Of a DNA stretch of 53,175 nucleotides, positions 1-53,175 are shown piece by piece; the first letter of the stretch is position 1; every line of letters starts with the position of its first letter. The notes below the pieces were generated by a model. That model was not told where the DNA came from. It made no database searches and saw only the letters and a program-made list of their open reading frames with translations. Location: positions 1 to 53,175 of the IMG/VR virus record IMGVR_UViG_3300032087_001346, one strand, 5' to 3'. Made by a program: the position numbers and the translations under genes. This DNA comes from a virus.

Positions 1-104
1 CATAGTCTTATCCTCTCAAAAGTACCTAAAGGGGCATGTTAAGTAGAGAATAATTCCGAGTAGCACAAATGGAATTGCGCTAATTAGAGATATATCCATA
101 TTTA
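1..104. repeat. Terminal direct repeat, left copy
   Basis: Bases 1-104 match 50961-51064 base for base except position 15 (C here, T there). The copy starts exactly at CAT, the reverse complement of the start codon of the GP88-like gene, so it is the upstream region of that gene and not a separate element. The simplest reading is that the two window ends overlap and the phage genome is circular or terminally redundant with a unit of about 50,960 bp. A true short terminal repeat is possible but less likely, because the sequence after the repeat diverges on the right. Confidence 0.9.
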
Positions 105-143
105 TTCCTTTTTGAATGTTAAGCAAGCACAATTTACACATAT

Positions 144-184
144 AAAAAGTGCCACTACCAGCTATGCCAGCAGCGACACTTTTC
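144..184 (-). terminator. Rho-independent terminator after the 160-aa early gene
   Basis: On the minus strand AAAAGTG (177-183 complement) and CACTTTT (145-151 complement) form a perfect 7-bp stem. The 25-nt interior can itself pair partly, and the stem is followed by a run of T. It lies just downstream of the minus-strand gene ending at 216, where a terminator is expected. A transcript reading through would enter the GP88-like gene across the closed circle. Confidence 0.6.
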
Positions 185-215
185 CTATTTGTAAACCGGG
201 ATTGGTGCGGAGGGA

Positions 216-698
216 CTAAGCGGCAATCAGCTTGCTAAATTCCGCCATGCGAGCCACAAAGGCTTGCTTATCGCCCTTAATTTCCCAGCCTTCCTCTTGC
301 GCCTTTTCGATCCGCTTGTTCGCAAGTTCGAGTAATTTTTCCGCGACAAGTAGCTTGTCAAGGTCTATCGTGGGCATTGTTTCTTCGGAAAATTCCCAGA
401 ACGGCACTTCCTCCGCCTTGCCTATGTTTTCTTCCTGCCACGCCTTGCCTTTTTTCTTCGCAAACGCTTGTTTTTCTTCATCCCATTTAAGCGGGGAATG
501 TGAGACAATGTGAAGGATAAGCGCCTTGCGCCGCATTCCTTTAGACACTGCGTTCGCAAGATTAGTCAACGGCGTGTGATTGCCATGCTCCGCCGCGTGG
601 CGCATCGCGGCAATCTCCACTGCATGGATTTTATCCTGCAAGGTTTTGCTGGTACGTTTAATCTCACCGATTTTTCGGTTGATCGTTTTAATGTCCAT
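216..698 (-). CDS. Conserved phage early protein, 160 aa, function unknown
   Basis: The start at 698 (MDIKTINRKIG) is chosen because AGGGAA sits at ribosome-binding distance; a longer reading from 761 has no such site. The product is soluble, mixed-charge and helical, with an N-terminal helix-rich part, a central GMRRKALILHIV segment, a Lys-rich linker followed by a WEFSEET-type acidic stretch, and a helical C-terminus. I recognise the general shape (HGN.TPL..L, M.RKAL, KWD) as a small phage family but cannot name a function. On the closed circle it is the first larger gene of the early minus operon, after the promoter near 1290. It ends in a clear terminator. Its base composition is more GC-rich than most of the genome. 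Confidence 0.75.
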   Translation of the reverse strand: MDIKTINRKIGEIKRTSKTLQDKIHAVEIAAMRHAAEHGNHTPLTNLANAVSKGMRRKALILHIVSHSPLKWDEEKQAFAKKKGKAWQEENIGKAEEVPFWEFSEETMPTIDLDKLLVAEKLLELANKRIEKAQEEGWEIKGDKQAFVARMAEFSKLIAA

Positions 699-842
699 TA
701 TTCTATTCCCTTTCGCTTGGTTTATTTGGTGCAACACATTGCTGCAATAAACCCTACCCATTATTAAACAGGGTTTATTGCAACACCGCGCGCCGTGTCA
801 TTGGCGCATTGCGGCATTGCCGTTCAAATTAGAATAGCTTAC

Positions 843-1013
843 CTACCATTGTCGCGGCGCATAAGCCCCGTCGTCTAAGACAATAGAAGAATAAGCTAGA
901 CTTGATTTAAACGAAGATTTTTTCGGGAATTTCAGCCCTAGCATCTTACTGCTAATCGCATTCAATTTCCGCCCAATGCTAGGCGGGAAAATCTTTTCTA
1001 GTCGATTTTCTAA
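843..1013 (-). other. Open frame continuing past an in-frame TAG
   Basis: Immediately after the TAG at 1014-1016 the same minus frame stays open to a second TAG at 843-845. It would encode a basic 56-residue stretch ending in VLDDGAYAPRQW. An internal ATG at residue 24 of this stretch would give a 33-aa peptide. It has no good ribosome-binding site of its own. It could be a decayed C-terminal half of the 59-aa frame upstream, an amber-readthrough extension, or chance in GC-richer DNA. Confidence 0.2.
915..994. other. Nested inverted repeat (hairpin or cruciform)
   Basis: Inner arms CCTAGCAT (937-944) and ATGCTAGG (976-983) are perfect 8-bp complements. Outer arms AGATTTT (915-921) and AAAATCT (988-994) are perfect 7-bp complements around them. 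The nested pairs form an interrupted stem of about 80 nt in either transcript. It lies inside the early control region; its role is unknown. Confidence 0.45.
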
Positions 1014-1193
1014 CTAACCGGCGAACCGACCCGCCATGTGCGGTAGGATATCGTTTTCCTTGGCGCTTGCTAACACGCCCTTGTAAGGTTTTGCCCTTCC
1101 TTTCCCGCGCCGGTACATGGGCAGTCTTATGCCTAACCCATGGGCGATCACGCGGCGATCATGACCCGAACCTTGCCTTTTTATCCTTACCAT
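1014..1193 (-). CDS. Possible 59-aa basic protein
   Basis: This minus frame starts at ATG 1193 (MVRIKRQGSGHDRR) and ends at TAG 1014-1016. It encodes a strongly basic peptide (many K/R, few acidic residues) with no cysteines or membrane segment. It sits 67 bp downstream of the best early promoter, which favours expression. No convincing ribosome-binding site precedes the ATG, and I do not recognise the sequence. The GC content is higher than the phage average, as for the neighbouring 160-aa gene. It may be a real small early gene or part of a decayed longer gene, since the same frame reopens after the stop. Confidence 0.35.
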   Translation of the reverse strand: MVRIKRQGSGHDRRVIAHGLGIRLPMYRRGKGRAKPYKGVLASAKENDILPHMAGRFAG

Positions 1194-1259
1194 GCATGAG
1201 GCATTGGCAAGCGTGAGGATTTATCCTATCTGTTAGCCTTTCATCATTTCGATGGTGAG

Positions 1260-1288
1260 AGACTATCAAAGGCTGATTAGGCTGTCAA
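1260..1288 (-). promoter_or_regulatory. Early sigma-70-type promoter (minus)
   Basis: On the minus strand a perfect TTGACA (1283-1288) is followed after 17 bp by TAGTCT (1260-1265), a weak -10. It faces into the early arm. Two other minus-strand promoter candidates in this genome also have TTGACA or TTGACT with 17-bp spacing, which supports the reading. Confidence 0.5.
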
Positions 1289-1470
1289 AACTTTTTAGGC
1301 TAATTTTATTTTTTTGTTTATGCTCTTTTTGTAATAATATTTCAAAAATATCTAATCTTTTGGATTGTCTTATATATATACAAAAGATATTTTTTATTCT
1401 GCTAGGCTATGCAAAACCCGTGCTAACCTTTGGCGGAATTGTGGGAATTTTTCACGCAAAAGGATATTAA

Positions 1471-1556
1471 ATATAAAGATGCTCTTATATAAGGATATCT
1501 TTATATTCATACCGATATACATATAAAGATTTCTTTATATAAGGATTTCTTTATAT
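1471..1556. repeat. Two 36-bp AT-rich repeats with inverted arms, period 50 bp
   Basis: Copies at 1471-1506 and 1521-1556 match at 31 of 36 positions. Copy 1 has perfect 10-bp inverted arms ATATAAAGAT (1471-1480) and ATCTTTATAT (1497-1506). Copy 2 has the same arms with one mismatch, plus an internal perfect 9-bp palindrome at 1521-1540. This is almost pure A/T DNA that would melt easily or extrude hairpins, as expected of a DNA-unwinding element. That function is inference. Confidence 0.75.
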
Positions 1557-1614
1557 TTAAAAGAGGAAGGAGGGGTGGGGGTATACTCTCTTTGAGCATA
1601 AGGGGGTTTTTGGA

Positions 1615-1750
1615 TGTTCACTTTTTGTTCTAGAAACTGCATTTGCAGTTAAGACAATCCAGAACAAACAAGGAACAAACCAAGAACAAAACAGGAGAAT
1701 TTTAAATCGGAAGAACAAAGAGTGAATTTTCGCAGAACAAAACAAGAACA
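1615..1750. promoter_or_regulatory. Helically phased GAACA array around a dyad
   Basis: Direct GAACA(A) motifs begin at 1662, 1673, 1684, 1713, 1735 and 1746; the steps are 11, 11, 29, 22 and 11 bp. Two copies in the opposite orientation (TGTTC) begin at 1615 and 1626, again 11 bp apart. Between the two orientations lies the inverted repeat AACTGCA-TT-TGCAGTT (1635-1650). Spacing by one or two helical turns on one face of DNA is the pattern of a multi-site protein-binding array, for example an initiator or repressor. The binding protein is not identified. Confidence 0.6.
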
Positions 1751-1811
1751 CCCTACCCAAAAAAAATGACCTGTTTGTATTATATATATATGCCACTGAG
1801 ACATATAGACC

Positions 1812-1884
1812 AAAAATACAAGGCTTGCTAACAATAAAAAATACAGGGTTTGCTAACAGCTAAAAATACAAGGCTTGCTAACAA
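1812..1884 (+). repeat. Three 25-bp iterons
   Basis: Units begin at 1812, 1837 and 1862, an exact 25-bp period. The unit is AAAAATACAAGGCTTGCTAA plus a short tail; units 1 and 3 are identical over 23 bp and unit 2 differs at a few positions. The core GCTTGCTAAC also occurs once at about 1061. The near-tandem layout with only 2 bp between units fits iterons or an operator array and excludes a CRISPR. Confidence 0.75.
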
Positions 1885-2127
1885 TTAGAATTTTGAAATA
1901 AAAAAAGAGGCATTTCCAATATTAGGAAACACCCCCTTAGTTTATTTTAGCTATTTGCAGTTCTGAAAATTACAACTAAAATTGCGGCTTGTTAAACAAT
2001 ATTATATATATCTATATAGACTTATGTAACAATATTAAAGACTTTATAATTATTATTTTCTTTATTTTATAATAACATTAAAATTATTATTTTAATTATC
2101 TTTTACAATATTTATTTTAATGTTAAT

Positions 2128-2163
2128 GAATGATGTAATGAATGATGTAACGAATGGTGCTAA
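2128..2163 (+). repeat. 12/13-bp tandem repeats, first block
   Basis: Three adjacent units, GAATGATGTAAT, GAATGATGTAAC and GAATGGTGCTAA, are degenerate copies of the unit GAATGGTGYAAAC seen in the two later blocks. The block lies about 290 bp upstream of the Cys-rich miniprotein gene. Confidence 0.6.
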
Positions 2164-2270
2164 GACTCTGTTCCGTATTGTCTCTATAGAATATATTATA
2201 ACAGATAACAATAACCATTTCAAGCAACAAAACAACAAATAAAGCAAAAAAATAAAAATAAATTTTTAGT

Positions 2271-2343
2271 GTTGCATTTATGCAACTGTGCTACTATCAG
2301 AAATATGAAAAAAGACAACTAAGGAATAGCACAGGGTTGTCTT
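2271..2343 (+). promoter_or_regulatory. Dyad plus two interleaved hairpins (pseudoknot topology)
   Basis: Three inverted repeats follow one another. GTTGCAT-TT-ATGCAAC spans 2271-2286. CTGTGCTA (2286-2293) pairs with TAGCACAG (2327-2334). AAGACAAC (2312-2319) pairs with GTTGTCTT (2336-2343). The last two are interleaved in the order A-B-A'-B', so they are either mutually exclusive hairpins (a switch) or an H-type pseudoknot. The A' strand is preceded by an AAGGAA element that either fold would mask. It sits in the leader of the virion arm, upstream of 2450 and terL. Confidence 0.55.
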
Positions 2344-2371
2344 CCTTTAAAGAGGGTGTTAGTATGATGAG

Positions 2372-2423
2372 GAATAATGTAAATGAATGGTGTAAACGAA
2401 TGGTGTAAACGAATGGTGCAAAT
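2372..2423 (+). repeat. 13-bp tandem repeats, second block (four units)
   Basis: Four exactly adjacent 13-bp units begin at 2372, 2385, 2398 and 2411: GAATAATGTAAAT, GAATGGTGTAAAC twice, and GAATGGTGCAAAT. The block ends 26 bp before the start of the Cys-rich miniprotein gene. The units with GTGTAA contain ATG-GTG-TAA, a minimal start-stop. Confidence 0.85.
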
Positions 2424-2449
2424 AAATAAAATAGTGAGGAGCAAAAAAC

Positions 2450-2623
2450 ATGGCTTGTAAAAACCCTAACTGTAAAAACAAAGAGTATTGTAACTGTAAA
2501 AGCTGTAATGAAAAGTCAGGCAGAAAGACATCCAATGGTATAGTTCAAAATGTAAAAAATGCCTGCTGTAACTGTAATTGTTGTCTTCCTGTTACGCCTC
2601 GCGATACAGTTAAAAAAAGATAA
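2450..2623 (+). CDS. Cys-rich 57-aa miniprotein
   Basis: The frame ATG 2450 to TAA 2621-2623 has a good ribosome-binding site (GTGAGGA, 2434-2440). The product begins MACKNPNCKNKEYCNCKSC and contains ten cysteines in two clusters: C3, C8, C14, C16, C19 and C39, C40, C42, C44, C45. The linker is polar and the tail is basic (DTVKKR). Two Cys clusters suggest metal binding, in the manner of a small zinc or metallothionein-like protein, but I know no named family. It lies between two blocks of 13-bp repeats directly upstream of terL and reads in the same direction. It is probably the first gene of the virion arm. Confidence 0.75.
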   Translation: MACKNPNCKNKEYCNCKSCNEKSGRKTSNGIVQNVKNACCNCNCCLPVTPRDTVKKR

Positions 2624-2625
2624 AT

Positions 2626-2664
2626 AAATGGTGCAAACGAATGGTGCAAACGAATGGTGAATGA
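2626..2664 (+). repeat. 13-bp tandem repeats, third block, containing the terL start
   Basis: Units begin at 2626, 2639 and 2652, with GGTGCAAAC cores. The ATG of terL (2654) lies inside the third unit. A frame from the second unit's ATG (2641) reads MVQTNGE and stops at 2664, overlapping the terL start. A single degenerate copy (CGAGTGGTGCGAA) lies at about 4299, before the holin-like gene. Confidence 0.8.
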
Positions 2665-4261
2665 AGAAGAAGTAGATAACAATCAAAAGCTGACTGCAAG
2701 ACAAGAAGAGGCATTACAAGAGCAGGAGTTTCGTTATGCTACTTTGCTACAAGTAAGAAACGGTCTAAGAGATTTAGTATCTCTAAAGTGTGAAAAGGAT
2801 TTTCTTACGTTTGTTAGAATGATTGCGCCTACGCTTATTTCTGACTGGCAGATGGGTAAGCACATTGAAGTATTGTCTGATAAGTTACAAAAGGTAGTAG
2901 ATGGAAAAATCAAAAGGTTAATGGTCTTTTTACCTCCACGTAGTAGCAAGTCAGTAATTTGTTCCAAGTTATTTCCTGCATGGTATATAGGTAAAAACCC
3001 TAACCATGAAATACTGACAGTCAGCCACTCGGATCAACTTTCCAGTGACTTTGGTAGATCGGTAAGAGACATAGTAAATACTGAAGAGTTTTCTGATATG
3101 TTTCCCGGTGTAAGTCTAAGACAAGATGCACGAGCGGCAGGTAAGTGGAAGACAAACCTCAATGGTAGTTACTATGCTGCGGGTGTACGATCACAGATTG
3201 CTGGGCGTGGCGCACACGTAGCTATTCTTGATGATGCTATGTCAGAAGAAGATAGTTTTTCTGATGCAGGAAGGAGATACATCAAGGAGTGGTGGCCTTC
3301 AGGCCTTAGAACACGTATTATGCCTAACGGCGCAATTATCATTATTAACACTCGTTATCACTACGATGATTTATGCGGGTGGTTACTTAAGCAACAGGAA
3401 AAGTTTGACGTAGACACAAAGATGCGCTGGGAAGTAATTAGTATTCCCGCGTGGGTAGATGAAAAATCTAGTAGGCTTTTAGGTCTTCCAGAAGGAACAA
3501 GTTACTTTCCTGAATGGAAAAGTGATGAAGTTCTAAGACAGGACGAGATGGAGATACGAGCTACTAACGGGTCTAAGTACTGGGAAAGCCTGTATATGCA
3601 AAACCCTACGCCTGACGAGGGTAGTCTGATTAAAAAGGATTGGATTAATTGGTGGGAGTATAGCGATCCTCCCAGTTGTGATTTTATTCTTCAAACATAT
3701 GATACAGCATTCTCTACCAAGACAACCGCAGACTACTCTGTTATTCAGACATGGGGTGTATTTTATTTTTATGATGACAATCCAGAAACAGGAGAAGAGA
3801 ATGTAGCTTCTAATCTTATTTTGTTAGGAAGTAAGCGAGGAAGATATGAATATCCTGATCTTAGGCGTATAGCACAAGAAGAATACAGAAAGCATAAACC
3901 AGATTTTTGTCTCGTGGAAAAGAAGGCTAGTGGTCAGTCTTTGATACAGGATATGAGACGTAGTGGTTTACCAGTATTGGAATATACTCCTGACAGAGAT
4001 AAAGTAAGCAGAGTTATCTCTGCATCTCCTATGCTTGAGTCAGGAAGAGTATTTTTACCCGATGGAAAAGGTTGGTCAACAGAACTGTATGAAGAGATGA
4101 TAATGTTTCCTTACGGTAGACATGATGACCAAGTAGATGCTATGACTATGGCTATTCACTACGTCAAAGATAGTTGGAGATTAGAACATCCAGATGACCC
4201 TGATTGGGAAGATGATGTAAACCCGCGAAGGCAGAAGCGAGTTGCATACTGGCGAGTTTAA
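2654..4261 (+). CDS. terL: Terminase large subunit
   Basis: TerL is the ATP-driven motor and nuclease that cuts and packages concatemeric DNA into the prohead. The 535-aa product has an ATPase with the Walker A variant PPRSSKS at residues 94-100, Walker B VAILDDAM at about 189-196 and a coupling-type NTRYHYDD stretch. The C-terminal RNase H-fold nuclease shows QTYDTAF and, near the end, GRHDDQVDAM. Length and order are normal for phage TerL. The start MVNEEEV lies within a 13-bp tandem repeat and lacks a clear ribosome-binding site, so initiation may depend on the repeats or on coupling. The TerS-like partner is not adjacent; it is on the opposite strand at 30833-31342. Confidence 0.95.
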   Translation: MVNEEEVDNNQKLTARQEEALQEQEFRYATLLQVRNGLRDLVSLKCEKDFLTFVRMIAPTLISDWQMGKHIEVLSDKLQKVVDGKIKRLMVFLPPRSSKSVICSKLFPAWYIGKNPNHEILTVSHSDQLSSDFGRSVRDIVNTEEFSDMFPGVSLRQDARAAGKWKTNLNGSYYAAGVRSQIAGRGAHVAILDDAMSEEDSFSDAGRRYIKEWWPSGLRTRIMPNGAIIIINTRYHYDDLCGWLLKQQEKFDVDTKMRWEVISIPAWVDEKSSRLLGLPEGTSYFPEWKSDEVLRQDEMEIRATNGSKYWESLYMQNPTPDEGSLIKKDWINWWEYSDPPSCDFILQTYDTAFSTKTTADYSVIQTWGVFYFYDDNPETGEENVASNLILLGSKRGRYEYPDLRRIAQEEYRKHKPDFCLVEKKASGQSLIQDMRRSGLPVLEYTPDRDKVSRVISASPMLESGRVFLPDGKGWSTELYEEMIMFPYGRHDDQVDAMTMAIHYVKDSWRLEHPDDPDWEDDVNPRRQKRVAYWRV

Positions 4262-4321
4262 CTGTATAATAATTTTTATTATTTTATGGTATAATTAACG
4301 AGTGGTGCGAAGAGCAATTAC

Positions 4322-4759
4322 ATGCCTATACCTTTAGAATTAATTACCATGATAGGATCAGGCTTACTGTCTGGCTTACTATCTATTTGGTCACAAAGTA
4401 TGCAAGCAAAGCAACAGGCTTTTGACAGAGCAATTAAAGGTCTTGCTGCTCAGTCTGAAGCTACTGATCTTGCTCGTCGTTATGAAAACAAAGGATTTCA
4501 AATTACTCGCAGGATTATAGCAATTACTGCAGTTTTTGCTATTATTGTTTGGCCTAAAATACTGGGAGTATTCTGGCCTGATCTGGATGTCTATGTAGGG
4601 TATACTCAGTTTAATCCCGGCTTTCTTTTCCTAGAAGGAAAGGAAGTGGTCGAATGGAAACAACTTAAAGGTTTGGTTATTACTCCTCTTGATACGCATT
4701 TAGTATCTGCTATTGTAGGTTTGTACTTTGGCGCTTCTATTGTTAAGAATGCTCGGTAA
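4322..4759 (+). CDS. Holin-like membrane protein
   Basis: The 145-aa product has an N-terminal hydrophobic segment (residues about 5-23), an amphipathic linker rich in Q/A/R, a strong membrane segment IIAITAVFAIIVWPKILGVF at about 68-87, and a C-terminal segment HLVSAIVGLYFGASIV. This matches the layout of the three-TM holin family also used for gene-transfer-agent release (GTA_holin_3TM type). A holin would permeabilise the inner membrane for lysis. It follows terL, as in several marine podoviruses. The assignment is from topology and general resemblance, not a catalytic motif. Confidence 0.6.
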   Translation: MPIPLELITMIGSGLLSGLLSIWSQSMQAKQQAFDRAIKGLAAQSEATDLARRYENKGFQITRRIIAITAVFAIIVWPKILGVFWPDLDVYVGYTQFNPGFLFLEGKEVVEWKQLKGLVITPLDTHLVSAIVGLYFGASIVKNAR

Positions 4760-4773
4760 AGTAAATAGCACTT

Positions 4774-4935
4774 ATGGCAGAATTTAGTTTTAAAAAAGGA
4801 ATAGACTACTCGTTGGTAAAACCGCTAAGAAAAGATTTTGATTCATGGGATAATTATTTTAAAAATTTAAATAGTTATCTTATCTTGAAGTACAAGGACA
4901 CATACAGTAAGGGCAATATAAAACATGGCAACTGA
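4774..4935 (+). CDS. Small 53-aa protein overlapping the portal start
   Basis: The frame ATG 4774 to TGA 4933-4935 encodes MAEFSFKKGIDYSLVKPLRK and a Tyr/Asn/Lys-rich remainder. It overlaps the first 11 bases of the portal gene, which suggests translational coupling. It has no membrane segment or cysteine. I do not recognise a family; the position suggests a head-morphogenesis accessory. Confidence 0.6.
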   Translation: MAEFSFKKGIDYSLVKPLRKDFDSWDNYFKNLNSYLILKYKDTYSKGNIKHGN

Positions 4936-7453
4936 ACGCAATCCATTTGATCCTATTCCAGAAATGCATGTTACAAAGATTGAAATAGAAACAGAGCAGG
5001 AAGATACGGATCAAGAAGCTACTATTGAATACGATGAGTCAGACGGTGGTGTAGTAGTAGAGTTTAAAAATTCTCCTGAAGAATTTCTGTCTGAAGAACA
5101 AATAGAAGAAACAGACGAAGAGTTTTATCGTAACCTCGCTGACGACATTGATGATGATGTACTGGAAGACATTGCACAAGATGTATATGATAACTTTGTA
5201 GCAGACAAAGATAGTCGCGCTGAATGGGAAAGTATGTTTGAGCGTGGCTTTGATCTTTTAGGTCTAAAGCTGGAAGAAGCATCAGAGCCATTTGAAGGTG
5301 CTTGCACGGCAGTACATCCTATTTTAATTGAGTCTGCAGTTAAGTTTCAATCCAAAGCAACTCAGGAATTATTCCCTGCCAGCGGACCAGTCAAGTCTCA
5401 GATTATTGGTGATGTGTCAGAAGAAAAAGAAAAACAGGCACAGCGTGTTCAACAGTTTATGAACTACCAAGTAACTGATCAGATGACAGAATACTTCGAT
5501 GAGTTTGAACGTATGCTGTTTCATCTTCCTCTCATTGGTTCAGCCTTTAAAAAGATTTACTTTGACTCAGGACTGAATCGTCCTGTTTCAGAGTTTGTTC
5601 CTATTGACCAGTTTTATGTGTCTTACTATGCTACTGACCTACGTAGGGCAGACCGATACACTCATGTTATTTATCGTTCACCAGTTGAAATGCGTCGAGA
5701 CATTGCAGCAGGAATGTATGCAGATGTAGAACTTCCTAAAGCATCTGTTCCTGAATCAACACCAATGTCACAAAAGATGGATACTATTATGGGTCTATCT
5801 CCTTCCAGTGATAATGATCCACAGTATGTTCTTCTTGAACAGCACTGCTACTTGGACCTAGAAGGTTATGAAGATGACGATGGATTGGCTCTGCCCTACA
5901 TCGTAACTATCGAAGAAAAAAGTCGTCAGATTTTGTCTATTCGTAGAAACTACGATAAGGAAGACAGGCGCAGAGAAAAGAAAGTATTCTTTACTCACTA
6001 TCGTTTTGTACCGGGCTTTGGTTTTTATGGTCTAGGTTTAATTCACTTCCTTGGTAATCTTACCATGACTGCAACTGCAGCTATGCGTAGTCTTGTAGAT
6101 GCTGGTCAGTTTGCTAATCTACCGGGTGGATTTAAAGCAAAGGGTATGCGTATTGTAGGAGATAATGATCCTATTGCTCCGGGTGAGTTTAAGGAAGTAG
6201 AAGCAACTGGTAATGATCTTTCAAAGATGATTATCAATCTACCCTATAAAGAACCATCACAAACACTTCTACAGATGCTTACGTTTATTACTGGCACAGC
6301 ACAGAAGTTTGCCGACACAACAGAGCAGGTTGTGGCTGAAGGTGTAAACTATGGGCCTGTCGGAACAACAATGGCGCTGTTAGAAGCAAGCAGCAAATTC
6401 TTTAGTGCAATTCACAAACGTCTGCACAAGTCTCAGAAAGATGAGTTTAAACTTTTAGGACGAATTAACTACGAGTATCTTCCTGATGAATCAATGTGTG
6501 ACATTCCAAATGGAACACTAAAGATTTATCGTAGTGACTTTGATGGCAGGATTGATATTATTCCTGTTTCTGATCCAAACATTCCTTCATCTGCTCACCG
6601 CATGATGATGGCACAGCTTGCACTACAGCTTGCTCAGTCTTCACCACCGGGAATGTTTGATATTGAAGAATTAAATAAAACAATCCTTAATGCAGCAAAT
6701 ATTCCTAATCTTGATAAGATTATGCCAAGCAAGCCAAAACCTGTTCCGCTTGATCCTGTCAGTGATATTGCTGCTTCAGTTAAGGGTATGCCAATTAAAG
6801 CATTTCCCGGTCAAAACCATGATGCTCACATTCAGGTTAAGACTATGTACCTACAAGACCCTGCTAATGGTGCTAATCCGTTAATGCAACGTATTGCTCC
6901 AATTTTAGAAGCAAACATGCAGGAACATTTAATGCTGAAATATCAGGAACAAATTACTGGTATTACAGAAAACATTGTTACTGCATATGGCGATCAAGCA
7001 GAACAGCAGGGCATTAATCCCAACGATCCTCAAATTATTGAAGCGGTTATGGCTACAGCCGCACAGCAAGTTATGCAAGCAAATCAAATTGCAGCTATGC
7101 AGCAACAGGCCATGTCTCCTGAAGCGCAGCTTGTTCAGATTGAAGGACAGAAACTTGGCATTGAGCAACAGAAGATTCAGGCACAAGCCGCTAAAGAAGC
7201 AGTTAATGCTGTTAATAAAGAGCGTGAACTTGACCTTAAAGAGTTACAAATTCAGTTGGATATGTTCAAAGAAGGTGCTAACATTACTGCTAAAGCAGAA
7301 GATTCAGAACGTGATAGAGAATCTAAGAAGGCTATTGCGGCTATGGAGGCACTGCTTGAGTTGGCAGACACTGAAGCAAACATTGATCGAGACAAAACTC
7401 TTAAAGCTGCAGACATGTTGAGTAAGTTTGTTTCTGAACGTAATAAAGGATAA
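4925..7453 (+). CDS. Portal protein
   Basis: The 842-aa product is the dodecameric portal through which DNA is packaged and ejected. It has an acidic N-terminus (about 1-90), then a conserved core containing GACTAVHPILIES, a GSAFKKIYFDS element and a long alpha/beta middle region, as in portals of SIO1/VpV262-like and other marine podoviruses. The last 200 residues are Gln/Ala-rich and helical (EAQLVQIEGQKLGIEQQKIQ), consistent with a long C-terminal barrel or coiled coil. It lies directly after TerL and the holin-like gene and before the co-chaperonin and scaffold, the usual head-gene order. Start MATERNPFDP at 4925. Confidence 0.9.
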   Translation: MATERNPFDPIPEMHVTKIEIETEQEDTDQEATIEYDESDGGVVVEFKNSPEEFLSEEQIEETDEEFYRNLADDIDDDVLEDIAQDVYDNFVADKDSRAEWESMFERGFDLLGLKLEEASEPFEGACTAVHPILIESAVKFQSKATQELFPASGPVKSQIIGDVSEEKEKQAQRVQQFMNYQVTDQMTEYFDEFERMLFHLPLIGSAFKKIYFDSGLNRPVSEFVPIDQFYVSYYATDLRRADRYTHVIYRSPVEMRRDIAAGMYADVELPKASVPESTPMSQKMDTIMGLSPSSDNDPQYVLLEQHCYLDLEGYEDDDGLALPYIVTIEEKSRQILSIRRNYDKEDRRREKKVFFTHYRFVPGFGFYGLGLIHFLGNLTMTATAAMRSLVDAGQFANLPGGFKAKGMRIVGDNDPIAPGEFKEVEATGNDLSKMIINLPYKEPSQTLLQMLTFITGTAQKFADTTEQVVAEGVNYGPVGTTMALLEASSKFFSAIHKRLHKSQKDEFKLLGRINYEYLPDESMCDIPNGTLKIYRSDFDGRIDIIPVSDPNIPSSAHRMMMAQLALQLAQSSPPGMFDIEELNKTILNAANIPNLDKIMPSKPKPVPLDPVSDIAASVKGMPIKAFPGQNHDAHIQVKTMYLQDPANGANPLMQRIAPILEANMQEHLMLKYQEQITGITENIVTAYGDQAEQQGINPNDPQIIEAVMATAAQQVMQANQIAAMQQQAMSPEAQLVQIEGQKLGIEQQKIQAQAAKEAVNAVNKERELDLKELQIQLDMFKEGANITAKAEDSERDRESKKAIAAMEALLELADTEANIDRDKTLKAADMLSKFVSERNKG

Positions 7454-7455
7454 CA

Positions 7456-7647
7456 ATGGAATTTTGGGACGAATTAAATTTAAAGTATGATGAAAAATTA
7501 GAAGAAACAAAAAAATCTCTTGCGTATGGCAATGCTTCTAGTTACGATGAATATCGTCAAGCAGTAGGTCTTATTGAAGGAATTGAATGGGCAAAGGACT
7601 TACTGAAACATATAGTAAAACATCGTATCTATGAAGAAGAGGATTAA
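7456..7647 (+). CDS. Small head-region protein, 63 aa
   Basis: ATG 7456 follows AAAGGA at good distance. The product MEFWDELNLKYDEKLEETKK is acidic and helical with a central AYGNASSYDEYRQAVGLIEG stretch. It resembles the short proteins found after portal genes in marine podoviruses, but I know no function. It ends one codon before the GroES-like gene and is probably co-translated with it. Confidence 0.75.
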   Translation: MEFWDELNLKYDEKLEETKKSLAYGNASSYDEYRQAVGLIEGIEWAKDLLKHIVKHRIYEEED

Positions 7648-8067
7648 ATGCAAGCAGTACCTATGGAAAAGTCTATTAATAATTCAGACTGGGCAAATGA
7701 AGACACACAGTTAATTGATGTAAATGATTTGCCTGAACTTCCCGGTTATCACGTTTTAGTACAGCCGGTGCATGTAAAAGAAAAAACAAAGGGTGGAATT
7801 ATTATTCCTGAAAAGACACAGGAAGATATTTCTTATCTTACTACAGTTGGTAAGGTCTTAAAGCTAGGTGATCTGGCTTATCAAGACAAAGAAAAATTCC
7901 CATTAGGAAAGTGGTGTTCAGAAGGTGACTATGTTTCCTACGGAAAGTTTAATGGTCAAAAGATGGTTTACAAAGGAGTAAAGCTGCTTCTTTTATTTGA
8001 TGACCAGATTATTATGAAAGTACAAAGTCCAGAAGTATTAGACCCGACTTTTAATCTTTCAAACTAA
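7648..8067 (+). CDS. GroES-like co-chaperonin
   Basis: Residues about 33-126 follow the GroES/Cpn10 pattern: GYHVLVQPVHVKEK, then a mobile-loop-like KTKGGIIIPEKTQ (47-59), GKVLKLG, a GDYVSYGKF strand pair, and LLLFDDQIIMKV at the end. The GGIIIP tripeptide region matches the GroEL-contacting loop of GroES. The 32-aa N-terminal extension is unusual. Phage co-chaperonins such as T4 gp31 modify host GroEL to fold the capsid protein. The position between portal and scaffold, before the major capsid gene, fits that role. A ribosome-binding site (GAAGAGGA) precedes ATG 7648. Confidence 0.8.
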   Translation: MQAVPMEKSINNSDWANEDTQLIDVNDLPELPGYHVLVQPVHVKEKTKGGIIIPEKTQEDISYLTTVGKVLKLGDLAYQDKEKFPLGKWCSEGDYVSYGKFNGQKMVYKGVKLLLLFDDQIIMKVQSPEVLDPTFNLSN

Positions 8068-8105
8068 ATTTGTATATTTTTATTATTTATAATAAAATAT
8101 ATATA

Positions 8106-8139
8106 GGCGAAGGATAAACCTCAATTCGTTAGGTTCGCC
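8106..8139 (+). promoter_or_regulatory. Hairpin upstream of the scaffold gene
   Basis: GGCGAA (8106-8111) pairs with TTCGCC (8134-8139), and an inner AACCT/AGGTT pairing is possible. It lies in the 98-bp gap between the co-chaperonin and scaffold genes, after an A/T-rich tract. It may be an mRNA processing or attenuation site; there is no U-run, so it is not a standard terminator. Confidence 0.3.
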
Positions 8140-8165
8140 ACTAGCGGGTATGTAAAGGAAAATAA

Positions 8166-9179
8166 ATGAGTATTGATAACGAGGAATGGTCAACCATTGA
8201 AATAAAAGACCAAGAAGAAAAAGAAGCTGTTGAATTTGAAGTAGAAGATGAGGAAGAGCAAGAACCTTTAGAAGTTGTTCAAGAAGAAGAAAAAGAAGAG
8301 GTTCAAGCAAAACCAGAGCAAGTAGAAGCTACTAATGAAAATACACAGCCAGAAGCAAAAGAATTAGAAGGTATTGAAACAAAAGGCGCAGAGAAGCGTA
8401 TTCGTCAGTTAATTCGTCAGCGTAAAGAACGTGATGAAAAACTACAACAGATGGAAGAGCGTCTTAGTAGTCTTCAAAGTGAACTAAATCAAAAAGAAGA
8501 ACAACTTTCTAATTCACTTAAAAGTTCTATTGATAGCAGTGAAAATCAACTAAACTTAAATCTTGAGTCTGCTAAAACTATGTATCGTCAGGCTGTGGAG
8601 AATGGCGATATTGATGCTCAAATTGCAGCACAAGAAACTATAAGTAAAGCTCATGCCGAACTAAATCAAATTAATAGTCAACGTGAGGCATGGGAAAATT
8701 ATAATACACAGTTAGAACAGCAACAGCCTGTACAACAGGAGCAGACAAACAAAACTCCTAAGTATGATCCTAAAGCTGTTGAGTGGGCAACACGTAATGA
8801 CTGGTTTGGTAAAGACCAAATTATGACAACCGCTGCTTTAGCTGTTGACCAAGAATTAAAAGAAGAAGGATACGATCCTTCTGATGATGACTTTTACGAG
8901 GAAATCGACAAGCGTTTACATAGTCGTTATCCTCAAAAGTTTCAGGGCGAAAATACCCAAGAACCTGAAACACCTCGTTTGCAGGATACATCGTCAAATT
9001 CTGCTCAAGTTGTTGCTGGTGCGTCACGCACACCAAAAACCTCTAAGGGTAATAAAATTAAACTAACACAAGAAGATGTTCGTTTAGCTCAAAAGTGGGG
9101 TATATCACTTGAAAAGTATGCTGCTGAAAAGTTGAAAGTCGAAAAGGCTGACGGCGAATATACTAGCATTTTTAATTAA
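8166..9179 (+). CDS. Scaffold protein
   Basis: The 337-aa product is typical of an internal scaffold. It has a very acidic N-terminal 70 residues (VEFEVEDEEEQEP), a basic helix RQLIRQRKERDEKLQQMEE, a long predicted coiled coil to about 190 rich in Q/E/L, and a C-terminal basic helix-turn segment (TPKTSKGNKIKLTQEDVRLA) of the type that contacts the capsid protein. It sits between the portal/co-chaperonin genes and the capsid genes. Scaffold sequences are weakly conserved, so the call rests on composition and synteny. Confidence 0.8.
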   Translation: MSIDNEEWSTIEIKDQEEKEAVEFEVEDEEEQEPLEVVQEEEKEEVQAKPEQVEATNENTQPEAKELEGIETKGAEKRIRQLIRQRKERDEKLQQMEERLSSLQSELNQKEEQLSNSLKSSIDSSENQLNLNLESAKTMYRQAVENGDIDAQIAAQETISKAHAELNQINSQREAWENYNTQLEQQQPVQQEQTNKTPKYDPKAVEWATRNDWFGKDQIMTTAALAVDQELKEEGYDPSDDDFYEEIDKRLHSRYPQKFQGENTQEPETPRLQDTSSNSAQVVAGASRTPKTSKGNKIKLTQEDVRLAQKWGISLEKYAAEKLKVEKADGEYTSIFN

Positions 9180-9199
9180 GCGTGGAAGGAAAATTTACA

Positions 9200-9682
9200 A
9201 TGACACGAGAAACTAACTCACGTACTGCAACTACTAGGGAAACTCAAACACGCCGGACGTTTGAAGAACCTAATTGGTTACAAATTCCAGAAACTGTTAC
9301 TAAGCGTTTTCAGAATGAAGGCTTGGCCTTACGATGGATACGCATGACACTCAAAGGCAATGACGATATTCAAAATATCGGCAAGCGTCTAGCAGAAGGT
9401 TGGGAGTTTGTACAATCTGAAGAAGTTCCAGAGATGTTGCACTCCTCTGTCGTGAGAGAGGAAGGACGTTATTCAGGAGCAGTCTGTCGTGGAGACTTGG
9501 CCTTGGCAAAAATGCCTTACGACCTAGCTGAATCTCGTCAGGAATTTTATGAGCAAAAGAGTAGAGATGCGGTAGACGCTGTAAACGCTCAGTTAATGCG
9601 TAGTTCAGATTCACGTATGCCAATTTCAAACTCTAGCCGCTCGCGAATAACTACAGGAAGGCAAGCTTCTTTTCAAGAATAG
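9200..9682 (+). CDS. Capsid-region protein, 160 aa
   Basis: The start MTRETNSRTATTRETQTRR at 9200 is chosen because GGAAGGA lies just upstream. The product has a Thr/Arg-rich N-terminus, a compact middle (LRWIRMTLKGNDDIQNIGKRLAEGWEFV, quoted in two overlapping parts of the same helix-strand unit) and a disordered Ser/Arg tail. The middle block is one I associate with capsid-adjacent proteins of marine podoviruses. It lies between scaffold and decoration/capsid genes. Function unknown, possibly a minor capsid or assembly factor. Confidence 0.7.
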   Translation: MTRETNSRTATTRETQTRRTFEEPNWLQIPETVTKRFQNEGLALRWIRMTLKGNDDIQNIGKRLAEGWEFVQSEEVPEMLHSSVVREEGRYSGAVCRGDLALAKMPYDLAESRQEFYEQKSRDAVDAVNAQLMRSSDSRMPISNSSRSRITTGRQASFQE

Positions 9683-9730
9683 CTTTCCTGTTTGTCATAG
9701 TAATTTTAAAACAAGGAAAGGAATAGTGTT

Positions 9731-10318
9731 ATGTCTACTACAAAAGCACTAAACGGCCTTACTCCTTCTCGCAAACGTGGTAGTGGTGCTAACAGCACTG
9801 GTGCTAATTCATATCGCATTGAAAGTGGTTTTGGAACAAACCTTTTTAGCGGCGATATCGTTTGTAATGCAGATGGGTATGTTGTCGGTCTAAGCGTTTC
9901 AACGCAAAAAGCGATTGGTGTTTTCACTGGTTGTCAATACGTTGCTAATGGCGAACAGAAGTTTTCTAACTATTGGCCCGCCAATACTTCAGCCACAGAT
10001 ATTGTAGCTTACGTTGTGGATGATCCACAGGCTACATTTATTGTTCAGGCTGATGCTTCTCTATCCGTTGGTGATATTAACTCACAGAACTTTAGCTGTA
10101 CTTTAGGCGCTGGTTCTACTTATACCGGGCGTTCAGGCTTTGGTATTGAAGCTGGCTCACGTACCACTGGTACTGGCGGTATGCTTCGTCCAATCGCTGT
10201 CCTAGACGAACCGGGCAATGATATTGACGTTGATACAGAACGTGCCTTCCCCAAGGTTGAAGTTCGTATTGTTCGTCATGTCGATGCGTACATTTCTGCT
10301 GACGCATCTGCCAACTAA
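9731..10318 (+). CDS. Head decoration-like structural protein
   Basis: The 195-aa product is Gly/Ser/Thr-rich with alternating beta-strand patterns and few charged residues, typical of a surface virion protein. It begins MSTTKALNGLTPSRKRGSG and ends PKVEVRIVRHVDAYISADAS. It immediately precedes the major capsid gene, where decoration or capsid-stabilising proteins are usual. An AAGGAAAGGAA ribosome-binding region precedes the start. No enzymatic motif is seen. Confidence 0.7.
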   Translation: MSTTKALNGLTPSRKRGSGANSTGANSYRIESGFGTNLFSGDIVCNADGYVVGLSVSTQKAIGVFTGCQYVANGEQKFSNYWPANTSATDIVAYVVDDPQATFIVQADASLSVGDINSQNFSCTLGAGSTYTGRSGFGIEAGSRTTGTGGMLRPIAVLDEPGNDIDVDTERAFPKVEVRIVRHVDAYISADASAN

Positions 10319-10336
10319 GGAAGGGAGTAATTAGAT

Positions 10337-11281
10337 ATGGCTATTAATCGCTCTAGTATTGCGAAGGAACTACTCCCCGGTCTAAATGCAGTATTTGGCA
10401 TTGAATACAATGACGTGGACAACGAACATGCTCCACTCTTTGATGTCGAACAGTCAGATCGTGCATTTGAGGAAGAAGTTCTATTCACCGGCTTTGGTAC
10501 TGCACCTGTTAAGGGTGAAGGTGCTGCAGTTCAGTATGATGACGCACAGGAAGGTTACACTGCTCGTTACACTCACGAGACAATCAGCCTTGCCTTTGCT
10601 GTTACTGAAGAAGCTATGGAAGATAACCTTTATGACACTTTTGCCAAGCTACGTGCGCGTGGTCTAGCACGTTCAATGGCAAACACCAAACAGGTTAAAG
10701 CTGCAGATGTTTTCAACAACGGCTTTAACGCTGCTTATACTGGCGGTGATGGTGTGGCACTATTTAGTGGCTCACATCCAGTTGTTGGTGGTGGTACTCA
10801 GTCAAACACTCTAGGTGCTACTGACCTTTCAGAAGCTGCTCTAGAAACTGCTCTGATTACCATTTCAAAGGCAAAGGATGATCGTGGTATTCTTATCGGT
10901 CTTCAGGCTGAATCACTACATGTACCACCTGATCTTGCATTCACTGCAGATCAGATTCTTAACAGTGCAATGTCAACCACGATTGGCGTAAACCCAACCA
11001 CCCCAGCAAACGGTGCAACTAACGTCAATGACATTAACAGCATTCGTAATCAGGGTCTAGTTCCGGGCGGTTTTTTCGTAAATCGTCGGTTCACTGATAC
11101 AAATGCATGGTTCATTCGTACTGATGCTCCAAACGGCACAAAGTGTTTTGTTCGTGCGCCACTTCAAACCAAGATGGAACCTGACTTTGATACAGGCAAT
11201 CTTCGGTTTAAGGCACGTGAGCGTTACAGCTTTGGTTGGTCCGACTGGCGTGGTTTTTATGGCGCTTCAGGTTCTTCCTAA
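10337..11281 (+). CDS. Major capsid protein
   Basis: The 314-aa product has the features of an HK97-fold capsid protein of the Mu/marine-podovirus type: an N-terminal MAINRSSIAKELLPGLNAVF helix, an E-loop-like region, ETISLAFAVTEEAMEDNLY, a long spine helix around ARGLARSMANTKQVKAADVF, and the A-domain strands with GGFFVNRRFTDTNAWFI. Codon use is the most GC-rich of the virion arm (many -C third positions), as expected for a highly expressed gene. A strong hairpin terminator follows. The GroES-like protein two genes upstream may assist its folding. Confidence 0.9.
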   Translation: MAINRSSIAKELLPGLNAVFGIEYNDVDNEHAPLFDVEQSDRAFEEEVLFTGFGTAPVKGEGAAVQYDDAQEGYTARYTHETISLAFAVTEEAMEDNLYDTFAKLRARGLARSMANTKQVKAADVFNNGFNAAYTGGDGVALFSGSHPVVGGGTQSNTLGATDLSEAALETALITISKAKDDRGILIGLQAESLHVPPDLAFTADQILNSAMSTTIGVNPTTPANGATNVNDINSIRNQGLVPGGFFVNRRFTDTNAWFIRTDAPNGTKCFVRAPLQTKMEPDFDTGNLRFKARERYSFGWSDWRGFYGASGSS

Positions 11282-11306
11282 GTTCCATTTAAATTAAGCT
11301 AATTAT

Positions 11307-11348
11307 AGGGTGGAGAGAAAGAGGAACTACAATCTTTTTCTCCACCCT
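11307..11348 (+). terminator. Strong hairpin terminator after the major capsid gene
   Basis: AGGGTGGAGAGAAAG (11307-11321) pairs with CTTTTTCTCCACCCT (11334-11348) with a perfect 10-bp base and a 12-nt loop, followed by TTGCTTTTG. The position matches the T7 terminator after the capsid gene, which lowers expression of the tail genes. A TATAAT at 11376-11381 (TTGTAA 15 bp upstream) may restart transcription weakly. Confidence 0.75.
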
Positions 11349-11415
11349 TTGCTTTTGTAATTAAATATATTGTTATATAATATAGCTAGTTAATTTCTTT
11401 ATAAAGGACTAACAA

Positions 11416-11721
11416 ATGGCAACTAATATTCGTCAAGGATTTGTTACGGGTAGTGGCGCAGTGTTAGATACTGTTTCAAGTGTCACGCTTGCAGATACTC
11501 GTATCCGTTCTGTCTTTGCAACAGGGGTTGGTACATTTCTTATTACTGGTACGTCTACCGATGCTTATGGAACAGTAAAAGGAAATAATATTAAGTTTGT
11601 AAATACTACTGCTTCTGATGCTAATGAAATCTTTTTTAATGACCTTGGTATTCAGATGGCAGGACCAGTTAAAGTTTCTGCACCAACATCTGCAGCAACA
11701 GTAGCAGTTTTCTATGGCTAA
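11416..11721 (+). CDS. Small virion protein, 101 aa
   Basis: The product MATNIRQGFVTGSGAVLDTV is small, beta-rich and low in charge, with repeated V/T/S strands and no cysteine. It lies right after the capsid terminator and overlaps the next gene by 8 bp. The composition suggests a head decoration or fibre-like protein. No family recognised with certainty. AAAGGA precedes the start. Confidence 0.7.
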   Translation: MATNIRQGFVTGSGAVLDTVSSVTLADTRIRSVFATGVGTFLITGTSTDAYGTVKGNNIKFVNTTASDANEIFFNDLGIQMAGPVKVSAPTSAATVAVFYG

Positions 11722-12370
11722 TTATTCTTACCTAGTCAACGATATTATTCAAGCATGTGAAAACGATGGGACTGAGTTTTACAACTACATTCCCAACATG
11801 GTCAATCGTGCAGAGGATCGCCTGACAAAAGACCTAGACGATTATGGTTTAGTGTCTTATACGTCAGTTGCAGTGTCTTCTGGAAATAATATTCTTACAC
11901 TTCCATCAGGAACTAGAGTAGTTAAGAACATTAACATTGTCAGTAACTCGACCAAGATTAATTTACTGCAGCGTACAGACGAATATATCAATGACTATTG
12001 GCCTGTAAGTTCCTCTACTGGTGAACCTAAGTATTATGCACCACGAAATAATTCTACTGTTCTAGTAGCTCCTACGCCAGCATCTACTTATAATGGTCAG
12101 GTAGTACACGTATCACGACCAGTTACATTAACATCTGCAGCACCTACAAATTATTTTACTGATTTTTGTTATGATCTTCTTTTCTATGCTTCAATGGTAG
12201 AGGCAATGATCTTTCAAAAAGATTACAGTACTGCTCAGTTGTTCGATACTAAGTATCAACAGCTTCTTGAGCTACAACGTAATCAAGCTCGTCGCACACG
12301 TAGGGATGATATGGAAACACCAGCAAGTCCCGGTGGAGCAGACAATCCTCTTGTCGCAAATTCAAACTAA
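11714..12370 (+). CDS. Head-tail adaptor/connector
   Basis: The 218-aa product begins MANYSYLVNDIIQACENDGT and is mainly helical in its first 45 residues, with NMVNRAEDRLTKDLD. Beta strands follow (ILTLPSGTRVVKNINI), then VHVSRPVTLTSA and two long C-terminal helices with an LQRNQARRTRRDD basic patch. This is the pattern of podovirus adaptor proteins (P22 gp4/SU10-type) that form the ring below the portal. A second adaptor-like protein occurs at 14742-15416, so the two may stack or have split roles. Confidence 0.75.
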   Translation: MANYSYLVNDIIQACENDGTEFYNYIPNMVNRAEDRLTKDLDDYGLVSYTSVAVSSGNNILTLPSGTRVVKNINIVSNSTKINLLQRTDEYINDYWPVSSSTGEPKYYAPRNNSTVLVAPTPASTYNGQVVHVSRPVTLTSAAPTNYFTDFCYDLLFYASMVEAMIFQKDYSTAQLFDTKYQQLLELQRNQARRTRRDDMETPASPGGADNPLVANSN

Positions 12371-12384
12371 TCAAGGAGTTTATT

Positions 12385-12726
12385 ATGCCCGGTCCTATTT
12401 TTGATCCGCTTAATCCAAATGAAAGTCCTGCTATGGCTTATCAGCGTCAGCTAGATAAGGATAGTGGGTTTAGTATTAAAAAAAAGAAAGGCAATAAAGA
12501 ACCTTTAACAGAGGAAGAAAAATCTATCATTAAAGATGAAGAAGATGAATCAGATATGATGTATGGTAATCAAGTATTTGATCCAGATACAGGAAAATAT
12601 TCTCAAATGAAAAAAGGTGGGCGTGTTGGTAATGACTACAACCAAGCAGCTAAAAATCGTCCAACCAGTAAAGACTACAAAAAGAAAGCTGCTAAATATC
12701 CCTGTTCACACAACCGCCTATACTAA
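12385..12726 (+). CDS. Small charged virion-region protein, 113 aa
   Basis: The product MPGPIFDPLNPNESPAMAYQ is Lys/Asp/Glu-rich with a KKKKGN patch and a MKKGGRVG segment also found in the next protein. It ends in CSHNRLY, close to the GGRLY end of its neighbour. It is probably disordered. It is the first of a run of small, mainly basic proteins between the two adaptor genes. AAGGAG precedes the start. Confidence 0.7.
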   Translation: MPGPIFDPLNPNESPAMAYQRQLDKDSGFSIKKKKGNKEPLTEEEKSIIKDEEDESDMMYGNQVFDPDTGKYSQMKKGGRVGNDYNQAAKNRPTSKDYKKKAAKYPCSHNRLY

Positions 12727-12744
12727 AGTTAAAGGAGATTTATT

Positions 12745-13356
12745 ATGGCCTATAGACCAGAAGATTTAAAGAAAATTCAAGAAAGAGCAAAAAGAGCAGC
12801 AGAGAAAGCGAAGAAGAAGAAAAAACCAAAACCAAAAGCACGTCCTGAGACAAAGAGAAAACGAATTGTGCGCGAAATGCAACAGGATTTAGGAAAAGCT
12901 GTAGAAGTAAAAGGCCCTTTTAAAATAACTCCTTTGAAAAAACAAGCTGATAAACCTAAGACAGGACCTAAGACAGGACCTAAGACAGAACCTAAGCTAG
13001 ATGGTAGTGAGTATGCGCCATATCCCGGTGCTGCTGGAAGGGCAGGGTTTGAGTATGGAAGAGATATAGGAGAAGTTCTAGACGATAAAACTGTTTCTGA
13101 GGAAATTAAAGAAAGGCTAGAAGAAGAAGAAACTTATGAGGGTGATTACAAAGGTGGTCGAGTAGGTAAAGGTAAGAAGATGAAAATGAAAAAGGGAGGT
13201 TCACCCAAAGGCTGTGGTAAAGCTCGGCGTGGCTATGGTAAAGCTATGATGGGCGGTGGTATGGTTAAAACCAAACGTGGCTATGGCAAAGCTATGATGG
13301 GCGGTGGTATGGTTAAAACCAAACGTGGCAATGGCGGTGGTGGTAGGCTTTACTAA
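12745..13356 (+). CDS. Lys/Gly-rich repeat protein, 203 aa
   Basis: The N-terminus is a run of Lys/Ala helix ([20 protein letters not shown]) followed by three tandem 15-bp repeats encoding KTGP at about 12957-13001. The C-terminus has the motif [19 protein letters not shown] and a 57-bp DNA duplication encoding [16 protein letters not shown] twice, ending NGGGGRLY. This Gly/Lys/Met-rich tail is recurrent in marine podovirus small virion genes. It is strongly basic and could bind packaged DNA; no function is established. AAAGGAG precedes the start. Confidence 0.75.
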
Positions 13357-13502
13357 TGCCACTAAAAAAAGGTTCAAGCCGAAAAACTATTAGCTCTAAT
13401 ATTCGTAAGCTAAAGAAAGAAAAGTATCCTCAAAAGCAAGCGATAGCAATAGCATTAAGTAGTGCAGGAAAAAGTAAGACAAGGAAGAAAAAACGTGGCT
13501 AA
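13356..13502 (+). CDS. 48-aa basic protein (DUF6496-like)
   Basis: ATG 13356 overlaps the previous stop (TAATG). The product [20 protein letters not shown] continues [20 protein letters not shown] and ends in a Lys/Arg tail. This short pattern (P-LKKGSS, S.NI.KL, YP.KQA.AIAL..A) matches the small phage family I know as DUF6496. It is almost all basic and probably helical. Its next gene starts inside its end, so the cluster is translated as a coupled chain. Confidence 0.75.
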
Positions 13503-13905
13503 TACCTACACTAAGCCAGCCTTACGAGAAAGACTAAAGAATAAAATTATGTCTGGAACTAAGGGTGGTAAGGCTGGTCAGTGGTCTGCACGAAAAGCGC
13601 AGCTACTGGCAAGTGAATATAAAAAGGCTGGTGGTGGTTATAAGTCTGGTCCTACTAAAAAGCAAAAAAGTTTAAAGTCTTGGACAAAGCAAAAGTGGCG
13701 TACTAAGTCAGGTAAACCATCTACTCAAGGACCAAAAGCTACTGGTGAGCGTTATCTTCCTGAAAAAGCAATTAAGTCTTTGTCTTCTTCCGAGTATGCT
13801 AGAACTACTGCAGCTAAACGTAAAGGAACTAAGCAAGGCAAACAGTTTGTAAAACAACCTAAGACCATAGCTAAGAAAGTTAGAAAGTACAGGAAGACAA
13901 AATAA
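13495..13905 (+). CDS. DUF5872-type basic protein, 136 aa
   Basis: I choose GTG 13495 ([19 protein letters not shown]), overlapping the end of the 48-aa gene, because the conserved block starts there. The product has [27 protein letters not shown] and then [20 protein letters not shown], a composition I recognise as the DUF5872 family seen in many phages and giant viruses. It is extremely Lys-rich. It resembles a virion-packaged nucleic-acid-binding protein, but its biochemical role is unknown. Confidence 0.75.
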
Positions 13906-14243
13906 TGGCATTATCTGAGTCAGACAAAAATAAACTAAAGCGCTATGGTTTATCAGGTTTAAATAAACCAAAGAAAACTCCTAGCCATCCTACCAAAAAA
14001 GGTATTGTTGCTGTAAAAGATGGAGAAAAAGTAAAGATTATTCGTTTTGGCGATCAGAAGATGGGTCATAATTATTCTCCTGAAGCACGTAAATCTTTTA
14101 AGGCACGACACGCTAAAAACATTGCACGAGGTAAAACAAGCCCTGCATACTGGGCAGATAAGTTTTTTTGGGCAGGACCAAGTGGTTCTAAAAAATCTCC
14201 ACCTAAAGGACAGAAATTGGTACGCGGAAGGAAGAAACGATAA
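13905..14243 (+). CDS. Basic 112-aa protein (DUF6321-like)
   Basis: ATG 13905 overlaps the previous TAA. The central part IIRFGDQKMGHNYSPEARKS and FKARHAKNIARGKTSPAYWA are well-known conserved blocks in phage small proteins (I know the family as DUF6321). His, Asp and Arg positions in these blocks are suggestive of metal or nucleic-acid binding, but no activity is established. It continues the run of coupled basic genes. Confidence 0.75.
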   Translation: MALSESDKNKLKRYGLSGLNKPKKTPSHPTKKGIVAVKDGEKVKIIRFGDQKMGHNYSPEARKSFKARHAKNIARGKTSPAYWADKFFWAGPSGSKKSPPKGQKLVRGRKKR

Positions 14244-14449
14244 TGGCAAAAGGTATGACACATTTTTCTAAGGACGGAACACCTTACTACGGTGAGGTTC
14301 ATAAAATGCCTGATGGTTCTATTCACAGCGGAAAAACACACACTAAAAGTTCTAAGCGTGTAATGCACTTTAAGGATTTATCTAATACAGCTAAAAATAA
14401 AGCTGGAGATAAAATGGCAAGAGCTATGTATAAGGTAAAGAAAAAGTAA
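14243..14449 (+). CDS. 68-aa basic protein
   Basis: ATG 14243 overlaps the preceding stop. The product MAKGMTHFSKDGTPYYGEVH has a short beta-hairpin-like start followed by MPDGSIHSGKTHTKSSKRVM and a Lys-rich helix. Several histidines are clustered. No family known to me. It is part of the coupled basic gene cluster. Confidence 0.7.
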   Translation: MAKGMTHFSKDGTPYYGEVHKMPDGSIHSGKTHTKSSKRVMHFKDLSNTAKNKAGDKMARAMYKVKKK

Positions 14450-14553
14450 TGGCTATTGGTAGATCAAAAGTAAGTCAACAGATTACTAAACCACCAATGA
14501 AAAAGCGTATTAAACGCAAACCCAAACGGAGAATTAAAAATGGAAAATATTAA
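14449..14553 (+). CDS. 34-aa very basic peptide
   Basis: ATG 14449 overlaps the previous TAA (TAATG) and the frame ends at TAA 14551-14553. The product begins MAIGRSKVSQQITKPPMKKR and ends in a Lys/Arg-rich tail; about 40% of residues are K or R. The QQI..PP element recurs in small phage peptides of this region. Overlap on both sides supports it being real despite its size. Confidence 0.6.
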   Translation: MAIGRSKVSQQITKPPMKKRIKRKPKRRIKNGKY

Positions 14554-14731
14554 AGAATATACTTATAACTGGATTAAAAATCCACGTACAGATAAAGACA
14601 TTGATGCAATGACAGGTCGTCCTACTGGTCAGGGTTATGGTGCTGCTCGTAAAGGTCCACAGATTAAGGCACAGGAGCAGGATGTTATTGTAGACTATGA
14701 CTATGGTGTTACTGTAGAATACAAAGACTAG
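14540..14731 (+). CDS. 63-aa small virion-region protein
   Basis: The product MENIKEYTYNWIKNPRTDKD is near neutral, unlike its basic neighbours, and ends YDYGVTVEYKD. It overlaps the 34-aa gene by 14 bp. It is a plausible small head-tail component by position. I do not recognise it. Confidence 0.65.
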   Translation: MENIKEYTYNWIKNPRTDKDIDAMTGRPTGQGYGAARKGPQIKAQEQDVIVDYDYGVTVEYKD

Positions 14732-14741
14732 GATAAGCTAA

Positions 14742-15416
14742 ATGGCCACTAGCGGAACATATGACTTCTCAATGGACATTGATGAAGTTATTCAAGAAGC
14801 AATGGAAATGATTGGCGGTGAGCAGACACTAGGACATGAACCTAAGTCTGCTCGTAGGTCAATTAATCTTCTTCTTCAGGATTGGCAAAATCGTGGTATT
14901 CTTCTTTGGACTGCTGGTACAACGGCTATTTCAGTTTCTACCAGTGTAACATCTTATGCGCTAACGTCAAGCACCATTGATATTACTGAAGCAGTTCTTA
15001 ATAGAGACAATGTAGACCTTCAGCTTGAACGTATTACTATGGAAGAGTATTTAAAAATTCCTCGTAAAAGTCAAACAGGAAGACCTACTCAGTATGCTAT
15101 TCGTAGAGATAGAAACAATCCTACTTTGTTCCTTTGGCCTATTCCAGAAAATACAACAGATATTGTTAAACTAGAACAGGTAAAGTATACTGAAGATGTA
15201 AATAAATCTGCAGGACAGAACGCAGATATTTCTCGTAGGTTTTATCCATGTCTCACTACAGGCTTGGCTTATTACATGTCAATGAAACGTCCCGGCATAG
15301 ATACAGGTCGTATTACATTATTAAAGGCTGAGTATGAAGAAAGATTAATGCACGCTATGGACGAAGACAGAGAAAGGGCAAGTGCTTATTTTTTACCTAG
15401 ATTAAATAGAGTATAA
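14742..15416 (+). CDS. Head-tail adaptor, P22 gp4-like
   Basis: The 224-aa product has the layout of P22 gp4/packaged-DNA stabilisation proteins: helices with DIDEVIQEAMEMIGGEQTLG and ARRSINLLLQDWQNRGILLW, then beta strands with SVTSYALTSSTIDITEAVL, LQLERITMEEYLKIP, NPTLFLWPIPE and a C-terminal helix LLKAEYEERLMHAMDEDRER. Such proteins close the portal channel and join the tail. It follows the basic gene cluster and precedes the tail genes. Confidence 0.85.
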   Translation: MATSGTYDFSMDIDEVIQEAMEMIGGEQTLGHEPKSARRSINLLLQDWQNRGILLWTAGTTAISVSTSVTSYALTSSTIDITEAVLNRDNVDLQLERITMEEYLKIPRKSQTGRPTQYAIRRDRNNPTLFLWPIPENTTDIVKLEQVKYTEDVNKSAGQNADISRRFYPCLTTGLAYYMSMKRPGIDTGRITLLKAEYEERLMHAMDEDRERASAYFLPRLNRV

Positions 15417-15418
15417 TA

Positions 15419-15697
15419 ATGGCAAGCAACAAAAACGCTAAAGCTATATGCGATGTGTGTGGTTTTCGATATCCACACAGAGTAATGCGTATGAACAGCT
15501 ATGGTATGCTTGTTTGTCCTACTGATTATGAGGGTGGTTATGATTTGAAAAACCATCCACAGAATAAAACACCAAATGTAAGAGATGATGAAAATATTCG
15601 TAATCCCCGCCCACCGTCAAACTCAGATCGTGGTATAGAGTGGCAAAATGCTCGCACGAATTGGGAAGACACAGATAGTTATTGGAACACAATATAA
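15419..15697 (+). CDS. 92-aa protein with a Cys4-type N-terminus
   Basis: The product has CDVCGFRYPHRVMRMNSYGM followed by LVCPTDY, that is CX2C and a later lone Cys, with a His that may complete a zinc site. The rest is polar (NPRPPSNSDRGIEWQNARTN). A small rubredoxin-like knuckle at the N-terminus is likely. It lies between the adaptor and tail fibre genes, a spot where short zinc-binding tail-completion proteins occur in marine podoviruses. Function unknown. Confidence 0.75.
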   Translation: MASNKNAKAICDVCGFRYPHRVMRMNSYGMLVCPTDYEGGYDLKNHPQNKTPNVRDDENIRNPRPPSNSDRGIEWQNARTNWEDTDSYWNTI

Positions 15698-17082
15698 TGG
15701 CAACACTTACTGGTAAACTTATATCTAACACTTATAAAGATTTGCTTCAAGTAAGCAATGGTAATAGTGGCATTGACACTACACTACGTCCAATCTCTGA
15801 CGGTGAAGGAACAGACTCTGCACTGCAGATAAGTAACTCAGAAGTTTTAACTACAGGTAAACTAACAGTTCAAGGTGATGTAAGTTCTTCTGGAAAGATA
15901 ACCGCAGACTCAGCGGTAATTGCTAGTCAGGTATGTGCGTCTACCTATTATGGTGATGGTTCTAATTTAACAGGTATTACAGCATCTGCTCCAACATCTG
16001 TTTCTGCTTACACAGTCAATCAGCTTACAGTAGTTAGTGGTGCTTCTTTCTTAGGTAAGGTTAGCGGCACTGCCGCAGAATTTAGTGGTGCAGTTTCAGC
16101 ATCTACTTATTATGGTGATGGCTCTAATTTAACTAATCTTCCTACAGCACCTTCATCTGTTTCTGCATTTACAATTAATCAACTTACTTTAGTTAGCGGA
16201 GGTTCTTTCTTAGGAAAAGTTAGCGGCACAGACTTAGAAATGAGTGGTGCAGTTTCTGCAGCTAATATTTATGCTACAACAGGAATATTTGTAGGTGGAG
16301 ATGCAGTAGCAACATCAGCAGATATTCAGGCTGTCTCTGCTCTTGCGTCAGCTAATGCCGCAGCTATTACATCTATTAACACGGTTGTAGCTAATGTATC
16401 CGCTTTAACCAGTGTAAATGCTGCAGCTATTACCAGTATTAATTCAGCTATAACCTCAATTAATACGGTTGTAGCAAATGTTAGTGCTTTAACAAGTGTT
16501 AATGCTGCAGCTATTACCAGTATTAATTCAGCCATAACCTCAATTAATACGGTTGTAGCAAATGTATCTGCTCTTACCAGCGTTAATGCTGCAGCTATTA
16601 CATCCATCAATACTATCCTAGAAGGAGACATATCTGCGGATAGTGGTACATTTAATACGCTTGTAGTTAAAACATCCGCGTCTGTTAGTGGCGATTTAAA
16701 GGTTGGTGGATTAATTGGTGTTGGTCAAGCTACACCATTAAAACAAATTCATATTACTAAGTCTGCATTGGCAGAGATAAACGCTTTAACTGATGGTGCA
16801 AATATTGCTGTAGACTTTGATGCAGGACAAAATTTTGCTGTTACTCTCGCAGGAAATAGAACACTAGATAATCCAACCAATGCTGATGCTGGTCAGGTAG
16901 GAAGTATCTTTATTGTTCAGGACGGAACAGGAAGTAGAACATTGTCTTATGGAACAAGCTGGGAATTTCCCGCTGGTACAGCACCTACACTATCTACCTC
17001 TATCAATGCTGTTGACAGACTAGACTATATAGTTTACAGTTCCACAAAAATTCATTCTGTCTTGACTAAGGAATACTCGTAA
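15697..17082 (+). CDS. Tail fibre with heptad coiled-coil repeats
   Basis: The start MATLTGKLISNTYKDLLQVS at 15697 overlaps the previous stop (TAATG). The 461-aa product has two ASTYYGDGSNLT motifs typical of marine phage tail fibres, then a run of ITSINTVVANVSALTSVNAA repeats. At DNA level an 84-bp unit (28 aa) is repeated at 16390-16473 and 16474-16557, with a partial third unit. Ser/Asn/Ala heptads of this kind form trimeric fibres. The C-terminus (ANIAVDFDAGQNFAVTLAGN) is a small beta domain, likely the tip. It probably recognises or reaches the host surface. Confidence 0.8.
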   Translation: MATLTGKLISNTYKDLLQVSNGNSGIDTTLRPISDGEGTDSALQISNSEVLTTGKLTVQGDVSSSGKITADSAVIASQVCASTYYGDGSNLTGITASAPTSVSAYTVNQLTVVSGASFLGKVSGTAAEFSGAVSASTYYGDGSNLTNLPTAPSSVSAFTINQLTLVSGGSFLGKVSGTDLEMSGAVSAANIYATTGIFVGGDAVATSADIQAVSALASANAAAITSINTVVANVSALTSVNAAAITSINSAITSINTVVANVSALTSVNAAAITSINSAITSINTVVANVSALTSVNAAAITSINTILEGDISADSGTFNTLVVKTSASVSGDLKVGGLIGVGQATPLKQIHITKSALAEINALTDGANIAVDFDAGQNFAVTLAGNRTLDNPTNADAGQVGSIFIVQDGTGSRTLSYGTSWEFPAGTAPTLSTSINAVDRLDYIVYSSTKIHSVLTKEYS

Positions 17083-17607
17083 ATGGTATTTAATACTAAC
17101 ATATTGTTAGGTTCGGGTGGTCAAGGAGAAGAAGCACTTACCGTTACTAAAGCAAGAGTATATGCAAACGAAACGGCTAGTAATTCATTTGTTGAAATTT
17201 GGACACATGATGGTGTTTCTAGCCCTGATACTTTATTAGAAAGAAGTGTAACAATCGCCACACAGGCTGGAAAAAACGAGTATACATTTAATACTGATCC
17301 TGTAGTAACAGGAGAAAGTAAAATTTGGTTAGTTATTCGATCAATAGGAGACACTGACTTTCAGAGAAACGGTAGTCCAACTGGTGAATTAATTGGCGGT
17401 GGGTTGAATGCTACTAATGGAGATGCTACTCAGATAATTTTAGGCAATTTTAGTGGCGTTATTAATCCTGATTGCAATTTAGACCTTTCAGATGGAAGAA
17501 CTTCAATAGGAACTGGTACAAACGGTGGTATAGGTGTTGGAGTTGGTGGTAGTGGAACTGCTCCTGATTATTATCCTGTAATGGGTGGTTTGGTAAGTAT
17601 AGCTTAA
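17083..17607 (+). CDS. Tail-fibre-associated protein, 174 aa
   Basis: The product MVFNTNILLGSGGQGEEALT is predicted to be an all-beta carbohydrate-binding-like sandwich (KARVYANETASNSFVEIWTH), followed by a Gly-rich linker and a short end. It directly follows the fibre gene (TAA-ATG) and could be a fibre tip or a separate receptor-binding subunit. No catalytic residues are apparent. Confidence 0.65.
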   Translation: MVFNTNILLGSGGQGEEALTVTKARVYANETASNSFVEIWTHDGVSSPDTLLERSVTIATQAGKNEYTFNTDPVVTGESKIWLVIRSIGDTDFQRNGSPTGELIGGGLNATNGDATQIILGNFSGVINPDCNLDLSDGRTSIGTGTNGGIGVGVGGSGTAPDYYPVMGGLVSIA

Positions 17608-17625
17608 TAAGGGAATATTTATATA

Positions 17626-18123
17626 ATGTGGGCATTAGTAAAAAATAATACAATAGTAAAAGTTATAGATAAACCAGAACCTATTACTATTGATGATGTT
17701 CAGCATTCCAGTCAAGTATTTACTTTATGGAGTGATGAGGAAAGAGAAGCTATAGGTCTTTATAAAATACAAGAGAATGGTTCAAATAAGTCTAATACTT
17801 TTTATAGCAATTCTTATTTCGATACGTTTGAAAATGGAATTGTTACTAGAACATATATTAATACGCCTCGTTCTGTAGAAGATGTTAAGTCAGCAATGCT
17901 ATCTAGCATTAATAATACTTTGTTTTTCCTGTTACAACAAACTGATTGGATAGTAATTCGTGAGCAAGAAATATCAGAAGCTAAACCCAGTAACTTAGTT
18001 ACATGGCGTACAAATTTAAGAAATAAACATGCAGAGTTAGAAACGGCGATTAATAATGCTAGCAGCGTTTCAGAACTAGAAACAATTGATATAAAAAATG
18101 GATGGCCTGAAGATCCGAGATAA
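17626..18123 (+). CDS. Tail fibre assembly-like protein (DUF4376-like)
   Basis: The C-terminal part carries LLQQTDWIVIREQEISEAKP and a following TWRTNLRNKHAELETAINNA helix, the pattern of DUF4376-type tail fibre assembly or accessory proteins. The N-terminal half (MWALVKNNTIVKVIDKPEPI) is beta-rich. It lies between fibre-type genes, as these chaperone-like proteins usually do. 165 aa. Confidence 0.65.
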   Translation: MWALVKNNTIVKVIDKPEPITIDDVQHSSQVFTLWSDEEREAIGLYKIQENGSNKSNTFYSNSYFDTFENGIVTRTYINTPRSVEDVKSAMLSSINNTLFFLLQQTDWIVIREQEISEAKPSNLVTWRTNLRNKHAELETAINNASSVSELETIDIKNGWPEDPR

Positions 18124-18485
18124 TGTTAAAATATTTTACAATTTTTTATCTGTTTCTTTTTTCTTTAAATAGTTATGCAAATGAATTTGATGTAGATAAT
18201 AATAGAGATATAATAACATATAAAAGTTTCTGTGTAGAAGAAGGGGCAATACTGGCTGTAGCTTATGGTCTAACAAAATCAAAAAAAGAAGCTGATGAAA
18301 TATTTTGGAAGTTGTCCTTAGAAGAAAGATGTTATTACAGTTCTTTTATTTTAAGTGGCAAGGTATTAGAAGAGACATATAAATTTAATGACTTTGCAGG
18401 AAGGTCTATAGGCGTAATTAAAATAAATATGGGCGAAAATAACATAGGCTATGTCCTGATTATTTATCCAACTTTAGGGGTTTAA
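18123..18485 (+). CDS. Secreted 120-aa protein, unknown
   Basis: The N-terminus MLKYFTIFYLFLFSLNSYAN is a clear signal peptide with likely cleavage after SYA. The mature part is small, mixed alpha/beta, with two cysteines (EERCYYSSF and KSFCVEEG) that could form a disulfide in the periplasm. AT-rich, host-like codon use. The gene starts by overlapping the stop of the previous gene. A periplasmic phage protein placed among tail fibre genes may act in superinfection exclusion or lysis; this is inference. Confidence 0.7.
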   Translation: MLKYFTIFYLFLFSLNSYANEFDVDNNRDIITYKSFCVEEGAILAVAYGLTKSKKEADEIFWKLSLEERCYYSSFILSGKVLEETYKFNDFAGRSIGVIKINMGENNIGYVLIIYPTLGV

Positions 18486-18488
18486 AGA

Positions 18489-19673
18489 ATGGCAAGCACG
18501 TACACTACAAATATTCGACTAGAAAAACAGGCTGATGGTGAAAACCCTAACTCTTGGGGTGATATTCTAAATCAGAATGTTATTGATCTTGTCGATCAGG
18601 CAGTAGCAGGTTATCAGATTGTCTCTGTTAGCGGAACTACCCCTATTACTTTAACAGAGCTAGATGGTGTAACAGATCAGTCGCGTAATGCGGTACTGTC
18701 TTTTGATGGAACATTAACCGCAGAAACTTCAATTATTATTCCTTCAAACGATAAGACATACTTTGTTAGAAATAATACTTCTGGTTCATTTGCTCTTAAA
18801 ATTAAAACTCTTGGTAATACTGCCAGTGTTTTAGAGCAGGGCCAAAACATTATGATTGCTACGGATGGAACTAATATCTATCAAAGTTCTTTCCCTACAT
18901 CAGTTAGTGCATTTACTGTTAATAGCCTTACTGCTACATCAGTATCTACTAGCGTTCTTAATGCTACAGAAGTATCTACCAGTATTTTTAGCGCAACTCA
19001 GATCAACGCCACCTCAGTGTCAGCAGTATCTGGCAGATTTTCAGGAACAGTGTCTGCTTCTGCTTTTGATGGTTTGGGAAATAACTTAATTTATGGTGGT
19101 GATGCTCAAGGAGATATTCTTTATAATAACGGGACAAACATACAAAATTTAGCTGCAGGAACTTCAGGTCAGTTCTTAAAAACACAAGGCTCAGGAGCTA
19201 ATCCTGTATGGGCAAGTCCATTACCTTCTCCTGTTTATGTTGAAAGTGCCGCTGCTGTAAGTTTAGGCGCTTCTCCTATTCCTTCCGATAATACTATTCC
19301 TCAAATTACAGAAGGAAATCATATTACACAGTTAGAATGTTCAATTACCCCTGAAAGTTCTGGCAGTAGAATTGAAGTGAATGCACTTGTAAATTTAGGA
19401 ACTGCGGTTGGTGGTAATATAACATTAGCCTTATTTAAAAATTCTGTCACAGATGCAGTTGCATCTTATCCTTTTCAAATAGCTACTGCAAACAATGGCG
19501 TTCATACGGCTTATATTCGATATAGTGTTTCAGTATCTAATACAAATCCTATTCAATTTAGTTTTAGAGCAGGAGAAAATACCTCGCAAGAAATTTTCTT
19601 GAATAGGGGCGGTATTATACAGGGAGGTGGTACTGTCATTTCATCAGTGAAAATAAGCGAATTTAATCAGTAG
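18489..19673 (+). CDS. Tail fibre/tail collar-type protein
   Basis: The 394-aa product starts MASTYTTNIRLEKQADGENP followed by NSWGDILNQNVIDLVDQAV, a widespread N-terminal module of phage tail fibres that attaches to the tail. The middle has SVSTSVLNATEVSTSIFSAT repeats, a Ser/Thr/Val coiled fibre. The C-terminus is a beta domain (ESSGSRIEVNALVNLGTAVG) resembling a head or tip. It is the second fibre-type gene; together with 15697-17082 the virion probably has two fibre types or a two-part fibre. Confidence 0.8.
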   Translation: MASTYTTNIRLEKQADGENPNSWGDILNQNVIDLVDQAVAGYQIVSVSGTTPITLTELDGVTDQSRNAVLSFDGTLTAETSIIIPSNDKTYFVRNNTSGSFALKIKTLGNTASVLEQGQNIMIATDGTNIYQSSFPTSVSAFTVNSLTATSVSTSVLNATEVSTSIFSATQINATSVSAVSGRFSGTVSASAFDGLGNNLIYGGDAQGDILYNNGTNIQNLAAGTSGQFLKTQGSGANPVWASPLPSPVYVESAAAVSLGASPIPSDNTIPQITEGNHITQLECSITPESSGSRIEVNALVNLGTAVGGNITLALFKNSVTDAVASYPFQIATANNGVHTAYIRYSVSVSNTNPIQFSFRAGENTSQEIFLNRGGIIQGGGTVISSVKISEFNQ

Positions 19674-19679
19674 ATATAC

Positions 19680-21548
19680 ATGGCAAGCACTGCAGCAAAT
19701 CTTTTTAAGCTCAATCTAAGACCGGGCATTCATCGAGAGTCTACTTCTTACTCAGAAGATGGCTCTTGGTATGATTGTGATCGTGTTCGTTTTAGAGAAG
19801 GTAAGCCAGAAAACTTTAGAGGATATGAAAAGCATCTTAACTCTACATTTGATGGTGTATCCAGAGACTTAATAACATGGCAAAGTAATAATACTGAAAA
19901 GTTACTTTCATTTGGTACAGAACAAAAATTATATGTTCTTACCAACGATATTATTTATGACATAACTCCTATTGTCAGTACCGTAACAGTAGGTACAGAC
20001 GGAACTGTAGGTAGTCTAGCAACAAGCGTTGGTTCTAATAAAATCGAAGTTAGTTTAAATTCTCATGGTGTGTCAGTAAATGACTACATTTTCTTTACTA
20101 GCGCATCAATTAATAATTTTGCTACAACTGACTTTGCTGCAAGTAGCTTTGGTGGGCCTGTTTACAGGGCTGTAAGCACCAGTGGATTAAACCACTTTTA
20201 TATTAGTACAACAAGTGCAGCAACAGGTACAGATACAAACGCTGGCACAGCAACACTAAACTTTCTTTTACCTACAGGAAATTTAAATAACATTCAGGGT
20301 TTAGGCTATGGTGCTGGCGTATATAATGCTGGCGCTTCGATTACTGGTGAAAGAGCATGGAATAGTCCAGCTAATTCTTCTAACATTACGTTCTTAGCAA
20401 CTCAATGGTCATTAGATAACTATGGCGAAGACATGCTTGCTGTTCGTCGTGGTAGTCAATTATTTCACTGGGATGCAGATGCTAGCACCTCACCAGAAAG
20501 AGCAACTATTGTAGCTACTGCGCCAACAAGTATAAACAGTATTGTTGTTTCTCCTAATGATAGACATGTTATTGCTTTTGGTACAAATGAGTTTGCTTCA
20601 GGAACTTTTAATCCACTGCTTATTAGATGGTCAGATCAAGAAGACTATACCAACTGGACACCTTCAGTGTCATCTACATCTGGTGAAATACAAGTAGTAG
20701 ATGGTACTACATTAAAGGGCGGTGTTCGTACACGTAATGCAATACATGTCTGGACAGATAAGGCAATGTATGCGCTACAGTATGTTGGTCCACCATTTAT
20801 CTTTTCTCTTGCACAGCTAGGTTCTAACTGTGGATTAATCTCACCACATGCCGCAGTAAATGTAGATGGTATTTCATTTTGGATGAGTGAGAATAACTTT
20901 TATATCTTTGATGGTAGAGTTAAAAAACTAGACTGTACTGTTCGTAGATACTTGTATGATGATTTTAATATGACTCAATCAGATAAAGTCTATGCCGCAG
21001 TAAACTCAGAGTTTCATGAAGTTATCTGGTTTTATCCTAAAGAAGGATCACAAGAACCAGACGCTTATGTAATTTATAATTATGAAGAAGATACGTGGGC
21101 ATATGGTACTAGCTTCTATACGACATTTAAAGATGCTACTGTCTTTACTAATACGATTGCTCTAGGACAAGTATCTGCAGCGGCTGACCAATATATCTGG
21201 GATAATGAACCTACATCTGTCTTTACTGGCGATGGTCAGGCATTGACATCTTTTCTACAGTCCGCAGACTTTGATATAGAAGATGGTAATAATCTTATGT
21301 TCATGGATAAAATTATTCCTGATTATACTATCAATCAAGGTGCTATTCAATTTTCTGTTAATCTAAAAGAATACCCTGCTTCTAACTACTCTGAAAAAGG
21401 ACCGTTTGAAATTAATACTGTAACTCAAAAGGTAGACTTTAGAGCCAGAGGAAGACAGGCTAATGTAAGAGTATCCTGTGATAGTTTTAATACTTCATGG
21501 AAGTGGGGTAGTGTACGCTTGGCAGTTCAGTCAGATGGTAAACGCTAA
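19680..21548 (+). CDS. Large tail structural protein (tail tube/hub)
   Basis: The 622-aa product begins with LFKLNLRPGIHRESTSYSED and has SWYDCDRVRFREGKPENFRG, the conserved start of the podovirus tail-tube or P22 gp10-like tail hub family. Repeating beta blades (ILLSFGTEQKLY-like, RWSDQEDYTNWTP, WTDKAMYALQYVGP, GISFWMSENNFYIFDG) suggest a beta-propeller. It would form the nozzle or tube below the adaptor. It is the largest tail-hub candidate in the window. Confidence 0.8.
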   Translation: MASTAANLFKLNLRPGIHRESTSYSEDGSWYDCDRVRFREGKPENFRGYEKHLNSTFDGVSRDLITWQSNNTEKLLSFGTEQKLYVLTNDIIYDITPIVSTVTVGTDGTVGSLATSVGSNKIEVSLNSHGVSVNDYIFFTSASINNFATTDFAASSFGGPVYRAVSTSGLNHFYISTTSAATGTDTNAGTATLNFLLPTGNLNNIQGLGYGAGVYNAGASITGERAWNSPANSSNITFLATQWSLDNYGEDMLAVRRGSQLFHWDADASTSPERATIVATAPTSINSIVVSPNDRHVIAFGTNEFASGTFNPLLIRWSDQEDYTNWTPSVSSTSGEIQVVDGTTLKGGVRTRNAIHVWTDKAMYALQYVGPPFIFSLAQLGSNCGLISPHAAVNVDGISFWMSENNFYIFDGRVKKLDCTVRRYLYDDFNMTQSDKVYAAVNSEFHEVIWFYPKEGSQEPDAYVIYNYEEDTWAYGTSFYTTFKDATVFTNTIALGQVSAAADQYIWDNEPTSVFTGDGQALTSFLQSADFDIEDGNNLMFMDKIIPDYTINQGAIQFSVNLKEYPASNYSEKGPFEINTVTQKVDFRARGRQANVRVSCDSFNTSWKWGSVRLAVQSDGKR

Positions 21549-21817
21549 TGGCTTTTCTTTATCCAGAATTACCTCGATATACAAACACAGAGGATTTGAC
21601 TAAAGTTTATGATACTCTTCTTGCTTATGCTGGACAGTTAAAGTTTTTGCTTGAGGCAAGAGACATACAGGTAGATGCAGCGCCAGCTACGAAAGTGTAC
21701 ACTGTCGTTAGTGTGTCTGAAATAGGAAGACCTGCTAATGGTGACATAGCCTTTTCTGCTAGCGCAAGTAAGTTTAGAGGATATGTAGAAGGTACTGGAT
21801 GGGTGGACTTTAACTAA
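21548..21817 (+). CDS. 89-aa tail-region protein
   Basis: The gene starts in the previous stop (TAATG) and ends in the next start. The product MAFLYPELPRYTNTEDLTKV is helical then beta (KVYTVVSVSEIGRPANGDIA, FRGYVEGTGWVDFN), the end resembling short tail-associated beta motifs. No function known. Confidence 0.75.
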   Translation: MAFLYPELPRYTNTEDLTKVYDTLLAYAGQLKFLLEARDIQVDAAPATKVYTVVSVSEIGRPANGDIAFSASASKFRGYVEGTGWVDFN

Positions 21818-22032
21818 TGTATGACTATAAGAAAGTTTTAGAAGTAATAAATCAAAATACATTTATAGAAAATGTAAACAAAGGCATAGTACAACCACCT
21901 GATTTTTTTGGTGCTACAAAGTCTGAAGGTATGGCATATTCAAAAGGTTCACTGTATAATAGTGAGAATACATTACATGCAGACATGACTGTACCTCAGT
22001 CTAACTACATGGATATTAGGAGATGTTTATAA
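21817..22032 (+). CDS. 71-aa protein between tail and lysozyme genes
   Basis: The product MYDYKKVLEVINQNTFIENV is polar with no membrane segment, cysteine or recognisable motif. Starts and stops overlap its neighbours on both sides, which supports it as a coupled virion-cluster gene. Confidence 0.7.
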   Translation: MYDYKKVLEVINQNTFIENVNKGIVQPPDFFGATKSEGMAYSKGSLYNSENTLHADMTVPQSNYMDIRRCL

Positions 22033-23339
22033 TGGCTTTACCATTCGAGGGTTTAGACAGGCTTGCAGATATTCAGCAACTACGAGAAGCTGCTCAACGC
22101 CCTGCTCAAGTACAACAAATGCAAATGCCATCTCCTGATGCTGGTCTACAGAGTTTAGGCCAACAAGAAGTAGATGTAGCTACTGGCGTACCTGTTGGTT
22201 TTAATCCCTCTGATGCTATGGGTCAGGTTATGAATACTGCTGGTCAATATGCTATGGCTAATCCACAAAAGACAGGACCATTTGCTGCGGCGCTAGCTGC
22301 TTTTGGTGCTGGCAGTGAAGCTGCTAATATGATTGATAACCGTGTAAGGGAAGAGTCTGAAAGAGAAGACTTGTCTGCGGTTAGAGACATGGCGCAAGGA
22401 TTACCAGACCGTACTAAAACTGTAATGCCTACAACAACTATGCGGCAAAACATTCCTTTTGAAATTCAGGAAGAAGTACAAGTAAGCGAAATGTCTCCCC
22501 AAGAGAGTTTGTCTGGTATTCTTACAATGCAAGATGGTGGAAAAGTAGACTCAAACTCTAATGAGGAATATTTTGAAGAGGTTGTAAGGCCATTAGAGTT
22601 TGGAGATGCTTACTTTAACGTCCCAAAATATTATAATAAAAATACTAATTCATATGTTGCTTATGAAGATTCTGAAGGAAAACTAACATTTGGTGCTGGT
22701 GTTTTAGTAGACAAAGATTTAATGAAAAGCATGGGCAAAAAGAGCTTTAAAGTTGGTGATGAAATAAGCCAATCTACTATTGATAATGAAGCTCTTAAAA
22801 GATGGAACAGTTCTGTAAGACAAGCAAAAGAGCTTTATCCTAACTTAACTAATAAGCAAGTAAATCCCATTGCAGAAATGGTATATCAAATGGGTAAAGC
22901 GGGTGTTAATCAGTTTAAAGACATGAGAAAAGCTATTGAAGCTGGAGATGCAGATGCTGCTAAAAAAGCAGCTTTAGCCTCTAAATGGGCAAAACAAACT
23001 CCAAAAAGAGCAAAAGAAGTTGCAGAAAGACTTAGAGCATCATTTCGTAAGGGCGGTGATATAGGAAAATATTTTGAAGGTCAAGTAGAAGGTGAAGGTG
23101 ATGGAATGTCTGATGAGATTACCTTTAGGGTTGAAGGTGGTAATCCAGACTATGCCCTTCTAAGTAAGGATGAGTATGTCTTACCTGCAGATGTAGTTTC
23201 TATGTTAGGTAATGGTTCTTCTGATGCTGGTTCAGATGAGTTGGATCAGTTTGTAAAAGACACACGCAAGCAAGCCTTTGGCAGAGAGGAACAGCAAACG
23301 CAGATTGATGCAGAGGAAGGATTAAGTTCGTTAGTATAG
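22032..23339 (+). CDS. Virion protein with embedded GH24 lysozyme
   Basis: The start MALPFEGLDRLADIQQLREA at 22032 overlaps the previous stop. Residues about 180-340 match T4-lysozyme-type GH24: YEDSEGKLTFGAG supplies the Asp and Thr positions, and IAEMVYQMGKAGVNQFKDM with SKWAKQTPKRAKEVAERLR matches the C-terminal lobe. The N-terminal 160 residues are Gln/Pro/Met-rich and the C-terminus has ALLSKDEYVLPADVVSMLGN, a common phage structural motif. The protein is therefore probably a virion-borne peptidoglycan hydrolase used at entry. The expected Glu nine residues before the Asp is not in register (Asn there), so the catalytic Glu may be displaced by an insertion. Confidence 0.8.
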   Translation: MALPFEGLDRLADIQQLREAAQRPAQVQQMQMPSPDAGLQSLGQQEVDVATGVPVGFNPSDAMGQVMNTAGQYAMANPQKTGPFAAALAAFGAGSEAANMIDNRVREESEREDLSAVRDMAQGLPDRTKTVMPTTTMRQNIPFEIQEEVQVSEMSPQESLSGILTMQDGGKVDSNSNEEYFEEVVRPLEFGDAYFNVPKYYNKNTNSYVAYEDSEGKLTFGAGVLVDKDLMKSMGKKSFKVGDEISQSTIDNEALKRWNSSVRQAKELYPNLTNKQVNPIAEMVYQMGKAGVNQFKDMRKAIEAGDADAAKKAALASKWAKQTPKRAKEVAERLRASFRKGGDIGKYFEGQVEGEGDGMSDEITFRVEGGNPDYALLSKDEYVLPADVVSMLGNGSSDAGSDELDQFVKDTRKQAFGREEQQTQIDAEEGLSSLV

Positions 23340-23768
23340 ATGGAAGTAACACAGATTAGGTCTAATTGCATAGAAGTTACATGGCCGTATGTAAAGGATT
23401 TACTGGCCAAACCATTAGAAAGAAATTCAGGGGAATATAATTTAGAAGATATCTATAAATTACTTGTAAACGAAAGTATGCAGCTATGGTTGGGGTTAAG
23501 TGAAAAGAATGGAATTGTAGTTGCTGCTATAACACAGTTAAATAAATATCCTAGAATGAATACCGTTACTATTGCTTTAGTAGGAGCAAAGACAAATACA
23601 ATAGATGAGTGGTTAGATTATTGTGTCTCTGACGAATCAGCTATTGTAAAGTATGCCAAAGAAAACAATGCAAAGCATATAGAAATAATTGCCAGAGATG
23701 GATGGAAAAGAAAACTAGAAAAGTTTAATTATAAAAAATACGCCACTGTATTAACCAAGGAATTGTAA
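23340..23768 (+). CDS. GNAT-like fold internal virion protein, 142 aa
   Basis: The order of elements (LGLSEKNGIVVAAITQLNKY, NTVTIALVGAKTN, VKYAKENNAKHIEIIARDGW, KRKLEKFNYKKYATVLTKEL) fits a GNAT-type fold like T7 gp13-family internal virion proteins. The usual acetyl-CoA P-loop (Q/RxxGxG/A) is not evident, so enzymatic activity is doubtful. It stands between the lysozyme protein and the large injection proteins, matching T7 gp13 position. Confidence 0.55.
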   Translation: MEVTQIRSNCIEVTWPYVKDLLAKPLERNSGEYNLEDIYKLLVNESMQLWLGLSEKNGIVVAAITQLNKYPRMNTVTIALVGAKTNTIDEWLDYCVSDESAIVKYAKENNAKHIEIIARDGWKRKLEKFNYKKYATVLTKEL

Positions 23769-23770
23769 TA

Positions 23771-25729
23771 ATGAATATGGAAAACAAATTCTCTAAACTA
23801 CTTTCAGACTACTCTACAGAGGAAAAGATATTTCTTTATAACTCTTTGTATGAAGAGTTGTCTGGTAAAGGTATTTGTGGTGATACAGAACTGGCTCATG
23901 TCAATAAACATGAGATGGCTGTTCTTCGTGCTATGGGTGGTTCAGGCACGATCAACGAGAATACTCAGTGTGTGCAGTTCTTTGGTTCACCTCCTCCACC
24001 TCCTCCAGTTACAACAACTTCTGTCCAGACAAGAGAAATTCCTGAAGAACTAAGGCCATATGTAAGAGAAGTTTTATCTGAAGCGCAGGATATTTATAAG
24101 ACAAGGAAGGAAGAAGGTTATGTTCCTTACACTGGCGAAGAGATTGCACCATTCTCGCCAGAACAGGAAAGAGCTTATACTCTTACTGCGGAACAGGTAG
24201 GTCAGGCGCAAAGGTATGCAACACCCGCCGCAGCTTTTGCTACAATGGCGGGAATTGCTCCAAGTGGACAAGAAATTGCCAGCTACATTGATCCTTTTAC
24301 TCAGCAAGTAATTGATATTCAGGAGCGAGAAGCTCGTCGTGCGGCGGATATTCAGGCACAGGAACAAGCTGTTAGAGCAGTTCAGGCTGGTGCTTTTGGT
24401 GGAAGTAGAGAGGCTATTCTTGAAGCAGAACGGCGTAGAGGCTTAGAGCAAGAGATTGGTGATATTCGAGCAAGAGGTTTAAGCGCAGCATATCAACAGG
24501 CATTGGAACAGGCGCAAGCACAGCGTCAGCGTCAATTAGGTGCAGCATCTGCGCTTACTGGATTAGCACAAGTTGCTCCTGCTGCTACTGCAGAAGAAAT
24601 AGCAAGGTTAGAAGCTGTAGGTGCAGCAAGGCGTGGACAAACTCAAGCTGGCCTTGATATTAGCCAGAGAAAGTTTTTAGAGGAAAGAACTTTTCCAGAA
24701 GCTACTCTTGCTCAATATTCCCAGTTTATTCAACCTACACAGCAAACACTTGGCGCTGCAGGAACAACAACAGCAACAGGACCGGGACAAGCACAGCCTA
24801 CTTACCTACAACAAGCGTCTGGGTTTTTGGGTAGTTTGGGGAAGGCTTATGCTGCATATAAGAGTGATCCTAGAGAAAAAACAGATATTAAAAAAATAGG
24901 AACGGATGATGCTACTGGTTTAGCAATGTATTCGTTTAGATATAAAGATGATCCTAAAACTTATCCTAAAGTTGTTGGTCCTATGTCTGATGAAGTTAAA
25001 GAAAAGTATCCTGAACTTGTATCAGAAATTGATGGTGTAGAGGTTGTTGATTTTGGTGGACTAGCTTCTATTGCTAATATGAATAAAGAAGAAAACTCAG
25101 TTGCTCTACAGGCGGGAGGTTTAGTAGGTGATCCTAGATTTTCTTATATTCCTGATCCAGAAGATGAGCCATATGAATTTACTAAAGAGGAACAAGCAAT
25201 TTTAGACGAAGCAAATGAACGAGGATTTCTTGAAACGGTAAGTTCAGGCCTTTCTTCACTAGGTGATTTTTTGATGGAACGTCCTAAGACTGGTGATCCG
25301 TATCGAGAAGCTATGCAAGGATCGACACGGCTAGATCGTATTAGTGATTTATTAATTGGTTATTCGCAAGCTGACCCGTCTAAACCTTTAGGTATTCAAT
25401 TAGGACAAGCTGCTGCTGTTGCATCTAAAAAGGAAGAAGCAGAAAGACAGCGCAAATTACTAAACGCTATTAAGCGGGAAGAATTACGGCAAGCCGGAGA
25501 ACTATTGGGGATTAGAGCCAAGACGGCAGGTGTACTAACCCCAATACAAAGACAAGAGGTAGTAAAGAAAATAAGAGAAACTTTTGATAGGGATTTGTTA
25601 TTAGCTAACAGAATTAATTATGGTGCTGATCCACAGGTAGTAGCTGAAATAAACAAACAGTTGAGAGAGATAGGCGAAGAAAAACCTAAAACACCTCCAA
25701 AAGATTTAGTATTTAAAACATCGAGGTAA
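23771..25729 (+). CDS. Internal virion protein with S74-like segment
   Basis: The 652-aa protein has a Pro-rich segment FFGSPPPPPPVTTTSV, then long Gln/Ala/Arg helices (QEREARRAADIQAQEQAVRA, LEQAQAQRQRQLGAASALTG) typical of ejection proteins. At residues about 364-430 lies SDPREKTDIKKIG, YSFRYKDDPKTYPKVVGPMS and EKYPELVSEIDGVEVVDF, the signature of the peptidase_S74/intramolecular chaperone domain. In tail spikes that domain is C-terminal and removes itself; here it is internal. The rest is helical. It corresponds in position to T7 gp14/gp15-type internal proteins. Confidence 0.7.
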   Translation: MNMENKFSKLLSDYSTEEKIFLYNSLYEELSGKGICGDTELAHVNKHEMAVLRAMGGSGTINENTQCVQFFGSPPPPPPVTTTSVQTREIPEELRPYVREVLSEAQDIYKTRKEEGYVPYTGEEIAPFSPEQERAYTLTAEQVGQAQRYATPAAAFATMAGIAPSGQEIASYIDPFTQQVIDIQEREARRAADIQAQEQAVRAVQAGAFGGSREAILEAERRRGLEQEIGDIRARGLSAAYQQALEQAQAQRQRQLGAASALTGLAQVAPAATAEEIARLEAVGAARRGQTQAGLDISQRKFLEERTFPEATLAQYSQFIQPTQQTLGAAGTTTATGPGQAQPTYLQQASGFLGSLGKAYAAYKSDPREKTDIKKIGTDDATGLAMYSFRYKDDPKTYPKVVGPMSDEVKEKYPELVSEIDGVEVVDFGGLASIANMNKEENSVALQAGGLVGDPRFSYIPDPEDEPYEFTKEEQAILDEANERGFLETVSSGLSSLGDFLMERPKTGDPYREAMQGSTRLDRISDLLIGYSQADPSKPLGIQLGQAAAVASKKEEAERQRKLLNAIKREELRQAGELLGIRAKTAGVLTPIQRQEVVKKIRETFDRDLLLANRINYGADPQVVAEINKQLREIGEEKPKTPPKDLVFKTSR

Positions 25730-25735
25730 AAAATA

Positions 25736-28700
25736 GTGGCTGAAGCTCAAGAACAGACTCAGGAAGTACCTTCTGAAAATGAAAGGTCATATGAAAGTAT
25801 AATCGCTGATAACGATTCAACTGACAGAATCTATTCTATTCTAAGAGATTTGAATGTAGATGTAGACTACAACAATAAAAAAGATATTGTTGATTCTTTC
25901 CTTACAATAAGAAGATTTTTTGAAAATAACTTACTTGCTGCACCGTATGCCAAGGGTGTTGTCGATGATATGAGTGACGACAACAAGATATTGCTTGGTT
26001 ATGCCCTAAAAGAAACTGATAAAATTCCTACTATCGGAGAAGGTTCTGCTCCTCTCGCTCCAAAGCTACGTGATTATTTTCTAGCTGGTGTTAGTGATCC
26101 TACAAATTTATTGTCTGCAGTTGCAGCGGCATTTACTTTAGGTTCAGGTGGTGCTGCAGCATTAGCAGCAAAAGAAGCTGGTAGGCAGGGTCTTAAAAAA
26201 TATATTAATGCAAAGATTAAAGCTGCAGTAAGCAAGCCAGCGTTAGCTAGTTATGCCGTTGAAGGTACTGTTGCTGGTACTGGTGGAGTAGCAACAAATG
26301 TTATAAATCAAAAGATTCAGCAAGAGGTTGGTCTAAGAGATAAAGACGATGGCCTTGATATTTCTGAAGCTGCTCTTCAAGGCATTATTGAGGGTGTAGC
26401 ATCACCTGTAATTGGTGTGGTTGGTAATGTTGCTGGCGGTGCTGGATATCAGCTAGGAAAAAGAGCAGGTAGAAAAACTTTAGATTTACTTCCTGAAAAT
26501 GCAAGAGAAGGAGTAGAGTCGGGCGTTGCATGGATGGAACGTAATCTACTTCCTGCCGGTGCTACTACTGAAGACCAGCGCCGTTTAATTGAAAGACAGG
26601 CAGGACAAGTATCTTCTCTAAAGGATGAGGCGGAAAACTTACAACAACAATTTACTACTGTTCTTGAAAGAGATTTTGAGAAAGGAGATTATGCTTCAGA
26701 AGCTAGCCTCATAAATAAAGCACTAGAGGGAGATAGGAATAGTCTTACAGCCGTAGCGGAAAAGAGCGAAGAGGCTGGTAAAGTAATAAATGATTTCTTT
26801 AATCTTAGAGAAAGAGCATATACCTTTGCAAATGAATCTGGTTTAAATAAGAAGACTAAGGGTTTGTTTGAAAAAGACCCTAATTATGTCAGGAATGTTC
26901 CTGAGAAGTGGGTTGTTACTAAACGTGCTGAAAAGTATGAAGATTTTATAAAACGTAATCCAGATATACTTGATGATTTACGTGAGGACATGCTGTTAAA
27001 TCCTGAAAATAAATCGTGGGTTAAATATACAAACAGGTACATATCAAAGAATGATGCTGGTGAAAATATAGAGACACTAGCAAATGACGAAGTTGAAAAA
27101 ATTGTAAGGTCTGCGGGTAAAGATTTATACGCGCCAACAAAAAGATTTAAAAAAGAAACTGGCGCGTTTGACCCACGCAAGACTGTAATGGAAAATAGAC
27201 AGCAAGTCTATGACATAGAGCTTCAAAGATTAAAAGACATGCCATCCAATAAGAATGTGTCTGTAAAAACTTTGGAAAAGAAAGCAGACAAAGCTACTGA
27301 TAAACTTATGAAGAGTGCATTAACTCCTACAATAAAAAAGTTTATTGGTTACAATCAAATTCCTGCTCTTCGTTTAACAGAAACTATTAATGGTATTGTA
27401 GATACTGCTTCAAGAGTTAATGTGGCTAGGGATGTAGCGGCTGATGGTGTTAGAAGGGGCATTGCTGTTTCTGTGCCAGTTGATGCTGTAAATCCAGAAG
27501 CTATTGCAAGACAGCAACTAGGAGAAGATGTTGTTCCTCTTGTTGGTTCATTTAAAAAAATAGCTGGTGGAGAAAGAGAAAAGAATGCAGCAATGAAACT
27601 GCCACTCCAAGCTATAGATGATTCGTTAAAGAATGTCTACATTACAAAGACAGAAGGAAATCGAATTAAAGAACTTTTTAATGAAGGTTTTGCAAACGAT
27701 ATTTATACTAGGTCTGATTTGATAGGAGCTACAGCCAGAATATTTTCCGGTACGCAAGGTTTAGCAAAGTCTGGTAAGACCTTTTATTCTCCTTTAGGTA
27801 GTGTTAGAAATATTGTTGGTGGTGCTGGGTATGTAGTAACAAGCGGAAATTTGCGTGGTCTTGTGGATGGTGCTAAATATTTGTCTTCTTTAAATAAAGA
27901 AGCGAGACAAGAAATAATAGATGAGTATACCGCGTTAGGTATTAGAGGATCGAATATTGATTTAAACCAAACTCTAAAACAATTTGGAGATATTTCTGAT
28001 AAAATAGATGATGGAACTATAATTGAACGTCTAGTTAAAAGCGGTGGTTTAGCTGCTTTTGGAAAACCCGGATCAAAACTTGCAAAGAAAGCCAGAGACT
28101 TTTATGGGGGAGTTGATGACTACTTCAAAGGAGTAGCTGTCTTTGCCAATGAAAAAAGAAAAGCAACAAAGGTATTTGATTCATATTCTAAAGAACAACA
28201 AGCAGCTAAGTTAGCTGAGTTTGACCAGACATTTAATGTTGGTAGAGGAACTTCTACCAAAGAAGATTATATAAAGGAAATAGCTGCTCAGAAAACTTTG
28301 AACTTAACTCCGGTGTATGGCCGTATTCCAAAGATATTAGAGAAGATGCGAGCAGTTCCAGTTCTAGGTTCTTTCACTGCCTATCCTGCAGAGCGTATTC
28401 GCAATACATATAATCTGTTTAAGATTGCAACGGATGAAATGCGTGAGGGTTTTGAAACTGGAAATAAACAACTATATAAGCAGGGAATATCGAGGCTAGG
28501 GCAGTGGTCTGCTGCACAAGGCGCGTTGTATACTGCTGCATATGCTATTAATGAGATGAATGGATTTAGCGATGCTGTTGACGCTCTTCGAGGGGTTATA
28601 CCTGAGTGGGACAAAAACGCTGCAATAGTTATAACTGGTAAAGATAGTAAGGGAATGCCTAAATATGTGAACCTAAGTTATCTTCATCCTGATAGTCAGT

Positions 28701-29617
28701 TTCTATCAGCAATCGCGCCAGTAATGCTAAAAGCATCAAGGGGAGAGGATGTATCAGAAGACCTGTTAAAGACAATGGGTCAGTCTTTTGTAGATTTAGT
28801 TGAACCATATGTTGACCCTAGCCTTGCATTTCAATTCTCTGAAAACATGGTTGAGTTTGCAAAGAGTGGTTTTCAAGATGAACAGTATCTCTCAAGGGCA
28901 TTAGGTTCTATATCTCCCGGTTATCTTTCAATCCTTAGTGATGTAGCAAAAGATTCTGGTGTATACAGAAAGTTTGGTGATGCAGGTAGTCAGGTAGAAC
29001 AGTTTATCTACCCAGAAATATTCCAAACATCAGACACAAATCCAGAAGGGCTTTATGAACTTTTAGCCAAGAATGGGCTTGTCTTTGCTGGAGCAAAAGA
29101 AAAAACCTTTAATCCTGAAAGAACAATGTCTTTTGTCTTTAACCAGATTAATAAAAATTATGAGGGAGATAGAAACAAGTTCATCAGAGATTTAACCAAT
29201 GATCTATCTGACCCTAGAACAGAGATTAATGCAGAGAAAATCTTAGAACAGTACGATGATATTCTTCAGCAACAGTTTGTTGCACAACAAGCTATGATGA
29301 ACCTTACAAGAGATATGGAAAAGCTGATAGGTAAACAGGACTTATTTAAAACTCTTAAAGCCATGCAAAGAAAATCAGCCTTTTTACCATCTAAGAAATC
29401 TTTATACTCTATTATAAATAGTGAGAAGTTTTCTCCTGTTCGTGTCTCAGACAAGGCTAGTCGGTTTAGAGATATAAATCAAACTCTAATCGAAAAAACC
29501 GGGTATAATTATTCCAAGGAATTAAATTATCTTAAACGACAAATGTATAATCTGGAAAAGTTTTATGTAGGTAGAACCTTAAATGGAAAACCTCCAGAAA
29601 TTAGTATAGGAGAATAA
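25736..29617 (+). CDS. Large internal/ejection virion protein, 1293 aa
   Basis: This is the longest gene. The start is GTG 25736 (V/MAEAQEQTQEVPSENERSYE). The product is almost wholly helical, with hydrophobic Gly/Ala-rich stretches around 140-210 (LLSAVAAAFTLGSGGAAALA and GVASPVIGVVGNVAGGAG) that could cross membranes, and long charged coiled coils. Length, position after the lysozyme and S74 proteins, and helical/Gly-rich segments match T7 gp16-like ejection proteins that form the DNA-transfer channel. I do not see a transglycosylase motif; the lytic activity is instead in the GH24 protein two genes upstream. Confidence 0.75.
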   Translation: MAEAQEQTQEVPSENERSYESIIADNDSTDRIYSILRDLNVDVDYNNKKDIVDSFLTIRRFFENNLLAAPYAKGVVDDMSDDNKILLGYALKETDKIPTIGEGSAPLAPKLRDYFLAGVSDPTNLLSAVAAAFTLGSGGAAALAAKEAGRQGLKKYINAKIKAAVSKPALASYAVEGTVAGTGGVATNVINQKIQQEVGLRDKDDGLDISEAALQGIIEGVASPVIGVVGNVAGGAGYQLGKRAGRKTLDLLPENAREGVESGVAWMERNLLPAGATTEDQRRLIERQAGQVSSLKDEAENLQQQFTTVLERDFEKGDYASEASLINKALEGDRNSLTAVAEKSEEAGKVINDFFNLRERAYTFANESGLNKKTKGLFEKDPNYVRNVPEKWVVTKRAEKYEDFIKRNPDILDDLREDMLLNPENKSWVKYTNRYISKNDAGENIETLANDEVEKIVRSAGKDLYAPTKRFKKETGAFDPRKTVMENRQQVYDIELQRLKDMPSNKNVSVKTLEKKADKATDKLMKSALTPTIKKFIGYNQIPALRLTETINGIVDTASRVNVARDVAADGVRRGIAVSVPVDAVNPEAIARQQLGEDVVPLVGSFKKIAGGEREKNAAMKLPLQAIDDSLKNVYITKTEGNRIKELFNEGFANDIYTRSDLIGATARIFSGTQGLAKSGKTFYSPLGSVRNIVGGAGYVVTSGNLRGLVDGAKYLSSLNKEARQEIIDEYTALGIRGSNIDLNQTLKQFGDISDKIDDGTIIERLVKSGGLAAFGKPGSKLAKKARDFYGGVDDYFKGVAVFANEKRKATKVFDSYSKEQQAAKLAEFDQTFNVGRGTSTKEDYIKEIAAQKTLNLTPVYGRIPKILEKMRAVPVLGSFTAYPAERIRNTYNLFKIATDEMREGFETGNKQLYKQGISRLGQWSAAQGALYTAAYAINEMNGFSDAVDALRGVIPEWDKNAAIVITGKDSKGMPKYVNLSYLHPDSQFLSAIAPVMLKASRGEDVSEDLLKTMGQSFVDLVEPYVDPSLAFQFSENMVEFAKSGFQDEQYLSRALGSISPGYLSILSDVAKDSGVYRKFGDAGSQVEQFIYPEIFQTSDTNPEGLYELLAKNGLVFAGAKEKTFNPERTMSFVFNQINKNYEGDRNKFIRDLTNDLSDPRTEINAEKILEQYDDILQQQFVAQQAMMNLTRDMEKLIGKQDLFKTLKAMQRKSAFLPSKKSLYSIINSEKFSPVRVSDKASRFRDINQTLIEKTGYNYSKELNYLKRQMYNLEKFYVGRTLNGKPPEISIGE

Positions 29618-29618
29618 T

Positions 29619-30365
29619 ATGGCTATACCTTCATCAGTTACAAGGTTTGGAAAACACGAGCCATTTGAATTACAGGTGGTACGTGATCAAATAGAAAACC
29701 ATAAAACGGTTTTCAAATTTGGCTTTAATCCAGACATAAACAGTGTGGAAGAAACTGTATGGGATGTAGGAGGTATTTACGCCTATCCTAGTTCTGCAGT
29801 TGCTATGACTGTAACAACAACCGCAGCTACACCAGCAAACGATAATGGTGTAAAGGTGATAGTCTTTGGTTTAGATGAAGATTACAACGAAGTTAATCAA
29901 GAAGTAACTCTTGCTGGGGCTGGTACAGCCACTACAACACAGACATTTCTTCGGGTCTTTCGTGCTTATGTTAGCGGATCGCAAGCACCTACTGGCAATC
30001 TAAACATCACCAATGGCGCAACGACATATGCTCGCATTACCCTTAATGAGAATCAGACCCTGATGGCTATGTGGACTGTTCCTGCTGGATACACAGGATT
30101 TATAGATCATGTCAACATTGCTACTGGTACGACTAATGCCAATCAATATATAACTGCTCAGTTGGTTCAGCGCACACAGGGTGGAGTATTTCGAGTTATG
30201 ATGAAACAGACACTTGGTTCTGGCGGTGTTGCAGATTTTCTTATACGTTATCCAATTTCAGTGCCTGAAAAAACAGACCTAGAAGTAAGAGCAGAATCTT
30301 CTGGAGCAAACAACCTTGTTTCTGCAAACTTTTCTATTGTTTATATTAAGAATGAGTCTGCATAA
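29619..30365 (+). CDS. Virion protein, 248 aa, beta-rich
   Basis: The product MAIPSSVTRFGKHEPFELQV has a two-domain beta layout: AVAMTVTTTAATPANDNGVK, VTLAGAGTATTTQTFLRVFR, then TLMAMWTVPAGYTGFIDHVN and a C-terminal VRAESSGANNLVSANFSIVY. This looks like a receptor-binding or tail-accessory protein rather than an enzyme. AGGAG-like sequence precedes the start. It lies near the end of the virion arm. Confidence 0.75.
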   Translation: MAIPSSVTRFGKHEPFELQVVRDQIENHKTVFKFGFNPDINSVEETVWDVGGIYAYPSSAVAMTVTTTAATPANDNGVKVIVFGLDEDYNEVNQEVTLAGAGTATTTQTFLRVFRAYVSGSQAPTGNLNITNGATTYARITLNENQTLMAMWTVPAGYTGFIDHVNIATGTTNANQYITAQLVQRTQGGVFRVMMKQTLGSGGVADFLIRYPISVPEKTDLEVRAESSGANNLVSANFSIVYIKNESA

Positions 30366-30712
30366 TGGAGGTTGATGCAAGACTACTGTTCCAAATTGGC
30401 GCAGTTATTGCATCGCTGTCTGGAGCATGGGCGTTGGTACGCTCACAGGTCAACACTCTAAAACAAATACAGGAAGAACAGAAGAACTACGTCGATGAAC
30501 TTAACAGAGAATTAGACGAGGTAGAAAACGCTGTGTCAGTTCTTCGTAGTCAGATTACAGTCTTGTCTGGTATTCTTAGTCCCGACAATCTTAAGGAACA
30601 AAACAAATGGAGAGGGGCTGTTTCTGAAAAGCTGCAACAGATAGAGAAAGATATAGATACTCTCCAGCATATGCACAATGGTCGTCATCCAGACATAAAA
30701 CAGGCTAGTTAG
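30365..30712 (+). CDS. Membrane-anchored coiled-coil protein (spanin/holin-like)
   Basis: The N-terminus (residues about 7-26, LLFQIGAVIASLSGAWALVR) is one membrane segment, followed by a heptad coiled coil to residue 95 and a short His-containing tail HMHNGRHPDIKQAS. One N-terminal TM plus a periplasmic coiled coil is the layout of i-spanins and of some class III/pinholin-like proteins. It is the last plus-strand gene, where lysis genes often lie. A lipoprotein candidate (48318-48557) could be its outer-membrane partner, but the two are far apart. Confidence 0.6.
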   Translation: MEVDARLLFQIGAVIASLSGAWALVRSQVNTLKQIQEEQKNYVDELNRELDEVENAVSVLRSQITVLSGILSPDNLKEQNKWRGAVSEKLQQIEKDIDTLQHMHNGRHPDIKQAS

Positions 30713-30832
30713 GAAAAAATAAGGCTTAAAATTAGCCGTACGGTAGGGGCAATGATACTCCTACCTACCCTACCCCCAAAATATACCCTAATCTCGTGTG
30801 CGTTTAATTATCAGGCTTACAGAGGATTTAGC
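30713..30832. terminator. Convergent intergenic region with hairpins
   Basis: The plus virion arm and minus early arm end face to face here. On the plus strand GGTAGG (30742-30747) pairs with CCTACC (30760-30765), preceded by a short GGCT/AGCC hairpin near 30723-30737. On the minus strand AGGCT/AGCCT forms a weaker stem at about 30812-30833. A/T-rich flanks follow. These are reasonable bidirectional transcription terminators, though stems are short and U-runs are poor. Confidence 0.5.
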
Positions 30833-31342
30833 CTATTTTAGCACATGTCCTTCCCTGCTTTTTCTATACTCAGCGGCAGGATCGTGTTTTGGCTGGACCT
30901 TCTCTCTGGTAAGAGCCTCTTCATCTTCTTCATCAAAGAAATCACACTTCAAAAACAACTTTGATGTTTCATCCTCACCAAGAACTTCAAGATATTTTAC
31001 TATCTCCTGTTCAAGTTCTGCTATTGACTTAGGTGTTTCATCCTCTTTAGCTGAACGAATGCGAGACAAAACTTCCAGTGCCTTGATGGCGCTGTTGGTA
31101 TGTCCATTATTTTTGGCATAGGTGTACTGATTTTCTATTTCAGATACAACATCAATACGAGTCTCAACTTCTTTCTCTAGCTCTTCGATGCGCTGCTTTA
31201 TGTCTTCGCGCTGAAGTAGTCTGTGTCCCTGTGTGTGAGCAGACCCTTCTGAGTATCCAGCAATCTTTGCTGACTCTGTAGCGTTACGGTAAAGAACGTA
31301 TGCCTGACAGAACTTTTCTTGTCTGACCTTTAGCTCTTTCAT
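30833..31342 (-). CDS. terS: Terminase small subunit-like protein
   Basis: The N-terminus KVRQEKFCQAYVLYRNATES followed by AKIAGYSEGSAHTQGHRLLQ and REDIKQRIEELEKE matches the Terminase_2 family: R-Q-E-K-F, A.N.T..A...GYS, G..LL....I. A helical middle and an acidic tail (FFDEEDEEALTREK) complete a normal 169-aa TerS. TerS recognises phage DNA and recruits TerL. Here it is on the opposite strand and about 28 kb from terL, as the last gene of the early arm, and its start overlaps the end of the fusion gene by 4 bp (ATGA). A non-terminase DNA-binding role is possible but less likely. Confidence 0.75.
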   Translation of the reverse strand: MKELKVRQEKFCQAYVLYRNATESAKIAGYSEGSAHTQGHRLLQREDIKQRIEELEKEVETRIDVVSEIENQYTYAKNNGHTNSAIKALEVLSRIRSAKEDETPKSIAELEQEIVKYLEVLGEDETSKLFLKCDFFDEEDEEALTREKVQPKHDPAAEYRKSREGHVLK

Positions 31343-33639
31343 GCTGCATCTTTCTCCAGAATAAAGTCTGTATAGTGAGGAGGATTATATTGCTTTGACA
31401 GTTTATAAACTTGAGACATGAGGGTATTATCGCCATAAAAGTTTATCTTCATTTCGATCTGGGGTTGATCGAATAGTTTCTCACAGTCTTGTGCCATAGC
31501 GAGAAGCTCACCCGTAGTCCAGAAGTGATGCTCGTTAATTTCGACTGGCATATACTTAGGACGTACACCGTCATCTAATTTCTGTTTCTTCTGCTCGTCT
31601 GTAAGACCGTCGATAGAACAGTCAAATCCAAACAAATGGAAATTCCTAAAGCCAAACACATGCATCATACCGATTGAACGCATTGCAGAGCATGTTCCGC
31701 CAGTGACAAATGTGGTAGACTCTTTGTCGATATTAATCTCTTGAGCAGCTTCTACCTTACCGCTGACAATATCAGCTACTGCTTGTGAATATGCATGCCA
31801 ACCGTATACGTTTTTTGTCTTCTCTAAGATAAACCGAGTTACTGTTGGGTCAGTCATAGAAGCGATAAAGAATTTGGTATGAGGGTCAATCTCTTTGAAT
31901 AACTCCTGACGCACAATTCCATGTGTGCTTGTTCCTGTTATTGGACGAGGATCAAGGATAACACATGCCCACGGTTGAATGCCAGCTTCTAACAGCATAG
32001 GATAACTGTGCTTAACGCAGACAATCTTTGCGTCATATTTCTTCTGCACCTGTTTAAGTTCATCAAAGTCAATAGAAGGACCGGCTGATGCAATAATAAT
32101 ATGTTCTTCATTCATTGCACAGTTTTGAACAAAATCCCAGCTATCTATCAGGTCTATATTCTCGTTAATGTTATCGAATATTTCCTGTTTAGGCACACAG
32201 TCCTTTGGTTGGATTATGATAGGTGTACGGCTAAGAGACTTAGGCAATCCATCAAGGTCTTCTGTCTTCAATCGAACAGCAAGATGAACAGTTCCACCGC
32301 CCTTAACTTTATCCTGTGAAGGAAGAACAAAGCACCTCATGTCTTCCTTTCCAATAGATTCAATAAGACGATTAGTTCCTAGAAACTCATCTTCAGGAAC
32401 TTTTCCATCTTTATCTTTGGCATAATAATCGTCAAACGTAACTACAGGAACATGGCTGAGATGCTTATAGTCAGAAAGAATAGTCTCTTCGCTATGACCA
32501 CCATCAATAAAGGCAAAGTCAATCTTCTTTAGTTCTTTTTTTGCAAGAGGCATAGTCTCTTTTGAATCACCCCTATGAAGAGAGAAGGTAAATTTCTTTT
32601 TCTGCTCCTTCATCTTAGCAGCAAAGTCATTTAGACGTTTTGTTACAGCATCAAAAGAATTATGCGCCTTTGCATTGTGTTCTTTTTTATCTGTCTCATC
32701 AGTTGCATCTTCAAACAAATCAAAGCCTACGTAGTGTACTTTGTTTACATTTTCAAACGCCGCAAGAGCCATCTCTACAGCCCGACCACCATTCCATGTT
32801 CCTACCTCTACGATATTCTTCGGTTTGTAATTACGAATAAGTTCTGCAAGCTGGCTATATCGAGGCAGTTTAATATCTGGTGAAACTGCACCATCATTAA
32901 TTTTGTTTTTTCGATTACCCTTATAGTGAATCATAAATTTACCGAGATTAGATTGAGGGAAGACATCTAAACCATCAGCACCTTCACTAAGATTATGAAC
33001 CTTCATGCCATGAGCGGCATAAATTTTAATGAATCGAGTAATAATAAAAGCGTCTGTCCACTCACGGTAAGCAGTAACTTCACCAATGTCATAACAACCA
33101 CGAATGTCTGCAAGGAAGTAGTGGCTATGCATGTTGTCTAAATTAAAACCTACAAAGCCTGTCTCACTAAAGTCAATATCCTTACGACCAAGATGTACCA
33201 AGTCTGCATCTTTTGGAAAAGCATCAAATAAAATTTCTTCAGATACTGGCGCTGTCGTTATAACATCAGCGTCTACCCAGATAAGCCAACCACCCTGCGC
33301 TTCTTTCTCTGACACTTCAAGAAAGTAGTCAGTAAGAGCATAAACCTTATGGCAAAATCTAGTAGCATCTAAGCGAAAATTATATTCTATTCTTCCACCT
33401 TCAGTTCCATCATGTTTAGCCATAATCTCTAAGAATTTTGATCTGTCTTCTACCTCATCCAGATCACGATATTCAATAATAGGAGATTGAGGAAAGTCTT
33501 TCTTCTGTTCTTCAGTTACAGTATCATAGTAGACAATCAATTTAAGATCATCAGCCCAATGCCGCACAACAGACTCAAGCATTTTTTTAGCGTAGACATC
33601 ATAGTGTTTGCCACAGAAGGACGTTACAAATCTAACCAT
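31339..33639 (-). CDS. Three-domain glycosyltransferase-methyltransferase-MptE-like fusion
   Basis: The 766-aa protein combines three modules. Residues 1-260 form a GT-A-like glycosyltransferase with a DxD motif (WVDADVIT, D123 and D125). Residues about 262-460 form a class I SAM methyltransferase of the Methyltransf_24 type (NIVEVGTWNGGRAVEMALA at 275-293, FAFIDGGHSEET at 375-386). Residues about 510-766 match the MptE-like/DUF115 family (HIIIASAGPSIDFDELK at 513-529, WACVILDPRP near 557). DUF115 proteins include flagellin-glycosylation Maf-type and pterin enzymes. The protein is probably a cytoplasmic glycan-modifying enzyme acting on a surface or virion glycoconjugate. It lies between the GT gene and terS, overlapping both by a few bases. 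Confidence 0.8.
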   Translation of the reverse strand: MVRFVTSFCGKHYDVYAKKMLESVVRHWADDLKLIVYYDTVTEEQKKDFPQSPIIEYRDLDEVEDRSKFLEIMAKHDGTEGGRIEYNFRLDATRFCHKVYALTDYFLEVSEKEAQGGWLIWVDADVITTAPVSEEILFDAFPKDADLVHLGRKDIDFSETGFVGFNLDNMHSHYFLADIRGCYDIGEVTAYREWTDAFIITRFIKIYAAHGMKVHNLSEGADGLDVFPQSNLGKFMIHYKGNRKNKINDGAVSPDIKLPRYSQLAELIRNYKPKNIVEVGTWNGGRAVEMALAAFENVNKVHYVGFDLFEDATDETDKKEHNAKAHNSFDAVTKRLNDFAAKMKEQKKKFTFSLHRGDSKETMPLAKKELKKIDFAFIDGGHSEETILSDYKHLSHVPVVTFDDYYAKDKDGKVPEDEFLGTNRLIESIGKEDMRCFVLPSQDKVKGGGTVHLAVRLKTEDLDGLPKSLSRTPIIIQPKDCVPKQEIFDNINENIDLIDSWDFVQNCAMNEEHIIIASAGPSIDFDELKQVQKKYDAKIVCVKHSYPMLLEAGIQPWACVILDPRPITGTSTHGIVRQELFKEIDPHTKFFIASMTDPTVTRFILEKTKNVYGWHAYSQAVADIVSGKVEAAQEINIDKESTTFVTGGTCSAMRSIGMMHVFGFRNFHLFGFDCSIDGLTDEQKKQKLDDGVRPKYMPVEINEHHFWTTGELLAMAQDCEKLFDQPQIEMKINFYGDNTLMSQVYKLSKQYNPPHYTDFILEKDAA

Positions 33640-34405
33640 TTCTTTTTACCATCTCAGAATAGAGTGTTGTCCACTCTTTTGCATACTTATTATCTATTTC
33701 TCTTTTGCCGTCCCAGCTATTATAGATAGGTCCACCAGTAGTAAAGTGAACGCACTTTGCATCAATCTTTGGATTTGAATGAGCATCTAGCCAGTTCCAT
33801 TCTTCGGGAATACTGCCAATGAGATTGTCTTCATTTTCTTTTTCAAGAAAACCAAATCTGTGCAGATAAGAACCGCTCTTTGTGCTTACGTCGTGGACAG
33901 TAAAATCTTTTAGCGCCTCATGCTCACAGTTCCAAAGAACTAAACTTGACCAGTTCTTTCTGAAATAGTTGGACTGAATGCGCCGGTCCATCTTAAAGTG
34001 ATGTTGTGGAGTATGATCGTGATGTACACAACTAACTGCATACTTAGGATCACAGTACCGCTCAAACAATTCTACTATGTCTGACTTAACAAACATATCG
34101 CAGTCCATAAACAGGGCATAACCCTCAAACTGATTTAGAAAAGGAACTAAAAAACGAGTGAAACTAAATTCAGTTGAGAAAGGTTTATCGTCAAAACAAT
34201 CCACAAATTGATTGTCTTCATTAATATACTGCGAACGAAAGTAAAGACCTGCTCGGCGTAGATTAGTTTGTTTTAAGGGAATAATATCTACAGGACTTGT
34301 AGCATATTTTCTAATGCTGTAGGACAAAACATCGAAGTAAGTCTTCTCTTTATCGTCGTATCCTACATATACTTTATATGGTGTATCGTACATGCTGTCT
34401 TTCAT
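33632..34405 (-). CDS. GT8-like glycosyltransferase
   Basis: The product has VYVGYDDKE near the start and FMDCDMFVKSDIVELFERYC, a classic DxD-containing GT-A element, with TEFSFTRFLVPFL upstream and HFTTGGPIYNSWDGK near the end. This fits GT8-like glycosyltransferases of marine phages. I choose ATG 34405 (MKDSMYDTPYKVYVG); a TTG seven codons upstream would lie in the hairpin and is unlikely. It overlaps the start of the three-domain fusion gene by 8 bp, so the two are a translational pair. Acceptor and donor sugars are unknown. Confidence 0.8.
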   Translation of the reverse strand: MKDSMYDTPYKVYVGYDDKEKTYFDVLSYSIRKYATSPVDIIPLKQTNLRRAGLYFRSQYINEDNQFVDCFDDKPFSTEFSFTRFLVPFLNQFEGYALFMDCDMFVKSDIVELFERYCDPKYAVSCVHHDHTPQHHFKMDRRIQSNYFRKNWSSLVLWNCEHEALKDFTVHDVSTKSGSYLHRFGFLEKENEDNLIGSIPEEWNWLDAHSNPKIDAKCVHFTTGGPIYNSWDGKREIDNKYAKEWTTLYSEMVKRNG

Positions 34406-34411
34406 AAAATG

Positions 34412-34438
34412 GTGGGGTGAAGACAATCCTCACCCCAC
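34412..34438 (-). terminator. Hairpin after hsp20
   Basis: GTGGGGTGA (34412-34420) and TCACCCCAC (34430-34438) are perfect 9-bp complements with a 9-nt loop. It is downstream of hsp20 and upstream of the GT gene. The T-run after it (CATTTTAT on the minus strand) is short, so partial termination or mRNA-end protection is likely. Confidence 0.6.
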
Positions 34439-34447
34439 TTAACATAC

Positions 34448-34876
34448 CTAGTTAATTGTAATTACTTTTTTGTTTTCTTCGGCTTTTTTACCAGCGAGAT
34501 AAACTTTGAGTAAACCGTCTTGCATTTCTGCGTTAGTAACTTCAAAGTCTGAACTAACCGAGAAAGTACGTTTGAAGCTACGCTTTGAAATGTTTTGTAC
34601 AACTGTTTCATCTTCTTTCTCCTTGGTTTTAATGCATGAGGATACTGTTAGAAATCCATCTGATTCTTCGACCTGAACATCTTCTTTGTTGTATCCAGCC
34701 AATGCCATTTCAATGACATACCCATCATTAGATTTATAGATATTATGAAATGGAAAACTGTTAGACATATTAGAATGGAATAGAAAGAAGGGGTGTTGTG
34801 TAACATCTTCCCACCGATCAAATCCAAGACTGAAATTACGGAATAGTTTATCTACTTGAGCTAGTGCATTGTTCAT
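34448..34876 (-). CDS. Hsp20 small heat-shock protein
   Basis: The 142-aa product has an alpha-crystallin domain at about 45-130 (YVIEMALAGYNKEDVQVEES, FLTVSSCIKTKE, SFKRTFSVSSDFEVTNAEMQ, DGLLKVYLAG) and ends with the I-X-I motif (VITIN) that binds the groove of a neighbouring subunit. It is an ATP-independent holdase, frequent in cyanophages and other marine phages. It has its own strong promoter and a terminator-like hairpin, so it is likely expressed independently of the operon around it. Ribosome-binding site CAGGAGAAAA precedes the ATG. Confidence 0.9.
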   Translation of the reverse strand: MNNALAQVDKLFRNFSLGFDRWEDVTQHPFFLFHSNMSNSFPFHNIYKSNDGYVIEMALAGYNKEDVQVEESDGFLTVSSCIKTKEKEDETVVQNISKRSFKRTFSVSSDFEVTNAEMQDGLLKVYLAGKKAEENKKVITIN

Positions 34877-34937
34877 TTTTTTCTCCTGTTTAAAGCGAGT
34901 TGAAATGCAGACGCGCGTATGCCACGCCTGTACACAT

Positions 34938-34966
34938 ATGATATAATATCGTTAAGTAAAAGTCAA
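34938..34966 (-). promoter_or_regulatory. Strong sigma-70-type promoter for hsp20
   Basis: On the minus strand TTGACT (34961-34966) is followed after exactly 17 bp by TATCAT (34938-34943); each differs from consensus by one base. It overlaps the 3' end of the 2OG oxygenase gene and lies 62 bp upstream of the Hsp20 ATG. It is the best match to a host vegetative promoter that I see in the window. Confidence 0.7.
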
Positions 34967-35529
34967 GAGAATTTTTCTCCTCTGAACCAGCAAGTTAAAG
35001 CACATCTCTCTCCCTCTTTTACTTTAGTGACGCGGTGAAAGATAAAAGATGGAAAGACAATTATACTTCCCCTTCTTCTCATTTCCTTTACTGTCTTAAA
35101 TTTATTTGGTGCTTGCGGGTGGACAAAGTTTTGAACCTGAAAATCTCCACCCTTAAAGTCATCATTCAAAGTAATAGATATAGCCATCTTTCTAAGATAA
35201 GGATCGCTAGGTTTTTCTACTCCAGTATCTACGTGCCAGTCATAGAACTGACCCTTGCCGTAAAAAGATATTTGTGGAATTTCAAAAGAGTTTATATTGA
35301 AATCCCACCCAGCCTTCTCATTGGCTATGTCGATGTACAACTCTAGTATTTCTGAGAGTTCAGGGTTAGACAACCAAGCTACTCGATTGTTTCTAATTTC
35401 AGAAAGAACCTTGTCATCGCCATCTTTGTAAACCTCTGCCTCTTTACTGTCCAATTCTTTTGCAATAGAAATAAGACCGTCACAGAATGCCTTGGGCAGA
35501 ACCTCTTTAAAGCAGTAATACGTTAGCAT
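34963..35529 (-). CDS. 2OG-Fe(II) oxygenase
   Basis: The 188-aa product has the iron ligands HVD (H99, D101) in FYDWHVDTG and H165 in FIFHRVTKV, and R175 for 2-oxoglutarate, in the order of the prolyl-4-hydroxylase/PKHD superfamily. Its reaction would be oxygen-dependent hydroxylation of a protein or small molecule. Such genes are common in cyanophages and marine phages; substrates are not known. It follows RNR with no gap and precedes hsp20. Confidence 0.85.
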   Translation of the reverse strand: MLTYYCFKEVLPKAFCDGLISIAKELDSKEAEVYKDGDDKVLSEIRNNRVAWLSNPELSEILELYIDIANEKAGWDFNINSFEIPQISFYGKGQFYDWHVDTGVEKPSDPYLRKMAISITLNDDFKGGDFQVQNFVHPQAPNKFKTVKEMRRRGSIIVFPSFIFHRVTKVKEGERCALTCWFRGEKFS

Positions 35530-37215
35530 TTACACCCCGCAACTTCCACCATGACCCGTAATGTCACAGATATCGTGCGTCTCTACACCTTCTTCAAACT
35601 CTTCGCCCAGTTTATCTACTGCTTCAGAGTATGGCACATTGGTTAGTGGTTGTCCACCACGACATGAATCAGGGTAAACAGTAAAGCCACGTAGGCGATG
35701 TGCGTAAGAAGCAAGAGTATTAGCAAAGTCTTCAACAGTGTCTTCATTATTTAACTTACTCCCCCATGCCGGAAGGTTAATGGTTGAGGAGATAGACATA
35801 TCAACGTAGTCCTGTACGTCAGCCTGAAATTTAATTCTACGTTTGTAGTCATCAGCTAGATCAAGAGCAGATTCAATCTTTTCTGGATCAACCCCATAAA
35901 GATCAATCAACTCCTGCGCTGCACTGTCAACTACGTACTGATAATGCCAGCGTGTACCGCCCTTCAAATAGCGGCGTTTATAAGCCACGGCAAAGATTGG
36001 TTCTACTCCAGTGCTTGTTCCTGCGAGAATACCAATCGAGCCAGTCGGCGCAATCGCTCTGTTAGCTACAGGACGACTAATGCCCAGAGTGTCAGCAAAT
36101 TTCTGAGACGTTACATCACTCATTCCTTTGTACACAGACAACCACTGATGCAATTCATCAGTAACTTCGTACTTAGAACCACGCTTGATAAGCCATTCAT
36201 GCATACCCATAAGGCCAAGACCAAGCCTACGGTTTTTCTCTCTTACATCGTAGACCTTTCGGTAGGGCAGTTTTGCCCGTAGTGTGCCACAGAGAAGAAA
36301 CTTTGTAGCAAGTTCTACAATGTCGTTAAATTCTTTGAGAGTTTCAATACGACCAAGGTTTAAAGAACCAAGATTACATACATCAGAATCATCAGCGGAA
36401 CAGACTTCCGTACAAGCGTTGCGAAGCGTCTCATTTTCTTTTTCAAAGAAGTTGAAACTAAATCCCGGCTCTGCTGTGCTAAGAGCTTGCTTGACATTCT
36501 TTGCAAAGACATCCCCCACCTCTCCAGTGCGCCAGTATTTTATTAGCCACTCAGTGTCATAGTTTACGCTGATGTTTGTCATGTCTAAAGGAGCAATGAA
36601 ATTAAAGTCCTGCTCCTTAACCTGACCAATAGAAAAGCCGGTACTACCCACCGGCATATCATACCAGTTCTTACACTCAAGAAACTTATCTATGTCTCTG
36701 TGTTGCCAATTAAGGCTGGCATAAATGGCAGACCTTCGTGATCCACCCTGCATAACTCTACGACCAATCTCGTTAATCATCTGCATCTTAGGAATAGGAC
36801 CAGAGGATAGCCCACCAGTTCCAGCGAGAATACGCCCCTCTTCACGATAGACAGAATAATCTATACCAATACCACCGCCAGTCATAAGACAAGATTCTGA
36901 CTTCCATGATATGTTGGCCCAGTCTTCTCGCGTATCTTCCTCGGCCTTTAACAGATAACAATTATTGAAGAACTTGTTTGGTCGGCCAGCATAGTACAAA
37001 TATCTACCGCCGGGAATAAACTTTAGATCAGTGATGTATTTAGTAAGGTCTGCTTTGTCTTCCTTACTCATCTTGTGTTGGCATACATCCTCTACAAGAA
37101 CTGCCGCTAGGCTAGACCAAGTTTCACACCCTGTATGAGCGTACTTGTGTTTGAAAATATCTTCGCTAAACTTTGAGCGGAACATTGGGTTTTCATTGGA
37201 ACGGAATGAAGGCAT
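35530..37215 (-). CDS. nrdJ: Class II ribonucleotide reductase
   Basis: The 561-aa product makes deoxyribonucleotides from ribonucleotides. The active-site Asn-Cys-Glu pattern NACTE (about residue 267), CNLGSLNLGR, the PTGSIGILAGTSTGVEPIFA substrate loop and a C-terminal Cys-containing tail (CDITGHGGSCGV) support adenosylcobalamin-dependent class II RNR. It is shorter than most cellular NrdJ proteins and has no obvious N-terminal ATP cone. It would need host cobalamin and an external reductant; I see no thioredoxin gene. With dCMP deaminase and ThyX it forms the dNTP-supply set. GGAG precedes the ATG. Confidence 0.88.
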   Translation of the reverse strand: MPSFRSNENPMFRSKFSEDIFKHKYAHTGCETWSSLAAVLVEDVCQHKMSKEDKADLTKYITDLKFIPGGRYLYYAGRPNKFFNNCYLLKAEEDTREDWANISWKSESCLMTGGGIGIDYSVYREEGRILAGTGGLSSGPIPKMQMINEIGRRVMQGGSRRSAIYASLNWQHRDIDKFLECKNWYDMPVGSTGFSIGQVKEQDFNFIAPLDMTNISVNYDTEWLIKYWRTGEVGDVFAKNVKQALSTAEPGFSFNFFEKENETLRNACTEVCSADDSDVCNLGSLNLGRIETLKEFNDIVELATKFLLCGTLRAKLPYRKVYDVREKNRRLGLGLMGMHEWLIKRGSKYEVTDELHQWLSVYKGMSDVTSQKFADTLGISRPVANRAIAPTGSIGILAGTSTGVEPIFAVAYKRRYLKGGTRWHYQYVVDSAAQELIDLYGVDPEKIESALDLADDYKRRIKFQADVQDYVDMSISSTINLPAWGSKLNNEDTVEDFANTLASYAHRLRGFTVYPDSCRGGQPLTNVPYSEAVDKLGEEFEEGVETHDICDITGHGGSCGV

Positions 37216-37224
37216 TTAATACTC

Positions 37225-37491
37225 CTATTTCTCTTGCTGGTCGTGGACATGAAGCATAATTATGGCATAGTGGATTACCTTTAACAAATCCTTTCTATTC
37301 TTACCGTCCTTTTTGCCATATCTCTTACAGTATTTCAGTATGTTACCTACGCAAAACCCTTCACCATATCCAGCGTCAAGAATTATATCAGTTGCTTGAT
37401 ATTTATCTTGTGCATAATGCTGGCTATAAGTTTCTTTTATATACTCTCCAATCTCGTGTAGATAGAAGTTTTCATTGAAGTTGTAATTCAT
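37225..37491 (-). CDS. DUF3310-like small protein
   Basis: The 88-aa product contains HYAQDKYQATDIILDAGYGE, then FCVGNILKYCKRYGKKDG and DLLKVIHYAIIML. The GN..KY..R...K......DL.K...Y pattern is that of the DUF3310 family, which I believe also covers part of T7 gp1.7 (a nucleotide kinase). It sits beside RNR, consistent with nucleotide metabolism. AAGGAG precedes the ATG. Confidence 0.65.
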   Translation of the reverse strand: MNYNFNENFYLHEIGEYIKETYSQHYAQDKYQATDIILDAGYGEGFCVGNILKYCKRYGKKDGKNRKDLLKVIHYAIIMLHVHDQQEK

Positions 37492-37501
37492 GCGTTGCTC
37501 C

Positions 37502-37846
37502 TTAACTGAACGTCAAAACAGTATTGATCCTCTTCCTTACAAAGTCAACCTCTTTTGAGCGAAGAACCTTGAAGGCAAAAGACTTAACATAGTCAGGGTC
37601 AATGTCTGCTATATCACAGACGGTGATAAAGTCTTCGGCTGTTACACCGATAGAAGAAAAGAACCATGCCTGTGCAGATCGTCGTGCAACAGCCGCATCT
37701 TCAGATTCTTTTTCTGTCTCTGGTTTAGTAGCGTCAAGCATTGCTTGTAGAATGACGCTCATGAATAAAAGCTGCTCTGGGTCAGCCTTTCTTTTTTTTA
37801 TTATTTCTTCTATTTCGAGAAGGATTTTTGTTTCTTGTTTTTCCAT
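37502..37846 (-). CDS. Conserved 114-aa phage protein
   Basis: The product is helical, with AVARRSAQAWFFSSIGVTAE then FITVCDIADIDPDYVKSFAF, a pattern known from small proteins near recombination or packaging genes of alphaproteobacterial phages. The D-P-D-Y-V-K turn suggests a helix-turn-helix-like fold. Its start overlaps the endonuclease I gene end by about 65 bp. Function unknown. Confidence 0.7.
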   Translation of the reverse strand: MEKQETKILLEIEEIIKKRKADPEQLLFMSVILQAMLDATKPETEKESEDAAVARRSAQAWFFSSIGVTAEDFITVCDIADIDPDYVKSFAFKVLRSKEVDFVRKRINTVLTFS

Positions 37847-38207
37847 TTAGCCATCCTTCAGGAATGCCATCAGATAATTTGCAATATAAAAACCCGTGCT
37901 TAACACACCAGTCAGCGTATGTGGATTTTGCTCCTTTGTACAGCTTTGAGTTTGGATTGTTGAAGACAAACCTTACATCCAAGTCTGGATTACTCTCGCG
38001 AAGAAAAAGATGTTTCTTTCTATCCTGAAGTGTAAACCTGCCCTTTACCTCAAGAAGTATTCCATTGTCCAGCACAAAGTCTGGAAGATATTTCTTACTT
38101 TCAATCCACATGTATTTTATAAAGTAAGGTTCAAAAGAAAAATTAATGCCCTTATCCAAGAGAAAGTCATTGGTTATTCTCTCGGACTTAGACCGGAACT
38201 TAGTCAT
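37782..38207 (-). CDS. T7 endonuclease I-like Holliday junction resolvase
   Basis: The 141-aa product follows T7 gp3: YLPDFVLDNGILLEVKGRFT carries the PD...EVK nuclease core, then DRKKHLFLRESNPDLDVRFV, NPNSKLYKGAKSTYADWCVK and IPEGWL. The enzyme resolves branched DNA before packaging and can degrade host DNA. The C-terminal 20 residues are Lys/Arg/Asn-rich and overlap the next gene. Its start overlaps the exonuclease end by 8 bp. Confidence 0.9.
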   Translation of the reverse strand: MTKFRSKSERITNDFLLDKGINFSFEPYFIKYMWIESKKYLPDFVLDNGILLEVKGRFTLQDRKKHLFLRESNPDLDVRFVFNNPNSKLYKGAKSTYADWCVKHGFLYCKLSDGIPEGWLNGKTRNKNPSRNRRNNKKKKG

Positions 38208-39072
38208 GTATTTCCTCTACATCTGGCATACGACCAATGCGAGTCAAGTACCTCGGACCAGTAGAATAGTTAAACTTTTTAAGGCCCTGCCCGTTGTTAC
38301 TATCAGACCAGCAATCATGCTTATAAGAACAATAAACACAGCCAATGTGTAGCTTATAATTGCCAGACTTACCATCAGGAACGTCACTATAACAACGAGA
38401 GGGAGGTGTGCTAGTTTTAATAACTGACTTGAGATGGTTGATTCGTTCTTCTGCATTTATCATTTCCATTTCATGTACAGGACAATAGCAAATCTCTCCA
38501 GATGATTTATCTATAGCAACAAAGCCAGCCTTCTTTACGTTGTTTGCCTTTGCATAGGCAGATATTTGTGCAATATATCCAAACGGATCATCTGTGTGTA
38601 TAGATGCTTCTTTAAACTTTTTAAATCCATATGGTGATGCGCTTTTAAAATCTACTAACACACCGTCAACCATTGCATCTTGATGTCCGACAACTCCATT
38701 CACAGAGACTTGCTTCTGTTCATCCGTAACGGCATGACCTGCAGTGCGAGAGAGAAAGATCAAAAGAGATTCGAGTATGTCTCCATACAAGAACTTAATC
38801 TTGTCCTGTCCAGACAGCTTCTGCTTGTTAGCAGTGCCTTCATCCCTGACAGAATACCAAATCTTTCTGTCTGGCTGTCCGATAAGAGACAGTCTAAGAT
38901 TTCCTTTTGACCTTTCTCGCTCTTTAAGTGAAGACACAACAGAATCAACAACACCCTTTACAAACCTCTCTAGGTCTGCCTCTTTTACTTCCACTTCTTC
39001 ATCACACTCAAAGATATTATAGATATCTTCGATCAGAGTGTCTATAGTTTTTCCTGTCACTATCTCCACCAT
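38200..39072 (-). CDS. RecB/Cas4-like exonuclease (PD-(D/E)XK)
   Basis: The 290-aa product has NGVVGHQDAMVDGVLVDFKS, containing the D..DFK nuclease core, GYIAQISAYAKANNVKKAGF with the Q-X3-Y motif of RecB-like nucleases, and C-terminal cysteines CVYCSYKHDC with a further upstream Cys, like the iron-sulfur site of Cas4-type proteins. It probably processes or degrades DNA ends in recombination, replacing T7 gp6. It is next to endonuclease I. Confidence 0.85.
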   Translation of the reverse strand: MVEIVTGKTIDTLIEDIYNIFECDEEVEVKEADLERFVKGVVDSVVSSLKERERSKGNLRLSLIGQPDRKIWYSVRDEGTANKQKLSGQDKIKFLYGDILESLLIFLSRTAGHAVTDEQKQVSVNGVVGHQDAMVDGVLVDFKSASPYGFKKFKEASIHTDDPFGYIAQISAYAKANNVKKAGFVAIDKSSGEICYCPVHEMEMINAEERINHLKSVIKTSTPPSRCYSDVPDGKSGNYKLHIGCVYCSYKHDCWSDSNNGQGLKKFNYSTGPRYLTRIGRMPDVEEIHD

Positions 39073-39080
39073 ACTCAGAA

Positions 39081-39305
39081 CTAAACAGCCATTAGTTCTG
39101 GCTTATCAGACATAAGTTTATAACGTGTGTAATTCGCACCGTCTGGACGTTTTGCGGTTACAGCGTCGATAAGATAACCAGACTTACGAAGGTCTGAGAT
39201 TGTTGCTGTGAGATTTTCACACCACCCATTCTCAATGGCAGTCTTACGAGTGACACGCATACCCTTCTTCAGTGCGCGTAGAACTTTAATCTGATTGTTA
39301 ATCAT
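39081..39305 (-). CDS. Small winged-helix-like DNA-binding protein
   Basis: The 74-aa product [40 protein letters not shown] and [10 protein letters not shown] fits a winged helix (HTH_39-type): a helix-turn-helix then a beta wing. It could be a transcription regulator or replication accessory. It overlaps the GMD stop by a few bases. Confidence 0.65.
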
Positions 39306-40321
39306 GTTAGTTTTCCTTCACTTTGATATAGAAACATCTCATCAATCAACTGATGAAATGACACTTTTGTTTGCCAACCCAACTTCTGTTTGGCTTTGGT
39401 TGAATCTCCAAGAAGAAGATCAACCTCTGTTGGTCGATAGAATTTAGGACTACAATCGACAAGAACTTTGTTGCCATCTTTGCCCACGGTGTTTACTCCT
39501 TCGCCTGACCAAGACAAAGAAATACCAAGAAACTTTTCAAAGGAATAGTCAATCAACTCTTTGATGGAGTGTGTCTCTCCAGTAGCAAGAACATAATCTT
39601 CTGGATTGTCTTGCTGTAACATCAGCCACATTCCCTCTACATAATCCTTTGCACTTCCCCAATCACGCTTGCTGTATACATTACCAACAGTCAACTTGTC
39701 AAGTCTTTTTTCTTTAATATCATTCACAGCCTTGACAATCTTTTGTGTTACAAAATTATCCCCTCTCATCGGAGATTCGTGATTAAACAGAATACCGTTA
39801 CAGGCGTACATGTTGTAAGCCTCTCGATAATTCTTAACCATCCAATAGCTGTACAACTTAGCCACGCCATAGGGCGAGCGAGGATAGAAGGGAGTAGTCT
39901 CGGTCTGCGGAGTTTCTACTACCTTCCCATACAACTCTGAAGTAGATGCTTGATAGAACTTACAACTGTCAATCATTCCAAGTGATCTAATTGCCTCAAG
40001 CAATCGAGTAGTACCAAGACCGTCAACATCACCAGTGTATTCAGGAATATCAAAACTAATACGAACATCAGACTGTGCAGCAAGATTATAAATCTCCTGT
40101 GGCTCAACTTCACTTATGATTCTGAGAAGGCCAGAAGTGTCTGTCAAATCTCCATACAGAACTTCAAAATGCTCGCCCTTGTTCAGCTTGTTGATACGTG
40201 TGAAGTTATCTACTGAAGACCTACGAACAACAGAATATACATCATAACCCTTGTCCATCAGGAGTTGAGACAAATAATATCCATCCTGTCCAGAACCGCC
40301 AGTTATTAACGCTCGTTTCAT
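39302..40321 (-). CDS. gmd: GDP-mannose 4,6-dehydratase
   Basis: The 339-aa product is a short-chain dehydrogenase family sugar-nucleotide enzyme that turns GDP-D-mannose into GDP-4-keto-6-deoxymannose. It has the NAD(P) motif [20 protein letters not shown] at residues 6-25, the catalytic S/T...Y...K region around [10 protein letters not shown] and [14 protein letters not shown], and [20 protein letters not shown], all typical of GMD. Length is normal. In a phage, the likely role is to supply deoxysugars for glycan or virion modification by the glycosyltransferases downstream. It lies between a terminator and replication genes. Confidence 0.92.
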
Positions 40322-40339
40322 TTATAAATCCTAGTTTGT

Positions 40340-40373
40340 AAAAAGATGTTAGCCACCCTCCCGCACTGCTAAC
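40340..40373 (-). terminator. Terminator between ssb and gmd
   Basis: On the minus strand GTTAGC (complement of 40368-40373) pairs with GCTAAC (complement of 40348-40353) around a GC-rich loop, followed by ATCTTTTT. A second short inverted repeat, GTTGTC/GACAAC, lies upstream at about 40378-40402. The placement after the SSB gene, before the GMD start, fits a rho-independent terminator. Confidence 0.6.
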
Positions 40374-40419
40374 TCAGTTGTCTCAAGACCTAAGTGACAA
40401 CCCCTATTTGTGTGTCTAC

Positions 40420-40887
40420 CTAGAAAGGAGCATCTTCGGTAGACTCACCACCACCAGCCACATAACCACCATCAACAGGAGAAAAGTCAGATGAACTTCC
40501 TCCATACTCTACAAGGTCAACAACCTGAAGGGCAATAAGATCAGTAGCAATGCCCTTCTTCTTGTTGTATTCCCATTCGTAAGTTGCGAACTTAACATTG
40601 ACCTGACTGCCATTACCAATCAAAGAACCATCCCAAGAATTGTTTTGAGAGTCTTTGATAACAGGAGCATTACGCTGTGTACCGTCACGCTTGTACACCT
40701 TGCGCTTGATCTTGATAAAATCACCACGATCATCTCCTTTGTTCTGAACATTCAGACCAAGACTGTCCATCAGACTTTTGCCATCATCGTCAAGGCAAAC
40801 GTCAACGCACCAAACAGGTTCATAGGTAGTGTTAGGTGCAGTAACACTAGCCCAGTACGCTTTACCAGAAACAATATGAGTATCCAT
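40420..40887 (-). CDS. Single-stranded DNA-binding protein, T7 gp2.5-like
   Basis: I use ATG 40887 (MDTHIVSGKAYWASVTAPNT) because AGGAG lies 8 nt before it; a longer frame has no such site. The product has OB-fold-like strands, FIKIKRKVYKRDGTQRNAPV, NGSQVNVKFATYEWEYNKKK and LQVVDLVEYG, then a Gly/Ser linker and an acidic C-terminal tail ending TEDAPF, the SSB-type partner-binding tail. It coats ssDNA and coordinates the polymerase and helicase. It has its own upstream control region. Confidence 0.85.
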   Translation of the reverse strand: MDTHIVSGKAYWASVTAPNTTYEPVWCVDVCLDDDGKSLMDSLGLNVQNKGDDRGDFIKIKRKVYKRDGTQRNAPVIKDSQNNSWDGSLIGNGSQVNVKFATYEWEYNKKKGIATDLIALQVVDLVEYGGSSSDFSPVDGGYVAGGGESTEDAPF

Positions 40888-40899
40888 ACTCTTTTCTCC

Positions 40900-40990
40900 T
40901 TTACGGTTTACCAAGTCTACCTACTTGGTTTGTCACGGTGTGCGAATACTGACACACCCCTCATGCAGTGTCAAGAACTTTTTTTGACAA
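40900..40990 (-). promoter_or_regulatory. Promoter and dyads upstream of ssb
   Basis: On the minus strand a perfect TTGACA occurs at 40969-40974, with a weak CAGTAT-type -10 about 17 bp downstream. The same 50 bp carry inverted repeats: TGACAC/GTGTCA around the -35/spacer, and GGTGTG/CACACC near 40938-40960. These could be operator half-sites over the promoter. Confidence 0.4.
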
Positions 40991-40991
40991 C

Positions 40992-41561
40992 CTACAACTT
41001 TTTTACAGCCTCGTCGTAAGACATAAGGTTTTTCTGTTCCATGTTGTAGCACACTCTAGGAAATTTACCATTGGCTGTATTATAATTCTCGTCCTTTAGC
41101 AATAACTTAGCTGGACAAAAGCCTCTAAGAGAAACTCTATTCTTATCCTCTATGACAGCAAGACAAAATAAATCTACAATATCTCCAGCCTTGATTGTCT
41201 TACAGACAAGTCTTCCGGTAGTATACGTTGTTGTCTTAACGTCTATTGTCAGGCCATCTAATTCCAAATCTCCATTGTCAGTCCCTTTAGCCACAGATCG
41301 TGGTTGAATACTAAAGAAATCATAAGGATATTGGTTTACTGCTTTTAAAAAAGCTAGCTCACCATAACAGCCCATTATATCCCAACGATAAGGATCACCT
41401 AAACCTGCCTTATATGAAGTTTGTTTTATTGAATTGGCGCGATTATTGTCATAGCGTTTCTTTGCAATATCCTCACAGAGATAAACTTCCGTATCATTAA
41501 ATTCTACTAATGTGTTTGTGACCAGTTCAGGCCGACTTTGTATTCGCTGTCGAGCGGGCAT
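40992..41561 (-). CDS. PD-(D/E)XK nuclease-like protein, 189 aa
   Basis: The start MPARQRIQSRPELVTNTLVE has AAGGA just upstream; it overlaps the 3' end of the polymerase gene by 55 bp. The core DIMGCYGELAFLKAVNQYPY, then DNGDLELDGLTIDVKTTTY, reads E...D(X)n(D/E)XK with V-K, the PD-(D/E)XK pattern. A small replication-linked nuclease is likely. No known subfamily is assigned. Confidence 0.7.
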   Translation of the reverse strand: MPARQRIQSRPELVTNTLVEFNDTEVYLCEDIAKKRYDNNRANSIKQTSYKAGLGDPYRWDIMGCYGELAFLKAVNQYPYDFFSIQPRSVAKGTDNGDLELDGLTIDVKTTTYTTGRLVCKTIKAGDIVDLFCLAVIEDKNRVSLRGFCPAKLLLKDENYNTANGKFPRVCYNMEQKNLMSYDEAVKKL

Positions 41562-43228
41562 TTTATCCTTAACCTCTCTTCTGTTTTCTTCATAGCCAGT
41601 TTAGTTATTTCACCAAACTCTTCAGCCTGATCCTTGTAAACCTCATGCTGATACTCGTCATGGATTGACGCGACAAGATTGGCATTAATTTTATTATGTC
41701 TCATTAAAAGATGTATGTCAACTAACCATTGCTTACAAATAACTGCACCAGCACCTTGAATTAAAAGGTTTACCGCAGAGTGTTTATTTCTGACGATAAG
41801 TTTTCTACCATCAAGACCAAACAAGTATCCTCTGCTTGATGCTGCATCTACTTTTTGTCTCAGAGTTGCTAAAGCAGGGACGTTTGCAAGGAATGTATCT
41901 ATTAGTCTTTGACCATCTGCTGCAGTACCACCAACAACTGATCCTATTTTTGCAGCGCCAGCACCATAGATAAAGGCATAGATAAATGTCTTTGCCTGAT
42001 CGCGAGTCTCAAGACCAGCCGCTTGTTGATTGGCTGTGTGTATATCTCCATCGACAACTTCACTAGTGAATTTAGGATCATTCAGATAGTGCGCTAATGC
42101 TCTGAGTTCCAGAGAAGAAGCATCACAGCCGACAAGACTGTAATCAGGTGATGCAGTTGTCCAACATTCTCTGCACTCTTTTCCATAAGGTGAATAAGAA
42201 GCAGGGACTTGTGCCATGTTGGGTGAATGGTGTGCCATACGTCCAGAGATTGCGCGAAGAGTAAGAACTTGTCCGTGTACTTTTCCATCATTCTTTACTG
42301 CATCTATCCAAGACTGTACCTGTGCTATTCTTTTACGGAGCATTAGAAACTCTGCAATTTTCTTTGCCTCTGGCAAGTCAACATCTTTAAGTACACCCTC
42401 ATCTACGATTGGATGACCCTTGTCTGTAAACTTCTGAGGTTGCCAGCCACGCAACAAGAGACGTTTTACAATCTGTTGTCTGGACGATAGATTAAATTCC
42501 TGATACTCAATAGCTGAGTGATCGCCAGCTACAATAGACTTGTCTTCTATGTGTCGCAGACCAACAGATGACAGCGTACCATCTTTCTTTATTTTAATCT
42601 TAACATCTCTTGTATGGGTGGGAAGGGGAGGAAACATTTTAGTAACCTCACTCTCTATTGAATCAGACTTATCCTTCAGCCTAGCAACAAGACACATAGC
42701 CTTTTGCATATCAAGAGCAAAGCCGTTTCGTTCTTGAGCAGAAACTAAATGCCTGACTCTATATTCAAGATCAATACATTCTCTACTGATTTGTTTTAAT
42801 TCTGGCTGTAGAGTTATATACAGCCTCTCAGTTAGTTCTACATCACGTATACAATAGTCTATCATCTCTTGAGAGAGGCAGGAGAAATCGTGAAAGTCTA
42901 TCTTGTTAAACCCTAGCCTACCTCCCCATGCCTCAAGAGAATGACCACCATCCCTTACAGGATTGGTAAGCTGAGATAAGATCATTGTATCTTCGATACG
43001 ATCTATAGTTATGTTGCATGAGGTTAGTCTGTTAAGAACATCAGCGTCAAAAGATATTCCGTTGTGCATGATAAACTTTGACACACGCTTTGCGAATACC
43101 GGGAATGTCTCGTAACACTGATGTTCTTTCCAGACATGTACCTTTCCAGAAACTCTTTCTTTCGCTACGATGCAATATATTTCCTTTGCATCGAGAGAAT
43201 CAGTTTCGATGTCCAGTACAACTTCCAT
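41507..43228 (-). CDS. DNA polymerase, family A (T7-like)
   Basis: The 573-aa replicative polymerase begins directly with exonuclease motif I (VVLDIETDSL), has Exo II FIMHNGISFDADVL and Exo III YCIRDVELTERLY, so proofreading looks intact. Polymerase motif A is DASSLELRALAHYL (about residue 369), B is RDQAKTFIYAFIYGAG (about 419) and C is SIHDEYQHEV (about 524). The O-helix residue equivalent to E. coli F762/T7 Y526 is Tyr. The enzyme is shorter than T7 gp5 (704 aa); the thioredoxin-binding insert is not obvious. It is encoded right after the primase-helicase. Confidence 0.95.
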   Translation of the reverse strand: MEVVLDIETDSLDAKEIYCIVAKERVSGKVHVWKEHQCYETFPVFAKRVSKFIMHNGISFDADVLNRLTSCNITIDRIEDTMILSQLTNPVRDGGHSLEAWGGRLGFNKIDFHDFSCLSQEMIDYCIRDVELTERLYITLQPELKQISRECIDLEYRVRHLVSAQERNGFALDMQKAMCLVARLKDKSDSIESEVTKMFPPLPTHTRDVKIKIKKDGTLSSVGLRHIEDKSIVAGDHSAIEYQEFNLSSRQQIVKRLLLRGWQPQKFTDKGHPIVDEGVLKDVDLPEAKKIAEFLMLRKRIAQVQSWIDAVKNDGKVHGQVLTLRAISGRMAHHSPNMAQVPASYSPYGKECRECWTTASPDYSLVGCDASSLELRALAHYLNDPKFTSEVVDGDIHTANQQAAGLETRDQAKTFIYAFIYGAGAAKIGSVVGGTAADGQRLIDTFLANVPALATLRQKVDAASSRGYLFGLDGRKLIVRNKHSAVNLLIQGAGAVICKQWLVDIHLLMRHNKINANLVASIHDEYQHEVYKDQAEEFGEITKLAMKKTEERLRIKCPLDSEYKVGLNWSQTH

Positions 43229-43230
43229 AA

Positions 43231-44898
43231 CTAAAGTTCCTGATCTTGAGTATTCTCCTCACCATCATCGCCTAGATTATGTACCTCTGTCAACCGTCCT
43301 GTGTCCTTGTTAAAGAACAGGTGTGCAGCTACACCAGTGTCACCAGCGTATCGGTTCTTCAATACTCTGATCGTAGTGGTGTTGGCAATATTAGGATCGT
43401 CTGACTGTTGATCACGCTCCATAGCTACTACTGCATCAGATAACTGTGCGATGGATTGTGATCCACGCAGATGAGACAGAGTAACTTCTCTACCATTCTC
43501 ATGGCCGTTATCACCCTGTGCGCGGCGCAGGTGAGAGACAAGAAGCATAGCCACGTTAGTCTCTTCAACGATTGACCGTAGCTTGGTCATCAGATTGTCG
43601 ATGTTCCTTCGCTCATCATCTCCCTCAAGACCAGAGACTAGAATAGATAGATGGTCAAGGAAAATCCACTTACAATCAAGCGCCTTCACCATGTAGCGAA
43701 CACGAGACAGTATCTCGTCAGTCTTCATACTTCCAAAGTGATCGAAGGCAAAGAACCGTCGAGTACCTACCGTAGCCTCTTGCCACTTGCGAAGATCGTT
43801 CATGCTAAACTGATCGCGTATCTCCCTGATGTATAATCTGGCGTTAGCCTCGACCGACATGAGATGAAAGATGGTGGACCGAACATTTTCTTCGAGAGAG
43901 ATAACACCAATGTTTTCTTCTGTGTTGTTAAGAACATGGTGCATAAGCTCACGCATCACACTGGACTTACCTGTTCCTGTACCGGCAGTGAACGTCACAA
44001 GTTCGCCAGTACGAATACCATATAGCTTTTCATTCAGCCCATCAAAAGGATATAGACAAGTCTTGTAAGTGCCTTCCTCGTACAACGTATCACCCATGTC
44101 GGCAAGGTTAAGAATACCAGCCGGGGTGTGAACCTTTGCGTTCCACCATGCTTGAGAAAACTGTTCGCGTTTACCTGATTGAAGATACTCAGACGCATCT
44201 TTACCATCTGTCATGCAGACAATGCGGCAAGTGTTTGGCTCGAAAAGGCTTGCAACTTTCTGTGCCGCTTTTCTTCCATGCTCATCAGCATCAAAGCACA
44301 ACACAACATTATCAAACTTTGATAGATATTCTAGGTTTGCCTTGCAATCCTTGTACGCTCCTTGCGCGCCAGTCTTGATTGATACAACAGGCCATTTACT
44401 GCCAAGCATTTCAAATGCAGCAAGAGCATCTAACTCACCTTCGCACACCGTGATGTATTTACCACCGGATGAAAAGAGGTTCTGACCAAACATAACGGCC
44501 TTACCAAGCGCACCTTTCGGCTCGGAAGGAAATGTCTTGTCGGCTAGCACACGCACCTTATCGACAATGTGATTGCCCTGTGCGTCATGGTAGGGATATC
44601 GGTGTTTGATAATATTCCCTGATGAATCTTTTACAATTCTCACATTGTATTTTTTACAAGTCTCTTGGGAAATTTTTCTGTCAGGTATTGCAGAGACAAC
44701 TCCGCTGGCATTGGTGATTGGACTTACATTAGTTTCGATTGGTGTAGACATGATAGGATATTCTCCTTCTCCATCAAATCTCGTTTCACAACTAAAGCAA
44801 AATTCATGTCCATCTGAATAGATTGAACGTGCATCAGATGAACCACAACTATCGCACGGTTGGTGCGACTTAATCAGTACGCTTTCTTCATCGTCCAT
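43231..44898 (-). CDS. Primase-helicase, T7 gp4-like
   Basis: The 555-aa bifunctional protein has an N-terminal zinc ribbon (C15, C18, C34, C37), a TOPRIM primase region with ITVCEGELDALAAFEMLG, and a RecA-like hexameric helicase with Walker A FTAGTGTGKSSVMREL at about 304-319, Walker B IFLDHLSIL and LLVSHLRRAQG. Length and order match T7 gp4. It unwinds the fork and primes the lagging strand for the polymerase next to it. AGAGG precedes the ATG. Confidence 0.95.
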   Translation of the reverse strand: MDDEESVLIKSHQPCDSCGSSDARSIYSDGHEFCFSCETRFDGEGEYPIMSTPIETNVSPITNASGVVSAIPDRKISQETCKKYNVRIVKDSSGNIIKHRYPYHDAQGNHIVDKVRVLADKTFPSEPKGALGKAVMFGQNLFSSGGKYITVCEGELDALAAFEMLGSKWPVVSIKTGAQGAYKDCKANLEYLSKFDNVVLCFDADEHGRKAAQKVASLFEPNTCRIVCMTDGKDASEYLQSGKREQFSQAWWNAKVHTPAGILNLADMGDTLYEEGTYKTCLYPFDGLNEKLYGIRTGELVTFTAGTGTGKSSVMRELMHHVLNNTEENIGVISLEENVRSTIFHLMSVEANARLYIREIRDQFSMNDLRKWQEATVGTRRFFAFDHFGSMKTDEILSRVRYMVKALDCKWIFLDHLSILVSGLEGDDERRNIDNLMTKLRSIVEETNVAMLLVSHLRRAQGDNGHENGREVTLSHLRGSQSIAQLSDAVVAMERDQQSDDPNIANTTTIRVLKNRYAGDTGVAAHLFFNKDTGRLTEVHNLGDDGEENTQDQEL

Positions 44899-44927
44899 TG
44901 TTACCTCTTGGTGTGTGGTGGTGGTAC

Positions 44928-44956
44928 TTCTTAGACTACTTTATATCTGTTGTCAA
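44928..44956 (-). promoter_or_regulatory. Promoter upstream of primase-helicase
   Basis: On the minus strand TTGACA (44951-44956) and TAAGAA (44928-44933) are separated by exactly 17 bp. The perfect -35 and spacing recall the early promoter near 1260-1288. It lies 30 bp upstream of the primase-helicase start, so it can initiate the replication genes. Confidence 0.5.
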
Positions 44957-44963
44957 CCCTCCT

Positions 44964-45140
44964 CTAACAGTCCTGTTGATCCATAATGTTTGAGACAAAA
45001 TTAAAGTCACCTGATTTTATTTCTTCAGTTTCTTCAGAAGCTAATCGTCTAGCTTCTTTCCTAGAGTATCCTTCCTCAAGATAAAGGTCGAGTAACTCTT
45101 TGTAGATTGTCTTTCTATCTTTCTCCCATAGGTGTTTCAT
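44964..45140 (-). CDS. 58-aa charged helical protein
   Basis: ATG 45140 overlaps the previous stop (ATGA). The product MKHLWEKDRKTIYKELLDLY continues LEEGYSRKEARRLASEETEE, a likely two-helix unit with LEEGYS..EA..LA, which resembles short helical DNA- or protein-interaction modules. It is the last gene before the primase-helicase promoter. No family assigned. Confidence 0.65.
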   Translation of the reverse strand: MKHLWEKDRKTIYKELLDLYLEEGYSRKEARRLASEETEEIKSGDFNFVSNIMDQQDC

Positions 45141-45283
45141 TTTCCCTGTCCACGATATTTTTTATAGTTTCTACGTTTATGTTTATTTTTTGGATTAGTA
45201 TTTATTGAATGACCAATGCTTGTCTGCATGTGTCGTGTTATCTCAATCTTGGATTTAAGTCCAATCTCTTTCTTGCTTGCCAT
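45137..45283 (-). CDS. 48-aa basic protein
   Basis: ATG 45283 overlaps the ThyX stop (TAATG). The product MASKKEIGLKSKIEITRHMQ then TSIGHSINTNPKNKHKRRNY ends in a Lys/Arg-rich tail (KKYRGQGK). It resembles small ribosome- or nucleic-acid-binding basic peptides in composition only. Overlap with both neighbours supports translation. Confidence 0.6.
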   Translation of the reverse strand: MASKKEIGLKSKIEITRHMQTSIGHSINTNPKNKHKRRNYKKYRGQGK

Positions 45284-45984
45284 TAGTGAATAACTTTCTC
45301 ATTTACTTTTGTAGTCAGTGCCTTCCAACTTTCGGGATACAGCACAGAAATAATATTATTCCATTTGTCTGCCAAGTCCCTTATCTCTTTCTGTGCATCA
45401 AAGCTACTGCGTAGTTTATATGCTCTAGCAAAAGCAGCTAATGAACCAGTCACATAATAGCTGGTATAAGTAGACTGTGGAAGGACCATCCTCGCCTGTT
45501 CAGGACATACTCCAACATGCAATAGGTAGTCATAAGTCCATAAACAATTATCTATAGCCGCTTTATAATTATCTACAAGAAGTTTTTTTCCATTACCCAA
45601 TGTTGGATTTACATCAATGATAGTATTGCTACTTCCCTGCTTTGCATCCTCAGACTTTCCTCTCCACTCGTCGGGAATATAAAACTCAGGATCGTCATCT
45701 ACATACCGCCTACTTACTTCGTTGTATGTAAAACCAATAGTATGCTTGAACCTTTGCCTCGCTACGAATATAGGTACTTCTTCTCTAAGAGTAATTGAAC
45801 AGTGAGTGAATGGAGTGAAGTGATTATTCTTTGCAAGGTATGAAATTAACTTCTTGTCCTTGTCGTGAAGCTCTTTTCCTGTCAGCGTATTCTTTTTCCA
45901 GTCAGACTCTTTGTCGAAAGATACTCTTGCTGAATTAACAACGGTAAGATCATCACCAAGACAAGAAATAAGTTCAGCTTTCAT
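45283..45984 (-). CDS. thyX: Flavin-dependent thymidylate synthase ThyX
   Basis: The 233-aa enzyme converts dUMP to dTMP using FAD and methylene-THF. The fold features are SARVSFDKES, HFTPFTHCSITLREEVPIFV and ARQRFKHTIGFTYNEVSRRY (residues 75-94), plus CPEQARMVLPQSTYTSYYVT near the end. The ThyX motif differs from the cellular RHRxxSxNExSxRY: here KHTIGFTYNEVSRRY, with the Arg and Ser changed and one extra residue. This is a phage-type ThyX variant as I recall it. It is co-encoded with dCMP deaminase and RNR. Confidence 0.85.
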   Translation of the reverse strand: MKAELISCLGDDLTVVNSARVSFDKESDWKKNTLTGKELHDKDKKLISYLAKNNHFTPFTHCSITLREEVPIFVARQRFKHTIGFTYNEVSRRYVDDDPEFYIPDEWRGKSEDAKQGSSNTIIDVNPTLGNGKKLLVDNYKAAIDNCLWTYDYLLHVGVCPEQARMVLPQSTYTSYYVTGSLAAFARAYKLRSSFDAQKEIRDLADKWNNIISVLYPESWKALTTKVNEKVIH

Positions 45985-46141
45985 TGAGTTTTCTTTCTGA
46001 TAATTGTTCTAGTTTGTCTTCTAATTTATTTACTTTTTCTTTTAAGTAAGTGTTCTCTTCTTTTAATTCCATTATTCTTTTATACAATGAATAAGTATTA
46101 TCTGTCATTTGTTTTATCTGGTCTTTTAACAGCTTCTCCAT
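45974..46141 (-). CDS. Leucine-zipper miniprotein, 55 aa
   Basis: ATG 46141 to TGA 45974-45976 overlaps the ThyX start by 11 bp. The product MEKLLKDQIKQMTDNTYSLY is followed by a heptad helix with Leu at residues 26, 33, 40 and 47, rich in E and K. It should form a coiled-coil dimer. It has no basic DNA-binding region at the N-terminus, so it is probably a protein-protein partner, perhaps of a host protein. The same position by ThyX suggests joint translation. Confidence 0.7.
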   Translation of the reverse strand: MEKLLKDQIKQMTDNTYSLYKRIMELKEENTYLKEKVNKLEDKLEQLSERKLNES

Positions 46142-46153
46142 AACTTATTCCTC

Positions 46154-46411
46154 TTAGTTTTTTAAAACCTCGTCCCTTAAAACAGACAATCTAGTAGCAA
46201 CGTCGTGTAGTTGTTGTTCTTGTCTTAGATTTAGAAAACTAATTTCATTAACCTTATCAAGAACTTCATTGATTGTTGCTACATAATATCCTTTATTATT
46301 TCTATGTTCTTTTAACAAATCAGACAACACTATCTTAACTCTTTCTGTCTCTAACTTATTATTGTTAGCTTTAGAAACTCCATCAAGAATAACTGTTAGT
46401 CTTTTTTCCAT
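46154..46411 (-). CDS. 85-aa helical early protein
   Basis: The product MEKRLTVILDGVSKANNNKL and later EVLDKVNEISFLNLRQEQQL is predominantly helical with amphipathic segments and no cysteine. It starts within the stop of the next upstream gene. The host or phage target is unknown. Confidence 0.65.
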   Translation of the reverse strand: MEKRLTVILDGVSKANNNKLETERVKIVLSDLLKEHRNNKGYYVATINEVLDKVNEISFLNLRQEQQLHDVATRLSVLRDEVLKN

Positions 46412-46713
46412 TAAAAAGAATCTCCAAAACCAGAGTCAGGATATTCTTTTTTATTATCTAGAGAAGAAGAATAACTTTCTAATTCACGTTTAATATTATC
46501 TATATCTTTAATAACATTATTGATATAGTCTTTATTAAGATTATTAAAGTCTTTGTCTTGAATACTATCAAGAATTAAATCTTTAATAGTATTAATAGAA
46601 ACTATACTAGGCATATAGTCTAAGTTATCACGGTATAAAGTTAGACAAACGCCGTCCTTTCGTAACTCACAAACAAGAAAAAGGTCGGTGTAAATCTTTA
46701 TGTTCTTCCTCAT
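46411..46713 (-). CDS. 100-aa early protein
   Basis: The product MRKNIKIYTDLFLVCELRKD is mixed alpha/beta at the start with a Leu/Ile/Asp-rich middle and an acidic/polar tail ending DSGFGDSF. It overlaps the deaminase stop. I do not recognise it. Confidence 0.65.
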   Translation of the reverse strand: MRKNIKIYTDLFLVCELRKDGVCLTLYRDNLDYMPSIVSINTIKDLILDSIQDKDFNNLNKDYINNVIKDIDNIKRELESYSSSLDNKKEYPDSGFGDSF

Positions 46714-47126
46714 AACTTCTCCAGTTCTCCATTGAGGTTAGTATAAAAAACATTTTTAATTCCAAACTCAACAATACACCTATAACATCCCGAACAAGGT
46801 TTGGCAATAGTCTTCTCGAAAATATTTTTCCTTGGCTGATGTGATTTTCTTTTGACACGAACAACAATTAATGTACACTTCGACAGGTCGTCCATCTGCC
46901 TTGCTGCGTTCTTGATTGCAGCTATCTCTGCATGTAGGTGTATTGCATGTTCATGCTTGCCATACTTGGCTTGAAACGGATCGGTCTTGTACGAATTAAC
47001 ACCAAGACCTACAAGATTATTCTTATACCATACACCTGCCGCAAGACGATAGCAACGAACTGGATCGGTGATATCTTCTGCCACTCTGGCAAGCAGATCA
47101 ACCGCCTTTTCCATTCGGACAGTCAT
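46710..47126 (-). CDS. dCMP deaminase-type protein
   Basis: I choose ATG 47126 (MTVRMEKAVDLLARVAEDIT), which has GGAGAAGGA upstream. The 138-aa product has zinc motif HAEIAAIKNAA (H65, E67) and PCSGC (C111, C114), the cytidine/deoxycytidylate deaminase signature. It makes dUMP for ThyX. A long region between the two zinc motifs is normal for phage dCMP deaminases. Two palindromic sites lie immediately upstream. Confidence 0.88.
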   Translation of the reverse strand: MTVRMEKAVDLLARVAEDITDPVRCYRLAAGVWYKNNLVGLGVNSYKTDPFQAKYGKHEHAIHLHAEIAAIKNAARQMDDLSKCTLIVVRVKRKSHQPRKNIFEKTIAKPCSGCYRCIVEFGIKNVFYTNLNGELEKL

Positions 47127-47165
47127 TGTCCTTCTCCGTTCATAAGTAGTGAAGGGCAAGCCTAC

Positions 47166-47213
47166 TACACTAGTGTAATAGACCTGCCCCGTTTCATCAC
47201 TAGGGTCTAGTGA
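47166..47213. promoter_or_regulatory. Palindromic sites upstream of the deaminase
   Basis: TACACTAGTGTA (47166-47177) is a perfect 12-bp palindrome, and TCACTAG-GGT-CTAGTGA (47197-47213) is a perfect 7-bp inverted repeat. They lie 40-90 bp upstream of the deaminase ATG; the second overlaps the stop of the gene upstream. The core CACTAGTG recurs at 50263-50270 and 51098-51105, so it is probably an operator for a phage regulator. Confidence 0.5.
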
Positions 47214-47383
47214 ATGGTAGGCATACTAAAATCAATCTCGCCCATCCATTCTTCAAGACCATTGAGAAAGTCGTTTATGTCCTGAATATCAATCTGTTCT
47301 ACAGACTCACTATCAGAGACATCTAAGATGTAGTCCCGCATGTATGTAGGGATTTCATCGTGGGTTTTGTATTTGTAAACCAT
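47207..47383 (-). CDS. 58-aa acidic early protein
   Basis: ATG 47383 follows AAGGAAAG. The product MVYKYKTHDEIPTYMRDYIL, then SVEQIDIQDINDFLNGLEEW, is small and acidic with a Trp/Met-rich end (WMGEIDFSMPTIH). The charge pattern is like DNA-mimic or host-takeover peptides, but this is a guess. It lies between DUF932 and the deaminase. Confidence 0.7.
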   Translation of the reverse strand: MVYKYKTHDEIPTYMRDYILDVSDSESVEQIDIQDINDFLNGLEEWMGEIDFSMPTIH

Positions 47384-47410
47384 AGCAACTTTCCTTTCTC
47401 AGTGTTGTGA

Positions 47411-48304
47411 TTAAGCTGCTTCAAGATAGTCTGCAAATGCGTTAGAGTTAAGCCATTTACGGACAGTCTCTTGACGCTTGAACAGACTATCACTGTCTGA
47501 ATTACTACGCAACGGAAAACGATCATCGTCATGGCTTGCGTAGTGTGTCATTGAAGAGACAAGAGAGAAGATATTATTTCCTCTCACGTTAGCCTCGTCA
47601 ATGTATTGAGCAAACAACTTTCCAGACAGGCCGTTCTTCTTCTTCGGCTCTTGCTCACTACCAGTGGTGAGTTTACGGAAGAGACGTACAACCTTATCGG
47701 TGTTGTAGATTTTCTTATCTGCCCAGCGCTGATACTGCATGACAATATCTTGATGACGCTCAATAGAGTTATCGAAGGCAGAGATAAACCCATCGACATT
47801 AAAGTTCTTCGTATGCCTACGCCGAGTAACATCATAATCACCAAGGATCATTCCGTTAGTGCAGAAGAAGTCAATCGCTCCACCGTGGAACACAACAGAG
47901 GAAGAGCCATCGAAGGTGTTTTTCAGAACAAACCGCAGGCCAATATTTGTCTTGTGTCCTGTATCAGTTTCTACCTCCTTCTGCATACGAGGAAGAATAT
48001 ATTCTGAGTAACAGACAGCGCCATTCTTCGCAATGTGATCCTTGATCTTGATATTTTCAAGGACAACAGGATCGAAGTGGTTTATCATCTGGTGCTGCAT
48101 AGGCATGAGAATTTCTTCATTCTCTACAACCCGATACTTTCTATTGACGATAGACAACAAAGTATCTTGCTCCGAAATACCATCACCACGGGTGAGCATC
48201 TTGTAGTTGTCTCCCGCAATGCCTGTACAAGCACCAATAACATCTTGCTCGTACACCTTAAAGAAAACTTCTCTGTCGTTGGTAGTGGTAAGTTGATTCA
48301 ACAT
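47411..48304 (-). CDS. DUF932 phage/plasmid-like protein
   Basis: The start at 48304 (MLNQLTTTNDREVFFKVYEQ) has AAGGAGAA at good distance. The 297-aa product has the family's features: MLTRGDGISEQDTLLSIVNR, KYRVVENEEILMPMQHQMIN, RFVLKNTFDGSSSVVFHGGA, DFFCTNGMILGDYDV and SSMTHYASHDDD near the end. DUF932 proteins are frequent in phages and mobile elements; the best guess is a DNA replication or anti-restriction role, not established. It is one of the largest early genes. Confidence 0.85.
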   Translation of the reverse strand: MLNQLTTTNDREVFFKVYEQDVIGACTGIAGDNYKMLTRGDGISEQDTLLSIVNRKYRVVENEEILMPMQHQMINHFDPVVLENIKIKDHIAKNGAVCYSEYILPRMQKEVETDTGHKTNIGLRFVLKNTFDGSSSVVFHGGAIDFFCTNGMILGDYDVTRRRHTKNFNVDGFISAFDNSIERHQDIVMQYQRWADKKIYNTDKVVRLFRKLTTGSEQEPKKKNGLSGKLFAQYIDEANVRGNNIFSLVSSMTHYASHDDDRFPLRSNSDSDSLFKRQETVRKWLNSNAFADYLEAA

Positions 48305-48317
48305 GATGTGATTCTCC

Positions 48318-48557
48318 TTAGTTTTCACACTTTTCAGGTACAACAATTATAGTCTCGTTTAGTTTATTTTCAAGATGTTTTATTCTTTCTTTTAAGGTAA
48401 GAATATCAGCATCTTGTGCAGCGTCATCGACTATACCCTTAACGCTAGTTGCTGCTCCACCCACCAATGCTGCGGCAGGTAGAACGGCACAGCCGGATAG
48501 ACTAAAGATCACAGCCGACCCGACAATGAATGGTGCAAGCAATGGTTTATGCTTCAA
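48318..48557 (-). CDS. Small lipoprotein
   Basis: The 79-aa product has a signal peptide (MKHKPLLAPFIVGSAVIFSL) with a lipobox LSGC (C23). The mature part is Ala/Val-rich, then a short helix KERIKHLENKLNETI and VVPEKCEN. Lipobox plus helix fits an o-spanin-like or superinfection-exclusion lipoprotein. It is in the early arm, away from the lysis genes, which favours exclusion. It overlaps the end of the next upstream gene. Confidence 0.75.
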   Translation of the reverse strand: MKHKPLLAPFIVGSAVIFSLSGCAVLPAAALVGGAATSVKGIVDDAAQDADILTLKERIKHLENKLNETIIVVPEKCEN

Positions 48558-49056
48558 GAGATTTCTCCGTCGCTAGTTCTTGTTCATACCAGAATGGTAT
48601 TTCACTGTAGTTCCACTTAGCAATTTCTCTTTTACTCCCTACGTAGTAGTTGTGATATGCTTTGACCGTTGAGTTATGCTTGTATTCATCTGGCATACAC
48701 TGCGGCGGTTCTCTCCACTCACCCTTGGGAATTTCATACGGCAGGTTAGACAGGTTCTGTACTATGCCTTTGCGTTCTGTCGCATGAACTTTACCATAGC
48801 GGCGAGTGTATTCTTTACAAGTCTCGTAAAGTAATGCCCACAACCATTTGTAATGCTTATCGTTTTCTCTTGCCCATACAGCGGATGGGTGGTTTTTGTG
48901 GGTTGACTTGTAACATTCGATTGATGGTACACCGTCTAGTTCATGGTGTGCTGTTGATAGTAGTTGTGCATACTCAAGGATCATCTTGACTATGTGTTTA
49001 TCGCAATGCCATTGAGCAGCAGTTTGCGGGTGTGGTGAGAGATAAAATATATTCAT
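48547..49056 (-). CDS. Conserved phage protein (DNA glycosylase-like)
   Basis: The 169-aa product starts MNIFYLSPHPQTAAQWHCDK, then HIVKMILEYAQLLSTAHHEL, NHPSAVWARENDKHYKWLWA, YGKVHATERKGIV and PPQCMPDEYK. This is a very widespread phage family with a strongly conserved H-C-D-K-H..KM..E..Q..STAH block. Its N-terminal pattern recalls the pyrimidine-dimer glycosylase/endonuclease V arrangement, and some relatives carry that name, but the similarity is distant. A DNA-repair or nuclease role is possible. Confidence 0.75.
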   Translation of the reverse strand: MNIFYLSPHPQTAAQWHCDKHIVKMILEYAQLLSTAHHELDGVPSIECYKSTHKNHPSAVWARENDKHYKWLWALLYETCKEYTRRYGKVHATERKGIVQNLSNLPYEIPKGEWREPPQCMPDEYKHNSTVKAYHNYYVGSKREIAKWNYSEIPFWYEQELATEKSLEA

Positions 49057-49062
49057 TGATGA

Positions 49063-49371
49063 TTACCTCTTTACTGCATCGCCAATCCATGAGAAAGTGA
49101 CAATTTCTTTTGTCTTGTCTGGTGTTTCACCATTCACAGGACAACGCTTGATAATAATATTATCCCTAGTACCTATTACCAAGTTTATCATCTTAGCTAT
49201 GAATGCAGACCGTTCGCTATCCTCATCATCTTTCCAGAATATTCTCGAACATACCTCTCTCATTTTATATTCTGGATAAAACTCTATGTAAGCGGTTATT
49301 TGCTCCTTGGCTGTTGTCATTTCTCCAAGTACAAACTCTTGTCCTTTCCGCTGATGCCTTCTACAGGTCAT
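49063..49371 (-). CDS. Early protein, 102 aa
   Basis: I take ATG 49371 (MTCRRHQRKGQEFVLGEMTT), which follows AAAGG, over an ATG 14 codons upstream that overlaps the previous gene more. The product has a basic N-terminus, EQITAYIEFYPEYKMREVCS, and VTFSWIGDAVKR at the end. Three Cys and several His are present but no clear zinc pattern. Function unknown. Confidence 0.6.
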   Translation of the reverse strand: MTCRRHQRKGQEFVLGEMTTAKEQITAYIEFYPEYKMREVCSRIFWKDDEDSERSAFIAKMINLVIGTRDNIIIKRCPVNGETPDKTKEIVTFSWIGDAVKR

Positions 49372-49543
49372 CGACTCGTACCTTTCCCTCAATAGTGAGA
49401 GATGAATTTTCATTCATAAAGAATGTTACTTCCTCACGATTGCCATCGTCACAAGTAACTTCTACTGTTAAAGTAGAATAACCGTCTCGTTGTGTTTGCT
49501 TCATAACAACATCTTCGACTCGGTGAATACTGATATTAGCCAT
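49361..49543 (-). CDS. 60-aa beta-rich early protein
   Basis: The product MANISIHRVEDVVMKQTQRD is a likely small beta barrel (STLTVEVTCDDGNREEVTFF, SLTIEGKVRVDDL). It overlaps the next gene by 11 bp. AAGGAGAAAAG precedes the start. Unknown function. Confidence 0.65.
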   Translation of the reverse strand: MANISIHRVEDVVMKQTQRDGYSTLTVEVTCDDGNREEVTFFMNENSSLTIEGKVRVDDL

Positions 49544-49562
49544 TGTCTTTTCTCCTTGATGG

Positions 49563-49634
49563 TTACGCTAATGCTATGTAAATGATGAGAAAAATTAAGG
49601 TTATTCCCACTGCTTGCAGGTACACTCCTAACAT
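49563..49634 (-). CDS. 23-aa single-TM peptide
   Basis: The frame ATG 49634 to TAA 49563-49565 encodes MLGVYLQAVGITLIFLIIYI plus ALA, almost entirely hydrophobic. It is one predicted membrane helix. A GGAAGG-type site precedes it. Its size makes the call tentative. Confidence 0.4.
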   Translation of the reverse strand: MLGVYLQAVGITLIFLIIYIALA

Positions 49635-49635
49635 C

Positions 49636-49779
49636 CTACACCTTCCCCGTCAAACAAAACATACGAAAAGAATCGTATTCTTTCTTACGCAACTCCTCAT
49701 TATTCCACCATGAGGGTAGTGGTTTGATATTCTTTTCGTAAGCGTTGATCCAGTCTTTGTAAGTTATTTCTACTTTCAT
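49636..49779 (-). CDS. 47-aa early protein
   Basis: ATG 49779 overlaps the previous stop (ATGA). The product MKVEITYKDWINAYEKNIKP continues LPSWWNNEELRKKEYDSFRM and ends CLTGKV. Trp-rich and mixed charge. Overlaps suggest coupled translation with the zinc-finger gene. Confidence 0.55.
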   Translation of the reverse strand: MKVEITYKDWINAYEKNIKPLPSWWNNEELRKKEYDSFRMFCLTGKV

Positions 49780-49982
49780 TCTTCATACTCCTTTGCAGAT
49801 GGATAATCTTCTAGCAGTTCAGCCAAATCGTTATAGTAATCCTCGACGACAACCCGCCCCGTACCATGACAGGACAGACAATCATTCTCCTGTGAGGATG
49901 GGTCGTTGGGATGACCTATAGTATATTTACCATGCCCTTCACACTCCCAGCAATCTACTGTAAATCTCTTTACCATTTCCAT
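49776..49982 (-). CDS. DnaJ-type zinc-finger protein, 68 aa
   Basis: The product has two CxxCxGxG motifs: CWECEGHG (C11, C14) and CLSCHGTG (C35, C38), the DnaJ central zinc-finger pattern, with no J-domain. An acidic tail ends AKEYEE. Small proteins of this kind may bind host DnaK/DnaJ partners or act as redox/zinc modules. It follows the 36-aa TM peptide with a 13-bp overlap. Confidence 0.8.
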   Translation of the reverse strand: MEMVKRFTVDCWECEGHGKYTIGHPNDPSSQENDCLSCHGTGRVVVEDYYNDLAELLEDYPSAKEYEE

Positions 49983-50080
49983 TTACCTTTCGTTTTTACT
50001 ATTCGTGTTAGGTCATACAATATCCATATTAGATAGGGAATAAGTGTAGCAAGACAGATTACACCAAGTATTTCTATCAT
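49970..50080 (-). CDS. 36-aa single-TM peptide
   Basis: ATG 50080 overlaps the previous stop (ATGA). The product MIEILGVICLATLIPYLIWI continues LYDLTRIVKTKGKWKW: one membrane helix and a basic C-terminus (positive-inside). It overlaps the zinc-finger gene. A membrane-acting early peptide is plausible. Confidence 0.5.
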   Translation of the reverse strand: MIEILGVICLATLIPYLIWILYDLTRIVKTKGKWKW

Positions 50081-50244
50081 GTTAGTTTGTACTCCCAAAA
50101 TAGCTTGGCAAAGTACATTTTGTCGTCTTCGTATAGTTCTTCCCATTGTCTTGTAAACCCTCTATCCTCTGCTGCATCTTCCTCGAGTTTATAGTAAAAT
50201 TCTTGTATCTCCTCGTCTATCATCTTTTCCGATTCGCTCATCAT
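50077..50244 (-). CDS. Acidic early protein, about 55 aa
   Basis: The better start is MMSESEKMIDEEIQEFYYKL at 50244, seven codons inside the longest frame, because AGGAGA lies 7 nt before it. The product is acidic and helical (EEDAAEDRGFTRQWEELYED), ends KLFWEYKLT and has no cysteine. The palindromic site at 50259-50274 lies just upstream, so it is probably the first gene under that operator. Confidence 0.6.
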   Translation of the reverse strand: MMSESEKMIDEEIQEFYYKLEEDAAEDRGFTRQWEELYEDDKMYFAKLFWEYKLT

Positions 50245-50258
50245 GTAACATCTCCTGT

Positions 50259-50274
50259 ATTTCACTAGTGTAAT
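50259..50274. promoter_or_regulatory. Palindromic operator-like site
   Basis: ATTTCACTAGTGTAAT is the exact reverse complement of the 16-mer at 51094-51109, and shares CACTAGTG with the site at 47166-47177. It lies 15 bp upstream of the 55-aa gene, at the end of the GP88-like gene. A dimeric regulator of the early operon is likely. Confidence 0.5.
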
Positions 50275-50963
50275 TAGTCGATTACAAATCCAGTTACATC
50301 CTTTTTCGCTTTGCCTTTGGCATACAGCGCCACGACCACGTTATCAGGATCAAGAAAGCGTAGGTCGTCCGCATCGCCGTTGATAACTTTACGGCCTAGA
50401 AAAGTATCTGGAATATTGTTCTTGTCTCGAAACACTACGGCTAGGTTTGCGCCGTAAGTGTTTGCATATTCTACTACTTTGTCTCGATATGTATCGTTCG
50501 CCTCGGAATAAGAAAGTGTGAGGTGATAATTGCTAGGCCAATGCTTCGCGACTCGATTGTAGACCTTGGTGTAGTCATAGAATTGAATGCGTGGGTAATC
50601 CTCTATGATCTTGCGCCAGTGGTAGTCGCTTGTTCCGTTTAGTCTCACGACAGGCTGTATGCCTTTGCGTTCGCAATACTTTTGAAACTTGTCCAAATCC
50701 TTGCGGAGTAGCGCATCAAACTCCTCTGGTAGTCGCAGCAATAGTTTTGCTTTTCTATGCCGCGCGGCTTGTACTGTATTGAGTGCGCCTCGCCCCGCCG
50801 TGTTAAGACAACCCGCCTTACATCCCGCTTGCCTTGCCATAGGACATAGAAAATCGTCGGGTAGTAGATACATGATTGCCGTGAGATATTCTGACCCATC
50901 ACCCTTGATTGTCTTTGCGTTATTTCCTACGCCTAGCAGTTTCAATCCGTTTACTTTAGCCAT
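50274..50963 (-). CDS. GP88-like phage protein
   Basis: The 229-aa product begins MAKVNGLKLLGVGNNAKTIK and has FLCPMARQAGCKAGCLNTAG (C40, C48, C52), VVRLNGTSDYHWRKIIEDYP, and a C-terminal alpha/beta part. This C-X7-C-X3-C plus RLNGTSD pattern is that of the GP88 family of mycobacteriophages and others. A metal-binding or radical-type enzyme is conceivable, but no function is established. The start codon coincides with the left edge of the terminal repeat, so its upstream DNA is the region that joins the two ends. Confidence 0.75.
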   Translation of the reverse strand: MAKVNGLKLLGVGNNAKTIKGDGSEYLTAIMYLLPDDFLCPMARQAGCKAGCLNTAGRGALNTVQAARHRKAKLLLRLPEEFDALLRKDLDKFQKYCERKGIQPVVRLNGTSDYHWRKIIEDYPRIQFYDYTKVYNRVAKHWPSNYHLTLSYSEANDTYRDKVVEYANTYGANLAVVFRDKNNIPDTFLGRKVINGDADDLRFLDPDNVVVALYAKGKAKKDVTGFVID

Positions 50964-51064
50964 AGTCTTATCCTTTCAAAAGTACCTAAAGGGGCATGTT
51001 AAGTAGAGAATAATTCCGAGTAGCACAAATGGAATTGCGCTAATTAGAGATATATCCATATTTA
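50961..51064. repeat. Terminal direct repeat, right copy
   Basis: Matches 1-104 with one mismatch (50975 T, position 15 C). On the right the sequence after 51064 differs from that after 104, and carries an extra small gene, but the two flanks become similar again near 51290 and 105-140. The window therefore probably contains two variants of the same locus. Confidence 0.9.
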
Positions 51065-51093
51065 GTTCGCCTCACATTGTTGTTTGATGGTGA

Positions 51094-51109
51094 ATTACAC
51101 TAGTGAAAT
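51094..51109. promoter_or_regulatory. Palindromic operator-like site
   Basis: ATTACACTAGTGAAAT carries the CACTAGTG palindrome (51098-51105), exactly repeating the 50259-50274 site in the opposite orientation. It lies 131 bp upstream of the GP88-like gene and immediately after the 54-aa gene stop. Confidence 0.5.
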
Positions 51110-51112
51110 AGA

Positions 51113-51277
51113 CTAGTCTCTTAGCCATTGTTTGAACGTCTTTGGGTATTCATCCCGCGCCACGCACCACACATAGCATTCGTACCGCTCTACCAATTTG
51201 GGCGGTGCTTCTGGTTCTGTCTGTAGTTGAAGCGCCACAAAGCGCCTAATACTTGCGTCGGTTTTCATTCCTGTCAT
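51113..51277 (-). CDS. 54-aa small early protein (strain-variable)
   Basis: ATG 51277 follows AAAGGA. The product MTGMKTDASIRRFVALQLQT continues EPEAPPKLVERYECYVWCVA and ends KQWLRD. It has two cysteines and is mixed-charge. The left end of the window lacks the equivalent sequence between the conserved flanks, so this gene is present in one variant and absent from the other. The reading frame and ribosome-binding site look real. Confidence 0.65.
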   Translation of the reverse strand: MTGMKTDASIRRFVALQLQTEPEAPPKLVERYECYVWCVARDEYPKTFKQWLRD

Positions 51278-51329
51278 TATGTTATCCTTTTCTGTTTTTT
51301 TACCCTTCTGGATGTTAAGAAAGCATAAT

Positions 51330-51698
51330 TTACACTCAAGATTTTCTGCAAAACAAAGGATTTATAAATATATAATTTTTAATCAAATCAGTGCTCCAGT
51401 TATTGAAAAAAAAAGAGGATGGCATGTTAGAAAACCTTTGGATTTAGATTTAATTAAAAAGGGAGCAAAAAAATTAGTTGGAACTCATGATTACTCTACT
51501 TTTAGATCTTCAAGCTGCCATGCTAAAAGTCCAATTAAGACAATTAAATCAGTGAAAGTTAAATCATTGAAAAGTAAAATAGAAATTGAATTTAACTCAC
51601 AATCTTTTTTACAGCAACAGGTTAGATCTATGGTTGGTTGCTTAAAATACTTAGGTGAAAAAAAATGGGATTTACAAAAATTTAATAAGGTGCTCTCT
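51330..51698 (+). pseudogene. truA: tRNA pseudouridine synthase TruA fragment (bacterial)
   Basis: The frame carries HSRFSAKQRIYKYIIFNQIS, GTHDYSTFRSSSCHAKSPIK and FLQQQVRSMVGCLKYLGEKK, the C-terminal two-thirds of TruA, AT-rich and Lys-rich like SAR11-type bacteria. The N-terminus with the catalytic Asp and the true C-terminus are absent; the frame turns into antisense of the next fragment after residue KVLSN. It is cut at both ends without phage context. I treat it as foreign DNA joined to the phage. Confidence 0.75.
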
Positions 51699-52078
51699 AA
51701 TTCTTCTTTCTCAGAAACTAGTACTTTTATTAAATTATTCTCTGCAGTAGATTCATCAAATTCAGCAATTTTAATAGTATTTTTATAAATAGATTTTTTC
51801 TTTTTGTAATGAACTTTTATCTCATAATTACCTGAAAGTAATTCAATTTTAAAAACTGTATTTCTTGTATTTTGTGAAATTAACAGAGTCATATCTTTAA
51901 AATTCTGAGAAATTAAATATACCATTCTCCATTTCCAAAACTGAAACTTCTTTGTAACTGTATAAAGTTTATTTTCTTTAGCATCTTTAATTTCTGCACA
52001 AGTTTTTCCAAACTCCATATACCAAAAAGAACTAAAAATAAGTTCTTTAGCATTTTCTTTAGTTAAATAAAGTTCATT
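51695..52078 (-). pseudogene. Fragment of a bacterial hypothetical gene
   Basis: The minus frame LYLTKENAKELIFSSFWYME continues KENKLYTVTKKFQFWKWRMV and KTVFKIELLSGNYEIKVHYK-like strands (residues from about 230 to 345 of the fused frame). It looks like a real AT-rich beta/alpha protein, but both ends are lost: it runs into transposase at 52079 and into antisense truA at about 51695. No family identified. Confidence 0.45.
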
Positions 52079-52696
52079 GTTATTCTGTTCTATTTCGTAC
52101 CACCAGTTGTAGTCGTAATAACCTTTATCAAATACATAGGTGGCACCCTCTTCTATTTCTGTTTCTCGCCCAACTTCCACGTCATTAATATTGGGCGCTG
52201 TCATCTTCATTTGCACCGGCAATTCCTGTTTAGGTGCGTAGATCATGTGGACTTTTAGCCCTTGCGTTCGATAATTATGATTATCCTTTGTCCATTCATC
52301 ATACCCTAGGCCCTTAAGGGGAATGGGGCTTGAGTCAATCAAGTACAGCAAGTCTTTTAACTCACTTCTAACCTGCCTGTGAGCTTCGCCTATTAGCCTC
52401 CCGCAAACATGTTCGAACAACTCACAGCTTCGATTTCTATTGGCATCAGCCAATGTAGAGCGCTTAATTTCGCGAGTGCCCAGATGGTAATGCTGCTCTT
52501 TATGACCGTTAAAGCTTGCTTTCAATTCTCGCAAACTTTCGCACCCCGAAACCTGTGCATATATCATCGCAATCAGTTGATCCCAACTGGTAAACCCTTT
52601 GTTGTGTTTGTCATTACCTTGCTGATCAACTATTTTTTCAAAACTTCCTCGAGGAAGGCCTTTCATTAGATCTCTAAATCGTGTATTTCTATACAT
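52079..52696 (-). mobile_element. IS4-family transposase fragment
   Basis: From MYRNTRFRDLMKGLPRGSFE (start at 52696), the frame has DUF4372-type helices (TSWDQLIAMIYAQVSGCESL, LRELKASFNGHKEQHYHLGT) then the DDE transposase start: first Asp in YLIDSSPIPLKGLGYDEWTK, second in YVFDKGYYDYNWWYEIEQNN. After that Asn it is replaced by unrelated sequence, so the catalytic Glu and C-terminus are missing. It is a truncated, inactive copy. It belongs to bacterial chromosome DNA and not to the phage. Confidence 0.85.
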
Positions 52697-53062
52697 CTTG
52701 CAGCACCTAAGTTTCGAGTCGTGTCTTAACTTTGTACCTTTATAGGTCAGGTGCTGCAACCCTTCTTAATCAATCCCCCAATTTTATTCCGGACAGTAGT
52801 GCGCCTACGCGGGAATGACGACGGTGGGATATTATAGTGTAAGGGGTAAACCTCTATACATGAATTTGTCAGCTATCGGGAACATATTTAGCCAATTTCA
52901 GATGTAGTGTCTGAGTCTCAAATTAGCACACATTCGTCATTACCACGTAAAGCGGCAAAATACAGAATTCATTGTTTTAAAAAGGCTTAGTGCCTGTCCA
53001 CTTCGAACTAAAAATCAAGCACATAGCCAGTACAAGTTGACTATGAACTACGGTTTTACACC
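52697..53062. other. Bacterial intergenic DNA, no gene seen
   Basis: This stretch holds the IS flank, with the outer inverted-end-like segment near 52735-52770, and CCTACGCGGGAATGACG (52804-52820), which resembles the short 'GTCATTCCCGCG' dispersed repeats of gammaproteobacterial genomes. I see no gene and no phage signal here. It supports bacterial origin for the right end. Confidence 0.5.
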
Positions 53063-53175
53063 TCAAGCATAACTAATCAGGCTTTCATCACCATTTTCCA
53101 GTAAATGATTCACTTGGTTAAAAGTCAGCAAGTCGGTTTTATGAGGTTTTACTAATAGTTCACTAAAGCTTGTGT
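53063..53175 (-). CDS. 3' end of a bacterial gene (partial)
   Basis: A minus frame open from the window edge to TGA 53063-53065 encodes SFSELLVKPHKTDLLTFNQV followed by NHLLENGDESLISYA. The codon choices and mixed residues look coding. The product is not recognised and its start is outside the window. Confidence 0.4.
   Translation of the reverse strand, partial: TSFSELLVKPHKTDLLTFNQVNHLLENGDESLISYA

Follow-up and report, generated by a model that had tools for sequence, protein, structure and literature searches.

A conserved glycosyltransferase-methyltransferase-MptE-like fusion protein and its GT8-like partner form a glycosylation unit in uncultured phages

One phage contig encodes a 766-aa protein in which glycan-modifying domains appear to be joined end to end, beside a gene for a GT8-like glycosyltransferase. 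The contig is IMG/VR record IMGVR_UViG_3300032087_001346, and its entire analysed stretch of 53,175 nucleotides is referred to here as the window. The locus raises two questions: (i) whether the fusion is a genuine, conserved protein and (ii) which molecule its enzymes modify. Addressing the first question, we conclude that the GT8-like gene and the fusion constitute a real and conserved phage glycosylation unit.

The initial annotation described the protein as a DxD glycosyltransferase, a SAM methyltransferase and an MptE-like/DUF115 domain, and both the three domains and their order were confirmed by Pfam and by the folds of domains 1 and 3 (Table 1). The overlap that it reported with the GT8-like gene spans 8 nt (33632-33639). 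The GDP-mannose dehydratase that it placed on the same arm lies on the same strand as the fusion, not contiguous with it and 4.9 kb from the GT8-like gene. At the other end, the fusion stop and the start of the small terminase subunit gene (TerS) share 4 nt (ATGA), an overlap absent from the initial annotation. The GT8-like gene is present as annotated, but its end, given as 34405, was revised: because of the terminator-like hairpin, the ATG at 34393 is a more likely start than 34405 or the upstream TTG, and the resulting 253-aa protein agrees with close relatives. These relatives have a hairpin of different sequence at the equivalent spot. A gene for a 2OG-Fe(II) oxygenase is close by (34963-35529), and a promoter scan gave no signal above chance.

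Table 1. Features of the glycosylation locus, in window coordinates.
Feature	Position	Strand	Basis or remark
766-aa fusion protein (GT-A glycosyltransferase + methyltransferase + MptE/Maf-like)	31339..33639	(-)	ATG start
Domain 1, predicted GT-A glycosyltransferase	aa 1-255 = 32875..33639	(-)	AlphaFold2 + Foldseek, conservation, natural stand-alone forms
Domain 2, putative class I SAM methyltransferase, Methyltransf_24 / TylF-MycF-like	~aa 256-462 = 32254..32874	(-)	Pfam + profile
Domain 3, MptE-like/DUF115 (Maf_flag10)	~aa 463-766 = 31342..32253	(-)	PF01973 + AlphaFold2 + Foldseek
GT8-like glycosyltransferase gene	33632..34393	(-)	253 aa from ATG 34393; alternative starts 34405, TTG 34426
Small terminase subunit gene (TerS)	30833..31342	(-)	Pfam Terminase_2, 59.7 bits
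Terminator-like hairpin, 12-bp, between HSP20 gene and GT8-like gene	34412..34438	(-)	MFE -21.1 kcal/mol, z -3.9
GDP-mannose 4,6-dehydratase	39302..40321	(-)	gmd equivalog TIGR01472, 486 bits vs cut-off 415

The first ~255 aa of the fusion match no Pfam family, and solved structures were matched by fold search alone, neither a single-sequence search nor one with a GT-A profile giving a match. The AlphaFold2 model is confident (pLDDT 90.9, pTM 0.89). Foldseek searches of the PDB with this model recovered glycogenin (6eqj, E 3.7e-8), LARGE1 (9e1t, 5e-8), alpha3GalT (1k4v, 3e-8) and WbbM (6u4b); there were 327 matches at E <= 0.001, and all 50 among the matches listed are GT-A-type glycosyltransferases. 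Motifs include the DxD (D123/D125, nt 33265-33273), W194/D196 and a C-terminal HxKGxxK (H238..K244). Catalytic-type residues are conserved, with D123 and D125 kept in 89 of 91 fused proteins and H238, the C-terminal metal-binding His, also in 89. By its modeled fold, DxD and C-terminal His, domain 1 is thus predicted to be a GT-A fold glycosyltransferase. The GT8-like partner falls under the curated Pfam Glyco_transf_8 cut-off (18.1 vs 24.3 bits), its relative in Pelagibacter phage Mosig exceeds that cut-off (30.9 bits), and its profile matches WbbM. Domain 1 and the partner resemble the GT8 and other GT-A retaining enzymes (glycogenin, LARGE1, WbbM, XXYLT1) in GT-A fold or profile, DxD and C-terminal His, but differ in their weak or absent Pfam assignment.

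In domain 2, Methyltransf_24 was identified at aa 277-396 (42.1 bits vs cut-off 26.3), with a profile match to MycF (4x7u, E 3.6e-4) and the motifs E278xGTWxGG, D307, D379GGHS and D403-D404. Judged by this Pfam match and these motifs, the domain is a putative sugar-type O-methyltransferase. It shares motifs and profile similarity with MycF/TylF and with rhamnosyl O-methyltransferase/CmcI, but does not reach the cut-offs of TylF (PF05711; 19.0 vs 23.0 bits) or RMNT_CmcI and is covalently joined to glycosyltransferases. E278, G280, D307 and D403 occur in all 79 methyltransferase-bearing fusions, D379 in 67, and H382 and D404 in 68 each. Residues of the DGGH/DD motifs are altered in 11 of the 91 fused proteins, and another 12 lack the methyltransferase domain.

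Domain 3 matches PF01973 over essentially its full length (aa 487-676, profile positions 3-168 of 171, 61.1 bits vs cut-off 34.6). Foldseek with its predicted structure (AlphaFold2, pLDDT 83.1) ranked Magnetospirillum magneticum Maf first (5mu5, 4e-7) and Methanocaldococcus jannaschii MptE second (8sd5, 5e-6), with a weak match to CstII (3e-2). A sequence profile also placed Maf 5mu5 first (0.003), and the domain weakly resembles NCBIfam PseD (5e-6); the suggested kinship of DUF115 with flagellin glycosylation is supported by these matches. The motifs are S518xGPS, K543-H544, D563-P-R565, T572-H-G574, G647-G, R654, GFD673 and GEL712. Core residues are nearly invariant across the fused proteins. 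A gap replaces the Pro of the GPS motif in 33 of 91. Maf proteins consist of a degenerate Rossmann N-domain, a central MAF_flag10 domain and a helical C-domain (PMC11339370). The fusion differs in lacking Maf-type N- and C-terminal domains and in placing its MptE-like domain C-terminally, behind the GT-A and methyltransferase domains. Alternatively, domain 3 could be a kinase of genuine MptE type, either a 6-hydroxymethylpterin pyrophosphokinase or another pyrophosphoryl transferase, and, for example, activate a donor instead of transferring a sugar. It has both Pfam family and fold in common with archaeal MptE, which ranks second by fold and whose own chain is covered more fully (TMt 0.66) than that of the bigger Maf (0.28). 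We consider this alternative improbable, as Maf outranks MptE by both profile and fold, and the domain is always tied to glycosyltransferase and often to methyltransferase modules; its context is glycan enzymes, versus pterin biosynthesis for MptE, and there are no pterin genes in the loci read.

A search of viral data for this domain order recovered 91 distinct complete proteins in which GT-A precedes MptE, 79 with the methyltransferase between them and 12 without. The three-domain fusions form one clade (99% SH-aLRT), come from independent assemblies and diverge down to ~30-50% identity. Purifying selection acts on each of the three domains, with dN/dS <= 0.14 wherever computable; given this and the recurrence in 79 distinct complete proteins, chance is excluded. 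The separate genes that encode these domains in other phages might suggest that the ORF is chimeric, unrelated genes having been joined by misassembly or read-through. The same observations rule this out, and we assign it virtually no probability. Of the two conditions that the initial annotation set for refutation, domains found apart in every homologue and missing catalytic residues, neither holds. The GT8-like gene lies upstream of the fusion in 85/85 distinct loci with enough sequence, at a spacing of -112 to +54 nt in 78 of them. Overall, the four modules (GT8-like, GT-A, sugar-type O-methyltransferase and Maf/MptE-like) are kept together, either as the fusion plus adjoining gene or as neighboring separate genes. 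MptE, GT-A, methyltransferase and GT8 are four adjacent genes in one locus (L086), and a separate GT-A accompanies a joined methyltransferase-MptE protein in two others (L162 and L163). In Pelagibacter phage Mosig EXVC030M (Mosig_00188-00191), adjacent GT-A and GT8-like genes lie next to two methyltransferases and a sulfotransferase; there the genes are separate, the methyltransferases are FkbM-type and an MptE-like domain was not found.

The fusion was detected in none of 50,697 phage records (INPHARED), and a nucleotide search of window positions 1-25000 against phage records gave no match. A genome scan found no bacterial relative of the whole fusion; the GT-A domain alone gave 18 loci, one of which (L165) apparently duplicates the contig of viral record L162. 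The GT-A/GT8 pair was identified in ten bacterial chromosomes, nine from SAR116 and one from another pseudomonadote, and adjoins a TPR protein in those read in detail. By eye, the C-terminus of the SAR116 TPR protein resembles TPR-type flagellin glycosyltransferases such as FlmG (PMC7591256); it has no PDB match. The SAR116 pair also has an FkbM methyltransferase and an amidotransferase of asparagine-synthase-like type in its vicinity. The initial annotation did not know this domain order from characterized phage proteins. No INPHARED record has it, but the order is already present, uncharacterized, in environmental phage contigs and apparently also in UniProt (A0A6J7X5Q0, 714 aa, 'methyltransferase domain containing protein', where the alignment covered the glycosyltransferase part only). 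Our literature search returned no paper describing phage MptE-like proteins or the GT-A/methyltransferase/MptE fusion.

The GDP-mannose 4,6-dehydratase is the likely supplier of donor sugar. It occurs in 12 of 20 whole records with the unit, directly after TerS in many relatives, and is missing from most of the divergent ones. The 'methylated deoxysugar' proposed earlier therefore fits only part of the fusion family, the more so given the proteins whose methyltransferase is missing or altered. No second SDR-type enzyme was found in addition to the dehydratase, so the step after GDP-4-keto-6-deoxymannose must be carried out by the host or by an unrecognized gene. The window has no UDP-sugar dehydrogenase (PF03721). 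CMP-sugar synthetases supply the nonulosonic acids used by Maf; a search for them (CTP_transf_3) was negative in all 20 records, with a positive control, and a host could still supply CMP-sugar.

Potentially addressing the second question, we propose that the unit works as soluble multi-enzyme machinery, assembling a glycan and methylating it, with a phage (virion) protein as the most likely acceptor, a tentative reading to which we give somewhat less than an even chance. Nucleotide sugars, probably GDP-6-deoxy-hexoses from the phage dehydratase in the clade of the window phage, would be used by the Maf/MptE-like domain together with both GT-A enzymes to assemble a short glycan. This would be handed from domain to domain within the fusion, and the methyltransferase would cap a sugar hydroxyl. 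Glycosylation of a phage-encoded protein could occur in the cytoplasm while late genes are expressed, yielding virions with a methylated glycan, much as Maf enzymes O-glycosylate flagellin ahead of export. Maf targets are flagellin Ser/Thr residues (PMC11339370). Favoring a protein acceptor, domain 3 is nearest to Maf in fold, neither protein of the unit has a hydrophobic stretch that could span a membrane, and the bacterial GT-A/GT8 pair adjoins the TPR protein described above. The TerS overlap in the window and the presence of TerS <= 2.5 kb downstream of the fusion in 53/77 loci are, as gene order, consistent with late expression. In some phage lineages, TerS may lie close by through genome order alone. 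Against this reading are the SAR116 gene neighborhood, which resembles surface-polysaccharide clusters, the missing CMP-sugar synthetases, the GPS gap and the negative promoter scan. The unit also differs from Maf systems in that the phage records show no CMP-nonulosonate synthesis genes and a phage has no flagellin. Phage glycosyltransferases of mycobacteriophages are described as glycosylating capsid or tail-tube proteins (Freeman et al. 2023, via PMC12619734, PMC10877033). This is a possible functional parallel, and the available portions of those sources mention no methyltransferase/Maf fusion. A more specific version, in which the Maf-like domain, GT-A, sugar O-methyltransferase and GT8-like partner act as a self-contained cytoplasmic O-glycosylation machine placing a methylated oligosaccharide on the phage's own structural protein, is rather unlikely as it stands.

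Alternatively, a surface glycan of the host (LPS, O-antigen, capsule or another) might receive the methylated sugar from the unit while infection proceeds, which could, for example, block superinfection or keep progeny from adsorbing to debris. This is a possible though doubtful explanation, to which the WbbM matches, the dehydratase (which cyanophages widely carry) and the SAR116 chromosomal pairs all lend weight. However, polyprenyl-phosphate enzymes, a flippase, an acyltransferase and membrane-bound Gtr-type genes were not noted among the annotated window genes, small ORFs being covered in part. Both proteins also look soluble, with hydrophobic stretches too short for a membrane span (maximum 19-residue Kyte-Doolittle 0.98 and 0.89), and no integrase was noticed, which would leave little time for lasting serotype change. 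On balance, a phage (virion) protein is somewhat more likely than the host surface as acceptor. Glycosylation of modified bases in phage DNA seems very improbable. The glycosyltransferases with which phages decorate DNA are diverse (Pyle et al. 2024, via PMC12619734), and an oxygenase gene is nearby. That oxygenase, however, matches PF13640/PKHD-type and not Tet_JBP (a Tet_JBP search found 0/20 records, its control also being without any match), thymidylate-synthase/hydroxymethylase (PF00303) was found in 0/20 records and C5-cytosine methylase (PF00145) was not found in the window, both with positive controls.

The architecture is strictly conserved and phage-specific, present in many uncultured phage lineages and in no sequenced isolate searched. 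As its parts are found fused, half-fused and separate, natural variants show where the domains end and which partners they have. With the host as acceptor, the unit would be a compact tool to alter cell surfaces. With the virion as acceptor, environmental phages would commonly carry methylated glycans, an overlooked trait with effects on adsorption, decay and recognition. Should a Maf-like machine indeed act on a phage structural protein, it would be a Maf-type glycosyltransferase with a non-flagellin target, widespread in uncultured phages.

As the initial annotation proposed, we found a three-domain fusion protein paired with a GT8-like glycosyltransferase gene, and its open reading frame is intact. 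The second and third domains exceed curated Pfam cut-offs, whereas aa 1-255 have no Pfam match and the GT8-like gene has only a sub-threshold one. A predicted model of aa 1-255, built from 23 relatives (mean pLDDT 90.9, pTM 0.89), has as its top PDB neighbours GT-A enzymes of the GT8/GT6 type: glycogenin, LARGE1, WbbM, and alpha-1,3-galactosyltransferase (E about 1e-8 to 1e-7). The TM values of about 0.45-0.6 indicate fold-level kinship rather than a family assignment. The profile of the methyltransferase domain matches MycF, a macrolide-sugar O-methyltransferase (3.6e-4); enzymes of this type O-methylate sugars.

Features of the window and of two related loci
Feature	Location	Strand	Size or note
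Small terminase subunit (TerS) gene	30833-31342	-	4-nt overlap with fusion
Fusion	31339-33639	-	766 aa
Methyltransf_24 (Pfam)	aa 277-396 of fusion
MptE-like (Pfam)	aa 487-676 of fusion
GT8-like gene	33632-34393	-	8-nt overlap with fusion
Terminator-like hairpin	34412-34438
PKHD-type 2OG-Fe(II) oxygenase	34963-35529	-
B12-type (NrdJ-like) ribonucleotide reductase	35530-37215	-
GDP-mannose 4,6-dehydratase	39302-40321	-
Partial TruA (tRNA pseudouridine synthase) match	51279-51788	+
DUF4372/DDE_Tnp_1 transposase ORF	51491-52759	-
Imperfect inverted repeats	51847-51874 / 52956-52983		28 nt
Extra methyltransferase (phrog_24759), L151	8979-9731		250 aa
Two GT-A-domain genes and GT8-like gene, L180	14595-16095

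The GT8-like gene probably starts at ATG 34393, a position chosen because the hairpin fills the sequence just upstream; the resulting 253 aa is the length of the protein in near relatives. In those relatives, too, a hairpin occupies this position, with another sequence. The hairpin sets the GT8-like, fusion, and TerS genes apart from the upstream HSP20 gene. A promoter scan for the GT8-like/fusion unit gave promoter-like sites not above chance. Upstream of HSP20, the oxygenase gene directly follows that for the ribonucleotide reductase; in relatives, the reductase gene often neighbours the glycosylation unit.

We scanned IMG/VR with three queries (the fusion protein, an alignment of it, and its GT-A domain), which yielded loci L001-L009, L012-L087, and L091-L163, and at least 577 relatives in the final scan. 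Counts exclude identical proteins and proteins cut by contig ends. Among 91 distinct complete proteins, 79 have the order GT-A-methyltransferase-MptE and 12 are GT-A-MptE without the methyltransferase. The GT8-like gene lies upstream in all 85 loci with enough sequence, at a spacing of -112 to +54 nt in 78 loci (starts were picked mechanically, so overlaps are approximate). TerS is no more than 2.5 kb downstream in 53 of 77. GDP-mannose dehydratase occurs in 12 of 20 whole records, comprising all 10 searched from the window and its near relatives and 2 of 10 divergent ones; it therefore accompanies the unit in one section of the family and does not define it. The initial interpretation is thus supported in part, as the proposed methylated deoxysugar holds for the clade with the dehydratase and not beyond it. 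Of 53 representative loci, 13 carry the extra methyltransferase gene near the fusion.

A quick tree of 72 GT-A domains groups the fused phage forms together (38 rows, SH-aLRT 99), and the methyltransferase was lost more than once among them. Neighbouring branches hold GT-A adjoining a methyltransferase-MptE gene (L162, L163) and another GT-A-MptE pair (L142, L079). In L086, on a long and uncertain branch, MptE, GT-A, methyltransferase, and GT8 are four adjacent genes. Because the parts occur fused, half-fused, and separate but adjacent, they belong together, fused or not. Codon comparisons with relatives at 97-98% and 60-83% identity gave dN/dS of at most 0.14 in every domain with unsaturated synonymous sites, showing purifying selection. 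Across the 91 proteins, little or no variation occurs at DxD, the C-terminal His, W194, and D196 of domain 1 or at K543, D563-P-R565, G647-G648, R654, and D673 of domain 3. Methyltransferase motifs are changed in 11, and P521 of the domain 3 GPS motif is a gap in 33. In one group (L004-L009 and similar), this motif has shrunk to SGG with a one-residue gap, and other core residues are invariant. As judged from these alignments, the constant core is the two transferase-like domains, and methylation is optional.

Among 50,697 phage records searched, Pelagibacter phage Mosig and a spring podovirus have the GT-A part alone, and none has the fusion. The polymerases closest to that of the window are from Pelagibacter podophages HTVC103P/104P (48% identity), which makes a marine alphaproteobacterial host plausible. 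Nor was the fusion found among 84,980 genomes of bacteria and archaea, which have the GT-A domain at 18 loci. Ten of these lie on chromosomes (nine from SAR116, one from another pseudomonadote) that also encode a GT8-like protein nearby; where the surroundings were read in detail, the pair has genes for an amidotransferase, an FkbM methyltransferase, and a TPR protein in its neighbourhood. Such pairs without the fusion suggest that the pair predates the phage fusion or moved between phage and host. Another locus, L165, is probably a phage contig binned into a Myxococcales MAG: QZKR01000020.1 (50118 bp) shares its size and an identical GT-A domain with viral IMGVR_UViG_3300007351_000013 (L162). 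The Neomarinimicrobiota MAG contig with L180 also encodes KdsA-like (DAHP_synth_1) and KdsB-like (CTP_transf_3) proteins, possibly supplying CMP-Kdo beside the GT-A/GT8 module. At the right edge of the window is bacterial-type DNA (insertion sequence, host flank, or assembly join); there, the TruA match overlaps the transposase ORF, and the inverted repeats partly bracket this stretch.

GT-A/GT8 enzymes use nucleotide sugars as substrates, and the unit very probably makes a glycan. The fusion and GT8-like enzyme would build and methylate a short chain. Of the two roles initially proposed, we tentatively favour virion decoration, with a phage protein as acceptor; counted for it are the Maf-like domain, predicted solubility, the overlap with a packaging gene, and that no lipid-carrier genes were noticed among the annotated window genes. 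Enzymes of the Maf type attach O-linked glycans to flagellin in the cytoplasm (PMC11339370; PMC7591256). Remodelling of a host-surface glycan, to which the GDP-mannose dehydratase and the SAR116 neighbourhood of the GT-A/GT8 pair point, is somewhat less likely, and DNA is disfavoured as acceptor. The MptE-like model (pLDDT 83.1) matches Maf glycosyltransferase 5mu5 (4e-7) ahead of M. jannaschii MptE (5e-6), with sialyltransferases weakly behind (about 0.03). That domain 3 is an MptE-type kinase is improbable; it would touch this domain only and is compatible with either acceptor.

Comparative sequence evidence thus goes further than the initial annotation: phages conserve this enzyme architecture and keep the same partner gene beside it. 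Its novelty lies in variation on known enzyme kinds, not in a new kind of system.
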